This document shows, one piece after another, positions 1-64,000 of a stretch of 64,000 bases of DNA. The notes under the pieces are model-generated. The model saw only the letters and a list, made by a program, of their open reading frames with translations, searched no databases and had not been told where the DNA came from. This stretch comes from Myxococcus eversor (GTDB lineage Bacteria > Myxococcota > Myxococcia > Myxococcales > Myxococcaceae), in assembly GCF_010894455.1 (NCBI RefSeq), contig NZ_JAAIXY010000011.1, forward strand, positions 248,001-312,000, given 5' to 3'. A program made the translations under genes and the position numbers. Numbering within the stretch: the stretch's first letter is position 1; each line of letters starts with the position of its first letter.

Positions 1-532
1 CATGCCCATCCGCGACGTGGACGCGTTCGCGCCGGCGGGTCCGGTGCCTCTCAGGGTGCTGGCCAACCGTGGGGCGAATGGCATCGACGGCATCATCTCC
101 AGCGCGCTGGGCATGGCCGCCGCGGCCTCGCGTCCCGCCGTGCTGCTCACCGGCGACCTGGCGCTGCTTCACGACGTGGGCGCCTTCGTCACGGCGTCGC
201 GTTCGCGCGTTCCGCTGACGGTGGTCGCCGTGAACAACGACGGCGGTGGCATCTTCTCGTTCCTGCCCATCGCGCAGGCGGCGAAGCCAGACGAGTTCGA
301 GACGTTGTTCGGCACCCCGCACGGGGTGGACCTGTCGCATGCGGCGGCGCTCGGCGGGGCGCGGCTGCACCGGCCGACGACTCCCACCGCGCTGCGGTCG
401 GCGGTACGTGAAGGACTCGAAGGCGGCCTGCACCTCGTGGAGGTTCGCGTGGACCGGGCCGCGAACGTGGATGACCATCGGCAGCTCTTCGCGAGGATGG
501 CCGCCGCACTGGGAGACGGACCATGGGCGTGA
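1..532 (+). CDS. menD: MenD, C-terminal part (2-succinyl-5-enolpyruvyl-6-hydroxy-3-cyclohexene-1-carboxylate synthase), cut by left edge
   Basis: Thiamine-diphosphate enzyme of menaquinone synthesis that joins isochorismate and 2-oxoglutarate to give SEPHCHC. Only the last ~176 codons are present; the reading frame is open to the left edge, so the first visible Met is not the start. What remains is the ThDP-binding C-terminal domain: the segment NRGANGIDGIISSALG, the motif TGDLALLHDVGAF and the downstream VNNDGGGIFSFLP match the cofactor-binding stretch of MenD in order and spacing. The last codons overlap menH by 10 bases, and four more men genes follow on the same strand, which supports the assignment over other ThDP enzymes such as acetolactate synthase. 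Confidence 0.93.
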   Translation, partial: MPIRDVDAFAPAGPVPLRVLANRGANGIDGIISSALGMAAAASRPAVLLTGDLALLHDVGAFVTASRSRVPLTVVAVNNDGGGIFSFLPIAQAAKPDEFETLFGTPHGVDLSHAAALGGARLHRPTTPTALRSAVREGLEGGLHLVEVRVDRAANVDDHRQLFARMAAALGDGPWA

Positions 533-1383
533 CACTGGCCTGCGAGACATGGGGAGAAGGCTCCCGGCCCCTCGTGCTGCTGCACGGCTTCACCGGCAAC
601 CGGGCTTCGTTCAACGGACTGCGTCCGCTGCTGGGCCGCTCAGTGCGAGCCATCGCGGTGGACCTGCCGGGGCATGGCGCCACGCCATTGCCCACGCGAC
701 AGGGCCGCGACGGCTTCCTGGAGACGGTGGACGCGCTGGTCGCCCTGGTCGACTCGCTGGGCGCGGGCACGGTGGACCTGCTCGGTTATTCGCAGGGCGC
801 GCGGGTGGCGCTGGCCGCGGCCGTGCGCGCACCAGACCGGTTCGGTCGGCTCATCATGGAGAGCGGTTCACCGGGCCTGCATCGACGACAGGAGCGGTCC
901 GCGCGACGTGAGGCGGACGCGCGGCTCGCGGCCTTCATCCGTGCGCGAGGCGTGGACGCCTTCGTGGAGCGCTGGGAGGCGCTGCCCATGTTCGACGGGC
1001 TGCGAGCCATGCCCGAGGATCGCCGGGACACGCTGCGCGCGCACCGTCGCGCTTGCACCGTGGAGGGGCTCGCCGGGGCGCTGGAGTGCCTGGGGCTCGG
1101 AGTGCAACCGGATTACTGGTCGGAGCTGCATCACCAGCGGCTGCCCACGTTGCTGCTCACGGGCGCGCGGGACGAGAAGTTCACGCAGACGGCGCGCAAG
1201 ATGGCGACGGAGCTTCCGGTGGTGTGGCGCCATGCCTTCTCGGATTGCGGCCACGCGCCACACCTGGAGGCGCCCGAGGACTACTCCCGAGAGGTGCTGG
1301 GGTTCCTCCAGACGCCCTGGTACGAGGCGCCCCAGTTCGAGGCCGCCACTCCGACGGCGAGCCCTGGGAGGGTGAACCCGTGA
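523..1383 (+). CDS. menH: MenH, SHCHC synthase (alpha/beta hydrolase)
   Basis: Removes pyruvate from SEPHCHC to give 2-succinyl-6-hydroxy-2,4-cyclohexadiene-1-carboxylate, the step after MenD. The 286-aa protein has the alpha/beta-hydrolase core: HGFTGN near residue 21 (oxyanion loop), nucleophile elbow GYSQGA with Ser90, an acidic loop GARDEKFT and the late histidine in CGHAPHLE. HGFTGN and GYSQGAR are typical of MenH. The ATG lies inside the end of menD, and the stop overlaps the GTG of menA, so translation of the three genes is probably coupled. The last ~25 residues after the fold are low-complexity and probably disordered. A generic hydrolase is possible by sequence alone, but the context settles it. 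Confidence 0.92.
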   Translation: MGVTLACETWGEGSRPLVLLHGFTGNRASFNGLRPLLGRSVRAIAVDLPGHGATPLPTRQGRDGFLETVDALVALVDSLGAGTVDLLGYSQGARVALAAAVRAPDRFGRLIMESGSPGLHRRQERSARREADARLAAFIRARGVDAFVERWEALPMFDGLRAMPEDRRDTLRAHRRACTVEGLAGALECLGLGVQPDYWSELHHQRLPTLLLTGARDEKFTQTARKMATELPVVWRHAFSDCGHAPHLEAPEDYSREVLGFLQTPWYEAPQFEAATPTASPGRVNP

Positions 1384-2303
1384 GTACGTCCGTGCCGGGA
1401 GCTCCGGTGGCCATGGTGAAGCCTCGGCCCACGGTGAAGACGTGGTTGATGGCGGTCCGCCCCAAGACGCTGACGGCGGCGCTGGTGCCGGTGCTGGTGG
1501 GGACGACGCTCGCGTTCGGTCTGGGCGTGGGGCGCATCGTCCCGGCGCTGGCGGCGCTCTTGGGCGCGGTGCTCATCCAGATCGGCACCAACTTCATCAA
1601 CGACTACTACGACTTCAAGAAGGGCGCGGACACGCACGAGCGGCTCGGGCCGGTGCGAGTCACGCAGAGCGGGCTCATCGCGCCGGGCACGGTGCTGCTG
1701 GGCGCGGCGATCTGCTTCGGCCTGGCGACGGCGGTGGGGGCGTACCTCGTGGCGGTGGGCGGCTGGCCCATCGTCGCGATTGGCCTCGCGTCTCTCCTCT
1801 GTGGCTACGCGTACACGGGCGGGCCGTTCCCCCTGGGTTACAACGGCCTGGGCGACCTCTTCGTCTTCATCTTCTTCGGGCTCGTCGCGGTGACGGGGAC
1901 CTTCTACGTGCAGGCCGGCACGGTGCATGCGGCGGCGTGGTGGGCGGCCATCCCCGTGGGCGCGAGCGGCACCATGCTCATCGTCGTCAACAACCTGCGG
2001 GACGTCACCACGGACGTGAAGGCGGGCAAGCGCACACTGGCGGTGCGCTGGGGGACGACGGCGGGCAAGGCCGAGTACGTGCTGCTGCTCGTGGCTTCGT
2101 TCGCCACGCCGGTGGCGATGTTCGCGCTGGGACTCGCGGGACCCTGGGTCTTTCTCTCATTCTTGAGTGCGCCCCTCGTCGTGCCGCCGCTGAAGCGGGT
2201 GCTGCGAGAGCAGGGGGCCGCGCTGAACCCGGCGCTGGGCGGGACGGCGCGCTTCCAACTCTTCTTCGGTTTGCTGTTCGGCGTGGGCCTGTACCTGCGA
2301 TGA
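1380..2303 (+). CDS. menA: MenA, 1,4-dihydroxy-2-naphthoate polyprenyltransferase
   Basis: Integral membrane prenyltransferase that attaches the isoprenoid tail to dihydroxynaphthoate, giving demethylmenaquinone. About 307 aa from a GTG that overlaps the menH stop (GTGA); the open frame continues far upstream but that part lies within menH. The first aspartate-rich motif is NDYYDFKKGAD, and the second Asp/Lys motif is DVTTDVKAGKRTLAVRWG, both typical of UbiA-family MenA. Eight or so hydrophobic helices fill the rest. Its position between menH and menC fits. UbiA-type enzymes for other quinones are the only real alternative and are unlikely in this cluster. Confidence 0.93.
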   Translation: MSTSVPGAPVAMVKPRPTVKTWLMAVRPKTLTAALVPVLVGTTLAFGLGVGRIVPALAALLGAVLIQIGTNFINDYYDFKKGADTHERLGPVRVTQSGLIAPGTVLLGAAICFGLATAVGAYLVAVGGWPIVAIGLASLLCGYAYTGGPFPLGYNGLGDLFVFIFFGLVAVTGTFYVQAGTVHAAAWWAAIPVGASGTMLIVVNNLRDVTTDVKAGKRTLAVRWGTTAGKAEYVLLLVASFATPVAMFALGLAGPWVFLSFLSAPLVVPPLKRVLREQGAALNPALGGTARFQLFFGLLFGVGLYLR

Positions 2304-2312
2304 TGTGAGCTC

Positions 2313-3473
2313 ATGCGCATTGTCCAGGCGACGCTGACCCCGCTGAAGTTGGAGCTGCTCCAGCCCTTGAAGACAGCCCGAGGCTCCTACTCCGCGCGCG
2401 AGGGTTTCCTCGTGCGGTTGGAGGACGAGGACGGGCGGGTGGGGCTCGGAGAGGCGATGCCGCTGCCGGAGTTCGGCACGGAGCCGCTGGCGGTGTGCGG
2501 TGAGGTGTTGGGCGCGTGGCTGTCGTCGCTGAAGGGCCAGATGTTGGGCGACACGGTGCGCGCTGTCGAGGACACGCTGTCGCCCTTTCCTCCGACGGTG
2601 GCACGTGGCGAGGGCGTCCGCGTCCGGGCCCGTCATCCCGCGCCGCCGTGTCCCGTGCCCGCGGCGGAGCATGCGCTGGAGCTGGCCCTGTTGGACCTGC
2701 TCGCGAAGCGCCAGGGCGTTCCGCTGTGCTGGCTGCTGGCCGAGGAGTCGCGTCCCGAGGTGCTGGTGAACGCGCTGCTGGGTGAGGAGTCCCCGGAGGC
2801 GCTCGCGGAGGAAGCCAGGCGCGCGGTGGCCGAGGGCTACGGGACGCTGAAGTTGAAGGTGGCGACGCGCTCGCTGGAGGCGGACGAGCAGCGCGTGAAG
2901 GCGGTGCGCGAGGCCGTGGGGCCGGACGTGAAGCTGCGGCTGGACGCGAATGGTGGCTGGTCCGAGCCCGAGGCGAAGCGAGCGCTCGACAAGCTGGGCT
3001 GGTACGGCCTGGAGCTGGTGGAGCAGCCGACGCCGCCGGAGGACCTGTCGGCCCTGTGGCGCGTGCAGCGAAGGGCGCCGTGCATGGTGGCGGCGGACGA
3101 GTCGCTCGGCTCTCCGGAGACGCTGCGCGCGCTGCTGTCGGTGGACCCGCTGTTGGGCGGCGGACCTGCGGTGGGCGCGGTGGTGCTCAAGCCGATGGTG
3201 TTGGGCGGACTGCTCCCCGGGCTCGTGGTGGCGATGCGGGCCGCGCGGCTGGGGATGCAGGCGTATGTGACGAGCTCGCTGGATGGCGTGGTGGCCCGAG
3301 CGGGCGCCGCGCACCTGGCCGCCGCGCTGCCCTCGGGCGTGCTGGCCTCGGGGCTCGCGGTGGGGCGGCTCTTCGCGAAGGAGCCCGACTGGAATGAGTA
3401 CCAGCCCGTCCACGGACGTATCCGTCTTCCGGAGTCGCCTGGGCTGGGCCTGGATGCCGGGGCGTTGGTGTGA
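2313..3473 (+). CDS. menC: MenC, o-succinylbenzoate synthase
   Basis: Enolase-superfamily dehydratase that converts SHCHC to o-succinylbenzoate. 386 aa. The superfamily residues appear in order: the KLK lysine pair near residue 179, metal-binding Asp in RLDANGGW (~211), Glu in ELVEQPTP (~237), Asp in AADESLG (~262) and the second catalytic Lys in VVLKP (~292). The ATG at 2313 lies 9 bases after the menA stop. A Pro/Arg-rich insert near residues 100-115 (VRVRARHPAPPCPVPAA) is longer than in most MenC proteins. The stop overlaps the GTG of menE. Confidence 0.92.
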   Translation: MRIVQATLTPLKLELLQPLKTARGSYSAREGFLVRLEDEDGRVGLGEAMPLPEFGTEPLAVCGEVLGAWLSSLKGQMLGDTVRAVEDTLSPFPPTVARGEGVRVRARHPAPPCPVPAAEHALELALLDLLAKRQGVPLCWLLAEESRPEVLVNALLGEESPEALAEEARRAVAEGYGTLKLKVATRSLEADEQRVKAVREAVGPDVKLRLDANGGWSEPEAKRALDKLGWYGLELVEQPTPPEDLSALWRVQRRAPCMVAADESLGSPETLRALLSVDPLLGGGPAVGAVVLKPMVLGGLLPGLVVAMRAARLGMQAYVTSSLDGVVARAGAAHLAAALPSGVLASGLAVGRLFAKEPDWNEYQPVHGRIRLPESPGLGLDAGALV

Positions 3474-4912
3474 CGAAGTACGGGTGTCCCGTTCGCGAAG
3501 GAGCCTCGCGTCATCCGGACGTGGAGGCGCTCACCTTCGCGGGGCGCTCGTGGCGTTACGGTGCACTGGATGCGGAGGTGCGTCGGTGGGTGGCCGCGCT
3601 GGAGGCTCGCGGGATTGGCGCGGGCCATCGCGTCTGTGTGCTGGCGACGAATCACGCGGCCTGCGTGTTCCTCTTCTGGGCGTTGGGTCGTCTCGGAGCC
3701 TTGCTGGCGCCGCTCAATGCGCGACTCACCCGCGCGGAGCTGGAGCCCCTGGCCCAGGACGTCGATCCGAGTCTGACGCTTGTCCTGGGAACCCTGCGTG
3801 AGCGGCTGGTCGGCGCTGAGGCGCTGGAGACCTTCGCGGGAGCGCCTTCGTCCGACACGTGCGTGGCGCTGGAGGAGGGCGCGCCGCGTGTCGTCCTCTT
3901 CACCAGCGGGACGACGGGAAGGCCCAAGGGGGCGGTGCTGACGGAGGGGAACTTCCGGGCGTCCTCACGTGGCTCCGCGGAGAACCTGGGAGAACACCGT
4001 GCGCCGCGTTGGCTTGGGACGTTGCCGCTGTTCCACGTCGGTGGGCTCGCGATGCTCACGCGCACCGCATACGAGGGCGGTTGCCTCGTTCTGCACGAGC
4101 GCTTCGATGCGGAAGCCACCTGTCGCGCCATCGACGAGGAGGCCGTGTCGCACGCGAGCCTCGTCGCCACCACGCTGGAGCGGGTGCTGGACGTTCGAGC
4201 CGGGCGTCGCGTGCCGGAGTCCTTCAAGCTGGCGTTGATTGGTGGAGGGCCTGTGCCCGTGCCCTTGTTGGAGCGGGCGCGCGTCGTGGGACTGCTCGCG
4301 CTCCAGACGTATGGGCTGACCGAGGCATGCTCACAGGTGACGACGGAGCGACCTTCTGACGCGGATGGGCGGACCGCCGGGCCACCGCTCCCTGGGCTGG
4401 AGGTTCGCGTCGTCGGAGAGAACGGCGACATGCGAGGCCCCGGGCAGGAGGGCGACATCGAGGTGCGTGGCCCCACGGTGATGGCGGGCTATTGGCGAAG
4501 ACCCGAGGCCACGAGCGAAGTCTTGCGCGACGGCTGGCTGCGCACGAAGGACCTTGGTGTGTTGGACGCACGGGGCCGGCTCACGGTGCTGTCGCGCCGC
4601 ACGGACCTCATCGTCCGGGGCGGGGAGAACATCTACCCGGCCGAGGTGGAGGCGGTGCTCGCCAATCATCCCTCGGTGCAGGAGGCCGCCGTCGTCGGCG
4701 TGCCTGACTCCCGATGGGGCGAAGTCCCCGTGGCCTTCCTCGCGTTGCGCGCGGGCCAGCCGCATCCAGAGGCGGAGGCGCTGGAGGCCTGGTGCCGCCA
4801 GTCGCTCGCGGGCTTCAAGCTGCCGGTGCGGTTCCTCTGGGTGGAGGCCCTGCCACGCAATGCGATGGGGAAGCTGGAGCGCCCCGCGTTGCGCAAGGCC
4901 GCCGAGGAGTGA
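3470..4912 (+). CDS. menE: MenE, o-succinylbenzoate-CoA ligase
   Basis: Acyl-adenylate-forming ligase that activates o-succinylbenzoate with ATP and CoA. 480 aa from a GTG overlapping the menC stop. ANL-superfamily motifs are clear: the P-loop FTSGTTGRPKGAVLT near residue 143, YGLTEA near 283, the hinge region SRRTDLIVRGGENIYPAEVE near 375, and the C-terminal catalytic lysine in RNAMGKLERPAL. The next enzyme of the pathway, MenB, is not in the window and neither is an isochorismate synthase, so the pathway is completed elsewhere. This is the last gene of the run; about 340 bases without a plus-strand gene follow. Confidence 0.9.
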   Translation: MTKYGCPVREGASRHPDVEALTFAGRSWRYGALDAEVRRWVAALEARGIGAGHRVCVLATNHAACVFLFWALGRLGALLAPLNARLTRAELEPLAQDVDPSLTLVLGTLRERLVGAEALETFAGAPSSDTCVALEEGAPRVVLFTSGTTGRPKGAVLTEGNFRASSRGSAENLGEHRAPRWLGTLPLFHVGGLAMLTRTAYEGGCLVLHERFDAEATCRAIDEEAVSHASLVATTLERVLDVRAGRRVPESFKLALIGGGPVPVPLLERARVVGLLALQTYGLTEACSQVTTERPSDADGRTAGPPLPGLEVRVVGENGDMRGPGQEGDIEVRGPTVMAGYWRRPEATSEVLRDGWLRTKDLGVLDARGRLTVLSRRTDLIVRGGENIYPAEVEAVLANHPSVQEAAVVGVPDSRWGEVPVAFLALRAGQPHPEAEALEAWCRQSLAGFKLPVRFLWVEALPRNAMGKLERPALRKAAEE

Positions 4913-5255
4913 GCTCGAGCAGTCGAGCACGCGAGCCCCACCAGTTCACGTGGAGCACGGCCAGTCCGCCGACGTGCCCGCGCAGCCCTTGCGCCGCGCC
5001 TGGCCCCTTGCGCGAAGTCCTTGCGCGCCACTGGGCGTCGCCGTGGGAACCCGGTAGTCTGAGGTGGGAGTGGATTGATGTGTCAATCAATCGTGAAACG
5101 AACCGCTTTCGTCAGAGCCCTTCCCTCGGATGGGAGCTTTCGTGCGGCCCCTTGAAGGGACCTTTCACGCGCTCACCCTCGACGAGGGGGCCAAGGCTCC
5201 TGGTGGGGACGGGACGCCGGAAGCCGGGGGACCTCCGGCGAGCGTCTGCCCCGAC
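4913..5255. other. Intergenic stretch after menE
   Basis: Lies between the convergent ends of menE and the small minus-strand orphan. I see no convincing gene. The only structure noted is an inverted repeat CGCCGGA / TCCGGCG at 5215-5240, 15 bases past the orphan's stop, which could terminate the minus-strand transcript although it lacks a clean T-run. Confidence 0.5.
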
Positions 5256-5468
5256 TCAGGACTCCGAGACGGGGTGGCCCCAGGGATTGGTGCGCGGGTA
5301 CTCACGCAGCATCGCGCTCAACCGGTACGCCGCCGCCACGGTGGCGCTGACGCGCACCCGCCGGGTGAGGGAGGCTCCACGGGCCGCCGCCGCGCCCAGT
5401 CGCGCCGCCTGCTGGGCGAGCTGGCGCTCCACCTCGGGGGACCAGCGGGAGAATTCGAGCCATTCCAT
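5256..5468 (-). CDS. Small conserved-looking protein of unknown function (70 aa)
   Basis: I do not recognise this protein. The minus-strand frame is open further upstream, but the ATG at 5468 has a good ribosome-binding site (AAGGAG, about 7 bases away), and the sequence before it reads like non-coding DNA. The product is basic and alanine-rich, starts MEWLEFSRWSPEVERQLAQQ, and is predicted to form two or three helices with no signal peptide, membrane segment or known motif. It is a single gene flanked by convergent menE and a ~390-base gap. It may be a small DNA- or protein-binding factor, but nothing in the sequence shows that. Confidence 0.55.
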   Translation of the reverse strand: MEWLEFSRWSPEVERQLAQQAARLGAAAARGASLTRRVRVSATVAAAYRLSAMLREYPRTNPWGHPVSES

Positions 5469-5859
5469 CTGACTGCTCCTTCGCGAACTTCGCGTGAGGG
5501 GGAAGCTCCACCAAAGCATCCGTCGATCCCCGAAAGCACGACGCCGCGCGTTGCCACGACATCTGTGCTGCTTTCCAGACAGGGTCTCCGTCGCTACTCG
5601 ACACTGCGATTTCATGCAGACGCAAAACTTGTAGCTCACGAGGAACGCGCACCCACCTCGGCCCACGAGGGGAATCCGCCGGGTAGGGAGCACCTCCCCG
5701 CTTGCAACAGAAAACATCCAGGCGTGATTGGAAATTCTGTTCGAGGGGTGAAACTCAAACAGGCAAGGAATCCACCCCCAGGCGTTCTTTGAATCAAGAG
5801 GCACGGGGCGAGGCGGAGCGGTGGTACTGGCTTGATTATTCCAAGGCCTGGCCTGGGGG
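5469..5859. promoter_or_regulatory. Divergent upstream region between the 70-aa orphan and the FAD monooxygenase
   Basis: About 390 bases without a supported gene, more A+T-rich than the surroundings (notably 5560-5640 and 5700-5800). It must hold the promoters of both divergent neighbours. I could not identify a convincing -35/-10 pair or operator. Confidence 0.4.
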
Positions 5860-7527
5860 ATGAATCAAAGGCAGTTCAACAAGCACGGCACCCGGAGGGC
5901 GGACGTGGCTCCAGAAACTGTTGATGTCATCATCGTGGGATGTGGACCGGTCGGAGCGATGGCAGCCAATCTGCTGGGGCTCCAAGGCGTGAGGACCCTG
6001 GTGGTGGAGAAGGAGCTGTCCGCGCATGGGCAGTCCCGCGCCATCAGCGTGGACGACGAGGCCCAGCGCATCTTCCAGTCCGCGGGACTGGAGGGCGAGC
6101 TGGGGCCGGGCTTCCATCCGTGCCACACGCTGCGCTACCTCGACGACCGCCTGCGCTCGCTCGCGGAGGTGGACTTCGCGGGGTTGGATCAACCGTACGG
6201 CCACTACGTGGGGGCCTTCTTCCAGCAGCCGCGCATGGAGGCGGGGCTGCGGCGGGGGATGGCGCGCTTCGAACACGTGGAGCTGTGGCAGGGCCGCGAG
6301 GTCGAGTCCTTCGTGCAGGATGGCGAGGGGCTCAACGTGCGCGTGCGCGAGTGCGGCACCGACAAGTCCGTGACGGTGCGCGCGCGCTACCTGCTGGCCT
6401 GCGACGGCGCCCACAGCTCCATCCGCCGCAAGCTGGACCTCAAGCTGGAGGGCACCACCGCGCTGGAGCACTCGCTGGCGATCACGGTGAGCACCACGTC
6501 GCCGGAGCCCGACTACACCAGCTACCTGTGCGGACCGAACCGTCGGGGCTTCATCGCGCGCACCGCGCGGGACGAGATGCGCTTCGACCTGATTGTCGAC
6601 CCGGGCGCGGACCTGGAGGCCGTGCGGCAGCCGGACCACGTGCGCTCGCTCATCGCGCACTACATCGACCCGGCGACGGTGACCATCCGCTCCGTCAACG
6701 TCCACTCGTACCACAGCCGGCTCGTGGACCGCTGGAGGGTGGGGCGCGCGTTCCTGCTCGGTGACGCCGCGCACCTGATGCCGCCCTTCCTGGGCCAGGG
6801 CCTGTGCGCGGGCTTCCGCGACGCGGCGAACCTGACCTGGAAGCTGGCGCGAGTCCTCGACGGCTCGGCGGACGACTCGCTCCTGGACACGTACGAGCAG
6901 GAGCGCCGGGGCCACGTCGCGGAGGTCATCAAGAGCTCGGACGCCATGGGCCGGGCGATGATGACCGGCGGCCAGGTGCTGGCGCGCGCGCGCAACGTGC
7001 TCATCCAACTGCTCTACCGCCTGCCCGTCACCGGGGAGTTCATCCGCCAGTTCAAGGTGAAGCCCGCATTCGCGCTGGAGAAGGGCTTCATCCTCGGCAC
7101 GCAGCGGGCGAAGGCCGCGCCGGAGGGCACCTACTTCCCGCAGCCCCATGTCGAGGCCTCCGAAAACCAGCGGGTGCTGATGGACCACGTGATCGGCGAC
7201 GGCTTCGTGGTGCTGACGCGGCCCGGGGCCTCGCAGGACACGCAGCGGGAGGCGCGCGCGCTGGCGGCCGAGCTGGGCGCGCGGGCCTGGTCGGTGCTCT
7301 CCGCGGAGCGCATCGGCGAGCCGCCCGCGGACGCGTTCGTGGACACGGAGGGCCGGCTGAGCGCGTGGTTCAAGCACCACGACAAGGACGTGGTGGTGCT
7401 GCGTCCGGACCGCTACGTGTACGGCACGTCGAACGGCCCCAGCCTGGACGGGCTCCGCCGCTCGCTGCGCGGACTCATCCGTCCCAGGCCTTCGGGCGGC
7501 TCCACCGAGGTCCGCCGCGCCGGGTGA
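5860..7527 (+). CDS. FAD-dependent aromatic-ring monooxygenase (MhpA/PheA-like)
   Basis: Class A flavoprotein hydroxylase that uses NAD(P)H and O2 to hydroxylate an aromatic or polyketide ring. 555 aa. N-terminal Rossmann motif GCGPVG at residues 27-32 with a following VVEKE acidic end; the DG motif CDGAHSSIRR near 184; and the GD motif LLGDAAHLMPPFLGQG near 303, which binds the FAD ribityl chain. The C-terminal ~130 residues form the thioredoxin-like tail seen in MhpA and phenol hydroxylases. The ATG at 5860 follows GGGGG at short distance. It stands alone, convergent with the diiron protein gene, so the substrate cannot be read from context; 3-(3-hydroxyphenyl)propionate-type phenols or a secondary metabolite are both possible. 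Confidence 0.85.
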   Translation: MNQRQFNKHGTRRADVAPETVDVIIVGCGPVGAMAANLLGLQGVRTLVVEKELSAHGQSRAISVDDEAQRIFQSAGLEGELGPGFHPCHTLRYLDDRLRSLAEVDFAGLDQPYGHYVGAFFQQPRMEAGLRRGMARFEHVELWQGREVESFVQDGEGLNVRVRECGTDKSVTVRARYLLACDGAHSSIRRKLDLKLEGTTALEHSLAITVSTTSPEPDYTSYLCGPNRRGFIARTARDEMRFDLIVDPGADLEAVRQPDHVRSLIAHYIDPATVTIRSVNVHSYHSRLVDRWRVGRAFLLGDAAHLMPPFLGQGLCAGFRDAANLTWKLARVLDGSADDSLLDTYEQERRGHVAEVIKSSDAMGRAMMTGGQVLARARNVLIQLLYRLPVTGEFIRQFKVKPAFALEKGFILGTQRAKAAPEGTYFPQPHVEASENQRVLMDHVIGDGFVVLTRPGASQDTQREARALAAELGARAWSVLSAERIGEPPADAFVDTEGRLSAWFKHHDKDVVVLRPDRYVYGTSNGPSLDGLRRSLRGLIRPRPSGGSTEVRRAG

Positions 7528-7559
7528 TGCGAGGGCAGGGGACTGCGTGAAATGACGAC

Positions 7560-7593
7560 GGGGCGCCCAGGCCGAGATGGCCCGAGGCGCCCC
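7560..7593. terminator. Bidirectional hairpin between convergent genes
   Basis: Perfect 8-bp stem GGGGCGCC / GGCGCCCC with an inner GGCC...GGCC pairing, located between the stop of the monooxygenase and the stop of the convergent diiron protein gene. No strong T-run. Confidence 0.6.
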
Positions 7594-7619
7594 GAAGTGT
7601 TCTTCGCCAGCAGGTGAGG

Positions 7620-8369
7620 TCAGGCCGCCGCGGCGGGCTTGAGCATGCCCTGGGCGCGCTCGACACAGTCGCCCATGAAGCGCAGGTAGATGTCGAGCGC
7701 CTGGGCGCCCGTCTTGCCGATGACCTCGGCCTTCTCGGGGACCTGGGTCAGCAGCTTGCCGAGCATCACCTCGTTGAGGGCGGTGTGGCCCACGTCGATT
7801 TCGGCGTGCTCCTTCACGAAGGACATCGCCTCCATGATGTCTTCGCCACATACGCGCTTGGCCTGAGCCATCAGTCCGGGCGCGAAGACGACCGACAGGT
7901 TCTCGATTTCATATTCAATCGCGACCTGGGCGGCGGGCATGGGCCCGACGATGGTGTCCTCGTGGATCTTCCGGTAGTCCACCATGGACTGCGTGGGCGC
8001 CTGGTTCAGCAGGGCGTTCGCGTCCAGCTGGGGGGCGCGCCTGGCGTTCCACCGGGCGACGAGGCTCTTGGTGTCCTCGATCATCATCAGGTGGTGGCCT
8101 TCCTCGTGCTTCGCGTGGGTGATGAGCTTCTCGCCCACGTCCTTGAGGCCCATCTTCACGGTGGCCTCGCCAGCGCGGCGAATCCAGCCGTCCACCGGCT
8201 CCGTCATGTACACGCCCAGCGAGTTGAGCTGGATGAGGAAGCCTTCCACGAGCGCCGGGTCCACGTTCGGATCCAACAGCGTCTGGAGCGCGGGAGAGGA
8301 CTTGAGGCGCTCGCGGACTTCGACCACGTGGGGAACGTACTTCTGCTCCACGAGTTGCTTGTTGCTCAT
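7620..8369 (-). CDS. Heme-oxygenase-like diiron (HDO/TenA-type) protein
   Basis: All-helical 249-aa protein of the heme-oxygenase-like superfamily. The C-terminal helix carries H188-x3-D192-x2-H195, the metal motif of heme-oxygenase-like diiron oxidases such as CADD and SznF; Glu156 lies 32 residues before it, the same gap as the bridging Glu in CADD. An acidic/His cluster THAKHEEGHH at residues 84-93 supplies the remaining ligands. This suggests a non-heme diiron centre rather than heme binding, but the substrate is unknown. ATG 8369 has AGAGGT about 6 bases upstream. It lies 20 bases after the PilZ-acetyltransferase gene and is surely co-transcribed with it. TenA-like thiaminase activity is less likely: no thiamine gene is nearby. 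Confidence 0.72.
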   Translation of the reverse strand: MSNKQLVEQKYVPHVVEVRERLKSSPALQTLLDPNVDPALVEGFLIQLNSLGVYMTEPVDGWIRRAGEATVKMGLKDVGEKLITHAKHEEGHHLMMIEDTKSLVARWNARRAPQLDANALLNQAPTQSMVDYRKIHEDTIVGPMPAAQVAIEYEIENLSVVFAPGLMAQAKRVCGEDIMEAMSFVKEHAEIDVGHTALNEVMLGKLLTQVPEKAEVIGKTGAQALDIYLRFMGDCVERAQGMLKPAAAA

Positions 8370-8389
8370 GTCTGAACCTCTAGGGCGTG

Positions 8390-10534
8390 TTAGCGAGGGT
8401 TGTGGGCGCCACGGCGCCCGATGGTCAGCTCACTGATGTGCTCGAGGAAGTCGGGAATCAGCTTGGAGGAGATGATCCACATGAATGGATCAGGTCCGCC
8501 GTGGATGCCGGCCTCCTGCACGTAATCCCCCCCCTCGTCCTCACACAGGAAGTGGAACGAGGTGCGGCGTCGCGCGGCATACCAACGACGCGCGGCATCC
8601 ACCAAGGCGACATAGGTGGACGGTCCTTCTTCGGTCAGCGAGAACAGGCGGGCCATGTCCAGCAGGCAGTACAGATTCGTGCCCCGCTGACCCAGCTCCA
8701 GCACCGTCGCGGCCACGGGCACTCCACCCCGCCGGGCGACGAGAATCTCGCGCTCACGCTCGAGACCGAATTCCTTCCAGCGCGCCTGCACCGGGCGCAT
8801 GTCCATGCGCTCCCGCGTGAAGTCCAGCGCTTCCACGTAGCAGGCCGGGCGCGTGCGAGCGATGGTGTCCGCCAGCAGCGTCAGCTCCTGGGGCGTGGCG
8901 AGCCCCACCTGGATGCCCTCGTGGCTGCGGCCGGTCTGCTCGTGCGTGAGCACGTCCAGCATGTGCACCTTGCGCGTGAAGGCCAGGCCCTGGCCCGTCT
9001 CCATCTGTCGCTCGGCGTAGCGCACGTGCGCCTTGGCGATCCACGGGTTGAGGGCCTCCACATAGGCCACCACCCAGCGGAAGTCCGGGTCGCTCTGCGG
9101 GTGCTCGAACGTGCGCACGTACAAGTCGCGCATGATCTGCCCCGGCTCCGTCACGCTCGGAGGCGGCTTGCCGGGGCGCTTGGCGACCTGGTGCCCCATC
9201 CACGCGTGGCGGTAGGGCTTCATGAAGGACAGCGTCGCCTCGGGCCCGCGCTCCGACGGCCACACCGCCTGGCAGAAGAGCTGCGGGACTTCCGCGCCGC
9301 GCTTCGCCATGGTCCGGAAGGACAGCCGCAGCTCCTCGAACTCCTCGGTGGACTTGCCCGCCAGGCTGAAGAAGCCGGAGCGGGTGAACAAGTCCCACAG
9401 CCCGTCCTCCATGTCCTCGCTGGTGCGAGTCGCGGGGGATGTCGTCTGCGAGACGAAGCGCACCCAGCGCGCTTCATCCACGGAGTAGGGCTGCACGCTC
9501 AGGCCGCACAACACGTGGCCGTCCGCGCGTGGGCTGGTGACGTAACGGATTTCGCCACGCAAAGTCAGAGTCTGGCCCGCGCCGGTCTCCAGCTCGATGT
9601 GGGGCGGCAGCAGGCCGGGGAACATCAAGTCCTCGGGCTTGCAGCGGACGCACAGGCCGGAGAAGGACAGGTCCACCGCGTCGCGCTGCAGCTCGCCCAG
9701 CTCCCGCCAGAGCGGGTGGTGGAAGCGCACGCGCGCGCCGGTGGGGGCGGGGACTCGGCGGTGCCAGCGGTGACGGATGCGGAAGATGCGCGTCGGCAGC
9801 GGCGTGAAGAGGCGGTCTCCATCCGTGCCGCCCGCCTCCAACTGCATCCGGTAGGCGCTGTTGTAGCCGATGACGTCCACGTCGTAGGGCGCCTCGCCCC
9901 AATCCGTGACCGTCTCATCCGTGCGCCACTCGAGCTGGGCCGTCGCCGAGTTGAAGCGCTCCAGCACCATTTGAACCGAGTGGCCCATGCGGCGCAGCAC
10001 GCCCTTGTTCCCCGCCGCGCAGATGGCGCTGAGGATGGAGCGGATGCGCTCGGGCTGCTCGATGGTGTCCTGCATCGGGAGCGCCGAGGCCGCGGGCTCC
10101 GCCACGCCGTTGCGCAGGGCCTCCGCCAGCATGGCGAGAATCTGCCGGCCCTGCTCCACGGTGACTCCGACGAGCTGCAGGCCCACGGGCGCGCTGGCCG
10201 TCTCGGCGTCGGTGCGGATGAACGCACCCACCAGCGGACCAATCGTGACGCCGCGTCCCTTGAGGAAGACGGGCAGGGTGGGCGACTCGACCTGGTTCAC
10301 CGGGCCTCGCGGCATCACCCAGACGACGGTGGGGCTCAACCGCGTCACCTCGCCAATGGTCCCTTCCAGCGAACCCAGCGAACAGGTGATGGCGTTGGGG
10401 CCGCGACCGTGCAGCGAATAGCCCGAGTCATCCAGCGCGGCTTCCGCTGGCGGCAGCGGAATCACATTGATGAAAGCGTCTCTGCTATCGAACTCGACCG
10501 TCCGCCGGTCGGAGAGCGGGTTTCCCCCTTCCAT
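8390..10534 (-). CDS. PilZ-domain protein with acetyltransferase-like C-terminus
   Basis: Large soluble protein, 714 aa from ATG 10534, chosen because an AGAAGGGGG ribosome-binding site precedes it; an in-frame ATG at 10660 would add 42 poor-quality residues and has no such site. The middle carries a c-di-GMP-binding PilZ signature: RIRHRWHRR near residue 255 (two RxxxR registers) and DLSFSG near 287 (DxSxxG). The C-terminal ~250 residues include REILVARRGGVPVAATVLEL, which looks like the core strands of a GNAT or FemAB-type acyltransferase; this part is inferred only. The N-terminal ~200 residues match nothing I know. A plausible reading is a c-di-GMP-controlled acyltransferase working with the downstream diiron protein. 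Confidence 0.65.
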   Translation of the reverse strand: MEGGNPLSDRRTVEFDSRDAFINVIPLPPAEAALDDSGYSLHGRGPNAITCSLGSLEGTIGEVTRLSPTVVWVMPRGPVNQVESPTLPVFLKGRGVTIGPLVGAFIRTDAETASAPVGLQLVGVTVEQGRQILAMLAEALRNGVAEPAASALPMQDTIEQPERIRSILSAICAAGNKGVLRRMGHSVQMVLERFNSATAQLEWRTDETVTDWGEAPYDVDVIGYNSAYRMQLEAGGTDGDRLFTPLPTRIFRIRHRWHRRVPAPTGARVRFHHPLWRELGELQRDAVDLSFSGLCVRCKPEDLMFPGLLPPHIELETGAGQTLTLRGEIRYVTSPRADGHVLCGLSVQPYSVDEARWVRFVSQTTSPATRTSEDMEDGLWDLFTRSGFFSLAGKSTEEFEELRLSFRTMAKRGAEVPQLFCQAVWPSERGPEATLSFMKPYRHAWMGHQVAKRPGKPPPSVTEPGQIMRDLYVRTFEHPQSDPDFRWVVAYVEALNPWIAKAHVRYAERQMETGQGLAFTRKVHMLDVLTHEQTGRSHEGIQVGLATPQELTLLADTIARTRPACYVEALDFTRERMDMRPVQARWKEFGLEREREILVARRGGVPVAATVLELGQRGTNLYCLLDMARLFSLTEEGPSTYVALVDAARRWYAARRRTSFHFLCEDEGGDYVQEAGIHGGPDPFMWIISSKLIPDFLEHISELTIGRRGAHNPR

Positions 10535-10930
10535 GTCCAGGAGCCCCCTTCTCCGGTAGTGAGGAACGCCTGATGCGGATGGCGAAGTTGCAAGCACAAC
10601 AGTTCCTCCCTGCTCCAGCGGTGCTGCGGTGGGCGGCATTTCGCTATGGGTCCGTATCATACGGAGTCAGCAGGAACAGTCAAATCGAATTTGTGCAGCC
10701 TTGCTGTTTTCGGCAAGGCGGGAATCTAGGTCACTGGGTCAACCGTGACAGGTCATTTCTCCAAATTTCACCAACTGTATGCCCAGCACCCGACAACGCC
10801 ACCGCCAAGATGTCGCGCAACTGTAATGTCACCAGTCAACCACGCTCTGAGTGCTTTCTCGTAGTGAAATGGAGCAAGTCGGATTGCTCCAGTAAACTCC
10901 CTCCCACACGCCAACCAGATGAGGTGAGCG
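10535..10930. promoter_or_regulatory. Divergent regulatory region, A+T-rich
   Basis: Lies between the minus-strand PilZ gene and the plus-strand kinase-like gene. Composition is clearly lower in G+C than its surroundings, especially 10640-10870. A small inverted repeat CCTTGC / GCAAGG (10699-10718) is visible. Promoters for both genes should be here, but I could not define -35/-10 elements with confidence. Confidence 0.4.
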
Positions 10931-11494
10931 ATGAGCGCGGCGCGGGATTGGGTGGGAAGCACTTCGGGTGAAGCGACGAACGAGGGCGGACGCCCCGTGC
11001 GCGTGGCCTCCCTGGAGTCGGTGGAGGGGCCGGATTTCCACCAGGTGGATGTGGCGGCGCTCATGCGTGAATCCAAGGAATTGCTGGAAGTCACGCGAAG
11101 AATCCACGGCATCGCGGTGAAACTGGAACTTCCGGAGGAAGCGGTGCTGGCGCGGACGGGGGTGCGCCGCACACGGCAGGTGTTGTTGCTGTTGATGGCG
11201 CACGCGGCGGACCACGCCGGGGAAGCCGGGGTTCATGTCCGCCTGGATTCGCCGGACGACTTCGGTGACGAGGGGCCGCGCTTCCAGGTGGTGACGCCGG
11301 ACGCGCACCTGTCCGAGCGGGAGCTGAGGGCCGTTTTGCTGTCGCCCATGCTGGTGGGGCCGGCGCACCGGCGGCTGGCTCGCGCGCGGGAGCTGGTGGA
11401 GTCCGTGGGCGGGACATTGGATGTGGCGCGCGGCGTGGAGCAGGGGCTCACCGTGACGGTGGAGCTGCCCGCGCCGGGCCTGGCCTGCTGGTAG
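10931..11494 (+). CDS. Degenerate histidine-kinase-type ATPase domain protein
   Basis: 187-aa soluble protein resembling the second half of a sensor kinase. After a disordered N-terminus, FHQVDVAALMRES resembles the start of a HATPase_c domain, and the C-terminal ARELVESVGGTLDVARG followed by QGLTVTVELP matches the G2-box region and last strand. The N-box is not conventional: where kinases have an Asn-rich helix, this has VLLLLMAHAADHAGEAG. There is no phospho-acceptor His domain, no membrane segment and no partner regulator next to it. It may be a non-catalytic binding domain or an anti-sigma-type protein. ATG 10931 follows GAGGTGAG. Confidence 0.6.
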   Translation: MSAARDWVGSTSGEATNEGGRPVRVASLESVEGPDFHQVDVAALMRESKELLEVTRRIHGIAVKLELPEEAVLARTGVRRTRQVLLLLMAHAADHAGEAGVHVRLDSPDDFGDEGPRFQVVTPDAHLSERELRAVLLSPMLVGPAHRRLARARELVESVGGTLDVARGVEQGLTVTVELPAPGLACW

Positions 11495-11605
11495 TCGGGC
11501 CGGCGAGGACATCGAGCGCTCGTGGGCGCGCGAGAGGAGGGCGTCCTCTCGTGCCGCGCCGCTGGGTCCGATAAGTCCTGCACCCTGGAGGGGTGGCCAA
11601 ACTCC

Positions 11606-11635
11606 TTGACGGGAGGGGGGCGGGTTCTCGACTAT
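11606..11635 (+). promoter_or_regulatory. Possible sigma-70-type promoter of icd
   Basis: TTGACG at 11606-11611, an 18-base spacer, then GACTAT at 11630-11635, about 45 bases before the icd start. The -35 is good, the -10 is weak. Confidence 0.3.
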
Positions 11636-11679
11636 CCCGCGCCAATTCTTACACGGCCACACCTTCCAGGAGCACGTCC

Positions 11680-12978
<1,299 letters not shown>

Positions 12979-13011
12979 TCCCCTCACGGGGAAATGGGAG
13001 ACGGCGAATCC

Positions 13012-13956
13012 ATGGCTCAGAATCGCAAGAAGAAGATTGGCCTCATCGGCGGCGGGCAGATCGGCGGCAACCTCGCGCTGCTGGCGGTGCAGAAGTCGCT
13101 CGGTGACGTGTTCCTGTACGACATCCCCGTGGCCGAAGGTCTGGTCAAGGGCAAGGCGCTGGACATCAACCAGCTCTCGGCGGTGGACGGCTACGACTGT
13201 CGCGTCACCGGCACCACGAACTGGGCGGATGTCGCGGGCGCGGACGTGATCATCATCACGGCTGGCGTGCCTCGCAAGCCGGGCATGAGCCGCGAGGACC
13301 TGCTCGAGATCAACCTCAAGATCATGACGGACGTGGCTGCCAACATCAAGCAGCACGCCCCGGGCGCGTTCGTCATCAACGTGGCGAACCCGCTGGACGC
13401 GATGGTGTTCGCGCTCCACAAGATCGCCGGCCTGCCGGACAACATGGTGGTGGGCATGGCGGGCGTGCTGGATACCAGCCGCTTCAAGTGCTTCGTGGCC
13501 GAGGCGCTCAACTGCTCCATCCGTGACGTGGATGCGCTGGTGCTCGGCGGCCACGGCGACGACATGGTGCCCCTGGTGCGTCACAGCACCGTGGGCGGCG
13601 TGCCCCTCACGGAGCTCATCGCGAAGGACAAGCTGGACGCCATCGTCAAGCGCACCCGCGAGGGCGGCGCGGAGCTGGTCGGCCTGTACAAGACGGGCAG
13701 CGCCTACTTCGGGCCCGCGGCCTCCTCCATCGCCATGGCGGAGAGCTTCATCTTCGACCGCAAGCGCATCCTGCCGGGCGCGGCGCTGCTGAAGGGCCAG
13801 TACGGCATCAGCGACTACTTCTTCGGCACCCCCGTGCAGATCGGCGCGGGCGGCATCGAGAAGATCATCACCGTCGACCTCAACGAGGCCGAGAAGACCG
13901 AGCTGGCGAAGTCCTTCCAGTCGGTCAAGAAGACGGTCGACTCCGTCAAGCTGTAG
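13012..13956 (+). CDS. mdh: Malate dehydrogenase (LDH-like, NAD-dependent)
   Basis: Interconverts malate and oxaloacetate. 314 aa, belonging to the LDH-like MDH group rather than the mitochondrial type. NAD-binding [13 protein letters not shown] near the N-terminus, substrate arginines in [14 protein letters not shown], and catalytic His in [12 protein letters not shown] chose ATG 13012 because [15 protein letters not shown] is the usual start; an in-frame ATG at 12994 would add six residues. Lies directly behind icd and is probably in the same transcript; a hairpin at 13973 follows it. Confidence 0.95.
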
Positions 13957-13972
13957 TCCGTTCCAGTCGTGG

Positions 13973-14000
13973 AGCCCGCCGGAAGCAGTCGGCGGGCTTC
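13973..14000 (+). terminator. Hairpin after mdh
   Basis: AGCCCGCC at 13973-13980 pairs with GGCGGGCT at 13991-13998, starting 17 bases after the mdh stop. There is no T-run, so it may be Rho-assisted or only attenuate transcription into sdhA. Confidence 0.5.
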
Positions 14001-14178
14001 GCGCCTGATGCCGCGGATGACGCGGGCTTATCGTTTTCGACGCCGCCGTTGCGGCGCGGTTCCGCCAAGTTAACTAGCCTGTAGAACTCGCACGGGGATG
14101 TCCGGAGCGTGGCGCGCCAACGTGGCGAGCCGGCTGACGGCTGGCGCGTCCGGGACCCCGGCAGTCAAGGAGACGATG

Positions 14179-16056
14179 ATGGCAGCAGCAGCGCGGTTCA
14201 CGGTGGTGGGCGGCGGACTCGCCGGGCTGATGACGACGATCAAGCTCGCGGAGGCGGGCCACCAGGTGGATGTGCTCTCGCTCGTCCCGGTGAAGCGCTC
14301 GCACTCGGTTTGCGCCCAGGGCGGCATCAACGGCGCGGTGAACACCAAGGGCGAGGGCGACAGCCCGGAGATCCACGTCAAGGACACGCTGCGCGGCGGC
14401 GACTTCCTGGCCGAGCAGATCTCCGTGAAGGGCATGTGCTACGCGGCCCCCGGGATCATCTACCTGTTGGATCGCATGGGCGTGACGTTCAACCGCACGC
14501 CGGAAGGGCTGCTGGACTTCCGTCGCTTCGGCGGCACGCTGCACCACCGCACCGCCTTCGCCGGCGCGACGACGGGCCAGCAGCTGCTCTACGCGCTGGA
14601 CGAGCAGGTCCGCCGCTATGAGGCCGAGGGCAAGGTCACCAAGTACGAGTACTGGGAGTGGCTCGGCACGGTGAAGGACGAGGGTGGCCGCTGCATCGGC
14701 AGCGTGGCCGTGGACCTTCGCACCATGGAGATCCGCACCTTCCCGGCGGAGGCCGTGTGCCTCGCCACGGGTGGCCCCGGAATCGTCTTCGGTCGTTCGA
14801 CCAACTCCATCATCAACACCGGCACCGCAGCGGGTCGCGCCTACATGGAGGGCGCCATCTACGCGAACGGTGAGTTCATCCAGGTGCACCCGACGTCGAT
14901 TCCGGGCGAGGACAAGCTGCGCCTGATGAGCGAGTCGGTGCGCGGCGAGGGTGGCCGCGTCTGGGTGCCCCGGAAGAAGGGCGACACGCGCGGGCCCCGG
15001 GACATCCCGGAGAGCGAGCGTTGGTACTTCCTCGAGGAGAAGTACCCCAAGTACAAGAACCTGGTGCCCCGCGATGTGGCCACGCGGGAGATCTTCATCG
15101 TCTGCCGCGACCTGGGCATGGGCATCGGGGGCAGGGACGGCGTGTACCTGGATGTGACGCACATCCCGGCCAAGACGCTGGACGCCAAGATCAAGGGCGT
15201 CATGGAGATCTACGAGAAGTTCGTCGGTGACGACCCGCGCGTCACGCCGATGGTCATCTTCCCGGGCATGCACTACTCGATGGGCGGCCTGTACGTGCAG
15301 TTCGAGGCCGACCCGAAGACGCTGACGCCGCTGGAGGGCAGCCCGAAGAACCAGTCCACCAACATCCCGGGCCTCTACGCCGCGGGCGAGGCGGACTACG
15401 CGTTCCACGGCGGCAACCGCCTGGGCGCCAACTCGCTGCTCTCCTGCATCTACTCGGGGATGATCGGCGGCCCGGCGATGGCGTCCTTCGCCAAGAGCAA
15501 CACGACGAGCGCGGCGGCCATGCCGGAGAAGTACTTCCAGGACGCGAAGCGCTACTGGGAGGACCGGTTCGGGACCATCAAGAAGATGTCGGGCCCGGAG
15601 AACCCCTACGGCCTGAGCCAGGAGCTGGGCGACGTGATGACGGAGAACTGCACCGTCGTCCGCTACAACGACCGCCTGAAGAAGACCGTGGAGAAGATCC
15701 GCGAGCTGAAGAGCCGTTGGAAGAACGTCAACGTCCTGGACACGGGCAACTCGTCCAACCGGTCGCTGTCGTACACCAACCAGCTCTGGAACATGCTGGA
15801 GCTGGGCGAGGTCATCGCCACCAGCGCGCTCTTGCGCGACGAGAGCCGCGGCGCGCACTACAAGCCGGACTTCTCGCTGCCCGAGCCGAAGACGAAGGAC
15901 CCCAACGAGGACCCGTCGTGGATGGCTCAGTGGCAGGCGCGCCACGACAAGTGGGCGAAGACGACCATCGCGAAGTACGCGGAAGAGGGGCCGAACATCT
16001 CCTACGAGGACGTCCCGACGCCGGTGTTGAAGCCCGAGCCGCGCTGGTACGCGTGA
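14179..16056 (+). CDS. sdhA: Succinate dehydrogenase/fumarate reductase flavoprotein subunit
   Basis: Catalytic FAD subunit of respiratory complex II, oxidising succinate to fumarate. About 625 aa. The FAD-linkage region KRSHSVCAQGGINGAVN, the active-site stretch TLHHRTAFAGATTGQQLL and the C-domain GGNRLGANSLLSCIYSG are all present. Two adjacent ATGs (14176, 14179) follow AAGGAG; the second gives the better spacing. The subtype looks like the B. subtilis-type enzyme used with menaquinone, consistent with the men genes in this window. No cytochrome b (sdhC) gene precedes it: the 220 bases upstream hold no membrane ORF. Confidence 0.95.
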   Translation: MAAAARFTVVGGGLAGLMTTIKLAEAGHQVDVLSLVPVKRSHSVCAQGGINGAVNTKGEGDSPEIHVKDTLRGGDFLAEQISVKGMCYAAPGIIYLLDRMGVTFNRTPEGLLDFRRFGGTLHHRTAFAGATTGQQLLYALDEQVRRYEAEGKVTKYEYWEWLGTVKDEGGRCIGSVAVDLRTMEIRTFPAEAVCLATGGPGIVFGRSTNSIINTGTAAGRAYMEGAIYANGEFIQVHPTSIPGEDKLRLMSESVRGEGGRVWVPRKKGDTRGPRDIPESERWYFLEEKYPKYKNLVPRDVATREIFIVCRDLGMGIGGRDGVYLDVTHIPAKTLDAKIKGVMEIYEKFVGDDPRVTPMVIFPGMHYSMGGLYVQFEADPKTLTPLEGSPKNQSTNIPGLYAAGEADYAFHGGNRLGANSLLSCIYSGMIGGPAMASFAKSNTTSAAAMPEKYFQDAKRYWEDRFGTIKKMSGPENPYGLSQELGDVMTENCTVVRYNDRLKKTVEKIRELKSRWKNVNVLDTGNSSNRSLSYTNQLWNMLELGEVIATSALLRDESRGAHYKPDFSLPEPKTKDPNEDPSWMAQWQARHDKWAKTTIAKYAEEGPNISYEDVPTPVLKPEPRWYA

Positions 16057-16130
16057 GTCACCGGGGAACTTTCTGGGTGGGCCCGTGCGCGAGCGCGGGT
16101 CCCCGCAACTGACTTGAAGGGTCGAGCCAC

Positions 16131-16937
16131 ATGGACACCGCACAGGCAGGCGCCGTCAGCACCCAATCCATCTCCTTCCGCATCTGGCGGCAGGACGCTC
16201 CGGACCAGCCGGGCCGCTACGAGGAGTTCAAGGTCCCCTATCGCAAGGGCGCCAACGTCATCTCGTGCCTGATGGAGATCCAGCGCAACCCCGTCACCGT
16301 GGAAGGCAAGCGCGTGCCCCCGGTGGTCTGGGACGCCGCGTGCCTCGAGGAGGTCTGCGGCAGCTGCGCCATCAACATCAACGGACGGGTGCGCATGGCG
16401 TGCTCGGCGCTCATCGACAAGCTGGAGCAGCCGATCACCCTGGAGCCCATGAGCAAGTTCCCCGTGGTCCGGGACCTGGCCGTGGACCGCAGCCGGATGT
16501 TCGAGGCGCTCAAGAAGGTGAAGGGCTGGATTCCCACGGACGGCACCCACAACCTGGGGCCGGGCCCGCGCCAGTCTCCGGCGGACCAGTCCACGATGTA
16601 CGTGCTCTCCACGTGCATCACGTGCGGCAGCTGTCTGGAGGCGTGCCCGCAGGTCACCATGGGCAACGACTTCGTGGGCGCCGCGGCCATCAGCCAGGCC
16701 CGCCTGTTCAACATGAACCCCACGGGCAAGCTGAACTCCGAGGAGCGCGTGCGCGCGCTCATGGGGCCCGGCGGCGTGCAGGACTGCGGCAAGGCGCAGA
16801 ACTGCGTGAAGGTCTGCCCGAAGGAGATTCCGCTCACCACCTCCATCGCGATGATGAACCGTCAGGTGACCAAGCTGGTCATCAAGGACCTCTTCTCGCA
16901 GGAAGAGGAGAAGAAGAGCCACAGCGGTCCGGGGTGA
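16131..16937 (+). CDS. sdhB: Succinate dehydrogenase iron-sulfur subunit
   Basis: Carries electrons from the SdhA FAD to quinone. 268 aa. An N-terminal plant-ferredoxin-like domain binds 2Fe-2S through CLEEVCGSCAININGRVRMAC (residues ~67-87), and the C-terminal ferredoxin domain has CITCGSCLEACP and CGKAQNCVKVCPKE for the 4Fe-4S and 3Fe-4S clusters. Seventy-four bases after sdhA on the same strand, with a weak AAGGG ribosome-binding site. The membrane anchor subunit is absent here as well, so complex II must recruit an anchor encoded elsewhere. Confidence 0.95.
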   Translation: MDTAQAGAVSTQSISFRIWRQDAPDQPGRYEEFKVPYRKGANVISCLMEIQRNPVTVEGKRVPPVVWDAACLEEVCGSCAININGRVRMACSALIDKLEQPITLEPMSKFPVVRDLAVDRSRMFEALKKVKGWIPTDGTHNLGPGPRQSPADQSTMYVLSTCITCGSCLEACPQVTMGNDFVGAAAISQARLFNMNPTGKLNSEERVRALMGPGGVQDCGKAQNCVKVCPKEIPLTTSIAMMNRQVTKLVIKDLFSQEEEKKSHSGPG

Positions 16938-17214
16938 CACGTCCGTCACTCGCGTGACGTGCGAGCGGCCTCGTGCGCGTGTCCTCCGGGACACCGCATG
17001 GGGCCGTCGCCGTTCGAGCGTTCGCCCCGTCGCTCGGGCGAGGTGAAGGCGGCCTCATCCACGCGGACATTCCTGGTTATCAGCTGTCCACACGCTGCCG
17101 CACCGCGGTGTGTGCAGGGTCAAACGGCCTTGCCATCCGTCGGTTTCTGCGCAATGAGGGCGACGCGCTGACGCCTGTAAGGGGTCGTCCCCCTCGTCTC
17201 CACATGGAGCCTCG
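16938..17214 (+). promoter_or_regulatory. Gap between sdhB and sucC
   Basis: Non-coding, 277 bases. A CACAC...GTGTG inverted repeat lies around 17089-17112. Long enough to hold a separate promoter for sucCD-ndk, but no clear -10 element was found. Confidence 0.35.
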
Positions 17215-18375
<1,161 letters not shown>

Positions 18376-18415
18376 TCCGCGCGCTTCATCGCCCACACTT
18401 TTTTGAAGGAGCGCC

Positions 18416-19312
<897 letters not shown>

Positions 19313-19343
19313 CACCCCTCAAGGGAACAAGGAGCCAGTCAAA

Positions 19344-19787
19344 ATGGCCATCGAGCGTACGCTTTCCATCATCAAGCCGGACGGTCTGCAGAAGGGCGTC
19401 ATCGGGAAGATCATCAGCCGCTTCGAGGAGAAGGGTCTGAAGCCGGTCGCCATCCGGCTCCAGCAGCTCTCCCAGAAGGAGGCGGAGGGCTTCTACGCGG
19501 TCCACAAGGCCCGGCCCTTCTTCAAGGACCTGGTGCAGTTCATGATCTCCGGCCCCGTCGTCCTGATGGTGCTGGAGGGCGAGAACGCCGTCCTGGGCAA
19601 CCGCGACATCATGGGCGCCACCAACCCCGCGCAGGCGGCCGAGGGCACCATCCGCAAGGACTTCGCCACCAGCATCGACCAGAACACGGTGCACGGCTCC
19701 GACAGCCTGGAGAACGCGAAGAACGAGATCGCGTACTTCTTCCGCGAGACGGAAGTCCAGCCGTACGACTACACCGCCAAGAAGTAG
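19344..19787 (+). CDS. ndk: Nucleoside diphosphate kinase
   Basis: Transfers the gamma-phosphate of ATP to NDPs through a phospho-histidine. 147 aa, full length. Starts [18 protein letters not shown]; the nucleotide-binding Arg and Asn are in [13 protein letters not shown] and the catalytic His117 is in [16 protein letters not shown]. Placement right behind sucCD, with an AAGGAGCC ribosome-binding site, suggests co-expression so that the triphosphate made by SucCD can be spread to other nucleotides. Confidence 0.97.
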
Positions 19788-19994
19788 GGCGGCGGGGCCC
19801 CCAGCGGGCTCCTGACCGGCGGCCCGGTGTCGGCACCCGCGAGGGGGGCTGGCCCGGGCCGTTGGCTTTCCAGCGGGGCAGGGAAGGGCCCTACTGGCTG
19901 GGGCAGGACTCAGGGGCCGGGCGCTCCTTTGACTTGTCGTGCCCAGGTGTGGGAAGGGACGCCCCGGGCCCTACCGTTCACTAGCGCGACGACG

Positions 19995-21131
19995 ATGACC
20001 GACACCTCCGCCACCCCCTCTCTTCCCGTCACGGAGCCCCTGCCGGCGCCCGCGCCAGCGAAGCTCGTGGACGTGGCCAGCCTGTCGATGGAGGCGCTCA
20101 CCCGCTTCGTCACCGAGCAGCTGGGCGAGCGAGCCTTCCGCGCCCCGCAGGTCTACCGCTGGCTCCACCAGCGCGGCGCCACCTCGTTCGACGAGATGAC
20201 GGACCTGTCCAAGGTCCTGCGCGAGAAGCTCAGGGTCGCCGCGGAGATCATCCCGCTGGTGAAGGACCTGGAGCAGCGCAGCATCGACGGCACCATCAAG
20301 TACCGGTGGAAGACGCGGGACGGGCGCTACATCGAGTCCGTCTACATGCCCTCCGAGGACCGCAGGACGCTGTGCGTGTCCACCCAGGTGGGCTGCGCCA
20401 TGGCCTGTAGCTTCTGCATGACGGGCACCATGGGCCTCAAGCGCAACCTGACGGCCAGCGAGATCGTCGCCCAGGTCCACGCGGTGAACCGCGAGGTTCG
20501 CAAGAACGAGGGCCACGAGACGCTGCGCCCGCTCTCCAACCTCGTGTTCATGGGGATGGGCGAGCCGCTGCACAACTTCGAGAACCTCAAGACGGCGCTC
20601 GCCATCCTCCAGTCCGGGGACGGGCCGAACTTCAGCCACCGCCACATCACCGTGTCCACCGTCGGCCTCGTTCCCATGATCGAGCGCTTCGGGCAGGAGA
20701 CGGACGTGAAGCTGGCCATCTCCCTCAACGCCAGCACCGACGAGCAGCGCAGCAAGACGATGCCCGTCAACCGCAAGTGGAACATCGCCGCGCTGCTGGA
20801 CGCGTGTCGCAAGTTCCCGCTGCGCCAGGGGCGCCGCATCACCTTCGAGTACGTCCTCATCCAGGGCTTCAACGACACCGACGAGGACGCCCATCGCCTC
20901 ATCCAGCTTCTCAAGGGAATTCCGGCGAAGGTGAACCTGATTCCCTACAACGAGAACCCCGGTCTGGGTTTCCAGACCACCGCGGAAGAGCGGGCCGAAG
21001 AGTTCCGGGCCATCCTGTCGGATGGTCACGTGGCCGCGTACATCCGCAAGAACCGGGGCCGGGACATCGCGGGTGCCTGCGGGCAACTCGCGAATCGTGG
21101 TGAGGCCAGTCCGGCCGAAAGCACGACATAA
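19995..21131 (+). CDS. rlmN: Dual-specificity RNA methyltransferase RlmN
   Basis: Radical-SAM enzyme that methylates C2 of A2503 in 23S rRNA and A37 in some tRNAs. 378 aa from ATG 19995; the open frame reaches 19827 but the extra stretch is Gly/Pro-rich and not RlmN-like. After a Pro/Ala-rich leader comes LGERAFRAPQVYRWLHQRGA, the CxxxCxxC cluster motif CAMACSFC, the GEPL motif in MGMGEPLHNFENL and the C-terminal cysteine in GACGQLA that forms the methyl-carrying intermediate. No good Shine-Dalgarno is visible. It precedes a ribosomal-protein operon on the same strand. Confidence 0.93.
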   Translation: MTDTSATPSLPVTEPLPAPAPAKLVDVASLSMEALTRFVTEQLGERAFRAPQVYRWLHQRGATSFDEMTDLSKVLREKLRVAAEIIPLVKDLEQRSIDGTIKYRWKTRDGRYIESVYMPSEDRRTLCVSTQVGCAMACSFCMTGTMGLKRNLTASEIVAQVHAVNREVRKNEGHETLRPLSNLVFMGMGEPLHNFENLKTALAILQSGDGPNFSHRHITVSTVGLVPMIERFGQETDVKLAISLNASTDEQRSKTMPVNRKWNIAALLDACRKFPLRQGRRITFEYVLIQGFNDTDEDAHRLIQLLKGIPAKVNLIPYNENPGLGFQTTAEERAEEFRAILSDGHVAAYIRKNRGRDIAGACGQLANRGEASPAESTT

Positions 21132-21145
21132 AGTCCCGAGCTTCC

Positions 21146-21175
21146 TTGACAATCCAGCGGGTGCGGCGTTAAGAG
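21146..21175 (+). promoter_or_regulatory. Likely promoter of the rpsP operon
   Basis: Consensus -35 TTGACA at 21146-21151, a 17-base spacer and TTAAGA at 21169-21174, about 45 bases before the rpsP start. The -10 is imperfect, but the -35 is exact and the position is right. Confidence 0.45.
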
Positions 21176-21220
21176 CGCCACCCCGTTTCCATCGTTGTTA
21201 CCTGTTCGTTGGAGCACTCC

Positions 21221-21484
21221 ATGGCCGTCGTCCTCCGTCTTGCCCGAGCGGGCGCCAAGAAGAAGCCGTACTACCACGTGGTCGCCACCGACTCCCGCAA
21301 CCCCCGGGACGGCAAGTTCATCGAGGCCGTTGGTGCGTACGACCCGAACCTCACCCCCCCGAAGGTGGAGTTCAACGAGGAGCGGCTGAGCTACTGGCTG
21401 AAGACGGGCGCGACGCCTTCGGAGACTGTCGCCGACCTCATCAAGGTCGCCGCGAAGGCTCCCAAGTCCACCCCCGCGGCTTGA
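21221..21484 (+). CDS. rpsP: 30S ribosomal protein S16
   Basis: Small-subunit assembly protein. 87 aa from ATG 21221, which has GGAG six bases upstream; an in-frame ATG four codons earlier is less likely. MAVVLRLARAGAKKKPYYHV and VVATDSRNPRDGKFIEAVG are the S16 hallmark sequences. First gene of the classical rpsP-khpA-rimM-trmD-rplS order. Confidence 0.97.
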   Translation: MAVVLRLARAGAKKKPYYHVVATDSRNPRDGKFIEAVGAYDPNLTPPKVEFNEERLSYWLKTGATPSETVADLIKVAAKAPKSTPAA

Positions 21485-21510
21485 TCCGCGACCGCCTGTA
21501 CTGAGCGGAC

Positions 21511-21795
21511 GTGGAGCAACTCCTCACGTATCTGGCGCGGGCCCTGGTCGATCAACCGGACCAGGTGGGCCTGCGCATCTCCGAGGTGGACGGCGCGCGG
21601 CTCTTCGAGCTGAAGGTCGCCCCCGAGGACGTCGGCAAGGTCATCGGCCGTGATGGGCGCACCGTGAATGCCCTCCGGACGCTGCTCAATGCCGCCGCGC
21701 AGAAGTCAGGCCAGAAGGTCCGTCTGGAGATCCTCGACGACCGGCGCAATGCGGCCAGCGGTCCACCCGCCGCCGCACCGGACACGTCGCGGTGA
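21511..21795 (+). CDS. khpA: KH-domain RNA-binding protein KhpA
   Basis: Single KH-domain protein of 94 aa, starting at GTG 21511. The GxxG loop is GRDG in KVIGRDGRTVNALRTLL. KhpA proteins bind RNA, in some bacteria as dimers with KhpB, and affect cell division or ribosome-related RNAs. Location between rpsP and rimM is the widespread arrangement. Its stop overlaps the GTG of rimM. The last ~18 residues are a disordered Ala/Pro tail. Confidence 0.92.
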   Translation: MEQLLTYLARALVDQPDQVGLRISEVDGARLFELKVAPEDVGKVIGRDGRTVNALRTLLNAAAQKSGQKVRLEILDDRRNAASGPPAAAPDTSR

Positions 21796-22355
21796 CTCCG
21801 ACCCCCTTGCTCGAGCTGGGCTTCATCTCTCGCGCGCACGGACTGCGCGGCGAGATAGCCGTGCGGCCGTTTGATCCCAACTCGGAGACGCTCGCCACCG
21901 TCGAGCGGGTCCGGATCCGCACCCGCGCGGGCGTGGAGCGCGACCTCAAGATCGAGGATCTGCGGCCCACGCCGAAAGAGGACATCGTCGCCTTCGAGGG
22001 CGTGGAGACGCGCACGGAGGCGGAGTCGTTGGTGGGCTCCACGGTGTTCGTCTTCCGCGAGGACCTGGAGCCGCCCGAGGACGGCCAGTTCTTCCAGGGC
22101 GACCTGCTGGGCCTGTCCGCCGTGGACGAGGCTGGTGTGTCCCTGGGCACGGTGGAGGAGATCTGGGCCACCGGCGAGGTGCCCAACCTGGTCATCCGCG
22201 CCCCGGGCCGCCAGGAACTGGTGGTGCCCTTCGCCGACGAGTTCGTCCCCACCGTGGACATCGCCGGCCAGCGCATCGTGATCCGCCCCCCTGAGTACGT
22301 GGTGGTCGGTCGCCCCGACGCCGACAAGGACGCCCCGGACGGGTCCGAGTCGTGA
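21792..22355 (+). CDS. rimM: Ribosome maturation factor RimM
   Basis: Binds S19 and helps mature the 30S head domain. 187 aa from a GTG overlapping the khpA stop. N-terminal RimM fold with [19 protein letters not shown], followed by a PRC-barrel domain containing [20 protein letters not shown] and [19 protein letters not shown]. The C-terminal ~15 residues are acidic and disordered. The stop overlaps the GTG of trmD, so rpsP to trmD are translated as a coupled set. Confidence 0.95.
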
Positions 22356-23095
22356 GCCCGCCGTATCCGGTGGAGCTGCTCACGCTGTTCCCCGGCATGG
22401 TGTCCGGCTACCTGGGCGCGAGCATCCTCGGCAAGGCCCAGGAGAAGGGCCTGCTCTCCACCACCATCACCGACATCCGCGAGTACGCGGAGGGCAAGCA
22501 CCGCGTCACCGACGACGCGCCCTACGGGGGCGGTGCGGGCATGGTGATGAAGCCCGAGCCGCTGATCGCCGGCATCGAAGCGGCGCGCTCGCGGCTGCCC
22601 GGCGCGAAGGTGCTGCTGATGAGCCCTCGCGGGACGACCTTCACGCAGGCGACGGCGCGCGAGCTGGTGGCGCACACCGCGGGGCTGATCCTCGTCTGCG
22701 GCCGCTACGAGGGCGTGGACGAGCGGGTGATGAGCCACCTGGACGGCGAGCTGTCCCTGGGGGACTTCGTCCTCACCGGCGGGGAGATCGCCGCGCTGGC
22801 GGTGGTGGATGCCGTGGCGCGCCTGGTCCCCGGGGTGCTGGGCAACGTGGCGTCCTCGGTGTCGGAGAGCTTCGAGGAGGGGACGCTGGAGCATCCCCAG
22901 TACACGCGCCCGCCTGTCTTCAGGGACGTCGAGGTGCCCGCCGCCCTCCAGTCGGGGGACCATGCCCGCATCGCCCGCTGGCGCCGGTGGAAGTCGCTGG
23001 TGCTCACACGAGAGCGCCGTCCTGACTTGTACTCCCGCCTGGAGTTGTCCAAGGCGGATCAGAAACTGCTGGCTCGCCGCGAGGAAGACCTGTAA
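22352..23095 (+). CDS. trmD: tRNA (guanine-N1)-methyltransferase TrmD
   Basis: SPOUT-class enzyme that methylates G37 of tRNAs, preventing frameshifts. 247 aa. Shows [20 protein letters not shown] at the N-terminus, [18 protein letters not shown], and the trefoil-knot SAM site with [11 protein letters not shown] and [12 protein letters not shown] start overlapping the rimM stop. A 122-base gap with a possible promoter separates it from rplS. Confidence 0.96.
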
Positions 23096-23131
23096 CCCTG
23101 GGGGTTCTCAGTGGATTGGGCTTCAGCGGGC

Positions 23132-23160
23132 TTGTCCGACACCGTTCTCTCTGGTAGTAC
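23132..23160 (+). promoter_or_regulatory. Possible internal promoter before rplS
   Basis: TTGTCC at 23132-23137, a 17-base spacer, TAGTAC at 23155-23160, followed by a 57-base leader to rplS. Moderate match to sigma-70 consensus; supported by the unusually long gap after trmD. Confidence 0.3.
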
Positions 23161-23217
23161 GGCCCGCTCTTTCACGCGTTCATCATCGCGTTAGCTTCCG
23201 CTTTACTGGAGTCTGTC

Positions 23218-23601
23218 ATGCGTAACAGCGCCATTCAGCACGTCGAGGCCAAGTACCTGCGCCAGGACGTCACCCCGTTCCGTTCAGGTGACTCCGTGCG
23301 CGTCTTCTGGAAGGTGAAGGAGGGCGAGAAGGAGCGCGTGCAGGCGTTCGAGGGCACCGTCATCCGGAAGACCTCGGGCAGCCACCGGGCCACCTTCACC
23401 GTCCGCAAGACGTCCTTCGGCGTCGGCGTGGAGCGCATCTTCCCGCTGCACAGCCCCCGCTACGAGAAGATCGAGGTCCTCTCGCGTGGCCGCGTGAATC
23501 GCAGCCGGCTCTTCTACCTCCGCGACCTCAAGGGCAAGGCGGCCCGCGTGGACGTGCAGGACGACCCCAACAAGGCTCCCAAGGCCCCCAAGGCCTCCTG
23601 A
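23218..23601 (+). CDS. rplS: 50S ribosomal protein L19
   Basis: Sits at the 30S-50S interface. 127 aa with the conserved core GDSVRVFWKVKEGEKERVQ, FEGTVIRK and GVERIFPLHSPRYEKIEV. A short extension after the usual end (KAARVDVQDDPNKAPKAPKA) is Lys/Pro/Ala-rich and probably disordered. Last gene of the operon, followed by a strong terminator. Confidence 0.96.
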   Translation: MRNSAIQHVEAKYLRQDVTPFRSGDSVRVFWKVKEGEKERVQAFEGTVIRKTSGSHRATFTVRKTSFGVGVERIFPLHSPRYEKIEVLSRGRVNRSRLFYLRDLKGKAARVDVQDDPNKAPKAPKAS

Positions 23602-23646
23602 GCGCTTGAGTCCTCGTCGGCCCCCCCCCGGGGCCGTCGTAAAGAA

Positions 23647-23676
23647 GGAGCGTCCGATCCCGGGCGCTCCTTTTTT
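23647..23676 (+). terminator. Intrinsic terminator of the rpsP-rplS operon
   Basis: Stem GGAGCGTCC / GGGCGCTCC (9 bp with one G-T pair), 6-base loop, then six T residues at 23671-23676. The best intrinsic terminator in the window. Confidence 0.92.
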
Positions 23677-23700
23677 CATTCGCGGTAACATGCGCCGGCC

Positions 23701-25602
23701 ATGCAATTCGTCGAGGTCGCCGTCCAGAATGTCCGGGGTTTCACTCCCGCGGGCCGCTTCGCGCTGAAGTCCGGGTACCTTGTCCTCAAGCCGCCCTCGG
23801 CAGAGGCGAGCCCGTTCGCGGGGCTCCTGCTCGCGCTGTTCTATGCGGACGGTCGCGGTGGAGACGCCTCCTTCGTGGCTCCCGGTGCGAAGTCCGGCAA
23901 GGCCGCGCTCACGTTCCAGGGAGTCGACGGCGCCACGTACCGGGTGCTGCGGGAGCTGGGTGGCTCGGGGACGCTGCACCGTCTGAACAAGACGACGCAG
24001 CAGCCGGAGCTGGTGTCGTCGGACGCGTCGGAGATGAACCAGTTCCTCCGAGGTCAGGTGGGGCTGCCTCCGAGGACGACCTTCGAGCAGCTCTACTGCC
24101 TCCAACTGGGGCAGCTGCCGTCACGACGTCCGCGCAAGGCCGCGGCGAAGGCCGGCGTGGATCCGAAGACGTCCGGCAAGTTCCCTTCGCTCGCGTCCGC
24201 GTCCGCCGTGGCGCCTTCCGAGGACATCGCCGCGTCCGAGGCGAAGGTGCGCGCGCTGGAAGCGGAGCTCGTCTCCGCGCGCGAGGTGGATGCGCTCCAG
24301 TTCAAGGTGGATGGGTTGTCCTCGCAGATCTTCGAGGCGGACCAGCGCCTGAAGGGCACCGAGGGCCTGAAGGCCGCCATCAACGACGCGGAGAACGCGT
24401 GGCGGGCCGCGCCGACGCCGCAGACGCTGGGGCTTCCCCAGGACATCCTCAACCGCGTGCAGCGCTTCCCCAAGGCGGTGTCGAAGCGGGACGATGCGCT
24501 GGCTCGACTCGGGGCGGACCGGGACGCGGACGCCGCGGAGATTCCGGCCTCGGTGGAGCCGCTGACCCAGGACCGTGGTTTCTGGGCGGGCATCGCCGTG
24601 GGCGTGTTGTTCCTGGGCCTGGGCGTAGGCCTGGGCTTTGGAATCGACGGCATGTTCCGCTACCTGGCGCTGCTGGACATCCCGGCCTTCGGCTTCTCCG
24701 CGCTGCTCGCGCTGCGCTACGTGGACGAAATCCAGAAGACCTCGCAGCGTGGCAGCAAGGAAGGCCGCTTCGACTCGCGCGAGAAGAAGATCCACGAGGA
24801 GTTCGAGGCCGACGCCGCGCCGGTGCGCATGGCCCAGAAGGCGCTCGGCGTGGAGAGCCTGGATGAGATTCCCGCCGCGCTGGAGCGCAAGGAGCTGCTG
24901 GCCGCTCGCGTGGTGGAGCTGAAGGATCAGCTCGCGGGCGTGGAGGCCGACCCGGAGTTCCTGGCCGCGTCCACGCAGCGACAGACGCTGAAGGATCAGC
25001 TCGAGGCGCTCAACGCGGAGCTCACGCAGAAGGGCTCCTACGTGCGCGACATGCGAGAGGTGGAGCGAGAGCTGGGCCGCGTGAAGGAGTCCATCGCGCT
25101 GGCGAAGGCGCCACCGCCGCCCGCCGCCGCCGGGCCGGATGGGGCCCCCGCGCCCGCGGAGCCGCTGGAGGACCCGTCTCCGGCGCTGCTGGCCCAGGCC
25201 GCGGACATCTTCACCACCGACATCCTGAGCGTGCAGGCGATGCTCAAGGAGCGCTGCGTCCAGTACCTCACCGCGCTCACGGACCGCCGCTACCAGGGCG
25301 TCGAGTGGGACAAGGAGGGCCGGGCCTTCGCGCTCGCGAGCGGCAAGCGCGTGCCGGTGGGCGAGATTCCGCCCAAGGACCTGGACATGTATTACCTGGC
25401 CCTGCGGATGACGGTGGTGGAGAAGGGGAGCGCTCGCGTGAAGCGGCCCTTCGTCCTCGAGGATGTCTTCGCCGGCGTCGAGGAAGTGAAGTTGCCGCTC
25501 ATCGCTCGCATGCTGAAGCACCTGGGCACGCTGACGCAGGTGCTCCACGTCACCCCGCACTCAGGCTTCGCCCAGATGTCGGACGGCACGGTTAACGTGT
25601 AG
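23701..25602 (+). CDS. SMC/YhaN-like coiled-coil protein with a membrane hairpin, no recognisable P-loop
   Basis: 633 aa. The architecture copies YhaN/RecF-type ABC ATPases: an N-terminal half-domain starting MQFVEVAVQNVRGFT, coiled coil (~180-260), two membrane helices (~300-345, around GFWAGIAVGVLFLGLG), more coiled coil (~370-480), and a C-terminal half with YYLALRMTVVE, PFVLEDVFAGVEE and LTQVLHVTPHSGF. These correspond to the signature helix, Walker B and H-loop regions of the family. Where the Walker A GxxGxGKS should be, the sequence reads LKPPSAEASPFAGLLLALFY, so nucleotide binding is probably lost or strongly changed; the Walker B acidic pair is also altered (LEDV). Function unknown; perhaps a structural protein at the membrane. 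Starts 25 bases after a strong terminator, so it has its own promoter. Confidence 0.68.
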   Translation: MQFVEVAVQNVRGFTPAGRFALKSGYLVLKPPSAEASPFAGLLLALFYADGRGGDASFVAPGAKSGKAALTFQGVDGATYRVLRELGGSGTLHRLNKTTQQPELVSSDASEMNQFLRGQVGLPPRTTFEQLYCLQLGQLPSRRPRKAAAKAGVDPKTSGKFPSLASASAVAPSEDIAASEAKVRALEAELVSAREVDALQFKVDGLSSQIFEADQRLKGTEGLKAAINDAENAWRAAPTPQTLGLPQDILNRVQRFPKAVSKRDDALARLGADRDADAAEIPASVEPLTQDRGFWAGIAVGVLFLGLGVGLGFGIDGMFRYLALLDIPAFGFSALLALRYVDEIQKTSQRGSKEGRFDSREKKIHEEFEADAAPVRMAQKALGVESLDEIPAALERKELLAARVVELKDQLAGVEADPEFLAASTQRQTLKDQLEALNAELTQKGSYVRDMREVERELGRVKESIALAKAPPPPAAAGPDGAPAPAEPLEDPSPALLAQAADIFTTDILSVQAMLKERCVQYLTALTDRRYQGVEWDKEGRAFALASGKRVPVGEIPPKDLDMYYLALRMTVVEKGSARVKRPFVLEDVFAGVEEVKLPLIARMLKHLGTLTQVLHVTPHSGFAQMSDGTVNV

Positions 25603-25624
25603 TCCGATGTAGAAGGTGTCCTCC

Positions 25625-26023
25625 ATGGAGGAGGACCGTGGGGGTATGGGGATGGGGCGTGGGGTGCGGCGGGAGTTCGGGGACGAGGCGGAGTCGGTGG
25701 CGGTGCGGTACCTGGAGGCGCGGGGCTGGGTGGTGAGGGCTCGCAACTGGCCCTGTCGCTACGGCGAGCTGGACGTGGTGGCGGAGCGCGAGGACACCGT
25801 GTGCTTCGTCGAGGTGCGGATGCGCTCCTCGGCCGTGTGGGGAGACCCCGCGCACACCGTGTCCTTCGCCAAGCAACGTCGGGTGGTGAAGGCGGCGCTG
25901 CACTATCTCTTCGCTCATGACCTGCGTGGGCGGATGATGCGCTTCGACGTGATTTCGGTGGTGGGGCGCGGAGAGCGCGCCACCGTGGAGCACATTCCCG
26001 GCGCCTTCGATGCGGGCATGTAA
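25625..26023 (+). CDS. YraN family protein (UPF0102)
   Basis: 132 aa, related to Holliday-junction-resolvase-like nucleases. Contains GDEAESVAVRYLEARGW, then RYGELDVVAEREDTVCFVEVRMR, the family's metal-site region (GE-x-D...VEVK-x-R), with Arg in place of the usual Lys. I chose ATG 25625, which has AAGG 8 bases upstream; a GTG at 25616 and an ATG at 25646 are alternatives. YraN and RsmI genes are neighbours in many bacteria, as here. Biochemical role not established. Confidence 0.82.
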   Translation: MEEDRGGMGMGRGVRREFGDEAESVAVRYLEARGWVVRARNWPCRYGELDVVAEREDTVCFVEVRMRSSAVWGDPAHTVSFAKQRRVVKAALHYLFAHDLRGRMMRFDVISVVGRGERATVEHIPGAFDAGM

Positions 26024-26032
26024 GGGGAAGGC

Positions 26033-26863
26033 ATGGCTGGAACGCTGTACCTGGTGGCCACGCCCATCGGGAACCTGGGTGACATCACGACTCGCGCGCT
26101 GGAGACGCTCCGTGCGGTGCGCTTCATCGCCTGCGAGGACACGCGGCACTCCCGCGTGCTGCTGGACCACTTCGGCATTGGCGGCAAGGACCTGGTGAGC
26201 CTGCCGGCCTTCGCGGAGGGACAGCGGGCCGGGCGAATCCTCGACCGGATTTCGGAAGGGGATGACTGCGCGCTCGTCACGGACGCGGGCAGCCCCGCCA
26301 TCAGCGACCCTGGCGAGCGGCTGGTGGCCGAGGCCCTGGAGCGAGGGCTGACGGTGGTGCCCATTCCAGGTGCCACGGCCCTCGTCGCGGCCCTGAGCGC
26401 GTCGGGGCTCCCCACGGGGCGCTTCCACTTCCTGGGCTTCCTGCCCCGCAAGGGCGCCGAGCGGCGTGCCATGCTGGAGGAGGTGGCCGCGCTGTCCGCG
26501 ACGCTGGTGCTCTACGAGTCTCCTCGCCGTCTGGGAGAGACGCTCCCGGACCTGCAAGAGGCCTGGGGAGATCGCCGAGCGTGCGTGGCCCGTGAGCTGA
26601 CGAAGCTGCACGAGGAGTTCGTGCGGGGCCCGCTGTCGGAGCTGTCCGCGCGCTACGCGACGGAAGAGGCTCGGGGCGAGGTGGTGGTTCTGGTGGAGGG
26701 CCGCACCGGAGAGCGCCGCTGGTCCGAGGAGGAGCTGAAGCGCGGACTCGAGGAGGGGCTGGCTCGCGGCGAGAAGCTCAAGCCGCTGAGTACCGAGCTG
26801 GCGCGTCGTGCGGGCTGGTCGGGACAGGACGTCTACCGACTCGGGCTGTCGCTGAAGCGGTGA
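26033..26863 (+). CDS. rsmI: 16S rRNA (cytidine1402-2'-O)-methyltransferase RsmI
   Basis: SAM-dependent tetrapyrrole-methylase-fold enzyme that 2'-O-methylates C1402 in the ribosomal P site. 276 aa with the start GTLYLVATPIGNLGDITTRA, then ACEDTRHSRVLLDHFGI, LVTDAGSPAISDPGERLV and YESPRRLGETL, all hallmark RsmI stretches. Starts 10 bases after the YraN gene, preceded by AAGGGGAAGGC. Convergent with the outer-membrane-type gene downstream. Confidence 0.95.
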   Translation: MAGTLYLVATPIGNLGDITTRALETLRAVRFIACEDTRHSRVLLDHFGIGGKDLVSLPAFAEGQRAGRILDRISEGDDCALVTDAGSPAISDPGERLVAEALERGLTVVPIPGATALVAALSASGLPTGRFHFLGFLPRKGAERRAMLEEVAALSATLVLYESPRRLGETLPDLQEAWGDRRACVARELTKLHEEFVRGPLSELSARYATEEARGEVVVLVEGRTGERRWSEEELKRGLEEGLARGEKLKPLSTELARRAGWSGQDVYRLGLSLKR

Positions 26864-26871
26864 ATCGCCGC

Positions 26872-26901
26872 GGGTTCCAGGAAGGGTCCTTCCTGGAGCC
26901 C
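26872..26901. terminator. Bidirectional terminator hairpin after rsmI
   Basis: GGGTTCCAGGAAGG pairs with CCTTCCTGGAGCCC over 14 positions (one T-G) around a tiny centre, starting 9 bases after the rsmI stop. No T-run. Confidence 0.7.
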
Positions 26902-26919
26902 AGGTCGCCGCCGTCGCGG

Positions 26920-26959
26920 CACCGGGAGGGCAGGCGGTGCATGCCGCGCCTCCCGGGTG
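26920..26959. terminator. Second hairpin, downstream of the outer-membrane-type gene
   Basis: CACCGGGAGG pairs with CCTCCCGGGTG (one bulge), with an inner GCGG/CCGC stem. It sits 10 bases past the minus-strand stop at 26970 and probably serves that gene. Confidence 0.55.
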
Positions 26960-26969
26960 TGGCCTGTCG

Positions 26970-28289
26970 CTAGAAGTTGAACGAAGCGCTCAGGTCGAAG
27001 CGGAACGTCGTGCTGCCCACGGCACGGAAGCGACGGGAGACCAGGTCGTAGCGCCAGTCGAACGTCGGGTTGAGCTCGGGTGAGCCCGGCGCGGTGTCGA
27101 CCTGCCCGTTGCCGTCGAGGTCCTGGCCCAGCTCCTCGTTCGTCAGCGTGTGGTCCGTGTTGTAGAGGAACGTGCCCGACGCGCGAATCTTGAAGGCGTC
27201 CGACGCGCTCGCGGTGGCGCCGAGCATGCCGCCGACCTGGAAGTAGTCCTCGGAGGTGAGCAGCTTGCGCAGCGCCGCGCTCAGCTCGTTGTTGTACCGG
27301 CCGGAGCCCACGTAGTTGCCGATGGCCCGCAGGTCCAGGGTGAACTTCTGGTGCTTCTGGGGCCGGTCGAACGGCACCAGCTCCACACCGGCGGTCATCC
27401 CCAGCATCTCGGGCGCCTTGATGCCCGTCTCCTTGCGGTTCCACGGCCCCGTGCCGCAGTTGCCGGGCGCGCCGAGGTTCGGCGGGTTGGCGTTGCGCTG
27501 GTCGCAGTTCGAATAGAAGAGCGGGCCTCGGACGGGGATGGTGTAGCTGGCCTTGAAGTACGGCTCGGCCACGCCCATGCGGCGCGAGAACGCCGTGTAG
27601 ATCTGGTACTTGTGGACCCGGTCGCCGATGTTGCCGCGATCGTCCGAGTTCGTGGTGTCCACGCTCGGATCCCGCACCTTCGCGGTGGGGGCCTCGTAGT
27701 CGATGCCGACAATCCAGGTGGGCTTGGTGTCGTCATTCGCCTGGTTGAAGAAGGCGTAGGCCAGGCCGAAGTGGAGGTTGCCCAGACCGCCCCGGAAGCT
27801 CTCCTGTGGCACGCCGAAGAGGGGCGCGCCGAGGTTCGCGGGGTCCGAGAGACATCCCGGGATGGTCGAGCCATCCGCGTTGACGCAGTTGTTGGTGATG
27901 GTGGACGTCTCCCGGGACGACTGGGAGGTGAAGTCCCACCGCTCGTTCTGCTGGAACACCAGCGGGAGCAGGAAGGACAGCTCCAGGTCCTTGTAGAGAC
28001 CGATGGCCAGCCTCAGGTTGAGGCGGGCATCCACGCCCTTGTACCAGAGCTCCGCGGCATCACCGCGGGTGGCGGGCGAGCCATCCTCATTGGGAGGCGT
28101 GCCCGCTGGCGCGAGCTGCTCGCGGACAATCTTGGCGCGAGTCTGCGTACGTTCGAACCCGACGTCGATGAACAGGTCGAACGGATCGTCCTCCTCGAAG
28201 GAGGAAGCGATCCGGGTGATGTCCGCCGCGCTGGCGGCGAACGGCGCGCCCAGTGTAAGCGCGGCGAGTACGGCGCGAAGCCTGTGCAT
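26970..28289 (-). CDS. Predicted outer-membrane beta-barrel protein
   Basis: 439 aa. A clear Sec signal peptide (MHRLRAVLAALTLGAPFAASA) is followed by alternating strands, many aromatic residues and a C-terminal Phe (FDLSASFNF), the usual barrel-assembly signal. Long loops carry paired cysteines (NNCVNADGSTIPGC; YSNCDQRNAN...GNCGTG) and an acidic calcium-type loop DLDGNGQVD. I cannot name the family; a substrate-channel or porin-like role is an inference from the fold. GGAGG stands close before the ATG. It has its own promoter candidate and is the last gene of the minus-strand block. Confidence 0.65.
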   Translation of the reverse strand: MHRLRAVLAALTLGAPFAASAADITRIASSFEEDDPFDLFIDVGFERTQTRAKIVREQLAPAGTPPNEDGSPATRGDAAELWYKGVDARLNLRLAIGLYKDLELSFLLPLVFQQNERWDFTSQSSRETSTITNNCVNADGSTIPGCLSDPANLGAPLFGVPQESFRGGLGNLHFGLAYAFFNQANDDTKPTWIVGIDYEAPTAKVRDPSVDTTNSDDRGNIGDRVHKYQIYTAFSRRMGVAEPYFKASYTIPVRGPLFYSNCDQRNANPPNLGAPGNCGTGPWNRKETGIKAPEMLGMTAGVELVPFDRPQKHQKFTLDLRAIGNYVGSGRYNNELSAALRKLLTSEDYFQVGGMLGATASASDAFKIRASGTFLYNTDHTLTNEELGQDLDGNGQVDTAPGSPELNPTFDWRYDLVSRRFRAVGSTTFRFDLSASFNF

Positions 28290-28341
28290 CCGACCTCCGA
28301 CGGCGAAACGACCGGGCCTTCCGGCAAGCCCGGGGGCTTCC

Positions 28342-28370
28342 AGCTAGCCGCGCCGTCGAAGGAGTGTCAA
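28342..28370 (-). promoter_or_regulatory. Candidate promoter of the outer-membrane-type gene
   Basis: On the minus strand TTGACA (28370-28365) is followed after 17 bases by CTAGCT (28347-28342), about 50 bases before the ATG. Exact -35, weak -10. Confidence 0.4.
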
Positions 28371-28384
28371 GAATCGGGTTGCTT

Positions 28385-29431
28385 TTACTTCCCCGCGACG
28401 GAGGTTCCGAGCAGCCCTTCCAGGCGCCGGACCTCGTCATCGAAGCCCGTCTTGTGGCCGGCCGCCATGGTGCGGCGGTAGGTCTTGTGCTGGTCGAAGG
28501 GGTCCAGCACCCGGTCATCCTGGGTCATCAGCTGGTAGTGCAGGTGAGGCGCGAAGGAGCGGCCCGTGTTGCCGCTCCGGCCGATGACCTGACCCACGTT
28601 GAAGCGCGTGCCCGGGTGGATGTCCTTGCCCACCTCGTCCAGGTGCAGGAAGAGCGCGCGGCGGCCACGGCCCCCAGCCTCCACCAGTTCCAGGCAGTTG
28701 CCGTTGCTGCCCCAGTTCCAGTTCTTGCGCTTCACCACGCCCGCGAAGGGCGCCTTGACGGGCGTGCCCACCGGGGTGCGGAAGTCCACGCCCTTGTGGC
28801 GCCGGCCATCGCGCAAGAGCGACGTCACCTGCTCGTAGTCGTCCAGCGGCGACTTCTCCAGGCGCAGCTCCAGTTCCTCGCCCGTGGACAGGTAGTACCG
28901 GGCGGCGCCCTCGGTTCCCGCCTGGTAGCGATACGCGGTCAGCGTCTTGCCCAGCTTGGCGCTGGTGAAGCGCACCGCGTGCACCAGGGGCTCTTCGTTG
29001 GGGCGGCGCTGGAAGAGCACGTCGAGCGTGTCGCCGCGCAGGATTTCACCCGGCACCGCCACCCACCACACCAGCGTGCGCGTCACCACCTGCGCCAGGG
29101 CAGGGCCCACGTCCGCACCCGCGGCGCTGTTGATGGCCGTCTCCAGCGGGCCGTCGATGCGCATCGACGCGCGCTCAAGACCCGCGGCCTTCACCGGGTC
29201 CACGGGAACGGGCGCGGTGAGCGCGGCCGCCGCGACAGCGCCCGCATCGACGGGGCCGGTGGCCTCCGCGACGGGCTGATGAACGGCGGCCTCGCCCGTG
29301 GCGTTGGCCATCCGTTGCTTCCACCACCACACGCCCCCGGCGGCGCCGCCCAGGATGAGTGACACGGCGACCACGGGCCCGATGGGGCTGCGCTTGGGTG
29401 GTGCACCGAGGGTGGGAAGGTTCGGCCGCAT
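28385..29431 (-). CDS. M23 (LytM-type) peptidase, membrane-anchored
   Basis: Predicted peptidoglycan endopeptidase or LytM-type activator. 348 aa. An N-terminal anchor (PVVAVSLILGGAAGGVWWW, residues ~19-37) places the body in the periplasm; an Ala/Pro-rich linker follows; then a LysM-like or adaptor region (ILRGDTLDVLFQRR) and the M23 domain. Zinc ligands are in RRHKGVDFRTPVG (HxxxD) and FAPHLHYQL (HxH). All catalytic positions are intact, so it should be active. Lies 75 bases behind the NtrC-type regulator gene and may be co-transcribed with it. Confidence 0.87.
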   Translation of the reverse strand: MRPNLPTLGAPPKRSPIGPVVAVSLILGGAAGGVWWWKQRMANATGEAAVHQPVAEATGPVDAGAVAAAALTAPVPVDPVKAAGLERASMRIDGPLETAINSAAGADVGPALAQVVTRTLVWWVAVPGEILRGDTLDVLFQRRPNEEPLVHAVRFTSAKLGKTLTAYRYQAGTEGAARYYLSTGEELELRLEKSPLDDYEQVTSLLRDGRRHKGVDFRTPVGTPVKAPFAGVVKRKNWNWGSNGNCLELVEAGGRGRRALFLHLDEVGKDIHPGTRFNVGQVIGRSGNTGRSFAPHLHYQLMTQDDRVLDPFDQHKTYRRTMAAGHKTGFDDEVRRLEGLLGTSVAGK

Positions 29432-29506
29432 GCTGGCTCCGTGAATGAAAAGAGTGGGCGGGCGCGAAAACCAGCGCCCGCGACGAGGAATTCCGCCTGC
29501 CGAGGG

Positions 29507-30931
<1,425 letters not shown>

Positions 30932-30956
30932 GGGAGCAGGGCGCGCGAGGGCCGGA

Positions 30957-31826
30957 CTAACGACGGGGGGCCGGCGCCGCGGTGGGGCCCTCGAGGGTGC
31001 AGATGGCGTCCGGGTGCTTGATGCGCAGCAGGAGGGCCTCCAGCACGCGGAACGGATGGTTCATCCGCGAGGCGCCCAGGTAGGCCGCCACCATGTCCAT
31101 GGCGACCGCCAGGTCCATGTTCTCGCGGCCGGTGGACACCACCACGCCCGAGTCACCGCGCAGGCGGTTGGACTGGTAGACGCCGTCGGCGGCCAACTGC
31201 TTGATGGTCTCGATCTCCAGCACGCCCGTCTTCTCGTAGATGCGGTGCAGCTGCGAGTAGAGCCGAGGCGACAGCACCACCGCGTAGGGGCCGAAGTGGC
31301 CGTGCTCGTTGAGCGTGCGCGTGGCCTCGACGATGGCCTGGAACCCACCGCCCGCCACCGTCCAGTCGCCCAGATTCACGGTGAGCCGGCCGTTGGCCGT
31401 CATCAGGCCCTCGTAGCCCAGCTTCGCGTCGCCGTAGAAGATGAGCTCGTCTTCCTGCTGCGCGCACAGGGCGGCGGCGCCCGCGGCGGCCGACACGTCC
31501 AGCGGCATGTTGTGCGTCCGCGCCGCCTCGATGTCGCGCCAGTGCAGCAGGAAGTCCTTGTAGATGATGGGGATGGTCTTGAACTTGCGCGCGTCGGTGA
31601 AGACCATCGCGGTCTCCTGCTCGCCGACGATGTCCACCGCGCCCGGGGACACGCCCTGGAACTCGTCGTAGGGCACCGTCTGCACGCCCGCGCCCAGCGG
31701 ACCGTAGATGTCGAGGATGCGGCGGCCCACCAGCGAGCGCCGCGCGACCTGGATGACGGTCTCATTCAGGCGCGCCCACTCCTCTTCACGGAGCGGGTTC
31801 TCGGCATGTCCAAGGAAGTCAGGCAT
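30957..31826 (-). CDS. encA: Encapsulin shell protein EncA
   Basis: HK97-fold capsid-like protein that self-assembles into a hollow icosahedral iron-storage compartment. 289 aa. Starts [20 protein letters not shown] and matches, from memory, the M. xanthus EncA sequence almost throughout, differing mostly near [15 protein letters not shown] and in the last residues. GGAG lies 8 bases before the ATG. Its cargo gene encB is immediately upstream. In M. xanthus the loaded compartment stores very large amounts of iron and protects against oxidative stress. The gene order encB-encA-NtrC regulator suggests one transcript. Confidence 0.96.
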
Positions 31827-31872
31827 CGAACAGTCTCCAGATACTCAACAAGGAGAAGAGGGAAGGAACGCT

Positions 31873-32352
31873 TCAGCGATTGCTGCCGCCACCGCCACCA
31901 CTCCGGCGGAGCGAGCCCACCGTGAGGGGATGGGACTCCACGGCGGGCGGCGGAGCGGGCAGGCCGTACATCAGGCGCTGCGGGGGAAGGGACGTGAGCG
32001 GCTCCACCGGGGACCGGCCGTTGATGACGTTCGGCGTCGGCGGTGGAGGCGGAGAGGGCGAATGGGCCGCGACAGGTGTGCCGGTGCTGGCGACGGCCTG
32101 CTGGAAGTGCCCGGCCGCGATGGGACTGGTGAAGCGGGTGTCCTGGCTGGCGTCGAGCATGCGCAGCATGTGGACCGCCTCCGATACGTGCTCTTTCTCC
32201 TCTGTCGCCAGGTGGAGGAAGAACGCCTTCACTTCGGGGTGGGTGGCGGCCCGGGCGAAGGACTCGTATTCGTTGATGGTCTCCAGCTCACGCGCCAGCA
32301 CGCGGCGGATGCGCGCCACGTCGTCCAGGTCGCTGTCCGGGGTATCGGCCAT
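31873..32352 (-). CDS. encB: Encapsulin cargo, ferritin-like protein EncB
   Basis: Encapsulated ferritin-like protein that oxidises Fe(II) inside the EncA shell. 159 aa from ATG 32352 (AAGGG upstream). The N-terminal helical pair carries the metal motif: ELETINEYE (residues 22-30) and EEKEH (51-55). A Pro/Ser-rich linker follows, and the C-terminus holds the encapsulin targeting peptide LTVGSLRR at residues 143-150, then a Gly-rich tail. A weaker similar piece, LTSLPPQRL, lies about 30 residues earlier. Forms an operon with encA (46-base gap). Confidence 0.93.
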   Translation of the reverse strand: MADTPDSDLDDVARIRRVLARELETINEYESFARAATHPEVKAFFLHLATEEKEHVSEAVHMLRMLDASQDTRFTSPIAAGHFQQAVASTGTPVAAHSPSPPPPPTPNVINGRSPVEPLTSLPPQRLMYGLPAPPPAVESHPLTVGSLRRSGGGGGSNR

Positions 32353-32457
32353 TGGGAATGGACCCTTGCAATGCGCCGGGGGCACCGTCAAGAGAAACAG
32401 GGCCCGGTGGGTTTCCTGCTTCATGCCACTTGACGTCACGCGTAGAGTCCGCCGCTC
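32353..32457. promoter_or_regulatory. Divergent promoter region of encB and murJ
   Basis: Only 105 bases separate the two divergent starts. TTGACG-like hexamers occur on both strands (plus 32428-32433; minus near 32391), but neither has a convincing -10 at the right distance. No sigma-54 GG/GC pair with proper spacing was found. Confidence 0.35.
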
Positions 32458-34158
32458 GTGACCGCCTCCGTGCCCGAGCCTTCCCCGCCGCCTCCCACCG
32501 CCTCGCCCCCTCGGTCCGAGCGCTCCAGCGGCCGAGGCGCGCTGCTCGTGGCCACCGGCATTCTCGCCTCCAAGCTCGTGGGGCTCGTGCGCGAGCGCGT
32601 CTTCGCGCACTACCTGGGGAACGAGGCGGCCGCGGCCATCTTCAAGGCGGCGCTGCGCATCCCCAACTTCCTGCAGAACCTGTTTGGCGAGGGCGTGCTC
32701 TCCGGCTCGTTCATTCCGGTGTATGCCCAACTGCTTGGCCGCAAGGACACGGAGGAGGCGGACCGGGTGGCGGGCGCGGTGTTCGGCCTGCTGTCCTTGG
32801 CCACCGCGCTGCTCGTGGGCGCGGGCATGCTCTTCACCCCGCTCTTCGTGGACCTCATCGCTCCGGGCTTCGAGGGCTACTCACGCGAGCTGGCCATCCG
32901 CGTGGTGCGCATCCTCTTCCCGGGCACCGGCTTCCTGGTCCTGAGCGCCTGGTGTCTGGGCATCCTCAACAGCCACCGCCGCTTCCTGCTGTCGTACCTG
33001 GCGCCCGTCGTGTGGAACGGCGCCATCATCCTCACGCTGCTGGTGCTCGGCGGCCGGTATAGCGAGGAGCGACTGGTGGAGCTGCTCGCCTACGGCGTCG
33101 TGGCGGGCAGCTTCCTCCAGTTCGCGGTGCAGGTGCCCAGCGTCCTCAATCTCCTGGGGCGTTTCAGGCCGTCGCTCTCCACCGTGGCGGCGCCGGTGCG
33201 CCAGGTGCTCAAGAGCTTCGGGCCCGTCGTCCTGGGGCGAGGCGTGGTGCAGTTCAGCGCGTGGGTGGACACGGCCTTCGCCACGCTCATCTCCGGGCGG
33301 GCCATGTCCTCGCTGGTCTACGCGCAGACCATCTATCTGATCCCGGTGAGCCTCTTCGGCATGGCGGTGTCCGCGGCGGAGCTGCCGGAGATGGCGCGCG
33401 CGGCGGACGGCGAGCGGGAAGAGGTCGTCGCGAAGCTTCGGGCGCGCATCGACGCGGGCGCGCGGCGCATCGCCTTCTGGGTGGTGCCCTCGGCCGCGGC
33501 CTTCTTCTTCCTGGGGGACATGGTCGCCGCGGCGCTGCTGCAGACGGGCCGCTTCAGCGCGGCGGACTCGCGCTACCTCTGGTACCTGCTCATCGGCGCG
33601 TCCGTGGGGCTGGTGGCCGCCACCGTGGGCCGGCTCTATGCCTCCGCGTTCTACGCGCTGAAGGATCCAAAGACGCCGTTGCGCTTCGCCATCGTCCGCG
33701 TGGCGCTGGGCTCGCTGGGCGCCTGGGCCCTGGGCCTTCACGGGCCCGAGTGGCTGGGGCTTCCCCCCGAACTGGGCGCGCTCGGCCTCACGCTCTCCAG
33801 CGGCATGGTGGCCTGGCTGGAGTCGACCCTCCTGCGCCGCAAGCTCTCCCGACAGTTGGGCCGGGTGGGCGTGCCCTCGGGGTTGCTGCCCCGGCTGTGG
33901 GGCGCGGCGGTGATCGGCGGGGTGGTGGCCCTGGGGGTGAAGCTGGGGCTTGCCTCGGTGCTGGGTCCCATGCCCGGAGTACAAGAAGAGTGGGGTGGCG
34001 CCTTCCTCGCCCCCCCCGCGCTGCATCCCATCCTGGGATTCGTCGCCGTCGCCCTCCCGATGGGAGTAATCTATTTCGCGGTGGCCGCGGCGCTCGGCGT
34101 TCCAGAGGCCAGCGCGGTGTTCCGCAAGGTTTCTGGCCGCCTGCAGCGCAAGCGCTAA
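32458..34158 (+). CDS. murJ: Lipid II flippase MurJ
   Basis: Moves lipid-linked peptidoglycan precursor across the inner membrane. 566 aa, about 14 membrane helices, starting at GTG 32458. After a Pro/Ser-rich cytoplasmic head comes the MurJ start RGALLVATGILASKLVGLVRE, then FKAALRIPNFLQNLFGEGVLSGSFIPVY, which contains the conserved transport residues. SLVYAQTIYLIPVSLFGMAV near residue 285 is also typical. The periplasmic tail region near residue 510 is Pro-rich. Divergent from encB. Confidence 0.93.
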   Translation: MTASVPEPSPPPPTASPPRSERSSGRGALLVATGILASKLVGLVRERVFAHYLGNEAAAAIFKAALRIPNFLQNLFGEGVLSGSFIPVYAQLLGRKDTEEADRVAGAVFGLLSLATALLVGAGMLFTPLFVDLIAPGFEGYSRELAIRVVRILFPGTGFLVLSAWCLGILNSHRRFLLSYLAPVVWNGAIILTLLVLGGRYSEERLVELLAYGVVAGSFLQFAVQVPSVLNLLGRFRPSLSTVAAPVRQVLKSFGPVVLGRGVVQFSAWVDTAFATLISGRAMSSLVYAQTIYLIPVSLFGMAVSAAELPEMARAADGEREEVVAKLRARIDAGARRIAFWVVPSAAAFFFLGDMVAAALLQTGRFSAADSRYLWYLLIGASVGLVAATVGRLYASAFYALKDPKTPLRFAIVRVALGSLGAWALGLHGPEWLGLPPELGALGLTLSSGMVAWLESTLLRRKLSRQLGRVGVPSGLLPRLWGAAVIGGVVALGVKLGLASVLGPMPGVQEEWGGAFLAPPALHPILGFVAVALPMGVIYFAVAAALGVPEASAVFRKVSGRLQRKR

Positions 34159-34397
34159 GTCCGCGCCATTGCTCGGCTCCTGACGGGGCAGGCAGGCTTT
34201 GATTGGGGGTGCAAACAGGTGTCGGAAGGGAAGGCGTAATGGGCTCTCTTCGTTAGGGTCCAGGTGGCGGTGTGGACCACGTGCGTGTCATCGGGGCTTC
34301 CTCCCGACAGGGCGCGCGTGTAGAGTGCGCCGCCTTTTTCATGGGCTCCGGCTTCACGGGAAGTCTGGGCTGACTTCGTCTCAGGAAGGTCTCGGCA
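34159..34397 (+). promoter_or_regulatory. Upstream region of the S1-domain protein gene
   Basis: 239 non-coding bases. I see no hairpin terminator after murJ and no clear promoter; an AGGAAGGT ribosome-binding site stands at 34382-34389. Confidence 0.35.
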
Positions 34398-36398
34398 GTG
34401 AGCGACGAGAAGAACGGTTCCAATGCGGGCGGTCCTGGCGGAATGGGCCCCAAGAAGCCGAAGGCGACCTTCGGCGACGTGATGCTCGGCATTCCTTCGG
34501 GCGGCGCGAGCCGTGGCGAGGGAGGTCGCGGCGGCGGCGGTGGTCGCGGAGGCGAGCGCGGCGGTCCCGGTCAGGGACGCGGTGCGCAGCCGCGCCCCGA
34601 GGGAGGAGCGCCCGGCGAGGAGCGCCGTCCGCGGGGTGCTGACCGAGGCGGCGAGCGCCGCGGTGGTGGCGGCGAGCGCCGTCCGTCCGGTCCCATGGTC
34701 GTCGTGAAGCGGGCTTCGGGTGCCATCGAAACGCGGGGTCCGGTGGGTGATCAGCCCGCCGAGGCGACCGCGACCGCGGAGGCGACCACGGCCGCCGCCG
34801 AGGCCTCCGGTGCCACGCCGACTCCGACGCCGCGCCCTGTCGCGCCGACGCCGGCGCCTTCCACGGCGCTGTACGAGGAGCAACCTGAATCCGAGTCCTT
34901 CGCCGAGATGTTCGAGGCGCAGGCCAAGGAGGGGGGCACTCCGGGTCGTCGAGGCGTGCGCCTGGGCGAGAAGGTCAAGGGCACCATCTTCCAGCTCGGC
35001 GCGGACACCGCGTTCGTGTCGCTGGAGGGTTCGGCCAAGAGCGAGGCGATGATCGAGCTTCGCGAGCTCAAGGACGACGAGGGCATCCTGCGCTTCGGCG
35101 TCGGCGACAGCCTGGAGGCGCACGTCATCGAGTTGGGCGCCAAGGGCATCGTCCTGAGCCGTGCGCTGGCCAAGGGCAGCGCGTCCATGGCGATGCTGGC
35201 CGAGGCTCGCGCTTCCGGCATGCCCGTCGAGGGCATGGTGCTGAGCGTGAACAAGGGCGGTGTGGAGGTCGCCATCGGCGACCAGCGCGCCTTCTGCCCC
35301 ATCAGCCAGTTGGACCTGCGCTACGTGGAGAAGCCGGACCAGTTCATCGGCGAGAAGCTCAAGTTCCGCGTCACGGAAGTGCGTGACCGCAACGTGGTGC
35401 TGTCGCGCCGCTCGCTGCTCGAGGACGAGCAGCGTCAGCTCGCCTCGGAGACGCGCAAGAACCTGGCCCAGGGCAGCATCGTCAAGGGCAAGGTCTCCGG
35501 CGTGCGCGACTTCGGCGTGTTCGTGGACCTGGGCGGCGTGGAGGGAATGATCCCCGTCTCCGAGCTCTCGTACACGCGCGTGGGTCACCCCAGCGACGTG
35601 GTGAAGTCCGGCGACGAGGTGGAGGTGGAGATCCTGCGCATGGAGCCCGCGCAGCCCAACTCGCCCGACAAGACCAAGCAGAAGGAGCGCATCACGCTGT
35701 CCATGCGCTCGCGGCAGGAGGACCCGTTCAAGAAGGCGATCTCCGAGATCAAGGAGGGAGACCGCCTGCAGGGCAAGGTCGTCCGGCTCCAGCAGTTCGG
35801 CGCCTTCGTGGAGCTGCGTCCCGGCGTGGACGGCCTGGTCCACATCTCCGCCCTGAGTGATCGGCGCATCGCGCACCCGCGCGACGTCGTGAAGGAAGGG
35901 GAGACCATCTGGGTCGCCGTCGAGAAGATCGACGTGAACGAAAAGCGCATCGGCCTGCGCCGCATCTCCGAGGAGGAGGCGCAGCGTCCTCCCGAGGAGC
36001 GTACGGCTCCGGTGGCGGCGGAGAAGTCCGCGCCTTCGGCTCCGGCCGCGCCGCGCCCCAAGGCGGGGCAGGTGGTGGTGGGCAAGGTGGACCGCATCGA
36101 GCCCTACGGCGTGTTCCTCCAGTTCCCGGGTGGCAAGGGTCTGCTCCCCGCGAGCGAGACGGGCACCGAGCGCGGCACGGATCTGCGCAAGCACTACGCG
36201 CTCGGCCAGGAGGTGAAGGTGGCGATTCTCGACATCGACGCCTCCGGCAAGATTCGTCTGTCCGTCACCGCCGCGGTGCGCGCCGAAGAGCGCGCCGAGG
36301 TGGAGGAGTGGCAGAAGACGCAGCAGCCGCAGGGCGCCGCCGCTGGAAAGAAGGGCTTCGGCACGCTCGCTGATCTCTTCAGCAAGTTCGGCAAGTGA
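34398..36398 (+). CDS. S1 RNA-binding-domain protein with RGG-rich N-terminus
   Basis: 666 aa from a GTG preceded by AGGAAGGT. The first ~100 residues are very rich in Gly and Arg (RGGGGGRGGERGGPGQGRG and similar), followed by an Ala/Thr/Pro linker to ~170. Five S1 (OB-fold) domains follow at roughly 187-260, 274-345, 357-436, 452-522 and 555-622; the third and fourth are the best (VKGKVSGVRDFGVFVDL; LQGKVVRLQQFGAFVELRPG). The number and order resemble ribosomal protein S1, but the RGG head is not part of standard RpsA, so I leave the symbol empty. Probably binds mRNA or rRNA in the cytoplasm. A stem-loop after the stop likely terminates it. Confidence 0.82.
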   Translation: MSDEKNGSNAGGPGGMGPKKPKATFGDVMLGIPSGGASRGEGGRGGGGGRGGERGGPGQGRGAQPRPEGGAPGEERRPRGADRGGERRGGGGERRPSGPMVVVKRASGAIETRGPVGDQPAEATATAEATTAAAEASGATPTPTPRPVAPTPAPSTALYEEQPESESFAEMFEAQAKEGGTPGRRGVRLGEKVKGTIFQLGADTAFVSLEGSAKSEAMIELRELKDDEGILRFGVGDSLEAHVIELGAKGIVLSRALAKGSASMAMLAEARASGMPVEGMVLSVNKGGVEVAIGDQRAFCPISQLDLRYVEKPDQFIGEKLKFRVTEVRDRNVVLSRRSLLEDEQRQLASETRKNLAQGSIVKGKVSGVRDFGVFVDLGGVEGMIPVSELSYTRVGHPSDVVKSGDEVEVEILRMEPAQPNSPDKTKQKERITLSMRSRQEDPFKKAISEIKEGDRLQGKVVRLQQFGAFVELRPGVDGLVHISALSDRRIAHPRDVVKEGETIWVAVEKIDVNEKRIGLRRISEEEAQRPPEERTAPVAAEKSAPSAPAAPRPKAGQVVVGKVDRIEPYGVFLQFPGGKGLLPASETGTERGTDLRKHYALGQEVKVAILDIDASGKIRLSVTAAVRAEERAEVEEWQKTQQPQGAAAGKKGFGTLADLFSKFGK

Positions 36399-36407
36399 TT
36401 CACCGCG

Positions 36408-36434
36408 CCCGAACATGTTTGAAGCGTGTTCGGG
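36408..36434 (+). terminator. Terminator of the S1-domain gene
   Basis: CCCGAACATG pairs with CGTGTTCGGG (10 bp, one T-G), 7-base loop, 10 bases after the stop. Confidence 0.65.
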
Positions 36435-36451
36435 TTCGTGGGAAATAGATG

Positions 36452-36480
36452 TTGCAGTCCACGGCGAGGGGCGGTACTAC
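36452..36480 (+). promoter_or_regulatory. Possible promoter of the first initiator tRNA gene
   Basis: TTGCAG at 36452-36457, 17-base spacer, TACTAC at 36475-36480; predicted start about 9 bases before the tRNA. It overlaps a perfect 9-bp inverted repeat CGGCGAGGG / CCCTCGCCG (36462-36491). Confidence 0.3.
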
Positions 36481-36495
36481 CTCCCTCGCCGCTGA

Positions 36496-36569
<74 letters not shown>

Positions 36570-36578
36570 TTAGGAATG

Positions 36579-36613
36579 CCAGAGGCCCGGAGAATAGAAA
36601 GCCGGGCCTCTGG
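36579..36613 (+). terminator. Perfect hairpin between the two initiator tRNA genes
   Basis: CCAGAGGCCCGG and CCGGGCCTCTGG form a perfect 12-bp stem with an 11-base A-rich loop, followed by TGTTTAT. It lies 9 bases after the first tRNA, so it can end that transcript or set the 3' processing site. Confidence 0.7.
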
Positions 36614-36637
36614 TGTTTATAGGCAGACACAACATGG

Positions 36638-36712
<75 letters not shown>

Positions 36713-36762
36713 TTGGTGTCTTTCGATGCCTGTCTGGTTTCGAAAGCGCCGCAAGGTTGAAG

Positions 36763-36799
36763 ACCCCGGTTACCAGCAATGGTGGCCGGGGTTTTCTCT
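36763..36799 (+). terminator. Intrinsic terminator after tRNA-fMet copy 2
   Basis: ACCCCGG / CCGGGGT outer stem with an inner ACCA-GCAA-TGGT stem-loop, followed by TTTTCTCTTT. Confidence 0.88.
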
Positions 36800-37137
36800 T
36801 TGGTGCGCTCCATCGTCGCCGCGCTCCTGCATCCGCTCGCCGCGCGCCAGCGCCTCACGTACTGGGTTTGCTCCAGGCGGGGCAGGGCGGCCGCTCACGA
36901 GGCGGACTGTCAGGGGCCCGACTCCCGCACGGACTCCGCGTCGTGTCTGGCTTGACACGAGGGAACCCGGGTAGGTCCGCCAGCACTGGAATGTGGCCAA
37001 CGAACACTGTAGCCACCTGATTTGACAGGGCATTTTTCAGACCCGGTCTCTCGTGGATGCGGAAATCTCCCGCCATCGTAGAAATAACCGCGATGTCGCC
37101 TTTCAACTTACACCAGTAATGGCACTAATCTCTCCAA
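36800..37137. other. Intergenic stretch before the M36 protease
   Basis: About 340 bases without a supported gene. Short open frames on both strands look random. A TTGACA hexamer at 37022-37027 is a possible -35, but no matching -10 follows and it is ~240 bases from the gene. Confidence 0.45.
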
Positions 37138-37158
37138 CAGGTGACAAATTGTCACCTG
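37138..37158. promoter_or_regulatory. Operator-like perfect palindrome upstream of the M36 protease
   Basis: Two 10-base arms, CAGGTGACAA and TTGTCACCTG, around a single A. It lies 107 bases before the protease GTG in an A+T-rich stretch. The perfect symmetry and short centre are typical of a dimeric repressor or activator site. Confidence 0.6.
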
Positions 37159-37265
37159 GGAGCCAATCAGAACAGACCTGAACTTCCGGCGAGGTTGTCG
37201 GAAAGCGACGTATCGGGTCTCCCGGGCGGCTCCCACCCCGCGCAATCCCATGGGAGCACCCCCAC

Positions 37266-40200
37266 GTGAGAAGGTTGGTTGCCAAGCTGTCCGGCCTGGC
37301 GCTGGTACTTTCAGGTACCGGCTCCTTCGCCCGGACGCTGCCGAACTACGACGCATTCCTTGAGGCGAAGCCCGCGAGCCGTACCACCGCGAGCTTCAAG
37401 CCGGTGGACGCCGACACGAATGTCCGTGTCACCCACCGCGACGAGCACACCGGCGCGCCCCGCTTCCTCTGGGCCAACGGTGGCGCTCAGGCGAACAACA
37501 AGCTGAAGGCGCAGTACGCCAGCATGGCGCCTGCGCAGGCGGCCCTCGCCCAGCTTGGCGACTACGCGACGCTGTACGGCGTGAAGTCGTTCGAGGTGGC
37601 TGGCGCGCGCGTCTCCGGCGTCAAGGAGCTGGCCGCGGGCGTCAAGGTCGTCACCGTGGCGCAGGAGATCTCCGGCGTCGAGGTGTTTCGCCAGAGCCTC
37701 CGGCTGCTCCTGAACAAGCAGAACGAGCTGGTGTCCGTCTCCGGCACCATCTCCGAGCACGTCACCGCGACGCGCACGGTCCCCGAGCGCCTGCAGTTCA
37801 AGCTGTCCGCGAAGTCCGCCATCGCCGCCGCCTTCCAGGATGTCACGGGCGCCGCGCTCGACGGCAGCCTGCTGATGCAGGTGAAGAGCGCGAAGCCCAC
37901 GGGGCGCTACACGCGCTACACCCTGGCCTCGTACGCGCGTCCTCAGGATGAGGGCCTCCGGGAGCCGGCTCGCTCCAAGCAGGTCTACTACGCGCTGCCG
38001 AACGCGCTGGTGCCCGCGTACTACGTCGAGGTCATCGCCGGGCGCGAGAACAGCGTCGATTCGGACGCGTACGCGTACGTCATCTCCGCGGTGGATGGTC
38101 GAGTGCTGTCTCGCAAGAACATGCGCGAGGAAGCCGCCTTCAGCTACCGCGTCTTCGCGGACTCCACACCCCCGTATACGCCTCACGACGGCCCGTCGGG
38201 CACGAACGCCACGCCGCACCCGGACGGAGCGCCGACCGGCTGGCGTCCCCCGTTCGTTCCTCCCTCGCTCGTCACCCTGCAGAACGCGCCCTACAGCCAG
38301 AATGACCCGTGGCTGCCGGCCGGCGCCACGGTGACCACCGGCAACAACGTGGACGCGTACGCGGACCTCGTGGCGCCGGACTACTACAGCGCGGGCGACC
38401 TTCGCCCCACCGTCACCGCCCCCGGCGTGTTCGACCGGACGATGCTGTTCGACATCCAGCCGAACGCCAACGCCGAGCAGATCGCCGCGGCGACGACCAG
38501 CTTGTTCTTCATGAACAACTGGCTGCACGACTGGTACTACGACACGGGTTTTGACGAGTCGACGGGCAACGCGCAGCTCAACAACTTCGACCGCGGTGGC
38601 GAGGACGGCGACCCCATCCAGGCGCAGGCGCAGGACTACAGCGGCGTCGACAACGCCAACATGCTGACGCCGGCGGATGGTGCCTCGCCGCGCATGCAGA
38701 TGTACCGCTTCTCCGGCCCGCGCATCGCGCGCCTGACGGTGAATGCTCCGGGCAACGTCGCGGGTAACTATAACGTCGGCATCGCGTCGGGCATGGGCGC
38801 CCAGGTGTTCAACGTCGTGGGCAACGTCGTCATCGCGCTGGACGAGGTCACCGCGGGTGGTCCGTCCACCACGGACGGTTGCACCGCGCTGACCAACGCG
38901 GCGGCGGTGGCCGGGAACATCGCCCTCGTCGACCGCGGTGGCTGCGGCTTCATCGACAAGCTCACCATGGCGCAGAACGCGGGGGCGACGGGTATCATCG
39001 TCGCGGACAACGCCGCGGGCCCTGTCGCGGACATGGGCGGCGCCTCCACCACGCTCACCATCCCCGCGCTGCGCATCACCCTGGCGGATGGCAACCTGCT
39101 CCGCAACGCGCCGGGCCTCAACGTGCGCCTGGTCCGTGAGGCGAGCATTGGCCCGGACGGCACCGTCGACAACATCATCGTCGCGCACGAGTGGGGGCAC
39201 TACATCAGCAACCGCCTCGTCCTCGACGCGGGCGGTCTGGTCAACAACCAGGGTCGCGCGATGGGCGAGGGCTGGGCGGACTTCCACGCCCTGCTCATGG
39301 TGACCCGGGCGGAGGACATCAACGTCCCCTCCAACGCCAACTGGAACGGTGCCTACGGCGCGGCGGAGTTCGCCCCGCGCTATGGCTCACCCGACAGCGC
39401 CTTCTTCGGCATCCGTCGCGTGACGTACTCGTCCGACATGGCGAAGAACGCACTGACGTTCGGTCACATCGCGAACTCGGCGACCCTGCCGACCACCGCG
39501 CCCCTCATCCCGAACGCCAGCGTGAACTCGCAGGTCCACAACTCCGGTGAAGTGTGGGCCACCATGCTGTGGGAGGCATATACCTCGCTGCTGCGCGCGC
39601 ACCCGTTCCAGGAGGCCCAGGACCGGATGAAGCGGTACATCGTCCTGGGGTACATGCAGACGCCGTTCGCGCCGACCTTCCTGGAAGCGCGTGACGCCGT
39701 CCTCGCGGGTGCCTATTCCGTGGACCCCGCGGATGCGGAGCGCATGTGGGTCGCCTTCGCCAAGCGCGGTGCCGGTGTCGGCGCCGTGGCTCCGTCCTAT
39801 GTCTCCACCACCCACGAGGGTGTGGTGCAGAGCTTCCGCACGGGTCCCGCGCTGGGGCTGATGAGCGCGACGCTCTCCGACGACCTGCCCGCCAGTTCGT
39901 GTGATCGCGACGGCGTGCTCGACAATGGTGAGACGGGCCGCATCCTCGTCACCATCGCGAACACCGGCTCGCACCCCTCGCGCAATGGCTCCATCACCGT
40001 GTTCTCCCCGACCCGCGGTGTCAGCATCGCCAACGGCGGCTTTGTCCGGCTGCCGGAGCTCGCCGTCTTCGATCAGACGACGGTGTCCGTGCCCGTGACG
40101 CTGACGGGCGCGGCCCCGAACTCCGTCGCGGAGTTCATCATCTCCTTCCGCGATGAGAACCAGGCGGTTCCGGGCGACGTGGTGGCTTCGCTTTCCGCGA

Positions 40201-43200
40201 TGACCAACTACGACGAGGTTCCGGAGAGCAGCCGCACGGAGACCGTCCAGTCCAACCCCGCGACGCTCCCCTGGGAGCTGGAGTCCAGCGAGTCGCCGGA
40301 CGTCACCGAGTACTACTTCGGGCTCGTCTACGTCGACGAGGCGTTCATCGACCGCGCCTTCTTCGGCGAGAACCGGGAGTTCCCCACGGACTTCTGGCTG
40401 AGGACGCCGCCGCTCCAGGTGGGCACCACCGGGCCGTTCATCGTCAACTTCACCCACGCCTACGACTTCGAGCACGACGCCAGCTTCAACTACGACGGTG
40501 CCGTCATCGAGCTCACCAATGACAACGGTCAGACGTGGATCGACATCGGCGGGCCGCTGTACGGCGGCGTGCTGGATACCGCCCCGGGCGTGCTGAACCC
40601 GCTGCAGGGTCGTCAGGCCATCGTCGGCACGAGCGCGAACTTCCCCACGCTCAACCCCGCGACCCTGGACCTGGGCACCACGTACGCTGGCCAGACGGTG
40701 CAGATCCGCTTCCGCATCGGTACCGACAACTTCGTCGGAGCGACGGGCTGGGCGCTGGACAACCTGTCCTTCAGCGGCATCACCAACACCCCGTTCACCG
40801 CACTGGCGGCGGACGACAACGTGTGTCTGAACCGTTCTCCGGTCGCCAATGCCGGTGCGGATCAGATCGTCAACGAGCGCACCGCGGTGTCGGTGACGGG
40901 CAGCGGGACGGACGCCGACGGCGACGCCCTGACGTACTCCTGGACGCAGTTCTCCGGCACGGCGGTCACGCTGGCCGGTGCCAACACCGCCACGGTGACC
41001 TTCACGGCTCCTGAAGTGGCGTCGGACCGCGACATCGTCCTTCGCCTGGTGGTCAGTGACGGCAGCCTGACCTCCACGGACTACGTGACGGTGCGCATCC
41101 TCAACGTCAACCGCGCTCCCACGGTGAACGCGGGCCTGGACGGCTCCGCGGATGAGCGTGGCAGCTTCACGCTGTCCGGCTCCGCGAGCGACGCGGACGG
41201 CGACAGCATCACCTACCTCTGGACGCAGGTGTCCGGCACGCCGGTGGCGCTGACGGGCTACACGGCGGCCTCCGCCACGTTCGCGACCCCCGAGGTGGAC
41301 TTCGCCACGACGCTCACGTTCCGCCTCACCGTCTCCGACGGCAAGGTCAGCGTGAACGACACCGTGGACGTGGTCATCAACGACGTGAACCGCGCCCCCG
41401 TCGTCACCGCCTCGTCGGTGACGGTCGACGAGCGCAGCACCGCCACCCTCGCGGCCACGGCCTCGGATGCGGACGGTGACACGCTGACGTACGCCTGGAC
41501 GCAGCTGTCCGGCACGGCGGTGACGTTGTCCGGTGCCAACACCGCGAACGCTTCCTTCGCGACGGGCGAAGTGGCCGCCACCGCCATCCTCACCTTCCGG
41601 GTGACGGTGTCCGATGGCACCGCCGAGGCGACCCAGGACGTGACGGTGAACGTGCTGCACATCAACCGCGCTCCGACGGTGAACGCGGGCCTGGATGGTG
41701 CCGTGGACGAGCGCGCCGTGGCCACGCTGAGCGGCTCGGCGAGCGACGCGGACGGCGACACCCTGACGTACACCTGGGTGCAGACGGCCGGTACGCCGGT
41801 GGGCATCACCAACGCCACCTCGGCCATCGCCACCTTCACCGCGCCGGAGACGGCGACCGGTGAGACGCTGACCTTCCGCCTGACGGTGAGCGACGGCAGC
41901 TCCACCGCCAGCGACACGGTCAACGTGGTGGTCAACCCGGTGAACCGCGCCCCGGCGGTGACGGCGTCCGACGTGACGGCCGACGAGCGGAGCACCGTCT
42001 CCCTCGTGGCCCAGGGCACCGACCCGGATGGCGACACGCTGACCTACGCGTGGACGCAGCTGACGGGCACGCCGGTGACGCTCGCGAACGCCGACTCGGC
42101 GACCGCGGACTTCGACGCGGGTGACGTGGACGCCGACGAGGAGCTCACGTTCCGCGTGACGGTGTCCGATGGCACCGTCGAGGCGACCCAGGACGTGACG
42201 GTGACGCTGCGCAACGTGAACCGTGCTCCCACGGCGAACGCGGGTACGGCGGCCTCCGCCGTGTCCGGCACCACCGTGACGCTCGATGGCAGCGCGAGCA
42301 GCGATGCCGATGGCACCGCGCTGTCCTACGCGTGGACCCAGGTCAGCGGCCCGTCCGTGACGCTGTCCAATGCGACGTCCGCCCAGCCGACCTTCACCGC
42401 TCCTTCGGTGCAGGCGCAGCGCGACCTGGTGTTCAGCCTGGTCGTGAGTGACGGGGTCGCGAGCAGCGCGGCCTCCCTGGTGGTCATCACCATCAACCCG
42501 ACGAACATTCCGAACCGGGCTCCGGTGGTGTCGGCGTCCGCGGTGACGGCCGACGAGCGGAGCACTGTCTCCCTCGTTGCCGAGGCCACGGATGAGGACG
42601 GCGACACGCTGACCTACGTGTGGACGCAGCTGACGGGCACCACGGTGACCCTCCAGAACGCCAACACCGCGACCGCGACGTTCGACGCGGGCGAGGTGGA
42701 TGCCAACGCGGAACTCACGTTCCGCGTGACGGTGGGCGACGGCAAGACCACCACCACGAAGGTCGTGGCGGTGACGGTGCGCAACGTGAACCGTGCTCCC
42801 ACGGCGAACGCGGGCGCGGCGGCTACCGCCCAGTCCGGCGCCACCGTGACGCTGGATGGCACCGCGAGCAGCGATGCCGACGGCACGGCGGTGACGTATG
42901 CGTGGACCCAGGTCAGCGGCCCGTCCGTGACGCTGTCCGACGCCACGGCGGCCCAGCCCTCCTTCACCGCTCCGACGGTGACGGCGGAGCGTGACCTGGT
43001 GTTCAGCCTGGTGGTGAGCGACGGGGCGGCGAGCAGCACGGCCTCCCTGGTGGTCATCACCGTGACGGCGGCGCCGGTGGAGAACACCGCGCCGGTGGCC
43101 AAGGCCCGCATCATCCTCAATGGCAGCCAGACGTCGATGACCCTCGACGGCTCGGCTTCCACCGACGCGAATGGCGATGCCCTGACCTACAAGTGGGAGC

Positions 43201-43466
43201 AGACGGGCGGCCCGGGCGTCACGCTCAACGAGTCGACCAAGGCGGTGCTCAGCGTGGACGTTCCGGAGCTGGATGACGACAGCGCCACGTTCACGTTCAA
43301 GCTGACGGTGAAGGACCCCGCGGGTGCCACCCACAGCGTCACGGTGGAGGCCACGGCCACCCCGGATGATGGGGGTGGTTGCTCGTCCACGGGCGCGGGT
43401 GCTCCGGCGGGCATGCTCGCCCTGGCGCTCCTCAGCCTGCTGCACCGTCGTCGCCGCCTGAACTAG
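37266..43466 (+). CDS. Giant secreted M36 (fungalysin-type) metalloprotease with PA domain, nine PKD-like repeats and MYXO-CTERM-type tail
   Basis: 2066 aa. GTG 37266 follows GGGAG at good spacing. Signal peptide (~1-22), then a fungalysin/thermolysin-type propeptide (~25-280), and an M36 catalytic domain with NNWLHDWYYDTGFDE and the zinc motif HEWGH near residue 640; the third ligand is the Glu in GEGWADFHALL. A PA domain (LVDRGGCGFIDKL, ~555-575) is inserted before the zinc motif. Next come a region of beta-rich domains (~870-1185), then nine PKD-like repeats (~1189-2037). The end, GCSSTGAGAPAG followed by a hydrophobic helix and HRRRR, is a MYXO-CTERM-type sorting signal. Probably exported, matured by cleavage and surface-held or released for protein digestion in predation or nutrition. 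Confidence 0.93.
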   Translation: MRRLVAKLSGLALVLSGTGSFARTLPNYDAFLEAKPASRTTASFKPVDADTNVRVTHRDEHTGAPRFLWANGGAQANNKLKAQYASMAPAQAALAQLGDYATLYGVKSFEVAGARVSGVKELAAGVKVVTVAQEISGVEVFRQSLRLLLNKQNELVSVSGTISEHVTATRTVPERLQFKLSAKSAIAAAFQDVTGAALDGSLLMQVKSAKPTGRYTRYTLASYARPQDEGLREPARSKQVYYALPNALVPAYYVEVIAGRENSVDSDAYAYVISAVDGRVLSRKNMREEAAFSYRVFADSTPPYTPHDGPSGTNATPHPDGAPTGWRPPFVPPSLVTLQNAPYSQNDPWLPAGATVTTGNNVDAYADLVAPDYYSAGDLRPTVTAPGVFDRTMLFDIQPNANAEQIAAATTSLFFMNNWLHDWYYDTGFDESTGNAQLNNFDRGGEDGDPIQAQAQDYSGVDNANMLTPADGASPRMQMYRFSGPRIARLTVNAPGNVAGNYNVGIASGMGAQVFNVVGNVVIALDEVTAGGPSTTDGCTALTNAAAVAGNIALVDRGGCGFIDKLTMAQNAGATGIIVADNAAGPVADMGGASTTLTIPALRITLADGNLLRNAPGLNVRLVREASIGPDGTVDNIIVAHEWGHYISNRLVLDAGGLVNNQGRAMGEGWADFHALLMVTRAEDINVPSNANWNGAYGAAEFAPRYGSPDSAFFGIRRVTYSSDMAKNALTFGHIANSATLPTTAPLIPNASVNSQVHNSGEVWATMLWEAYTSLLRAHPFQEAQDRMKRYIVLGYMQTPFAPTFLEARDAVLAGAYSVDPADAERMWVAFAKRGAGVGAVAPSYVSTTHEGVVQSFRTGPALGLMSATLSDDLPASSCDRDGVLDNGETGRILVTIANTGSHPSRNGSITVFSPTRGVSIANGGFVRLPELAVFDQTTVSVPVTLTGAAPNSVAEFIISFRDENQAVPGDVVASLSAMTNYDEVPESSRTETVQSNPATLPWELESSESPDVTEYYFGLVYVDEAFIDRAFFGENREFPTDFWLRTPPLQVGTTGPFIVNFTHAYDFEHDASFNYDGAVIELTNDNGQTWIDIGGPLYGGVLDTAPGVLNPLQGRQAIVGTSANFPTLNPATLDLGTTYAGQTVQIRFRIGTDNFVGATGWALDNLSFSGITNTPFTALAADDNVCLNRSPVANAGADQIVNERTAVSVTGSGTDADGDALTYSWTQFSGTAVTLAGANTATVTFTAPEVASDRDIVLRLVVSDGSLTSTDYVTVRILNVNRAPTVNAGLDGSADERGSFTLSGSASDADGDSITYLWTQVSGTPVALTGYTAASATFATPEVDFATTLTFRLTVSDGKVSVNDTVDVVINDVNRAPVVTASSVTVDERSTATLAATASDADGDTLTYAWTQLSGTAVTLSGANTANASFATGEVAATAILTFRVTVSDGTAEATQDVTVNVLHINRAPTVNAGLDGAVDERAVATLSGSASDADGDTLTYTWVQTAGTPVGITNATSAIATFTAPETATGETLTFRLTVSDGSSTASDTVNVVVNPVNRAPAVTASDVTADERSTVSLVAQGTDPDGDTLTYAWTQLTGTPVTLANADSATADFDAGDVDADEELTFRVTVSDGTVEATQDVTVTLRNVNRAPTANAGTAASAVSGTTVTLDGSASSDADGTALSYAWTQVSGPSVTLSNATSAQPTFTAPSVQAQRDLVFSLVVSDGVASSAASLVVITINPTNIPNRAPVVSASAVTADERSTVSLVAEATDEDGDTLTYVWTQLTGTTVTLQNANTATATFDAGEVDANAELTFRVTVGDGKTTTTKVVAVTVRNVNRAPTANAGAAATAQSGATVTLDGTASSDADGTAVTYAWTQVSGPSVTLSDATAAQPSFTAPTVTAERDLVFSLVVSDGAASSTASLVVITVTAAPVENTAPVAKARIILNGSQTSMTLDGSASTDANGDALTYKWEQTGGPGVTLNESTKAVLSVDVPELDDDSATFTFKLTVKDPAGATHSVTVEATATPDDGGGCSSTGAGAPAGMLALALLSLLHRRRRLN
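40830..43370 (+). repeat. Nine tandem PKD-like repeats inside the M36 protease
   Basis: Each repeat begins N-R-A-P (or close) and runs 276-294 bases; starts are 40830, 41109, 41388, 41664, 41943, 42219, 42513, 42789 and 43083. Common core: SDADGDTLTYAWTQ and FRVTVSDG. Three length and sequence types (279, 276 and 294 bases) alternate, and repeats 5+6 and 7+8 form two 570-base blocks. Confidence 0.9.
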
Positions 43467-43474
43467 TCGGACCG

Positions 43475-43500
43475 CCGCCTCTCTTCTCGGAGAGGCGGTT
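43475..43500 (+). terminator. Terminator of the M36 protease gene
   Basis: CCGCCTCTC / GAGAGGCGG, a 9-bp stem with a 6-base loop, 9 bases after the stop. Confidence 0.75.
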
Positions 43501-43583
43501 CGCTTCCGGGGACGGGTGCCTCACAGGCCCGGACCCGGAGGTGCTCCACTCGCTTCAGCGGTCCTGAGTGCTCTTGAAGTCAG

Positions 43584-43617
43584 ACGGCCGGCATCCTCTC
43601 GCGAGGGTGTCGGCCGT
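43584..43617. terminator. Second hairpin between protease and antiporter
   Basis: ACGGCCGGCATCCTC pairs with GAGGGTGTCGGCCGT (15 positions, two G-T pairs, loop TCGC). May be a backup terminator or a leader structure for the antiporter. Confidence 0.5.
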
Positions 43618-43752
43618 TGCTCATTCCGGCGCCATGGGAGGGGCGGTGACGGTGACTGGTGCACGAATCCGGGGCGCGTCGCGCTGGCGGACTCTCATGC
43701 TGGGGCAGGCTCGGCTCGCGTGTGGCCCGGTCGGACCGCCGCCCTTCCGTCC

Positions 43753-46167
43753 ATGTTCCCTCTCGCCTCCGCCTCCTCGCCGCCGTTCCTGCAGGAGATC
43801 GTCATCCTCATCGCCGCGGGCGCGGTGATGGCCTACGTGGGCCACCGCTTCCGGCTGGTGCCCATCGTCGGCTTCCTGCTCGCGGGCGCGGTGATTGGCC
43901 CCAACTCCCTGGCCCTGGTGAAGGACCTGGAGCTGGTCAACTCCGCCGCGGAGCTGGGCGTCATCCTGCTGCTGTTCAGCATCGGGCTGGAGTTCAGCCT
44001 GGAGAAACTGTCCCGGCTCAAGACGCTCCTGTTCGGAGGCGGAGGGCTCCAGGTGGGGCTGGCCTCCGTGGGGATGATGGGGCTCTTGATGCTGTTCGGC
44101 GTGGCGTGGAGGCCCGCGCTGTTCACTGGCTTCCTGGTGGCGCTGTCCTCCACCGCCATCGTCCTCAAGCTGCTCGGAGACCGGGGCGGGACTTCGTCCG
44201 ACGTGGGGCAGGTGTCCCTGGGGCTGCTCATCTTCCAGGACCTCGCGGTGGTGATGATGGTGCTGCTCGTCCCCGTGCTGGCGGGGAAGGGGGACACGCC
44301 GCTCCACTTCGTGTGGGCGTTCGCCAAGGCGCTCGGCATCATCATCGCGGTGCTGGTGGTGGCGCGACGGCTGATGCCCAGGTTGCTGGAGGTGGTGGCC
44401 CGCACGTGCTCGCCAGAGCTGTTCCTGCTCACCGTCATCGCCGTGTGCTTCGGCACCGCGTACCTCACCAGCCTCGCGGGCGTCAGCGTGTCCCTGGGGG
44501 CCTTCCTCGCGGGCCTCGTCGTCAGCGAGAGCCGCTTCAGCGAGCACGCCTTCGGAGAAATCCTCCCGCTCCAGATTCTCTTCAGCGCCACGTTCTTCGT
44601 CTCCGTGGGCATGTTGCTCGACGTGGGCTTCCTGGTGGCCCACCTGCCGGAGGTGTTGCTGGCCATCGTCGCGGTGCTCGTCGTGAAGGCGGTGACGACG
44701 GGCATCAGCGTGCTGGCGCTCGGCTATCGACCGCCCGTGGTGGTGGAGAGCGCGCTGCTCCTGGCCCAGGTGGGGGAGTTCTCCTTCGTGCTGGAGCGCA
44801 GCGGACGGAAGCTGGGGCTGTTCCCAGCGGGAGTCCCCGCGGGCTCCCAGGCCTTCATCGCGGCCACGGTGATGTTGATGGTGCTCACGCCGGCGCTGTC
44901 CCGGCTGGGCATCTGGGCAGGCGGTCGGCTCACCCGCAGAGGGCGCAGCGCGCTGGCGCAGGAGAGCCCCACCACGGACGAGTCGGAGGCGCTGGCGGCC
45001 GAGTCCTTCGCGCGCTTCGAGAACCACGTCATCGTCGCGGGCTATGGAGACGGGGCGCGCAGGCTGTCGCGCGTGCTGCGCGGCTCGGGCGTTCCGTTCC
45101 TCGTCACCACCCTGAGCCCCCAGGGGGCGAACGAAGCGGAGGCCGAGGGCATGGTGGTGCTGCGCGGCGACTACGCGCGTCAGCGCACGCTGCGCGTCGC
45201 GGGCGTCCAACGCGCCAAACTCCTGATGGTGGTCGACGACGAGGTCGCCATGGCCCACCGCGTGGTGGCCGTGGCGCGGATGGAGAACCCCACGCTGCGA
45301 CTGGTGGCGCGCGTCCGCACCGTCGCCGATGTGGAGCCGATGAGCACGGCCGGCGCGGATGTCGTCGTGTGCGAGGAACTGGAGAGCCTGGTGGCAGTGC
45401 TGTCCTCTGTCTTGGAGGACTACCGTCAGTCGGCGGAGGAGATTGAAGACCACGAGGAGGCCGTGCGGCGCTCGGGCTACGCGGCGCTGCGCCTGTCGGG
45501 CTCGCTGGAGAAGCCGCTGCTCGTGTGCGCGCTGGAGGATGACTGCCTCGGCTCGCGGCGCGTGACGGTCCGCTCCGGTGCGCCCGTCGTGGGCATGACG
45601 ATGGAGGCGTTGGTTGAACGCGCGGACGGCCCGTTCCAGGTCCTGTCGCTGCGAAGGGACGGAGAGCTGCTGTCGCAACTGGGTCCCCACACGCGCTTCG
45701 AGGTGGGGGACGAGCTGGTCCTCAAGGGCTCCGTCTCGGTCTTCGAGCGCGGCGCCGAGCTGTTCCGCGCGCCGCCTCCAGAGGGACTCCAAGTGGACCT
45801 GCCGGCACCCGCGCCCGCCACGCCGCGTACGGCGGCGGAGCTCATCGACCCGCAGGCCACCATCGAGTTCCACCCGAAGGAAGGCACGGGCCCGTGTGGC
45901 CACCTGGACCAGCTTCGTCCCGTGCGGGCCCGGACGAAGGGCTGCGAGGAGTGCCTCAAGCTCCACGACACCTGGGTGCACCTGCGGCTGTGCATGACGT
46001 GCGGCCACGTGGGGTGCTGCGACGACTCGAAGAACAAGCACGCCACGGGACACTTCCACGGGACGGCACATCCGCTCATCCGCTCGCTGGAGCCCGGTGA
46101 GTACTGGGGCTGGTGCTACGTCGACCAGGTCCAGTTGGAGGACGAGTCCCCACCGTCACGCCCTTGA
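43753..46167 (+). CDS. Cation/proton antiporter (CPA2, KefB-like) with RCK domain and C-terminal UBP-type zinc finger
   Basis: 804 aa from ATG 43753; earlier in-frame starts would add non-membrane, low-quality sequence, though the Shine-Dalgarno before 43753 is poor. Residues ~10-390 are a 12-13-helix Na+/H+-exchanger core (VGFLLAGAVIGPNSLAL; GVSVSLGAFLAGLVVSES). Residues ~430-550 are an NAD-binding TrkA-N domain (VIVAGYGDGARRLSRVL). Residues ~600-690 form a TrkA-C domain. The unusual part is the end (~710-799): GPCGHLDQL, CEECLKLHDTW, CMTCGHVGCC and HATGHFHGTAHPL are the Cys/His ligands of a zf-UBP domain. Likely K+ or Na+/H+ exchange at the inner membrane, gated through the cytoplasmic domains. 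Confidence 0.88.
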   Translation: MFPLASASSPPFLQEIVILIAAGAVMAYVGHRFRLVPIVGFLLAGAVIGPNSLALVKDLELVNSAAELGVILLLFSIGLEFSLEKLSRLKTLLFGGGGLQVGLASVGMMGLLMLFGVAWRPALFTGFLVALSSTAIVLKLLGDRGGTSSDVGQVSLGLLIFQDLAVVMMVLLVPVLAGKGDTPLHFVWAFAKALGIIIAVLVVARRLMPRLLEVVARTCSPELFLLTVIAVCFGTAYLTSLAGVSVSLGAFLAGLVVSESRFSEHAFGEILPLQILFSATFFVSVGMLLDVGFLVAHLPEVLLAIVAVLVVKAVTTGISVLALGYRPPVVVESALLLAQVGEFSFVLERSGRKLGLFPAGVPAGSQAFIAATVMLMVLTPALSRLGIWAGGRLTRRGRSALAQESPTTDESEALAAESFARFENHVIVAGYGDGARRLSRVLRGSGVPFLVTTLSPQGANEAEAEGMVVLRGDYARQRTLRVAGVQRAKLLMVVDDEVAMAHRVVAVARMENPTLRLVARVRTVADVEPMSTAGADVVVCEELESLVAVLSSVLEDYRQSAEEIEDHEEAVRRSGYAALRLSGSLEKPLLVCALEDDCLGSRRVTVRSGAPVVGMTMEALVERADGPFQVLSLRRDGELLSQLGPHTRFEVGDELVLKGSVSVFERGAELFRAPPPEGLQVDLPAPAPATPRTAAELIDPQATIEFHPKEGTGPCGHLDQLRPVRARTKGCEECLKLHDTWVHLRLCMTCGHVGCCDDSKNKHATGHFHGTAHPLIRSLEPGEYWGWCYVDQVQLEDESPPSRP

Positions 46168-46177
46168 GGCGCCACGC

Positions 46178-47236
46178 TCAGAGGGGCCGGACATGCTCGG
46201 CGAGCTGGCCCGTGGCGATGAGCTCCTGGAGCTCGTCTCCCATCCGCTCGCTCTCGGAGACCACCTGGTTCCAGGCGCGGATGCGCGCGGTGTCCGTCAT
46301 CCGCTCGAAGTCGACGCGGTCCGGAATCTTGCCACCGGGGAGCCTCGCGACCAGCTCGGGGGAAGGGGAGATGAGCAGTGCCCTCCGGAAGTTCTCCGGC
46401 TTCGCCCTTCGCCAGCGCAGGGCCTTGTCGAACCAGCCGGGCACCACGTACGGATAGAAGTGCGGGTACAGCACCAGGCCCTCACCGGGCCCGAAGTCCA
46501 GGTCCAGGTGGTAGTCGATGACGCCACCATCCCGGTACACGCCCGGATGCGCGCCGGGGATGCGCACGCCGCTGAGCACCAGCGGAATCGAGCCCGAGGC
46601 GATGAGCGCCGGCTTCAGGTTCTCCTCCGTCAAGGGCAGGTGGACGGAGGGCAGGTCCTTCTGGGCCCTGAACGGACTGGTGTCGCCCGCCGTGTCGAAG
46701 ACGACGCGGCGCAGGTGGAGGCTCAGGCTCTTGCGACTCACCACGTTGCCCATGGCGCACAGCGCCAACCCGAGGAGCTGCACGCGGGGATGCTCCGCGC
46801 CCATGGGGCCACGACACAGCGCGGTGACGATGTGCAGCCGCGCCCAGGGGTGGTGGAGGATCTCCTTCATCCCGTCGTCGCCCAGGAGCGCGTCGAGGAT
46901 GCGCTCACTCGTCTCGCTCACCAGGGCTGGCGAGGGCTTGGGTGGATAGCGCTGGTCGATGTACGCCGCCTCGAAGCGGCGCAGCGCGGACACAGGGTCG
47001 TTCTGCGCCAGACACGCCAGCCGCCAGCTCCCGATGGAGCTTCCAATCAGATGCAGGGGACGGGTGCGCCCCTTGAACAGCTCGCCGAAGAGGGCGCGAT
47101 CCAAGCCCGCGAGCACCAACCACTTGGGACCACCGGAAGCTCCAGGAACGACGTCCACGTCATCCCCGCGCAGCCCTCGCGCGCGCAGGAGCCGCAGCGC
47201 GTCAGGTCCCGCCAGAAGCGTCAGATTCGAGGCCAT
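46178..47236 (-). CDS. Patatin-like phospholipase
   Basis: 352 aa from ATG 46178-47236 (start at 47236; the frame is open further up but there it overlaps the divergent promoter). Patatin fold with the Ser-Asp dyad: an oxyanion region VPGASGGPKW, nucleophile elbow IGSSIGSW and the Asp in YRDGGVIDYH. No signal peptide, so it acts in the cytoplasm or at the inner membrane face unless exported otherwise. Likely hydrolyses phospholipid acyl esters. Divergent from the Tat amidase gene across a ~110-base gap. Confidence 0.85.
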   Translation of the reverse strand: MASNLTLLAGPDALRLLRARGLRGDDVDVVPGASGGPKWLVLAGLDRALFGELFKGRTRPLHLIGSSIGSWRLACLAQNDPVSALRRFEAAYIDQRYPPKPSPALVSETSERILDALLGDDGMKEILHHPWARLHIVTALCRGPMGAEHPRVQLLGLALCAMGNVVSRKSLSLHLRRVVFDTAGDTSPFRAQKDLPSVHLPLTEENLKPALIASGSIPLVLSGVRIPGAHPGVYRDGGVIDYHLDLDFGPGEGLVLYPHFYPYVVPGWFDKALRWRRAKPENFRRALLISPSPELVARLPGGKIPDRVDFERMTDTARIRAWNQVVSESERMGDELQELIATGQLAEHVRPL

Positions 47237-47345
47237 GTCGGTGTGGAACCGTAACAGGTGCGTGCGAGTCGCGCGGGACTTCCGCATGTGCGCCCCGCCT
47301 CGCTTGCGACAAGCCATGCGCCACTGCTGTACTGCGCACGACCCC

Positions 47346-49013
47346 ATGAAAAAGCCCACGCCTCCCGGTCATCGCTCCTGGGAAATGAGTCGTCGCGCCT
47401 TCCTCGGTGGCACGGCCGCTGTCACGGCCATGGCCTCCCTGGAGGCCTCTGGCAATCCAGAGGGACAGCCCGCGCCTTCCGCCCGTCCCTTCGAGTTGGA
47501 GGAGACCACCATCGCCGAGCTTCAGGCGGGCATGGGGGAAGGGAAGTACACCGCGCACGGCCTCACGGAGCGCTACCTGGCGCGCATCGCGGCAACGGAC
47601 CGCACCGGCTCGCTGCCGTTGCTGTCCGTCATCGAGCTGAACCCGGACGCGCTCGCCATTGCCCAGGCGTTGGACAAGGAGCGCAAGGAGAAGGGCGCGC
47701 GCGGTCCGCTGCATGGCATCCCCGTGCTCATCAAGGACAACATCGCCACGGCGGACCGGATGCAGACCACCGCGGGCTCGCTCGCGCTCGTCGGCGCCGT
47801 GCCCTCGCGGGATGCGTTCGTGGTGGAGCGGCTGCGCGCGGCGGGTGCCGTCATCCTCGGCAAGACGAACCTCAGCGAGTGGGCCAACTTCCGCTCCACG
47901 CGCTCCGCCAGCGGCTGGAGTGGACGCGGCGGCCAGTGTCGCAATCCCTATGCGCTGGACCGGTCGCCCTCGGGCTCCAGCTCGGGCTCGGGCGCGGCGA
48001 CGGCCGCGAACCTGTGTGTCGTGGCCGTGGGCACGGAGACTGACGGCTCCATCGTGTCGCCCTCCGCGGCGTGCTCGCTGGTGGGGCTCAAGCCGACGGT
48101 GGGGCTGGTCAGCCGCTCAGGCATCATCCCCATCTCCCACAGCCAGGACACCGCGGGCCCCATGACTCGCACCGTGGCGGATGCCGCCGCGCTGCTCACC
48201 GTGCTCGCGGGAATCGACGCCGCCGACGTGGCGACGGCCGCGAGCCAGGGCCGCACGGGGCTCGACTACACGAAGTTCCTGGACGCGGACGGGCTGAAGG
48301 GCGCGCGCATCGGCGTCGCACGCGAGCGCTTCTTCGGCTACCACGCCGCCACGGACGCGCTGGTGGAGCAGGCGCTGGAGGTCATGAAGTCCAAGGGCGC
48401 CATCCTCGTGGACCCGGCCTCCATTCCCAACGCGCCCAAGCTGGATGACCCCGAGTTCGAAGTCCTCCTGTACGAGTTCAAGGCCGGAACCGAGGCGTGG
48501 CTCGCGAGCCTGGGGGACAGGACGAAGCTGCGCACGCTCGCGGACCTCATCCGCTTCAACGAGGAGCACCAGGACGTGGAGATGCCGTACTTCGGCCAGG
48601 AGCTGCTGCGTCAGGCGCAGGCGCGCGGCTCGCTCTCCGACGCGAAGTACCTCAAGGCCCTGGCCTCCAGTCGCAAGCTGTCACGCGAGCAGGGCATCGA
48701 CGCGGTGATGCGCAAGCACCAGTTGGACGCGCTCGTCGCGCCCACGCAGGCGCCTCCGGGGCTCATCGACCTGGTGAACGGAGACCACTGGCTGGGCAGC
48801 AGCTCCACGCCCGCGGCCGTCTCCGGCTATGCCACCCTCACGGTGCCCGCGGGCTACGTGCGTGGACTTCCCGTGGGGCTGTCGTTCATCGGTCGAGCAT
48901 GGAGCGAGCCCACGTTGCTCAAGCTCGCTCATGCCTATGAGCAGGCCACGCGGCACCGACGTCCGCCTGGCTTCGTGCCCACCGCGGACCTGCGCCTCGT
49001 CGCCGGGCGCTGA
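47346..49013 (+). CDS. Tat-exported amidase-signature family enzyme
   Basis: 555 aa. Twin-arginine signal [17 protein letters not shown] near residues 14-30, so the folded enzyme is exported. The amidase-signature Ser-cisSer-Lys triad is visible: Lys in [16 protein letters not shown] (~135), cis-Ser in [16 protein letters not shown] (~205-212) and Ser in [13 protein letters not shown] (~230). The mature part has normal length. ATG 47346 lacks a clear Shine-Dalgarno; ATG 47385, just before SRRAF, is a possible alternative. Substrate unknown; related exported amidases act on amides of acids or cell-wall peptides. Confidence 0.88.
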
Positions 49014-49027
49014 AGGACACGCCAGAT

Positions 49028-49402
49028 TCAGGGAGGCGAGGCCGCCCAGGGCAGCGTCGCCTGCATCACCGCCTCGTGCAGCGCGGCCGTGCGCAGGTGA
49101 CTGAAGCGCTGGTAGTCCGGGTCGTTCACCATCTGGAGGAACGCGGCGCGGCTCGGGTAGCGCACCAGCATGACCGCGTCCCACGTCTGCCCCGGCTCGG
49201 CGACCAGCGCGGTGGAGCCGTCGCCCGCATAGAGGGGCTGCGCGCCCGCCTTGATCATGAAGGGCATGATGGCGCTCGCGTACTCCGCGAACGAAGCCCG
49301 GCCCCCTTCCTTGAACCGCACCAGGTTCATCATCACCAGCGGCCCCCCGGGGTCTTCCTGGATGAAGCGCTGAACGTCGGTGCCCTGCGGATCGACAGCC
49401 AC
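49028..49402 (-). CDS. DUF1330-like dimeric alpha/beta-barrel protein
   Basis: 124 aa from GTG 49402, which has a consensus AGGAGG four bases upstream; an ATG at 49456 would add 18 residues with no ribosome-binding site. The core LVMMNLVRFKEGGRASFAEY, GDGSTALVAEPGQTWDAVML and RYPSRAAFLQMVNDPDYQ matches the DUF1330/ferredoxin-like barrel family, typically small cytoplasmic dimers of unknown activity. Convergent with the amidase gene (14 bases between stops). Confidence 0.75.
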   Translation of the reverse strand: MAVDPQGTDVQRFIQEDPGGPLVMMNLVRFKEGGRASFAEYASAIMPFMIKAGAQPLYAGDGSTALVAEPGQTWDAVMLVRYPSRAAFLQMVNDPDYQRFSHLRTAALHEAVMQATLPWAASPP

Positions 49403-49616
49403 GGTGCCTCCTGAAAAACGAATCGGTCGTCCGCCCCCATCGAGACGGCAGGTCATTGTCCCTCAGTCTCACCGTGCGGTGAACCCGGCACAGGACAGAC
49501 CCGGCATCCCCCATTACTGGGGCACCCACCACCCACGGCGCACAGGACGAGAAAGACATGAACAAGCCGATAGACAAGCGCCCGAGCGCTCGCCGTGTCG
49601 GTCTCTCATTTTTGTC

Positions 49617-50315
49617 TCAGGTATCGGTGCGCTCGCGCTGCGCGTCCAGGTACGCGGCGAAGCCGGCCTTGGACTGGATGCGAAAGGCCGGCAGTCGGGC
49701 CAGGGCCTCTGGAGGGAAGACGTACTGCTCGCAGACGAGGCTTGCGCGCTGCGAGTCATCCTGGGCGCCGAGGAACGGCTGCACCTCGTGCTGGAGGTGG
49801 CCCTGGAAGTGGACCAGCAGCCCGGGCCGCGGCCGCACTTCACCCACGCGGTGATTGTCGTGGAGCAGACGCAGCGCGCCGCCCCGCGCGCCGCGAGGCA
49901 TCTGGAGATACAGGACGCTCACATGGCGAGGCGTCGCGTCAGGGACGCCGCTGGGGCCCTGCAAGGTCGCATCGATGTGTCGGCCCACGCTCTTGCCGGC
50001 ATCGAGCAACAGCAGGTTCAGATAGAACGCGTTGGGTCTCGGTTGTTTCGAGCCGAACAGTCGCTCCCGCCATGGCCAGAGGCCGCGCGCGCTGTCCGGT
50101 TCCAGCACCCGCGCGAGGTATGCGCGCAGGAACGGGAAGCGCGCCTCCAGGGTGCTCCTGCCTTCATGTGTGAAGATGAAGGCGAAGCCCCGACTCGCCT
50201 GGAACGTGCCCATGAGCGGGCTGCGAGCCACGAAACGTGAGCCCAGCAGGGCGTCTCGCAGTGACTCCAACTCCACGGACGGAAGGGCTTGACGGTGGGT
50301 GATGTATGCGCGCAC
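49617..50315 (-). CDS. 2-oxoglutarate/Fe(II)-dependent dioxygenase family protein
   Basis: 232 aa from a GTG at 50315 with no visible Shine-Dalgarno, so the start is uncertain. The jelly-roll ligand set is present: HxD in VGRHIDATL (residue ~112), the distal His in LVHFQGHLQHEVQPF (~170-180) and the 2OG-binding Arg in QRASLVCEQYVF (~190). Probably hydroxylates or demethylates a small molecule, nucleic acid base or protein side chain. It stands divergent to an O-methyltransferase gene, which could point to a shared pathway, but no core biosynthetic gene is near. Confidence 0.75.
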   Translation of the reverse strand: MRAYITHRQALPSVELESLRDALLGSRFVARSPLMGTFQASRGFAFIFTHEGRSTLEARFPFLRAYLARVLEPDSARGLWPWRERLFGSKQPRPNAFYLNLLLLDAGKSVGRHIDATLQGPSGVPDATPRHVSVLYLQMPRGARGGALRLLHDNHRVGEVRPRPGLLVHFQGHLQHEVQPFLGAQDDSQRASLVCEQYVFPPEALARLPAFRIQSKAGFAAYLDAQRERTDT

Positions 50316-50356
50316 GACAAAAGGCGGGGATTGCGAGGGAACTGACCAATAGTGCT

Positions 50357-50385
50357 TTTACAGCCTACCTTTTAGGTTTCAGAAT
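50357..50385 (+). promoter_or_regulatory. Promoter of the O-methyltransferase gene
   Basis: TTTACA at 50357-50362 (5/6 to consensus), 17-base spacer, CAGAAT at 50380-50385 (4/6), 39 bases before the ATG, in an A+T-rich patch. Confidence 0.45.
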
Positions 50386-50424
50386 TGCCGCGTCTCACTC
50401 CCCCCGCGCAAGGTCCCCCCCTGC

Positions 50425-51483
50425 ATGAGCCAGCAACCTCGTCCCGTCAACACCGCTCCTGTCGCTCCCAGCCCGTCTCCTCCGCCCGCGGTCGTGATGA
50501 CCCAGATGGTCTACGGCTTCTGGGTCTCCCGCAGCCTGCAGATCATGGCGGAGCTTGGTATCGCGGACACCATTGGTGAGGTGCCGAAGACAGTGGAGGA
50601 ACTCGCGCAGGCCAGCGGCACCCATGCTCCGGCGCTCCGACGCATGCTCCGACTCCTGACCGGCCTGGGGGTGCTGGTCAAGGACGAGCAGAGCCAGCGC
50701 TTCGGGCTCACGGAGCTGGGCCACATGCTGCGCAAGGACAGCCCCGGCTCGGTGTACGGCTCACTGCGCGCGCACGGCCACCTGCTGTCGTGGCAGGCGT
50801 GGGGAGACCTGGCGTCGTCGCTGAAGACGGGCCAGCCCTCGGTGGAGAAGTTCATGGGGGACAGCTTCTTCGGCTACATGTCCAAGCATCCGGAGGACGC
50901 GGCCATCTTCAACGGCAGCATGGCCGCGTATCAGAGCCTCAATGCTCCGGCGGTGGTGGGCGCGTATGACTTCTCCACCGCGAAGTCCGTGGTGGACGTG
51001 GGCGGTGGAACGGGCACGTTGCTGGCGCACATCCTCCAGTCCCATCCGAACCTCCGGGGCGCGCTCTTCGAGCTGCCGCACGTCAAGGCGGAGGCCACCG
51101 CGCGCCTGTCGAACCTGGGCGTGGCGCCGCGCGCCGAGGTGCTGGAGGGCAACTTCTTCGAGAAGATTCCGTCGGGCCACGACATCTACATCCTGTCGCA
51201 GATCCTCCACGACTGGGACGACGAGCGCAGCCTGAAGATCCTCACCAACATGCGCGAGGCGATGCACCCCGGAGCGAAGCTGCTCATCGTGGAGACGGTG
51301 CTGCCGGGCGACAACGTGCAGCACTTCGGCAACCTCTACGACATGGCCATGCTGGTGCTGGTGGGCGGCCAGGAGCGCACTGGAGCGGAGTACACCGCGC
51401 TGGTGGAGAAGGCCGGGCTGCGCATCCACCGCGTGCTGCCGACGTACATGCCGCCCAGCGTGGTGGAGGTCGTCCCCGCCTGA
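50425..51483 (+). CDS. SAM-dependent O-methyltransferase (plant-type caffeate/hydroxyindole family)
   Basis: 352 aa. An N-terminal dimerisation winged helix (~25-105) precedes the catalytic domain. SAM motif VVDVGGGTGTLLAHIL near residue 190, and ILHDWDDERSLKIL near 256, whose His is the catalytic base in this family. Typical for methylation of phenols, polyketides and other secondary metabolites. The first ~20 residues are Pro-rich. Single gene, divergent from the 2OG oxygenase and followed by a 221-base gap. Confidence 0.88.
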   Translation: MSQQPRPVNTAPVAPSPSPPPAVVMTQMVYGFWVSRSLQIMAELGIADTIGEVPKTVEELAQASGTHAPALRRMLRLLTGLGVLVKDEQSQRFGLTELGHMLRKDSPGSVYGSLRAHGHLLSWQAWGDLASSLKTGQPSVEKFMGDSFFGYMSKHPEDAAIFNGSMAAYQSLNAPAVVGAYDFSTAKSVVDVGGGTGTLLAHILQSHPNLRGALFELPHVKAEATARLSNLGVAPRAEVLEGNFFEKIPSGHDIYILSQILHDWDDERSLKILTNMREAMHPGAKLLIVETVLPGDNVQHFGNLYDMAMLVLVGGQERTGAEYTALVEKAGLRIHRVLPTYMPPSVVEVVPA

Positions 51484-51704
51484 GTCCAACGGCCCGCGGC
51501 CCGGCGTTGCATTTCGCGCCGGGCCGTTGCCCCGAGGGTGGCATCGTTCCACGGTCCGGGTGGGGGTGGACCCCGGACACGACGTCGAGGCGCGCACCGG
51601 AAGGCAATGCGGGCTTCGCTCGGTGGCCCGGCGAGCGGCCGGCCAGGAAATCGACGGGGGCGGTTTTCGGAGGGAATCAGGCTCGATTAGAGTCCGGGGC
51701 GACG

Positions 51705-52529
51705 ATGACGCCCTTCTTCGACGCCATCCTCGCGTTTCCGACCGCGATCTTCACCACGGCAATGGGCGTGGTGCTCACATATTGGCTGTTCGTCATCATC
51801 GGAGCGGTGGGTATCGACCTGCTCGATGGCGGTCACGTCGACTTCGAATCTGGCGGAAAGGCACTGGGCGCGGCGTTCGAGGGCGGGGGCAAGGCCCTGG
51901 CCGGGACGCTGGAAGGTGGAGCGAAGGCGGCGGGCGAGGCCATCCAGGGCGGCGGCAAGGCCATGGGCGCGCATGACCACGACGCGCACATGGAGGGCGG
52001 CATCCTCTCCACGCTGGGCTTCGCGGGCATTCCGCTCACGGTCTCAGTGAGCCTCGTCTCGTTCTTCTCGTGGTTCCTGTCGCTCCTGGCCACGCCTCCC
52101 GCGCACGCGCTGCTGGGTGGCGTGCTGCCTTCGTGGCTGCTCAACAGCACGGTGGGGATTCTCTGCTTCATCGCGGGGCTGGTGATTTCGGGCGTCGCCG
52201 TGCGGCCCCTGCGCCCCGTCTTCGTGGCGCGCAAGGCGCCGGGGCGCGACTCGCTGATGGGCCGGGTGTGCACCATCTCCAGCGGCGGCGTCACGGACCG
52301 CAACGGCCACGCGACGTTCGAGGACGGCGAGGCGGGCTTCATCCTGAACGTGGTCTGCTCGAAGAAGAACGGGCTCAAGCGGGGAGATCCCGCGCTGGTG
52401 CTGTCGTACGACGCCCAGCGGGATGTCTACGAGGTGGAGCCCGTGGACTGGCTGTTGCCGGAAGAGATGGACCAGCTTCGCGACCCCACGCGGGCCGCGG
52501 CGCTGGCCCGCTCGCGAGCGCGCACATGA
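51705..52529 (+). CDS. Membrane protein with C-terminal OB fold (YqiJ/NfeD-like) and an 11-residue glycine repeat
   Basis: 274 aa from ATG 51705. A first membrane helix (~15-37), then four 11-residue Gly/Lys/Ala repeats (~50-93), two more membrane helices (~105-130 and ~142-165), and a cytoplasmic OB-like domain (~175-250) with GRVCTISSGGVTDRNGHATF and VCSKKNGLKRGDPALVL. YqiJ/NfeD-type proteins are usually encoded next to flotillins and act with them at membrane microdomains; here the flotillin gene follows. The repeat between the helices is not part of the usual family description. Confidence 0.8.
   Translation: MTPFFDAILAFPTAIFTTAMGVVLTYWLFVIIGAVGIDLLDGGHVDFESGGKALGAAFEGGGKALAGTLEGGAKAAGEAIQGGGKAMGAHDHDAHMEGGILSTLGFAGIPLTVSVSLVSFFSWFLSLLATPPAHALLGGVLPSWLLNSTVGILCFIAGLVISGVAVRPLRPVFVARKAPGRDSLMGRVCTISSGGVTDRNGHATFEDGEAGFILNVVCSKKNGLKRGDPALVLSYDAQRDVYEVEPVDWLLPEEMDQLRDPTRAAALARSRART
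51852..51983 (+). repeat. Four 11-residue (33-base) repeats
   Basis: Units GGKALGAAFEG, GGKALAGTLEG, GAKAAGEAIQG and GGKAMGAHDHD follow one another without gaps in the OB-fold membrane protein. Eleven-residue periodicity with spaced small and hydrophobic residues suggests an amphipathic, membrane-lying or glycine-zipper helix. Confidence 0.8.
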
Positions 52530-52655
52530 CTTGAGTCGAGGCGCGGTCCGCTCAGGGGGGCGGACCGTGTGTGGATTCGACGCCAGAGGGCTTTCGCGGG
52601 GGATCTCTGGCGCCTGATACAAGGCCCGCTGTCAATACTTCACAGGAAAAAGGCC

Positions 52656-54815
52656 ATGGATCCCATCACCTTGGTAGCCGCCGTCGGCGGAGGCGTCATC
52701 CTCCTCACGGGCATCGTCCTGACCATCGTCCGCCTGTACCGGCAGGTGGATCAGGGCAAGGTGCTCATCGTCAACACGTTGAAGACCGAGCCCCTGGTGA
52801 CGTTCACCGGCGCGGTGGTCTTCCCCATCATCAACCGGGCCGAGGTGATGGACATCGCGCTGAAGACGGTTGAAATCGACCGTCGCGGCAAGGAAGGCCT
52901 CATCTGCCAGGACAACATCCGCGCGGACATCAAGGTCACCTTCTTCGTGCGCGTGAACAAGACGCGTGAGGACGTGCTCAAGGTCGCCCAGTCCATCGGC
53001 TGCGTGCGCGCCAGCGACCAGGAGACGCTCGAGAAGCTCTTCGAGGCCAAGTTCTCCGAGGCCCTCAAGACGGTGGGCAAGAACTTCAACTTCGTGGACC
53101 TCTACACGAAGCGCGCGGAGATCAAGGACAACGTGGTGGAGGTGATTGGCCGGGACCTCAACGGCTACATGCTGGAGGACTGCGCCATCGACTATCTGGA
53201 GCAGACCCCGGTCGAGATGCTCGACAAGGACAACATCCTCGACGCCGAGGGCATCCGGAAGATCACCAAGCTCACCACCGAGCAGAACATCGTCACCAAC
53301 GAGCTGCGCCAGACGGAGCGCCAGGCGGTGACGAAGCGCAATGTGGAAGCCGACCAGAGCATCTTCGAGCTGGAGCGTCAGCGTGAAGAGGCCTCCGCGA
53401 AGCAGCGGCGCGCCATTGAAACGGTGCAGGCCGAGGAGTCCGCGGAGACGGAGCGCGTGAAGCAGGAGCAGTACTCCAAGGCGCAGCTCGCCCGCATCAA
53501 GGCGGAGCAGGAGATCCTCGTCCAGGAGCAGAACAAGTCGCGCGACGTGGAAGTGGCCCAGAAGCACCGCGAGCGCGAAGTGGGAGTCGAGGCGGAGAAC
53601 GTGGAGCGCGCCCGCTCGCTGGCGGCCATCAGCCGGGAGCGTGAGACGGAGCTGGAGCGCATCGACAAGGAGAAGGCGCTCGAGGAGCAGAAGAAGAACA
53701 TCGCCGACGTGGTGCGCGCCCGCATCGCCGTGGAGAAGACGGTGGCGCAGGAGGAGGAGCGCATCAAGGACCTGCGCGTGGAGTCCGACGCCCTTCGCAA
53801 GAAGCAGGCGATCATCATCAACGCCGAGGCCCAGGCGCAGGAGAAGACCGTCAAGGACGTGAACGGCGCCAAGGCCAACAGCGAGATGGCGGTGTTCATG
53901 GCGAAGGAGAAGCTCACCCTCGCCGAGGCGGACCTCGAGGCCGCCGACAAGACGGCCAAGGCGAAGATGCGGCTGGCCGACGGCATCCAGGCCGAGTCCG
54001 CCGCCGAGGGCCTGGCGGGCATCCGCGTGAAGGAAGCGGACGCCGCGGCCACGGAGAAGCTGGGCATGGCGCAGGTGCGCGTGAAGGAGGCGGAGGCCGG
54101 CGCGATTGAAAAGCAGGGCCACGCGCAGGCGCAGGTCGTCCGCGAGCGGCTGCTGGCGGAGGCCGCGGGTGAGCAGGAGAAGGGCATCTCCCGGGCTCGC
54201 GTGCAGGAGGCCGAGGCGGTGGCCATCCACAAGCGCGGCGAGGCGGAGGCCTTCGCCAAGAAGGAGATGCAGCTCGCCGAGGCGTCGGCCATCCAGGAGA
54301 AGCTGTTCGCCGAGGCCCGGGGCCTCGCGGAGAAGGCGGCGTCCATGAAGCTGATGGACGGCGTGGGCCGCGAGCACGAGGAGTTCCGCCTCAAGCTCAA
54401 CAAGGAGCGCGACATCGAGCTGGAGACCATCCGCGTGCGCAAGGACATCGCCCACGCGCAGGCCGAGGTGCTGGCCAAGGCGTTCGCCAACGCGAAGTTC
54501 AACATCGTCGGTGGCGACGGCCAGTTCTTCGAGCGCTTCGTCAAGGCGGTGTCGTTCGGCACCGCGGTGGACGGCGCGTTGGACCATGGCGAGGCCCTGA
54601 AGACGGCGCTGGGGGGCTACCTCAACGGCGAGAAGGACCTGCCGGCGGACCTCAAGGAGATCCTCTCCAAGCCGGGTCTGAGCAACGACGCGCAGAACCT
54701 GGCGGTGGCGGCGCTGCTGCACCGCATGACGCCCGGCCCGGCGGACGTGGGGGCGAACCTGAAGGCGCTCGTGGGCGCCGAGGGCAAGTCGTCCACCACC
54801 GACAAGCAGGGCTGA
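52656..54815 (+). CDS. Flotillin family protein (YqiK-type)
   Basis: 719 aa from ATG 52656 (AGGA eight bases upstream). One N-terminal membrane helix (~5-28), an SPFH/band-7 domain (~30-200; KVLIVNTLKTEPLVTFTGAV), then a long coiled coil (~220-600) with the Ala-Glu-rich repeats of flotillins (EKLGMAQVRVKEAEAGAIEK). The C-terminal ~110 residues form a separate small domain. Flotillins scaffold lipid microdomains; YqiK-type members pair with OB-fold membrane proteins such as the upstream gene. The giant ATPase follows 152 bases later on the same strand. Confidence 0.9.
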   Translation: MDPITLVAAVGGGVILLTGIVLTIVRLYRQVDQGKVLIVNTLKTEPLVTFTGAVVFPIINRAEVMDIALKTVEIDRRGKEGLICQDNIRADIKVTFFVRVNKTREDVLKVAQSIGCVRASDQETLEKLFEAKFSEALKTVGKNFNFVDLYTKRAEIKDNVVEVIGRDLNGYMLEDCAIDYLEQTPVEMLDKDNILDAEGIRKITKLTTEQNIVTNELRQTERQAVTKRNVEADQSIFELERQREEASAKQRRAIETVQAEESAETERVKQEQYSKAQLARIKAEQEILVQEQNKSRDVEVAQKHREREVGVEAENVERARSLAAISRERETELERIDKEKALEEQKKNIADVVRARIAVEKTVAQEEERIKDLRVESDALRKKQAIIINAEAQAQEKTVKDVNGAKANSEMAVFMAKEKLTLAEADLEAADKTAKAKMRLADGIQAESAAEGLAGIRVKEADAAATEKLGMAQVRVKEAEAGAIEKQGHAQAQVVRERLLAEAAGEQEKGISRARVQEAEAVAIHKRGEAEAFAKKEMQLAEASAIQEKLFAEARGLAEKAASMKLMDGVGREHEEFRLKLNKERDIELETIRVRKDIAHAQAEVLAKAFANAKFNIVGGDGQFFERFVKAVSFGTAVDGALDHGEALKTALGGYLNGEKDLPADLKEILSKPGLSNDAQNLAVAALLHRMTPGPADVGANLKALVGAEGKSSTTDKQG

Positions 54816-54838
54816 TTCGGGCGGCAGCAGCACAGGGT

Positions 54839-54864
54839 CCGCCTTCGCGCGAGCGCGAGGGCGG
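54839..54864 (+). terminator. Hairpin between flotillin and AAA+ ATPase genes
   Basis: CCGCCTTCGCGC pairs with GCGCGAGGGCGG (12 positions, one T-G) about 25 bases past the flotillin stop, without a T-run. A second stem CGTCCC / GGGACG (54909-54931) follows. They may partly separate expression of the two genes. Confidence 0.4.
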
Positions 54865-54967
54865 GCATGGCGTCACGACGACCTCGCCCCCAGGCCTTCC
54901 GGGGCGCGCGTCCCTCCCATCGGGCGGGACGGGGGCGGGGTCCCCGCTAAATTTCCGGTGAGCACTC

Positions 54968-57900
54968 ATGGCAACTGACGGTGGCAAGGGCGCGGCGCCC
55001 ACGGGCGAGACGGCGCTAGAGGGGGGGAGCTACGAGGTCATCCGGACGCGCCTCCTGGCACAGGCGGACGTGCTGGGCGCGAAGGCGAACGACCTCAATG
55101 CGCGGCGCAAGGCGTTCTTCGGCGGCTCGGAGCTGGCGGTCACCGGCAACGAGCGGGTGCGCACCGAGAACAACTGCGTGGCGCGCGACATCGTCAGCGT
55201 CGGCAAGTACCTGCTCTTCGGCTACAACGTCTTCATCGGATTGAAGAAGGAGACGTCCGTCGCGGATGTCTTCTCGCTGCACCGCTTCGAGAAGACGGCC
55301 GACGGGTTTGATTTGTCCGCGGTGCCGCACACGGAGGCGGGCGGCTTCCTGGCGGACCCGCGCTTCATCAAGGACTTCAGCGAGCTGTACCGGTACTACA
55401 AGGACGCGAAGCTCCTGCAGCTGCGGCGCAAGGACGCTCGCCTGTTGGCCATCTTCCAGACGGGCCAGACGGCTCGTGACTTGAAGGTGTTCCGCTTCAA
55501 CCTGGACACGGAAGGGCGCGCCACCTACCTGGACAACCAGGGAGAGAAGGACCACGTCTTCCCCCCGTCCCACGACTTCGAGTGGACGGTGGCCACGCGC
55601 GAGAACTACGTGCTGGGCCAGCACCCGCACGTCAACGTGTTGGACCAGGTGTTCGTGGAGACGGTGAAGGGCGACCTCACCGTCAAGGTGGAGAACAACA
55701 CCTCGTCCGGCCTTGGTATCTACAGCGAGCCGGTGGAGGACGCGAACCAGTCGCTGGACGACGCGCGGTTCGCCTGGGCCAAGGTGGGCACGCTCATCCT
55801 CATTCGCGTGCTGCCCTTCCGCGAGAAGGCCCAGCGCTACCTGGTGTTCAACTCGCGCACGCAGCACGTGCTGCGCATCGACGCCATCGGCCAGGCCTGC
55901 ATCCGGCTGCCCGAGGACCAGGGCATCATCTTCCCCGGCGGGTACTACCTCCAGACGGGCGACTACAAGGTCTTCGACGGTGAGGCCACCGGCTCGGGGA
56001 TGGAGTTCAAGCACGTCATCCGCTCGCCGAACGGAGAAGACGTGCTCTACATCTTCCACCAGCGCGAGGAGGGCCGGTACCTGCTCTTCCCGTACAACCT
56101 GGTGCGCAAGGAGGTGCAGAACCCGCTGGTGTGCAACGGCTACAGCCTCTTCGCGGACGGCGGGCTGGTGGTGTTCCGCGAGACGTCGCAGGAGCCCACG
56201 CGCGTGCACCCCATGCAGGTGTGGCAGACGCCCTTCGTGTCGGACGAGCACGCGGCGTCGGTGCCCGCGGCGCCCGGCTACCTGGGCAAGGTGGGCAACG
56301 CGGAGTTGGTGCGCGGCATCTCCGACGCGCTGACGATTCAGCGCGTCGCGAAGACGGACAAGCCCAACCGCCGCACGTACGAGGACCTGGTCGCCGCGGC
56401 CACGCGCGCGCTGGATGCGTACTACTGGCTGGGCCACGCGGAGACGGGTCTGCAGGAGCCCGTGGAGCTCCTGCGCCGGACGTCCGAGCTCATCATCGAT
56501 GAGTTCGAGAAGGTGCTCGCCCTCCAGAAGCGCGCGTTCGAGTCGCTGGCGGAGGCGGAGAAGGCGCAGACGAAGCTGCTGGGGCGCGTGCAGCCGGAGC
56601 TGCTCACCTCGGCCGAGGAGTTCATGCACGTGCTGGCGGAGCTGCGCCAGCAGCGCGGCCACCTCATCACGCTGAAGGACATCCGCTACATGGACCTGGG
56701 GCGCGTGGACGCCCTGGAGAAGGCGGTGGTGGAGGCGTCCGACAACACCAGCTCCGGCTGCGTGGACTTCCTCCAGAAGGGCGAGGCGCTGCAGCCCCTG
56801 GCCGCGCGCCTGGACGAGCTGCTCGCGAAGCTGGAGCCGGTGAAGACCACGGTGGAGCTGGCGCCGCTGGGCGAGGACATCGAGAAGACGGCCCAGGGCC
56901 TCACGGTGCTGGGTGAAGTCGTGGGTGGGCTCCAGGTGGGAGACCCGCTGGCGCGCGCCCGCATCCTGGAGGGCATCTCCGAGCTGTTCGGTCGGCTCAA
57001 CCGCGTGCGCGCGAGCCTCGCCGCCAAGCGCAAGGAGCTGTCCAGCCGGGAGAAGCGCGCGGAGTTCGGCGCCCAGTTCAAGCTGTTGGGGCAGGCGATT
57101 GAAAACGCGCTGGCCCAGGCGGACCTGCCGGAGAAGTGCGACGAGGGGCTATCGCGCCTCACGGTGCAGTTGGAGGAGCTGGAAGGGCGCTTCGGGGAGT
57201 TCGACGAGTTCCTCGGGCAGATCACCCAGAAGCGCGAGGAATTGCTGGAGGCGTTCGGCGCCCGCAAGCAGACGCTGGTGGACGAGCGGCAGCGTCGGGC
57301 GCAGAGCCTCTTCGGCGCGGCGGAGCGCATCCTCCAGGGCGTGCAGCGCCGCTCCAAGACGTTCAAGTCGGATGACGAGCTGAACGGGTACTTCGCCACC
57401 GACGCGATGATCCTCAAGCTGCGCCAGCTCTCCGAGCAGCTCCTGGGACTCCAGGACAGCGTGCGCTCGGACGAGGTGCTGTCGCGGCTCAAGTCCGCCA
57501 AGCAGGACGCGCTGCGGGCGCTGCGCGACAAGCAGGACCTGTTCGCGGATGGCGATTCGCTCATCAAGCTGGGCACCTACCGCTTCAACGTCAACACGCA
57601 GCCACTGGACCTGACGCTGGTGCCGCGCGACGGCGCGCTCTACCTCCAGCTCACCGGCTCCGACTACGCGCAGAAGCTGGAGGACCCGGAGCTGCTCAAG
57701 CACCAGGGCCTCTGGGAGCAGCACCTCGTCTCCGAGACGCGGGACGTGTACCGCGTGGAGTACCTGGCCTCCTGCATCCTCTCCGACGCGGAGGACGGCA
57801 AGGGCGGGCTGACGCTGTCCTCGCTGCACGAGGCGGTGATTGCAGGCACGCTGCTGGAGAAGGTGCGCGCCTACGCGGCGGACCGCTTCGACGAGGGCTA

Positions 57901-60481
57901 CGAGCGCGGCGTGCATGACGTGGACGCGGCGGCGGTGCTGGAGAAGCTCCTGACGCTGCACCAGGGCGCGGGCCTCCTGCGCTTCGCGCCGGTGCCTCGG
58001 GCGTGGGCCTCGTTGTACTGGGCCTTCGATACCGACGAGGCCGCGCGGACGCTGTTGCACCGTCGGGCGCGAAGCCTGGCGCGGCTGCGGCAGACGTTCT
58101 CCTCCGTCGGAAGCCTGTCCGAGCTGGGGCTCGCGCTGGGCGAGGCCGTGGAGGCGTTCCTCAAGGCGCAGGGGCTGGCGCACTCGCCGGCGGAGGCGCG
58201 CCAGGCCGGGCGCTACCTGGTGGAGGAGCTGGCCGTGGACCGGCCCCGCTTCACCACGAGCGGCGAGGCGGTGGTGCTGCGCGACGCGTTCCTGGCGCAG
58301 TTGGAGCGGCAGGGCACGCGGACCGCCTTCGAGGAGGACCTGCGCGGGCTGGAGAAGGACCTGTCCGCGCGGCTGCTCATCGCCAAGGCGTGGGTGGAGG
58401 CGTATCTGGCCCAGCGCGAAGGCGGCCCCGGTGACGCGGGCTACTTCGCACTGGAGACGGCGGTGCTGCTGCTCACCGAGCGCAAGCTTGACCGTGAGCC
58501 CGCGGGCGCGCTGACAGCGGCCGAGGTGTCAGGCCTGTTGGGCAGTCACTCGCGCGTGCACGACCGGAAGCTGTCCTTGCGCCTGGATGAGTTCCTGGCG
58601 CGCCTGGGCGAGTTCCGTCAGCTCCGCGTGCCGCAATACCAGACATACCGGGGGCTGCTCCGGGACTTGCTGGAGCGCGAGCGCCGCAAGCTGCGCCTGG
58701 AGGAGCTGACGCCGAAGGTGCTGTCGTCGTTCGTGCGCAACCGCCTCATCGACGAGGTGTACCTGCCGCTCATCGGCGCCAACCTGGCCAAGCAGTTGGG
58801 CGCGGCGGGCGAGGGCAAGCGCACGGACCGGATGGGCATGCTGCTGCTCATGTCGCCTCCGGGCTACGGCAAGACGACGTTGATGGAGTACGTGGCGAGC
58901 CGGCTCGGCCTCACCTTCGTCAAGGTGAACGGCCCCGCGCTGGGCCACTCGGTGAAGTCGCTGGACCCGGCGGAGGCGCCCAACGCCACGTCGCGGCAGG
59001 AGGTGGAGCGCATCAACCTGTCCTTCGAGATGGGCAACAACGTGATGCTCTACCTCGACGACATCCAGCACACGGACCCGGAGCTGCTCCAGAAGTTCAT
59101 CTCGCTCTGCGACGGCCAGCGCCGCGTGGAGGGCGTGTGGAACGGCCGGACGCGCACCTATGACCTGCGCGGCAAGAAGTTCTGCGTGGTCATGGCCGGC
59201 AATCCCTACACGGAGACGGGTGAGCGCTTCCGCATTCCGGACATGCTCGCCAACCGCGCGGACACCTACAACCTGGGTGAGATTCTCGATGGGAAGGAGC
59301 ACCTGTTCGCGCTGAGCTATCTGGAGAACGCGCTGACCTCCAACCCGGTGACGGCGCCGCTGGCCACGCGTGACGCGGCGGACACGCACCGCCTCCTCCG
59401 CATGGCGCAGGGCGAGGAGGTGCCCGCGGGCGAGCTGAAGCACGGCTACGCGGCGGCGGAGCTGCAGGAGATCATCGCCATCTTCCAGCGGATGTTCCGG
59501 GTGCAGTCGGTGCTGCTGAAGGTGAACATGCAGTACATCGCCTCGGCGGCGCAGGATGAGCGCTTCCGCGCGGAGCCCGCCTTCAAGCTCCAGGGCTCCT
59601 ACCGCAACATGAACAAGCTGTCGGAGAAGCTCGTCGCGGCCATGACGGACGCGGAGCTGGAGCGGCTGATCGACGACCACTACCAGGGCGAGTCCCAGAC
59701 GCTCACCACCGCGGCCGAGCAGAACCTGCTCAAGCTGGCGGAGATGCGCGGACGCCTGACGCCGGAGAAGGCGAAGCGGTGGGAGGACATCAAGCAGGGC
59801 TTCGCGCGCGTCAAGCGCATGGGGGGCAAGGAGGACGACCCCGTGGCCCGCGTCACCGGCCAGCTCAGCGGAATCGAGGAGCAGCTCGGCGCCGTGCGAG
59901 ACGCGGTGCGGGACGCGGCCACCCTGGTGCAGCAGGGCTCGGCGGATCGGAACGAGGACCCGACGGCCGAGGCGCTGCCGTACCTGGAGGCCCTGCGCGA
60001 CGCGGTGCTGGAAGTGGCGAAGGTGGGGCGCGAGGTGAAGGACACGCCTGCGCCTCTTCCGGTGGCCCCGCCCGCGCCGGCGCAGGACCTGGCGCCGTAC
60101 CTCAAGCACCTGGCCCAGCTCCTCAAGGCGCTCACCGAACGCGTGGCGACGGCCTCCCAGGCGCCCGTGGTCCAGCAGGCGCCGGCCCAGGACTTCGGGC
60201 CGTACATGGAGCAGCTCTCCCGGGCGCTCGCCGCGCTGGCGGACCGGCCGGTGAACGTGTCCGCGCAGATGCCCGCGGAGGCGCTCCAGCGCGCCGCCGT
60301 AGCCGGGCCGTCTCCGGCGGAGCTGAGTCGGCAGATTGAATTGGTGGAGGGCGTGCTGTTGCCCCTGGAGCGGGCCTCCCGTCGCGCGGTGCAGGGCGAG
60401 GGTGAGAACGTGAAGTCGCTCCAGGTCTGGCAGAACGTCACCGAGGCGCTGGAGCTGCTGCGCTCCATGCTGCGTCGGTAG
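54968..60481 (+). CDS. Giant flotillin-associated AAA+ ATPase ('DNA repair ATPase' family)
   Basis: 1837 aa. Residues ~1-460 look beta-rich and propeller-like (repeated YLVF/YLLF strands, e.g. FREKAQRYLVFNSRTQ, EEGRYLLFPYNLV). Helical and coiled-coil segments follow (~500-870), then a helical region up to ~1270. The AAA+ domain is MoxR-like: Walker A SPPGYGKTT near 1295, Walker B VMLYLDDIQH near 1359, sensor-1 region VVMAGNP near 1407, and FRIPDMLANRAD, which contains the arginine-finger position. The tail (~1600-1837) has a short internal duplication (APAQDLAPYLKHLAQLLKAL / APAQDFGPYMEQLSRALAAL). No signal peptide or membrane helix, so it is cytoplasmic and may dock on the flotillin. The 'DNA repair' name of such proteins is, as far as I know, not backed by biochemistry. 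Confidence 0.82.
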   Translation: MATDGGKGAAPTGETALEGGSYEVIRTRLLAQADVLGAKANDLNARRKAFFGGSELAVTGNERVRTENNCVARDIVSVGKYLLFGYNVFIGLKKETSVADVFSLHRFEKTADGFDLSAVPHTEAGGFLADPRFIKDFSELYRYYKDAKLLQLRRKDARLLAIFQTGQTARDLKVFRFNLDTEGRATYLDNQGEKDHVFPPSHDFEWTVATRENYVLGQHPHVNVLDQVFVETVKGDLTVKVENNTSSGLGIYSEPVEDANQSLDDARFAWAKVGTLILIRVLPFREKAQRYLVFNSRTQHVLRIDAIGQACIRLPEDQGIIFPGGYYLQTGDYKVFDGEATGSGMEFKHVIRSPNGEDVLYIFHQREEGRYLLFPYNLVRKEVQNPLVCNGYSLFADGGLVVFRETSQEPTRVHPMQVWQTPFVSDEHAASVPAAPGYLGKVGNAELVRGISDALTIQRVAKTDKPNRRTYEDLVAAATRALDAYYWLGHAETGLQEPVELLRRTSELIIDEFEKVLALQKRAFESLAEAEKAQTKLLGRVQPELLTSAEEFMHVLAELRQQRGHLITLKDIRYMDLGRVDALEKAVVEASDNTSSGCVDFLQKGEALQPLAARLDELLAKLEPVKTTVELAPLGEDIEKTAQGLTVLGEVVGGLQVGDPLARARILEGISELFGRLNRVRASLAAKRKELSSREKRAEFGAQFKLLGQAIENALAQADLPEKCDEGLSRLTVQLEELEGRFGEFDEFLGQITQKREELLEAFGARKQTLVDERQRRAQSLFGAAERILQGVQRRSKTFKSDDELNGYFATDAMILKLRQLSEQLLGLQDSVRSDEVLSRLKSAKQDALRALRDKQDLFADGDSLIKLGTYRFNVNTQPLDLTLVPRDGALYLQLTGSDYAQKLEDPELLKHQGLWEQHLVSETRDVYRVEYLASCILSDAEDGKGGLTLSSLHEAVIAGTLLEKVRAYAADRFDEGYERGVHDVDAAAVLEKLLTLHQGAGLLRFAPVPRAWASLYWAFDTDEAARTLLHRRARSLARLRQTFSSVGSLSELGLALGEAVEAFLKAQGLAHSPAEARQAGRYLVEELAVDRPRFTTSGEAVVLRDAFLAQLERQGTRTAFEEDLRGLEKDLSARLLIAKAWVEAYLAQREGGPGDAGYFALETAVLLLTERKLDREPAGALTAAEVSGLLGSHSRVHDRKLSLRLDEFLARLGEFRQLRVPQYQTYRGLLRDLLERERRKLRLEELTPKVLSSFVRNRLIDEVYLPLIGANLAKQLGAAGEGKRTDRMGMLLLMSPPGYGKTTLMEYVASRLGLTFVKVNGPALGHSVKSLDPAEAPNATSRQEVERINLSFEMGNNVMLYLDDIQHTDPELLQKFISLCDGQRRVEGVWNGRTRTYDLRGKKFCVVMAGNPYTETGERFRIPDMLANRADTYNLGEILDGKEHLFALSYLENALTSNPVTAPLATRDAADTHRLLRMAQGEEVPAGELKHGYAAAELQEIIAIFQRMFRVQSVLLKVNMQYIASAAQDERFRAEPAFKLQGSYRNMNKLSEKLVAAMTDAELERLIDDHYQGESQTLTTAAEQNLLKLAEMRGRLTPEKAKRWEDIKQGFARVKRMGGKEDDPVARVTGQLSGIEEQLGAVRDAVRDAATLVQQGSADRNEDPTAEALPYLEALRDAVLEVAKVGREVKDTPAPLPVAPPAPAQDLAPYLKHLAQLLKALTERVATASQAPVVQQAPAQDFGPYMEQLSRALAALADRPVNVSAQMPAEALQRAAVAGPSPAELSRQIELVEGVLLPLERASRRAVQGEGENVKSLQVWQNVTEALELLRSMLRR

Positions 60482-60498
60482 TCGCCGGGCCTTCTCGA

Positions 60499-60531
60499 GG
60501 CCGGGGCTCGACGGTGTGTCGAGCCTCGGCC
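60499..60531. terminator. Bidirectional terminator between the ATPase and expansin genes
   Basis: GGCCGGGGCTCGAC pairs with GTCGAGCCTCGGCC (14 positions, one G-T), loop GGTGT, between the two convergent stops. Confidence 0.72.
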
Positions 60532-60550
60532 CTCCAGAAGAAGGTCCAGG

Positions 60551-61249
60551 TCAGCGGAACTGGGCGGAGCCCTCGAAGGTATCGTCGTCCATGACGCGGG
60601 GCAGGGTGTCCTCCACCTGCTCACCGGTGGTCGACGTCACGCGCACGGTGAAGGAGCCTTCGCCCATGCCGCTGTCGTTGACGAAGTAGTTGTAGTCCTG
60701 GCGCGGGACGTCCTTCCACGCGCCGTCGCCGCGACGCCACTCCAGCTTGGAGATGGGCACGCGGTGGTTGCGCACCTGGATGGCGGTCCACCACGGGTTG
60801 CTGCCGTTCTTGAAGTGGTACTCCAGGCCACCGGCCACGTCGCAGGAGACCACCTTCCAGGTGATGTCCACGCGGCCCAGGCGCATCTCGGCGATCTTCG
60901 CGAAGGCCTCGCGGCTCAGGTCCAGGTGGCCGGCCTCGCACTCCGGACACCTGTCGACGATTCGAACCCGCACGTTGCCGCTGGGGCCCTGGATGTCCAC
61001 GCACTGGCCACACGCCGCGCTGTTGGCGTACTGCGGGGTGTTCATCGCGGCCACCATCAAGTCGTTGGGGCTGGCGTCGTAGCTGCAATTCCCCGCGCCC
61101 GTGGCGTCGTAGTACGTCGCGATGCCCTTCTGCTCCTCGCCCAGGGGCACACCTCCGCCGCTGGGGTCATCACTGCATCCGCCACACGCGAGGAAGAGCG
61201 TGGCCATGGGAACGAGCAGACGTCGGGAGGGCAGGTGGGATGGGCGCAT
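60551..61249 (-). CDS. Expansin-like lipoprotein
   Basis: 232 aa from ATG 61249. N-terminal signal ending LFLACGG, a lipobox-like end, so the protein is probably lipid-anchored and exported. Domain 1 (~25-125) is a double-psi barrel with GIATYYDATGAGNCSYDA, ACGQCVDIQG and the acidic active-site region RCPECEAGHLDLSREAF; HLDLS contains the Asp needed by bacterial expansins. Domain 2 (~130-230) is CBM63-like, with the aromatic platform NPWWTAIQVRN and YNYFV. Bacterial expansins loosen cellulose or peptidoglycan without hydrolysis. Cysteines are plentiful, as in secreted expansins. Confidence 0.86.
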   Translation of the reverse strand: MRPSHLPSRRLLVPMATLFLACGGCSDDPSGGGVPLGEEQKGIATYYDATGAGNCSYDASPNDLMVAAMNTPQYANSAACGQCVDIQGPSGNVRVRIVDRCPECEAGHLDLSREAFAKIAEMRLGRVDITWKVVSCDVAGGLEYHFKNGSNPWWTAIQVRNHRVPISKLEWRRGDGAWKDVPRQDYNYFVNDSGMGEGSFTVRVTSTTGEQVEDTLPRVMDDDTFEGSAQFR

Positions 61250-61376
61250 ACGTCCCGAAGGATACCGCAACGCGTCCGCGCGGTGCCTGGCCCTCGTTCA
61301 CGGAAATGTCGATGCAATGACTTGCAGGACTGTTAGCGTGCCGCCGCTTTCAAACGAACAAGGGGGTCGTCACGTC

Positions 61377-61985
61377 ATGAAATCCTTCAGGCGCGCTGTC
61401 TGTCTTTGTGCAGCGGTGGTCCTCCCGGCGTGTGGTGGCGAGGAGTCCCCGGGCGGAGTGGAGGAGGTGCCTGGCACCCAGGAGTCGGCGTTGGTCCTGG
61501 CGGTGTCCCGAGGCTGCACCTTCGAGCTCACCTCGGCGGTCCGGGCGGGCACGATTCCGCCCATTCACGATATCACCTTGTCCCGGCTCGCGACGGAGTC
61601 GTGCCGCTGGCCCGCGGCGAGTGCGTGGGTAGGCAGCTCCGTCAATGTCACTCCCAGCCTGGCGCTGGCGGCCAATGACCTGGGCGTGGCCGTGGGGTAC
61701 ACGATGAAGAACAACTACAGCGGCAGCTCGCCCGTGACGGTGGGCCTCAGGAACGTGGACCCGGAGCTGATGACGGTGGTGCGGACCTCCGGCCTCGCGG
61801 TGTACCTGGGCACGGGAAGCGTCTTCCTGTCCTATCTGAGCATCCAGGTGGATGGCACGACGCTGACGGTGGGTGGGTCGAAGTCGGGCCGCATCGGCGG
61901 GGAGACGGGCACTGGCGGCAACTACGTGGCCACCTTCCCGGACTTCTTCACCAGCACCACGGCGCCCACCGTCGTCGCGTACTGA
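61377..61985 (+). CDS. Lipoprotein of unknown function
   Basis: 202 aa. Signal with lipobox LPAC (residues ~16-19), then a short acidic linker and a beta-rich domain containing two cysteines (SRGCTFEL and ATESCRWP) likely joined in a disulfide. No motif I recognise. Starts at ATG 61377, preceded by AAGGGGG. The end is rich in Thr/Ser/Gly. Divergent from the expansin gene and convergent with the von Willebrand lipoprotein gene, so no operon partner hints at its job. Confidence 0.65.
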   Translation: MKSFRRAVCLCAAVVLPACGGEESPGGVEEVPGTQESALVLAVSRGCTFELTSAVRAGTIPPIHDITLSRLATESCRWPAASAWVGSSVNVTPSLALAANDLGVAVGYTMKNNYSGSSPVTVGLRNVDPELMTVVRTSGLAVYLGTGSVFLSYLSIQVDGTTLTVGGSKSGRIGGETGTGGNYVATFPDFFTSTTAPTVVAY

Positions 61986-62007
61986 GCGCGTCCCTCGGAC
62001 CGGTCCG

Positions 62008-62052
62008 AAAAAACGATGGGGTGGAAGGCGCCCCCCGGGCCTTCCACCCCAT
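62008..62052. terminator. Strong bidirectional terminator
   Basis: Perfect 14-bp stem ATGGGGTGGAAGGC / GCCTTCCACCCCAT (62016-62052), loop of 9 bases. Six A residues at 62008-62013 become a T-run for the minus strand, so it is a textbook intrinsic terminator of the von Willebrand gene and a hairpin end for the lipoprotein gene. Confidence 0.9.
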
Positions 62053-62078
62053 TCCCCCTGCAACCTGCTTGGGCCTGC

Positions 62079-63941
62079 CTACTCGCCGCGGGCGGAAGCG
62101 CCGGACAGCGCGCGGGCCTGCGACACCAGCTTGACGAACTCGTTGCGGTCCGCGTCACCAGCGGCGGCGCCCTCGGCGAGCTTCTGCGTGGTGGCCAGGC
62201 TCCAGCCCTCGGCGGCCGGGTTGCCCCGGAGGATGTCCGCGGTGGAGGCGACGGCCAGGGCGAAGCGGAAGTCAGGCGAGGAGGCCTCCACCGAGGCGCG
62301 CAGCAACGAGCGCTCGAAGGGGAAGGACTGCTCGGCGGCCTCGGTGCCGTTGGGCGCCTTGGCGCGCACTCGCACGGTGGCGAGCGACTCCTTCGAGTCC
62401 TTCACCAGCTCCACCTCGTACAGCGCGGTGACGTTGTGGCCCGCGCCAATCTCACCCGCGTCCACCTTGTCGTTGCGGAAGTCGTTGTCCGCCACGTCCC
62501 GGTTCTCGTAGCCCATCAGGCGGTAGCGGCGCACGGCGGCGGGGTTGAACTCCACCTGGAGCTTCACGTCCTTGGCGATGACCTCCAGCGTGCCGGTGAG
62601 CTGCGTCTCGAAGACCTTCTTCGCCTCCTTGAAGCTGTCCACGTAGAAGCAGTTGCCGTTCCCCTTGTCCGCGAGCTTCTCCATCATGTCGTCGCGGTAG
62701 TTGCCCATGCCGAAGCCCACGGCGGTGAGGGTGACGCCCTCGGCCACGTACTTGTGGATGCTCTCCAGCATCGCCTGCGGGCTCAGCGTGGGGCCGATGT
62801 TGGCGTCGCCGTCGGTGAGGACGATGACTCGGGAGACGACCTTGCCAGAGGCCTTCTTCACCGCGTGCTTGTAGGCCAGCTCCATGCCGGTGCCCATCGC
62901 GGTGCCGCCACCGGACTGGAGCGTGTCCAGCGCGGCGTGGATGGTCTTCACGTCCGTGGCCGGCGTCGGCGCCAGCACCTCACGCGTGGAGCCCGCGTAG
63001 GTGACGATGGCCACCGTGTCGTTCTCGTTGAGGTTCTTCACGGCGATCTTGATGGCCTCCTTGGCGAGCGGCAGCTTGTCCTGCGACGCCATGGAGCCGC
63101 TGGTGTCCACCAGGAACACCAGGTGCGCCTGCTTGCGCTGCGAGCGCGAGACGACCTTGCCCTGCACGCCCACGCGCACGAAGTGGCGCTTCGAGTCGAA
63201 GGGCGACGGCGCGGCCTCCAGGTGCACCGTGAAGGCGCCCGTCTCCGGCGGGGTGTAGCGGTACTTGAAGTAGTTGACGAACTCCTCGACGCGCACGGCG
63301 GAGGAGGGCGGCAGGTTGCCGTTCTGGAGGTAGCGGCGGGCCACCGTGTACGACGCGGTGTCGACGTCCGCGGCGAACGTGGACAGCGGGTCCTTGCTCG
63401 TCTCGGTGAAGCTGTTGGGCTTCCAGGCCTCGAAGGTGTTGCCCTGCCGCGGGCCACCGGTGTCCACCCCGTCCAGGTCCTTCTCCGTGAGGCGGGCGCT
63501 GGCCTCGAGCTTCTTCGTGGGGGCCATCCGGGAGGGCTTCGCCGGCGGAGGACCCTGGACACTTCCGATGACGCCACCGGCCACCGCGCCTCCTCCCAGC
63601 GTGGCGGTGGCGGGCGCGGCCATCATGGGCTCGGGGGCGGGTGCCTCACGCATCATCTCCGCCTCGATGCCTCGGGGCGCCTTCATGGCCCGGTCCTCTT
63701 TGGGCTGCGCGGCCACGGTCTTCCTCTGGTCCGTGCTCCCCTCGTCGGCGGCGAAGTCCTGGGGCGAGGCGCTCGGAGGCGGGGCCGCCTCGGCGTTGGC
63801 CTGGGCGGTGGGGCGCGCTTCGGCGGCCCTCAGGCCCTGCTTCTCGTTCTGGGATGAGGAGGAGCATGCCGGCAGGACACAGGCGACGAGCAGGGCACTT
63901 CCCCACTGGGTCAAACGGCGCTTCAGGAAGGTCTGGGACAT
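62079..63941 (-). CDS. von Willebrand factor A domain lipoprotein (YfbK-like)
   Basis: 620 aa from ATG 63941, preceded by GGAG five bases upstream. Lipoprotein signal with LPACSSSS. An Ala/Pro/Met-rich disordered region (~30-130) precedes the N-terminal YfbK-type domain (TFAADVDTASYTVARRYL, VEEFVNYFKYRYTPP). The vWA domain (~285-460) has the MIDAS motif VDTSGSMAS, plus the Thr/Asp positions in GGTAMGTGM and VLTDGDANIG. A conserved C-terminal domain ends the protein. MIDAS residues are intact, so metal-dependent protein binding is likely. Cell-envelope located, partner unknown. Confidence 0.9.
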   Translation of the reverse strand: MSQTFLKRRLTQWGSALLVACVLPACSSSSQNEKQGLRAAEARPTAQANAEAAPPPSASPQDFAADEGSTDQRKTVAAQPKEDRAMKAPRGIEAEMMREAPAPEPMMAAPATATLGGGAVAGGVIGSVQGPPPAKPSRMAPTKKLEASARLTEKDLDGVDTGGPRQGNTFEAWKPNSFTETSKDPLSTFAADVDTASYTVARRYLQNGNLPPSSAVRVEEFVNYFKYRYTPPETGAFTVHLEAAPSPFDSKRHFVRVGVQGKVVSRSQRKQAHLVFLVDTSGSMASQDKLPLAKEAIKIAVKNLNENDTVAIVTYAGSTREVLAPTPATDVKTIHAALDTLQSGGGTAMGTGMELAYKHAVKKASGKVVSRVIVLTDGDANIGPTLSPQAMLESIHKYVAEGVTLTAVGFGMGNYRDDMMEKLADKGNGNCFYVDSFKEAKKVFETQLTGTLEVIAKDVKLQVEFNPAAVRRYRLMGYENRDVADNDFRNDKVDAGEIGAGHNVTALYEVELVKDSKESLATVRVRAKAPNGTEAAEQSFPFERSLLRASVEASSPDFRFALAVASTADILRGNPAAEGWSLATTQKLAEGAAAGDADRNEFVKLVSQARALSGASARGE

Positions 63942-64000
63942 GTGTTCTCCGGGGGACGGAATCAACAGGCGCCGCATCGAAACGCACGACCTGACAAATG
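63942..64000 (-). promoter_or_regulatory. Upstream edge of the von Willebrand gene
   Basis: 59 bases to the window end hold the GGAG ribosome-binding site (63947-63950, minus strand). The promoter is probably beyond the edge. Confidence 0.35.

Follow-up and report, generated by a model that had tools for sequence, protein, structure and literature searches.

A large propeller-AAA+ ATPase paired with a long flotillin and an NfeD-like protein in Myxococcus eversor and in other phyla

The gene set that is the subject of this analysis has a described counterpart. Ravi et al. 2024 (mSystems, PMC11237479) name an operon of a flotillin/Band-7 protein, a propeller AAA+ protein and YqiJ, report that short forms without PspA are the more widely distributed ones, and suggest for the short operon a cooperation with PspA from another locus; the main text of that paper makes no mention of Myxococc-, MoxR or DUF3686. 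In P. aeruginosa, the bac operon is described as consisting of the YjfI-like BacA, the PspA-like BacB, a short NfeD, the flotillin PaFlo3, bacE and bacF, in this order, with bacABCDEF being one operon according to RT-PCR (PMC10948618), and the NfeD and SPFH assignments are given in PMC13086221. Impaired biofilm, swarming, rhamnolipids and mouse lung infection are reported for loss of PA3731 (BacB), a protein that increases on hyperosmotic shock (PMC2587700). Among the cystic-fibrosis adaptation genes tabulated in PMC8190622, PA3728 is listed as an ATPase, with three references. Deletion of paFlo3 is reported to lower biofilm by only about 20% (PMC13086221), and because of this small cost the module may be of little importance under ordinary conditions. 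P. composti, one of the two further species reported with paFlo3 (PMC13086221), carries the module together with PspA (L089). Arc3 of P. aeruginosa was considered as a link to PA3729 and set aside, as the enrichment in the pull-downs was only 1.3-fold over control. In E. coli, the NfeD-like membrane protein YqiJ and the flotillin YqiK are encoded in one operon, and elsewhere SPFH proteins pair with AAA+ machines, e.g. FtsH (PMC2636767). DUF3686, the N-terminal domain of the ATPase considered here, is missing from 14 control genomes, E. coli included, and the YqiJ-YqiK pair of E. coli thus works without this ATPase.

The window analysed here, a stretch of 64,000 nucleotides (G+C 65-71%) of the 11.4 Mb genome of Myxococcus eversor, contains an NfeD/YqiJ-like gene, a flotillin gene and the gene of a large ATPase consecutively on the + strand (Table 1). 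The open reading frames confirm these three same-strand genes where the original prediction had placed them, with gaps of 126 bases between the NfeD-like and the flotillin gene and of 152 bases between the flotillin and the ATPase gene. The locus is of the same kind as the operon of Ravi et al. in its short, PspA-free form; of the CesT/Tir-PspA dyad of the full form, PspA was not detected in the window. It is a further example of an operon that was already in print in 2024, and the view that the system is poorly described is therefore only half true, as the gene set is found in PMC11237479 and bac mutants are found in PMC2587700, PMC10948618 and PMC13086221. Because the gene set has been published, novelty is limited to comparative facts, which are the near-obligate pairing of ATPase and flotillin, a probable independence from PspA in some genomes, the assignment of the modelled motor to the MoxR/NorQ type, and a C-terminal region of the flotillin that on plasmids occurs only together with the ATPase. 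The gene order is also like that of the bac operon, bacE being likened to the ATPase by position only, but the bac operon has BacA and BacB (PspA), whereas no PspA was detected alongside the window copy.

Table 1. Features of the three-gene module in the window, with positions counted from the first base of the window.
Feature	Position	Strand	Basis
NfeD/YqiJ-like membrane protein	51705..52529	+	ORF, hydropathy, alignment to same-position homologues, sub-threshold Pfam in relatives
Long flotillin, 719 aa from the likely start	52656..54815	+	ORF, conserved start, SPFH, N-terminal hydrophobic segment
SPFH/Band_7 domain of the flotillin	52743..53174	+	PF01145 match
Flotillin, C-terminal block with family-wide conservation (ORF residues 581-670)	54309..54578	+	Conservation in 51 members; plasmid records
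Propeller-coiled-coil-AAA+ ATPase (domains as predicted), 1837 aa	54968..60481	+	ORF, PF12458, PF25472, PF00004
ATPase, predicted beta-propeller, residues 57-422	55136..56233	+	AlphaFold2 model, VIA-align
ATPase, long helices, probably coiled coil, residues 444-858	56297..57541	+	Model; PF25472
ATPase, predicted AAA+ core, residues 1250-1596	58715..59755	+	AlphaFold2 model, VIA-align
ATPase, putative Walker A, residues 1297-1303	58856..58876	+	K1302, T1303 invariant in 45/45
ATPase, putative Walker B region, residues 1360-1368	59045..59071	+	D1364, D1365 invariant in 45/45
ATPase, C-terminal tail, residues 1651-1837	59918..60478	+	Alignment limits of plasmid homologues

A simple scan of the + strand between 51400 and 60700 returned neither terminator-like sites nor a sigma-70-like promoter. 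A crude scan for a sigma-54 promoter, which has been proposed for the bac operon, covered the DNA just upstream of the NfeD-like gene; it gave nothing convincing in the window (best 5/10 bases) and reached 9/10 bases in one of 50 other loci. Bac-like operons have their site upstream of bacA, beyond the stretch scanned.

The first gene starts with an ATG and encodes 274 aa with three hydrophobic segments by hydropathy (residues 5-42, 99-131 and 139-170). The protein aligns with those of the same-position genes of other phyla at 26-34% identity, and also with a Hymenobacter gene annotated as DUF1449. The three segments and this alignment uphold the claim of a YqiJ/NfeD-like protein, whereas the OB fold that had been claimed with it appears as sub-threshold Pfam matches in relatives only: three of five relatives have such matches to YqiJ_N, YqiJ_OB or NfeD, two of five have nothing, and no Pfam model matched the window protein. 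This weak sequence evidence, together with the alignment to the Hymenobacter DUF1449 gene, suggests that the C-terminal soluble domain may be an OB fold. Judged by its sequence, the protein can be taken for the 3TM YqiJ/YuaF-type component of the operon of Ravi et al. 2024.

The reading frame of the second gene is open from a GTG at 52569, and conservation in the family begins at the ATG at 52656, which is the likely start. An SPFH/Band_7 match (36.9-41.3 bits) and a single hydrophobic segment near the N-terminus agree with the flotillin that had been expected here; hmmscan of the full-length protein gave zero matches, and a sequence search against solved structures gave unrelated weak matches only. 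The middle and C-terminal parts, in which a coiled coil was judged by eye from the sequence, are conserved in the family, and the protein appears to qualify as the flotillin component of the published operon.

In the ATPase, Pfam finds DUF3686 at residues 38-486 (PF12458, E 2.8e-204), DUF7902 at residues 606-690 (PF25472) and AAA at residues 1292-1384 (PF00004). As no 19-mer exceeds a hydrophobicity of 1.6, there are zero predicted TM segments, and the protein is predicted to be soluble and cytoplasmic. A sequence search against solved structures gave matches of the AAA region only, among 60 of 96 matches listed. Two AlphaFold2 models were made from alignments of 47 and 45 sequences (mean pLDDT 88.6 and 88.1, respectively); Foldseek of whole ATPase models gave low TM-scores, and VIA-align was used afterwards. 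The models contain a beta-propeller (mean pLDDT 88.6) inside DUF3686, long helices that contain DUF7902 and probably form a coiled coil, and an AAA+ core (mean pLDDT 88.1). The best VIA-align row for the propeller is the WD40 domain of DCAF1 (Z 9.8, rmsd 6.4 over 219 residues) and the other rows listed are mostly propeller proteins; with Z values of about 8-10, these matches indicate a common fold only. For the AAA+ core, the top nine rows listed are all CbbQ or NorQ, with CbbQ at Z 16.8 (rmsd 3.9 over 250 residues) and NorQ at Z 16.5, which points to a MoxR-type core that is nearest to CbbQ/NorQ among the solved folds listed. A hallmark of MoxR-type AAA+ proteins is a beta-hairpin before sensor 1, and the model has strands 527-532 and 535-540 preceding a sensor-1 strand at 546-552. 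The positions that we take to be Walker A, Walker B (D-D), sensor 1, arginine finger and sensor 2 are invariant in 45/45 sequences, and the catalytic residues so assigned are kept. The propeller-like N-terminus, the MoxR-like core and the cytoplasmic nature of the ATPase, all three of which had been proposed at the outset, are borne out by these models and predictions. By its modelled architecture, the protein corresponds to the AAA+ component with N-terminal beta-propeller and coiled coil of the operon of Ravi et al. 2024.

CbbQ and NorQ are motors of about 230-270 residues with a separate VWA adaptor, which is CbbO in the case of CbbQ and a NorD VWA according to the titles of structure entries, whereas the window ATPase has its motor fused to the propeller and the coiled coils. 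An adjacent gene for a VWA-domain partner is common in MoxR-type AAA+ proteins but not defining. A VWA/YfbK-type gene lies 1.6 kb downstream of the ATPase in antisense direction (62079-63977, - strand); its product looks like an exported lipoprotein by its N-terminus, and BLASTP found it in three loci only, in L051 and L075 and, with a 25% match, in L064. It is unlikely to be the MoxR partner on account of this orientation, N-terminus and distribution. The 12 ATPase homologues of the plasmid collection align only as far as residues 1612-1668, and full-length matches are mainly myxobacterial; the C-terminal tail seems to lie mostly beyond the part that is common to different phyla.

In Pfam and RefSeq, such proteins are called 'ATPase involved in DNA repair' and 'DNA repair ATPase'. 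Apart from these names, a function as a DNA repair ATPase could refer to a weak similarity of the P-loop to RuvB, but Pfam and NCBIfam gave no domain for DNA binding or nuclease activity in the ATPase, and its constant partners are membrane proteins in every phylum sampled. Nothing found backs the name, which is put in question, and as a name only the repair function was rejected as highly improbable. The literature searched contained no paper with DUF3686 or PF12458, and none with flotillin plus 'DNA repair ATPase'.

How regularly the three genes occur together was seen from a profile search of genome contigs with an alignment of nine ATPase sequences, that of the window and eight from plasmid records. 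At least 582 ATPase relatives were found, and the best 80 loci were examined, ten of which were excluded because less than 3.3 kb of DNA precedes the ATPase ORF. In 68 of the 70 testable loci, which are closest relatives, flotillin and NfeD are both encoded upstream on the same strand, and seven of the ten excluded loci still have a piece of the flotillin upstream. As the 80 loci represent the closest relatives only, genomes of Pseudomonadota and Actinomycetota were also drawn blindly with respect to similarity. DUF3686 is sparse there (8/299 and 8/246 genomes, each count including a centre genome chosen for having DUF3686), as is the module outside Myxococcaceae, whereas 47/59 genomes of the window's family have DUF3686 with one match each. 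The non-centre genomes, seven in each phylum, have seven loci in Pseudomonadota and nine in Actinomycetota, and a flotillin adjoins the ATPase in all 16 of these, an NfeD-like gene in 15. On plasmid records with the ATPase, some of which are chromosome-sized, the flotillin was present in 11/11 and NfeD in 10/11 loci (11 of the 12 records were fetched). The same gene order is found in six phyla: Myxococcota, Pseudomonadota, Actinomycetota, Planctomycetota, Deinococcota and Bacteroidota.

Exceptions are single cases. In L091, the 9.7 kb around the ATPase are free of a flotillin, a cognate one being encoded elsewhere in the genome, and in L061 the flotillin lies 6.3 kb upstream of the ATPase and NfeD was not detected, as also in L047 and L153. 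Extra genes are inserted into the module in L059 and L060, and broken frames occur in the ATPase of L143 and L147 and in the flotillin of L150 and L151. Two proteins are encoded between flotillin and ATPase in L061 (4032-8184), one of the OmpA family with thrombospondin type 3 repeats and one with DUF11, and a relative of the former (32% identity) adjoins the ATPase in L137.

A mere chance neighbourhood could point to exceptions such as L091, but the neighbourhood counts, with the same order across six phyla, and the retention of both genes even where they are unlinked leave it a practically negligible probability, and it was rejected. This retention was found in Myxococcota, where 93 of 193 genomes encode the DUF3686 ATPase, 94 the long flotillin (threshold E 1e-40 or better) and 92 both (Fisher p 7e-52, uncorrected for shared ancestry). 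Each of the three genomes with only one of the genes has a contig end exactly at the expected partner gene: inside the ATPase in G005 (L137), four bases past the flotillin in G088 (L135), and inside the flotillin in G082 (L156). Of the 92 genomes that have both, 86 have ATPase and flotillin side by side. Two of the six non-adjacent cases have both genes at contig ends (G074, G126), and the other four (G094, G098, G105, G106) are all of the genomes of one family, f29, that encode the ATPase. In this family, NfeD and flotillin are still paired and no ATPase is found in the following 4.1 to 7.6 kb (L132, L134, L136, L158), while the ATPase is on a separate contig, with 9.6, 8.8 and 5.6 kb of flotillin-free DNA upstream in L131, L133 and L138; in G094, the contig carries nothing besides the ATPase. 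As f29 retains both genes after their linkage was lost, it represents a natural test of the linkage that argues for a functional bond of ATPase and flotillin. Pairwise distances among 51 members correlate with 0.85 for ATPase and flotillin, 0.77 for ATPase and NfeD, and 0.73 for flotillin and NfeD, values that contain no control for the species tree. The pairing of ATPase and flotillin is near-obligate, with the underlying counts being phylogenetically non-independent. The original prediction of the ATPase as third component of a recurrent module is in agreement with all these counts (68/70, 16/16, 15/16, 86/92), and homologues of the ATPase being usually found beside flotillin and NfeD, as in the 68 loci, refutes the chance neighbourhood named with it. 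The wider meaning is that a large, predicted cytoplasmic AAA+ motor accompanies one flotillin subfamily in loci of six phyla, and in one family even when unlinked.

The plasmid collection also indicates which part of the flotillin may be concerned. A protein related to the window flotillin is encoded on 318 records, 12 of which reach a query coverage of at least 80%, and the ATPase is encoded on precisely this set of 12; of the 306 partial matches, the 48 listed end at residue 391 or 407. Because of this 12/12 overlap, the C-terminal part of the flotillin is confined to the ATPase-bearing records of this collection. Within that part, the block of ORF residues 581-670 is conserved over 51 family members and is a candidate docking site for the ATPase.

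A different partner for the ATPase might be PspA. In this case the ATPase would act as the bacterial equivalent of Vps4 and recycle polymers of PspA, a relative of ESCRT-III, and the short operon would use a PspA from elsewhere. With a model made from two seeds, PspA was detected upstream in 22 of the 70 testable loci, and clustering of the flanking ORFs found PspA in 23 loci, each of which also has a CesT/Tir-like YjfI/DUF2170 protein and belongs to gamma- or beta-proteobacteria; compared to the model, the clustering set adds L040 and L078 and is without L112. A Hymenobacter plasmid module is also accompanied by PspA. The window itself contains no match to PspA, and the single PspA found in its genome is unlinked (contig C91). 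Among 25 module-bearing genomes, 18 encode PspA somewhere and seven are without any PspA_IM30 match, a proportion that is no rate since the genomes were picked by hand, mostly for the absence of an adjacent PspA. Four of the seven are xanthomonad isolates (Luteimonas, two Stenotrophomonas, Xanthomonas), and the other three are MAGs, two from planctomycetes and one from Archangium, which are possibly incomplete; the Lysobacter xanthomonads L112, L121 and L124 do have PspA. Beside the module, the two-seed model detected no PspA in myxobacterial, actinobacterial and Deinococcus loci. As some module genomes are without detected PspA, the PspA link is probably not universal, and the module is probably independent of PspA in some genomes. 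PspA recycling as the function of the ATPase is doubtful in view of these genomes.

Clustering of the flanking ORFs, with the 40 largest clusters listed and five identified by Pfam, also returned other neighbours, and for each of the following three one member was checked by Pfam. A gene for TelA (toxic anion resistance) follows the module in seven loci of the clusters listed, namely downstream of the ATPase in the four PspA-free xanthomonads (L096, L109, L114, L129) and in L045, L049 and L104. PspA was detected beside the module in none of these seven, and TelA may substitute for it. A phospholipase D-like protein is encoded near the module in 14 loci and a rhomboid protease in 12.

The reading that we prefer, and hold to be on the whole probable, is that of an NfeD/YqiJ-flotillin-propeller-AAA+ operon in which the ATPase is the cognate motor of the flotillin and, in envelope stress, remodels either the assembly formed by the flotillin or the proteins that this assembly holds. 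By analogy with known SPFH/NfeD pairs, NfeD and flotillin would form a membrane-anchored SPFH assembly at the cytoplasmic face of the inner membrane, and the soluble ATPase would be a dedicated motor of one flotillin subfamily. Where CbbQ and NorQ get their binding arms from a separate VWA partner, the propeller and coiled coils of the ATPase may take this role. The ATPase would most likely dock on the long flotillin at its conserved C-terminal part, and the energy of ATP would most likely serve to take apart or remodel, during envelope stress, the flotillin assembly or its protein content.

Which of these two would be remodelled touches on the quality control of membrane proteins. Here the flotillin would be a scaffold that holds unfolded clients, and the ATPase would unfold or extract them, like FtsH with HflK/C. 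FtsH is a membrane-anchored protease, and FtsH-HflKC is likewise an AAA+ machine that works with an SPFH assembly; the window ATPase differs from it in having neither a predicted TM segment nor a matched protease domain. The FtsH-SPFH precedent (PMC2636767), the flotillin microdomains of S. aureus, which are reported to confine and stabilise unfolded proteins (PMC11222466), and the rhomboid protease genes close to the module in 12 loci are consistent with such a role, but none of the three proteins matched a peptidase family (Pfam and NCBIfam, E up to 1), and the nearest solved AAA cores are remodellers of the MoxR type. We consider it a possible function, although not the expected one. Another form of the remodelling idea, to which we give somewhat less credence, is a self-standing SPFH remodelling machine, i.e. 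a MoxR/NorQ motor with its own propeller adaptor that would reshape flotillin cages in the manner of Vps4 and ESCRT-III, with PspA being optional. Taken together, remodelling of the flotillin assembly and remodelling of clients are the two likeliest functions and PspA recycling is the third, while defence and DNA repair are unlikely.

A conflict role had been among the functions originally proposed. An anti-phage or conflict system could be sparsely distributed outside Myxococcaceae and present on 12 plasmid-collection records, as the module is, TelA or phospholipase D genes adjoin some copies, and PA3728-PA3732 are reported to be induced in phage-infected P. aeruginosa (PMC12041424), which is the sole link to phages that was seen. 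PADLOC-DB 2.0.0 gave no full-length match to a defence family, however; about 30 residues of the P-loop match IetA or mad8 (best IetA, E 0.0012, residues 1291-1321), and a known defence system was rejected as the matches are confined to this motif. Phage records contain no match to the module, and Pfam and NCBIfam found no effector domain in it. Unlike a mobile defence locus, the module is carried by 47 of the 59 genomes of the family, with flanking genes that are conserved in some close relatives. The conflict role is thus not borne out and very unlikely.

Two actinobacterial genomes have two module copies each, G646 (L147, L148) with a broken ATPase frame in one copy, and G700 (L150, L151) with broken flotillin frames in both, which is possibly due to sequencing error. 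In the window, the gene directly 3' of the ATPase encodes, in antisense direction, an EXLX1-family expansin (NF041144, 270 bits; 60551-61270, - strand), and an expansin of this family is found in the same position in L050, L051 and L075.
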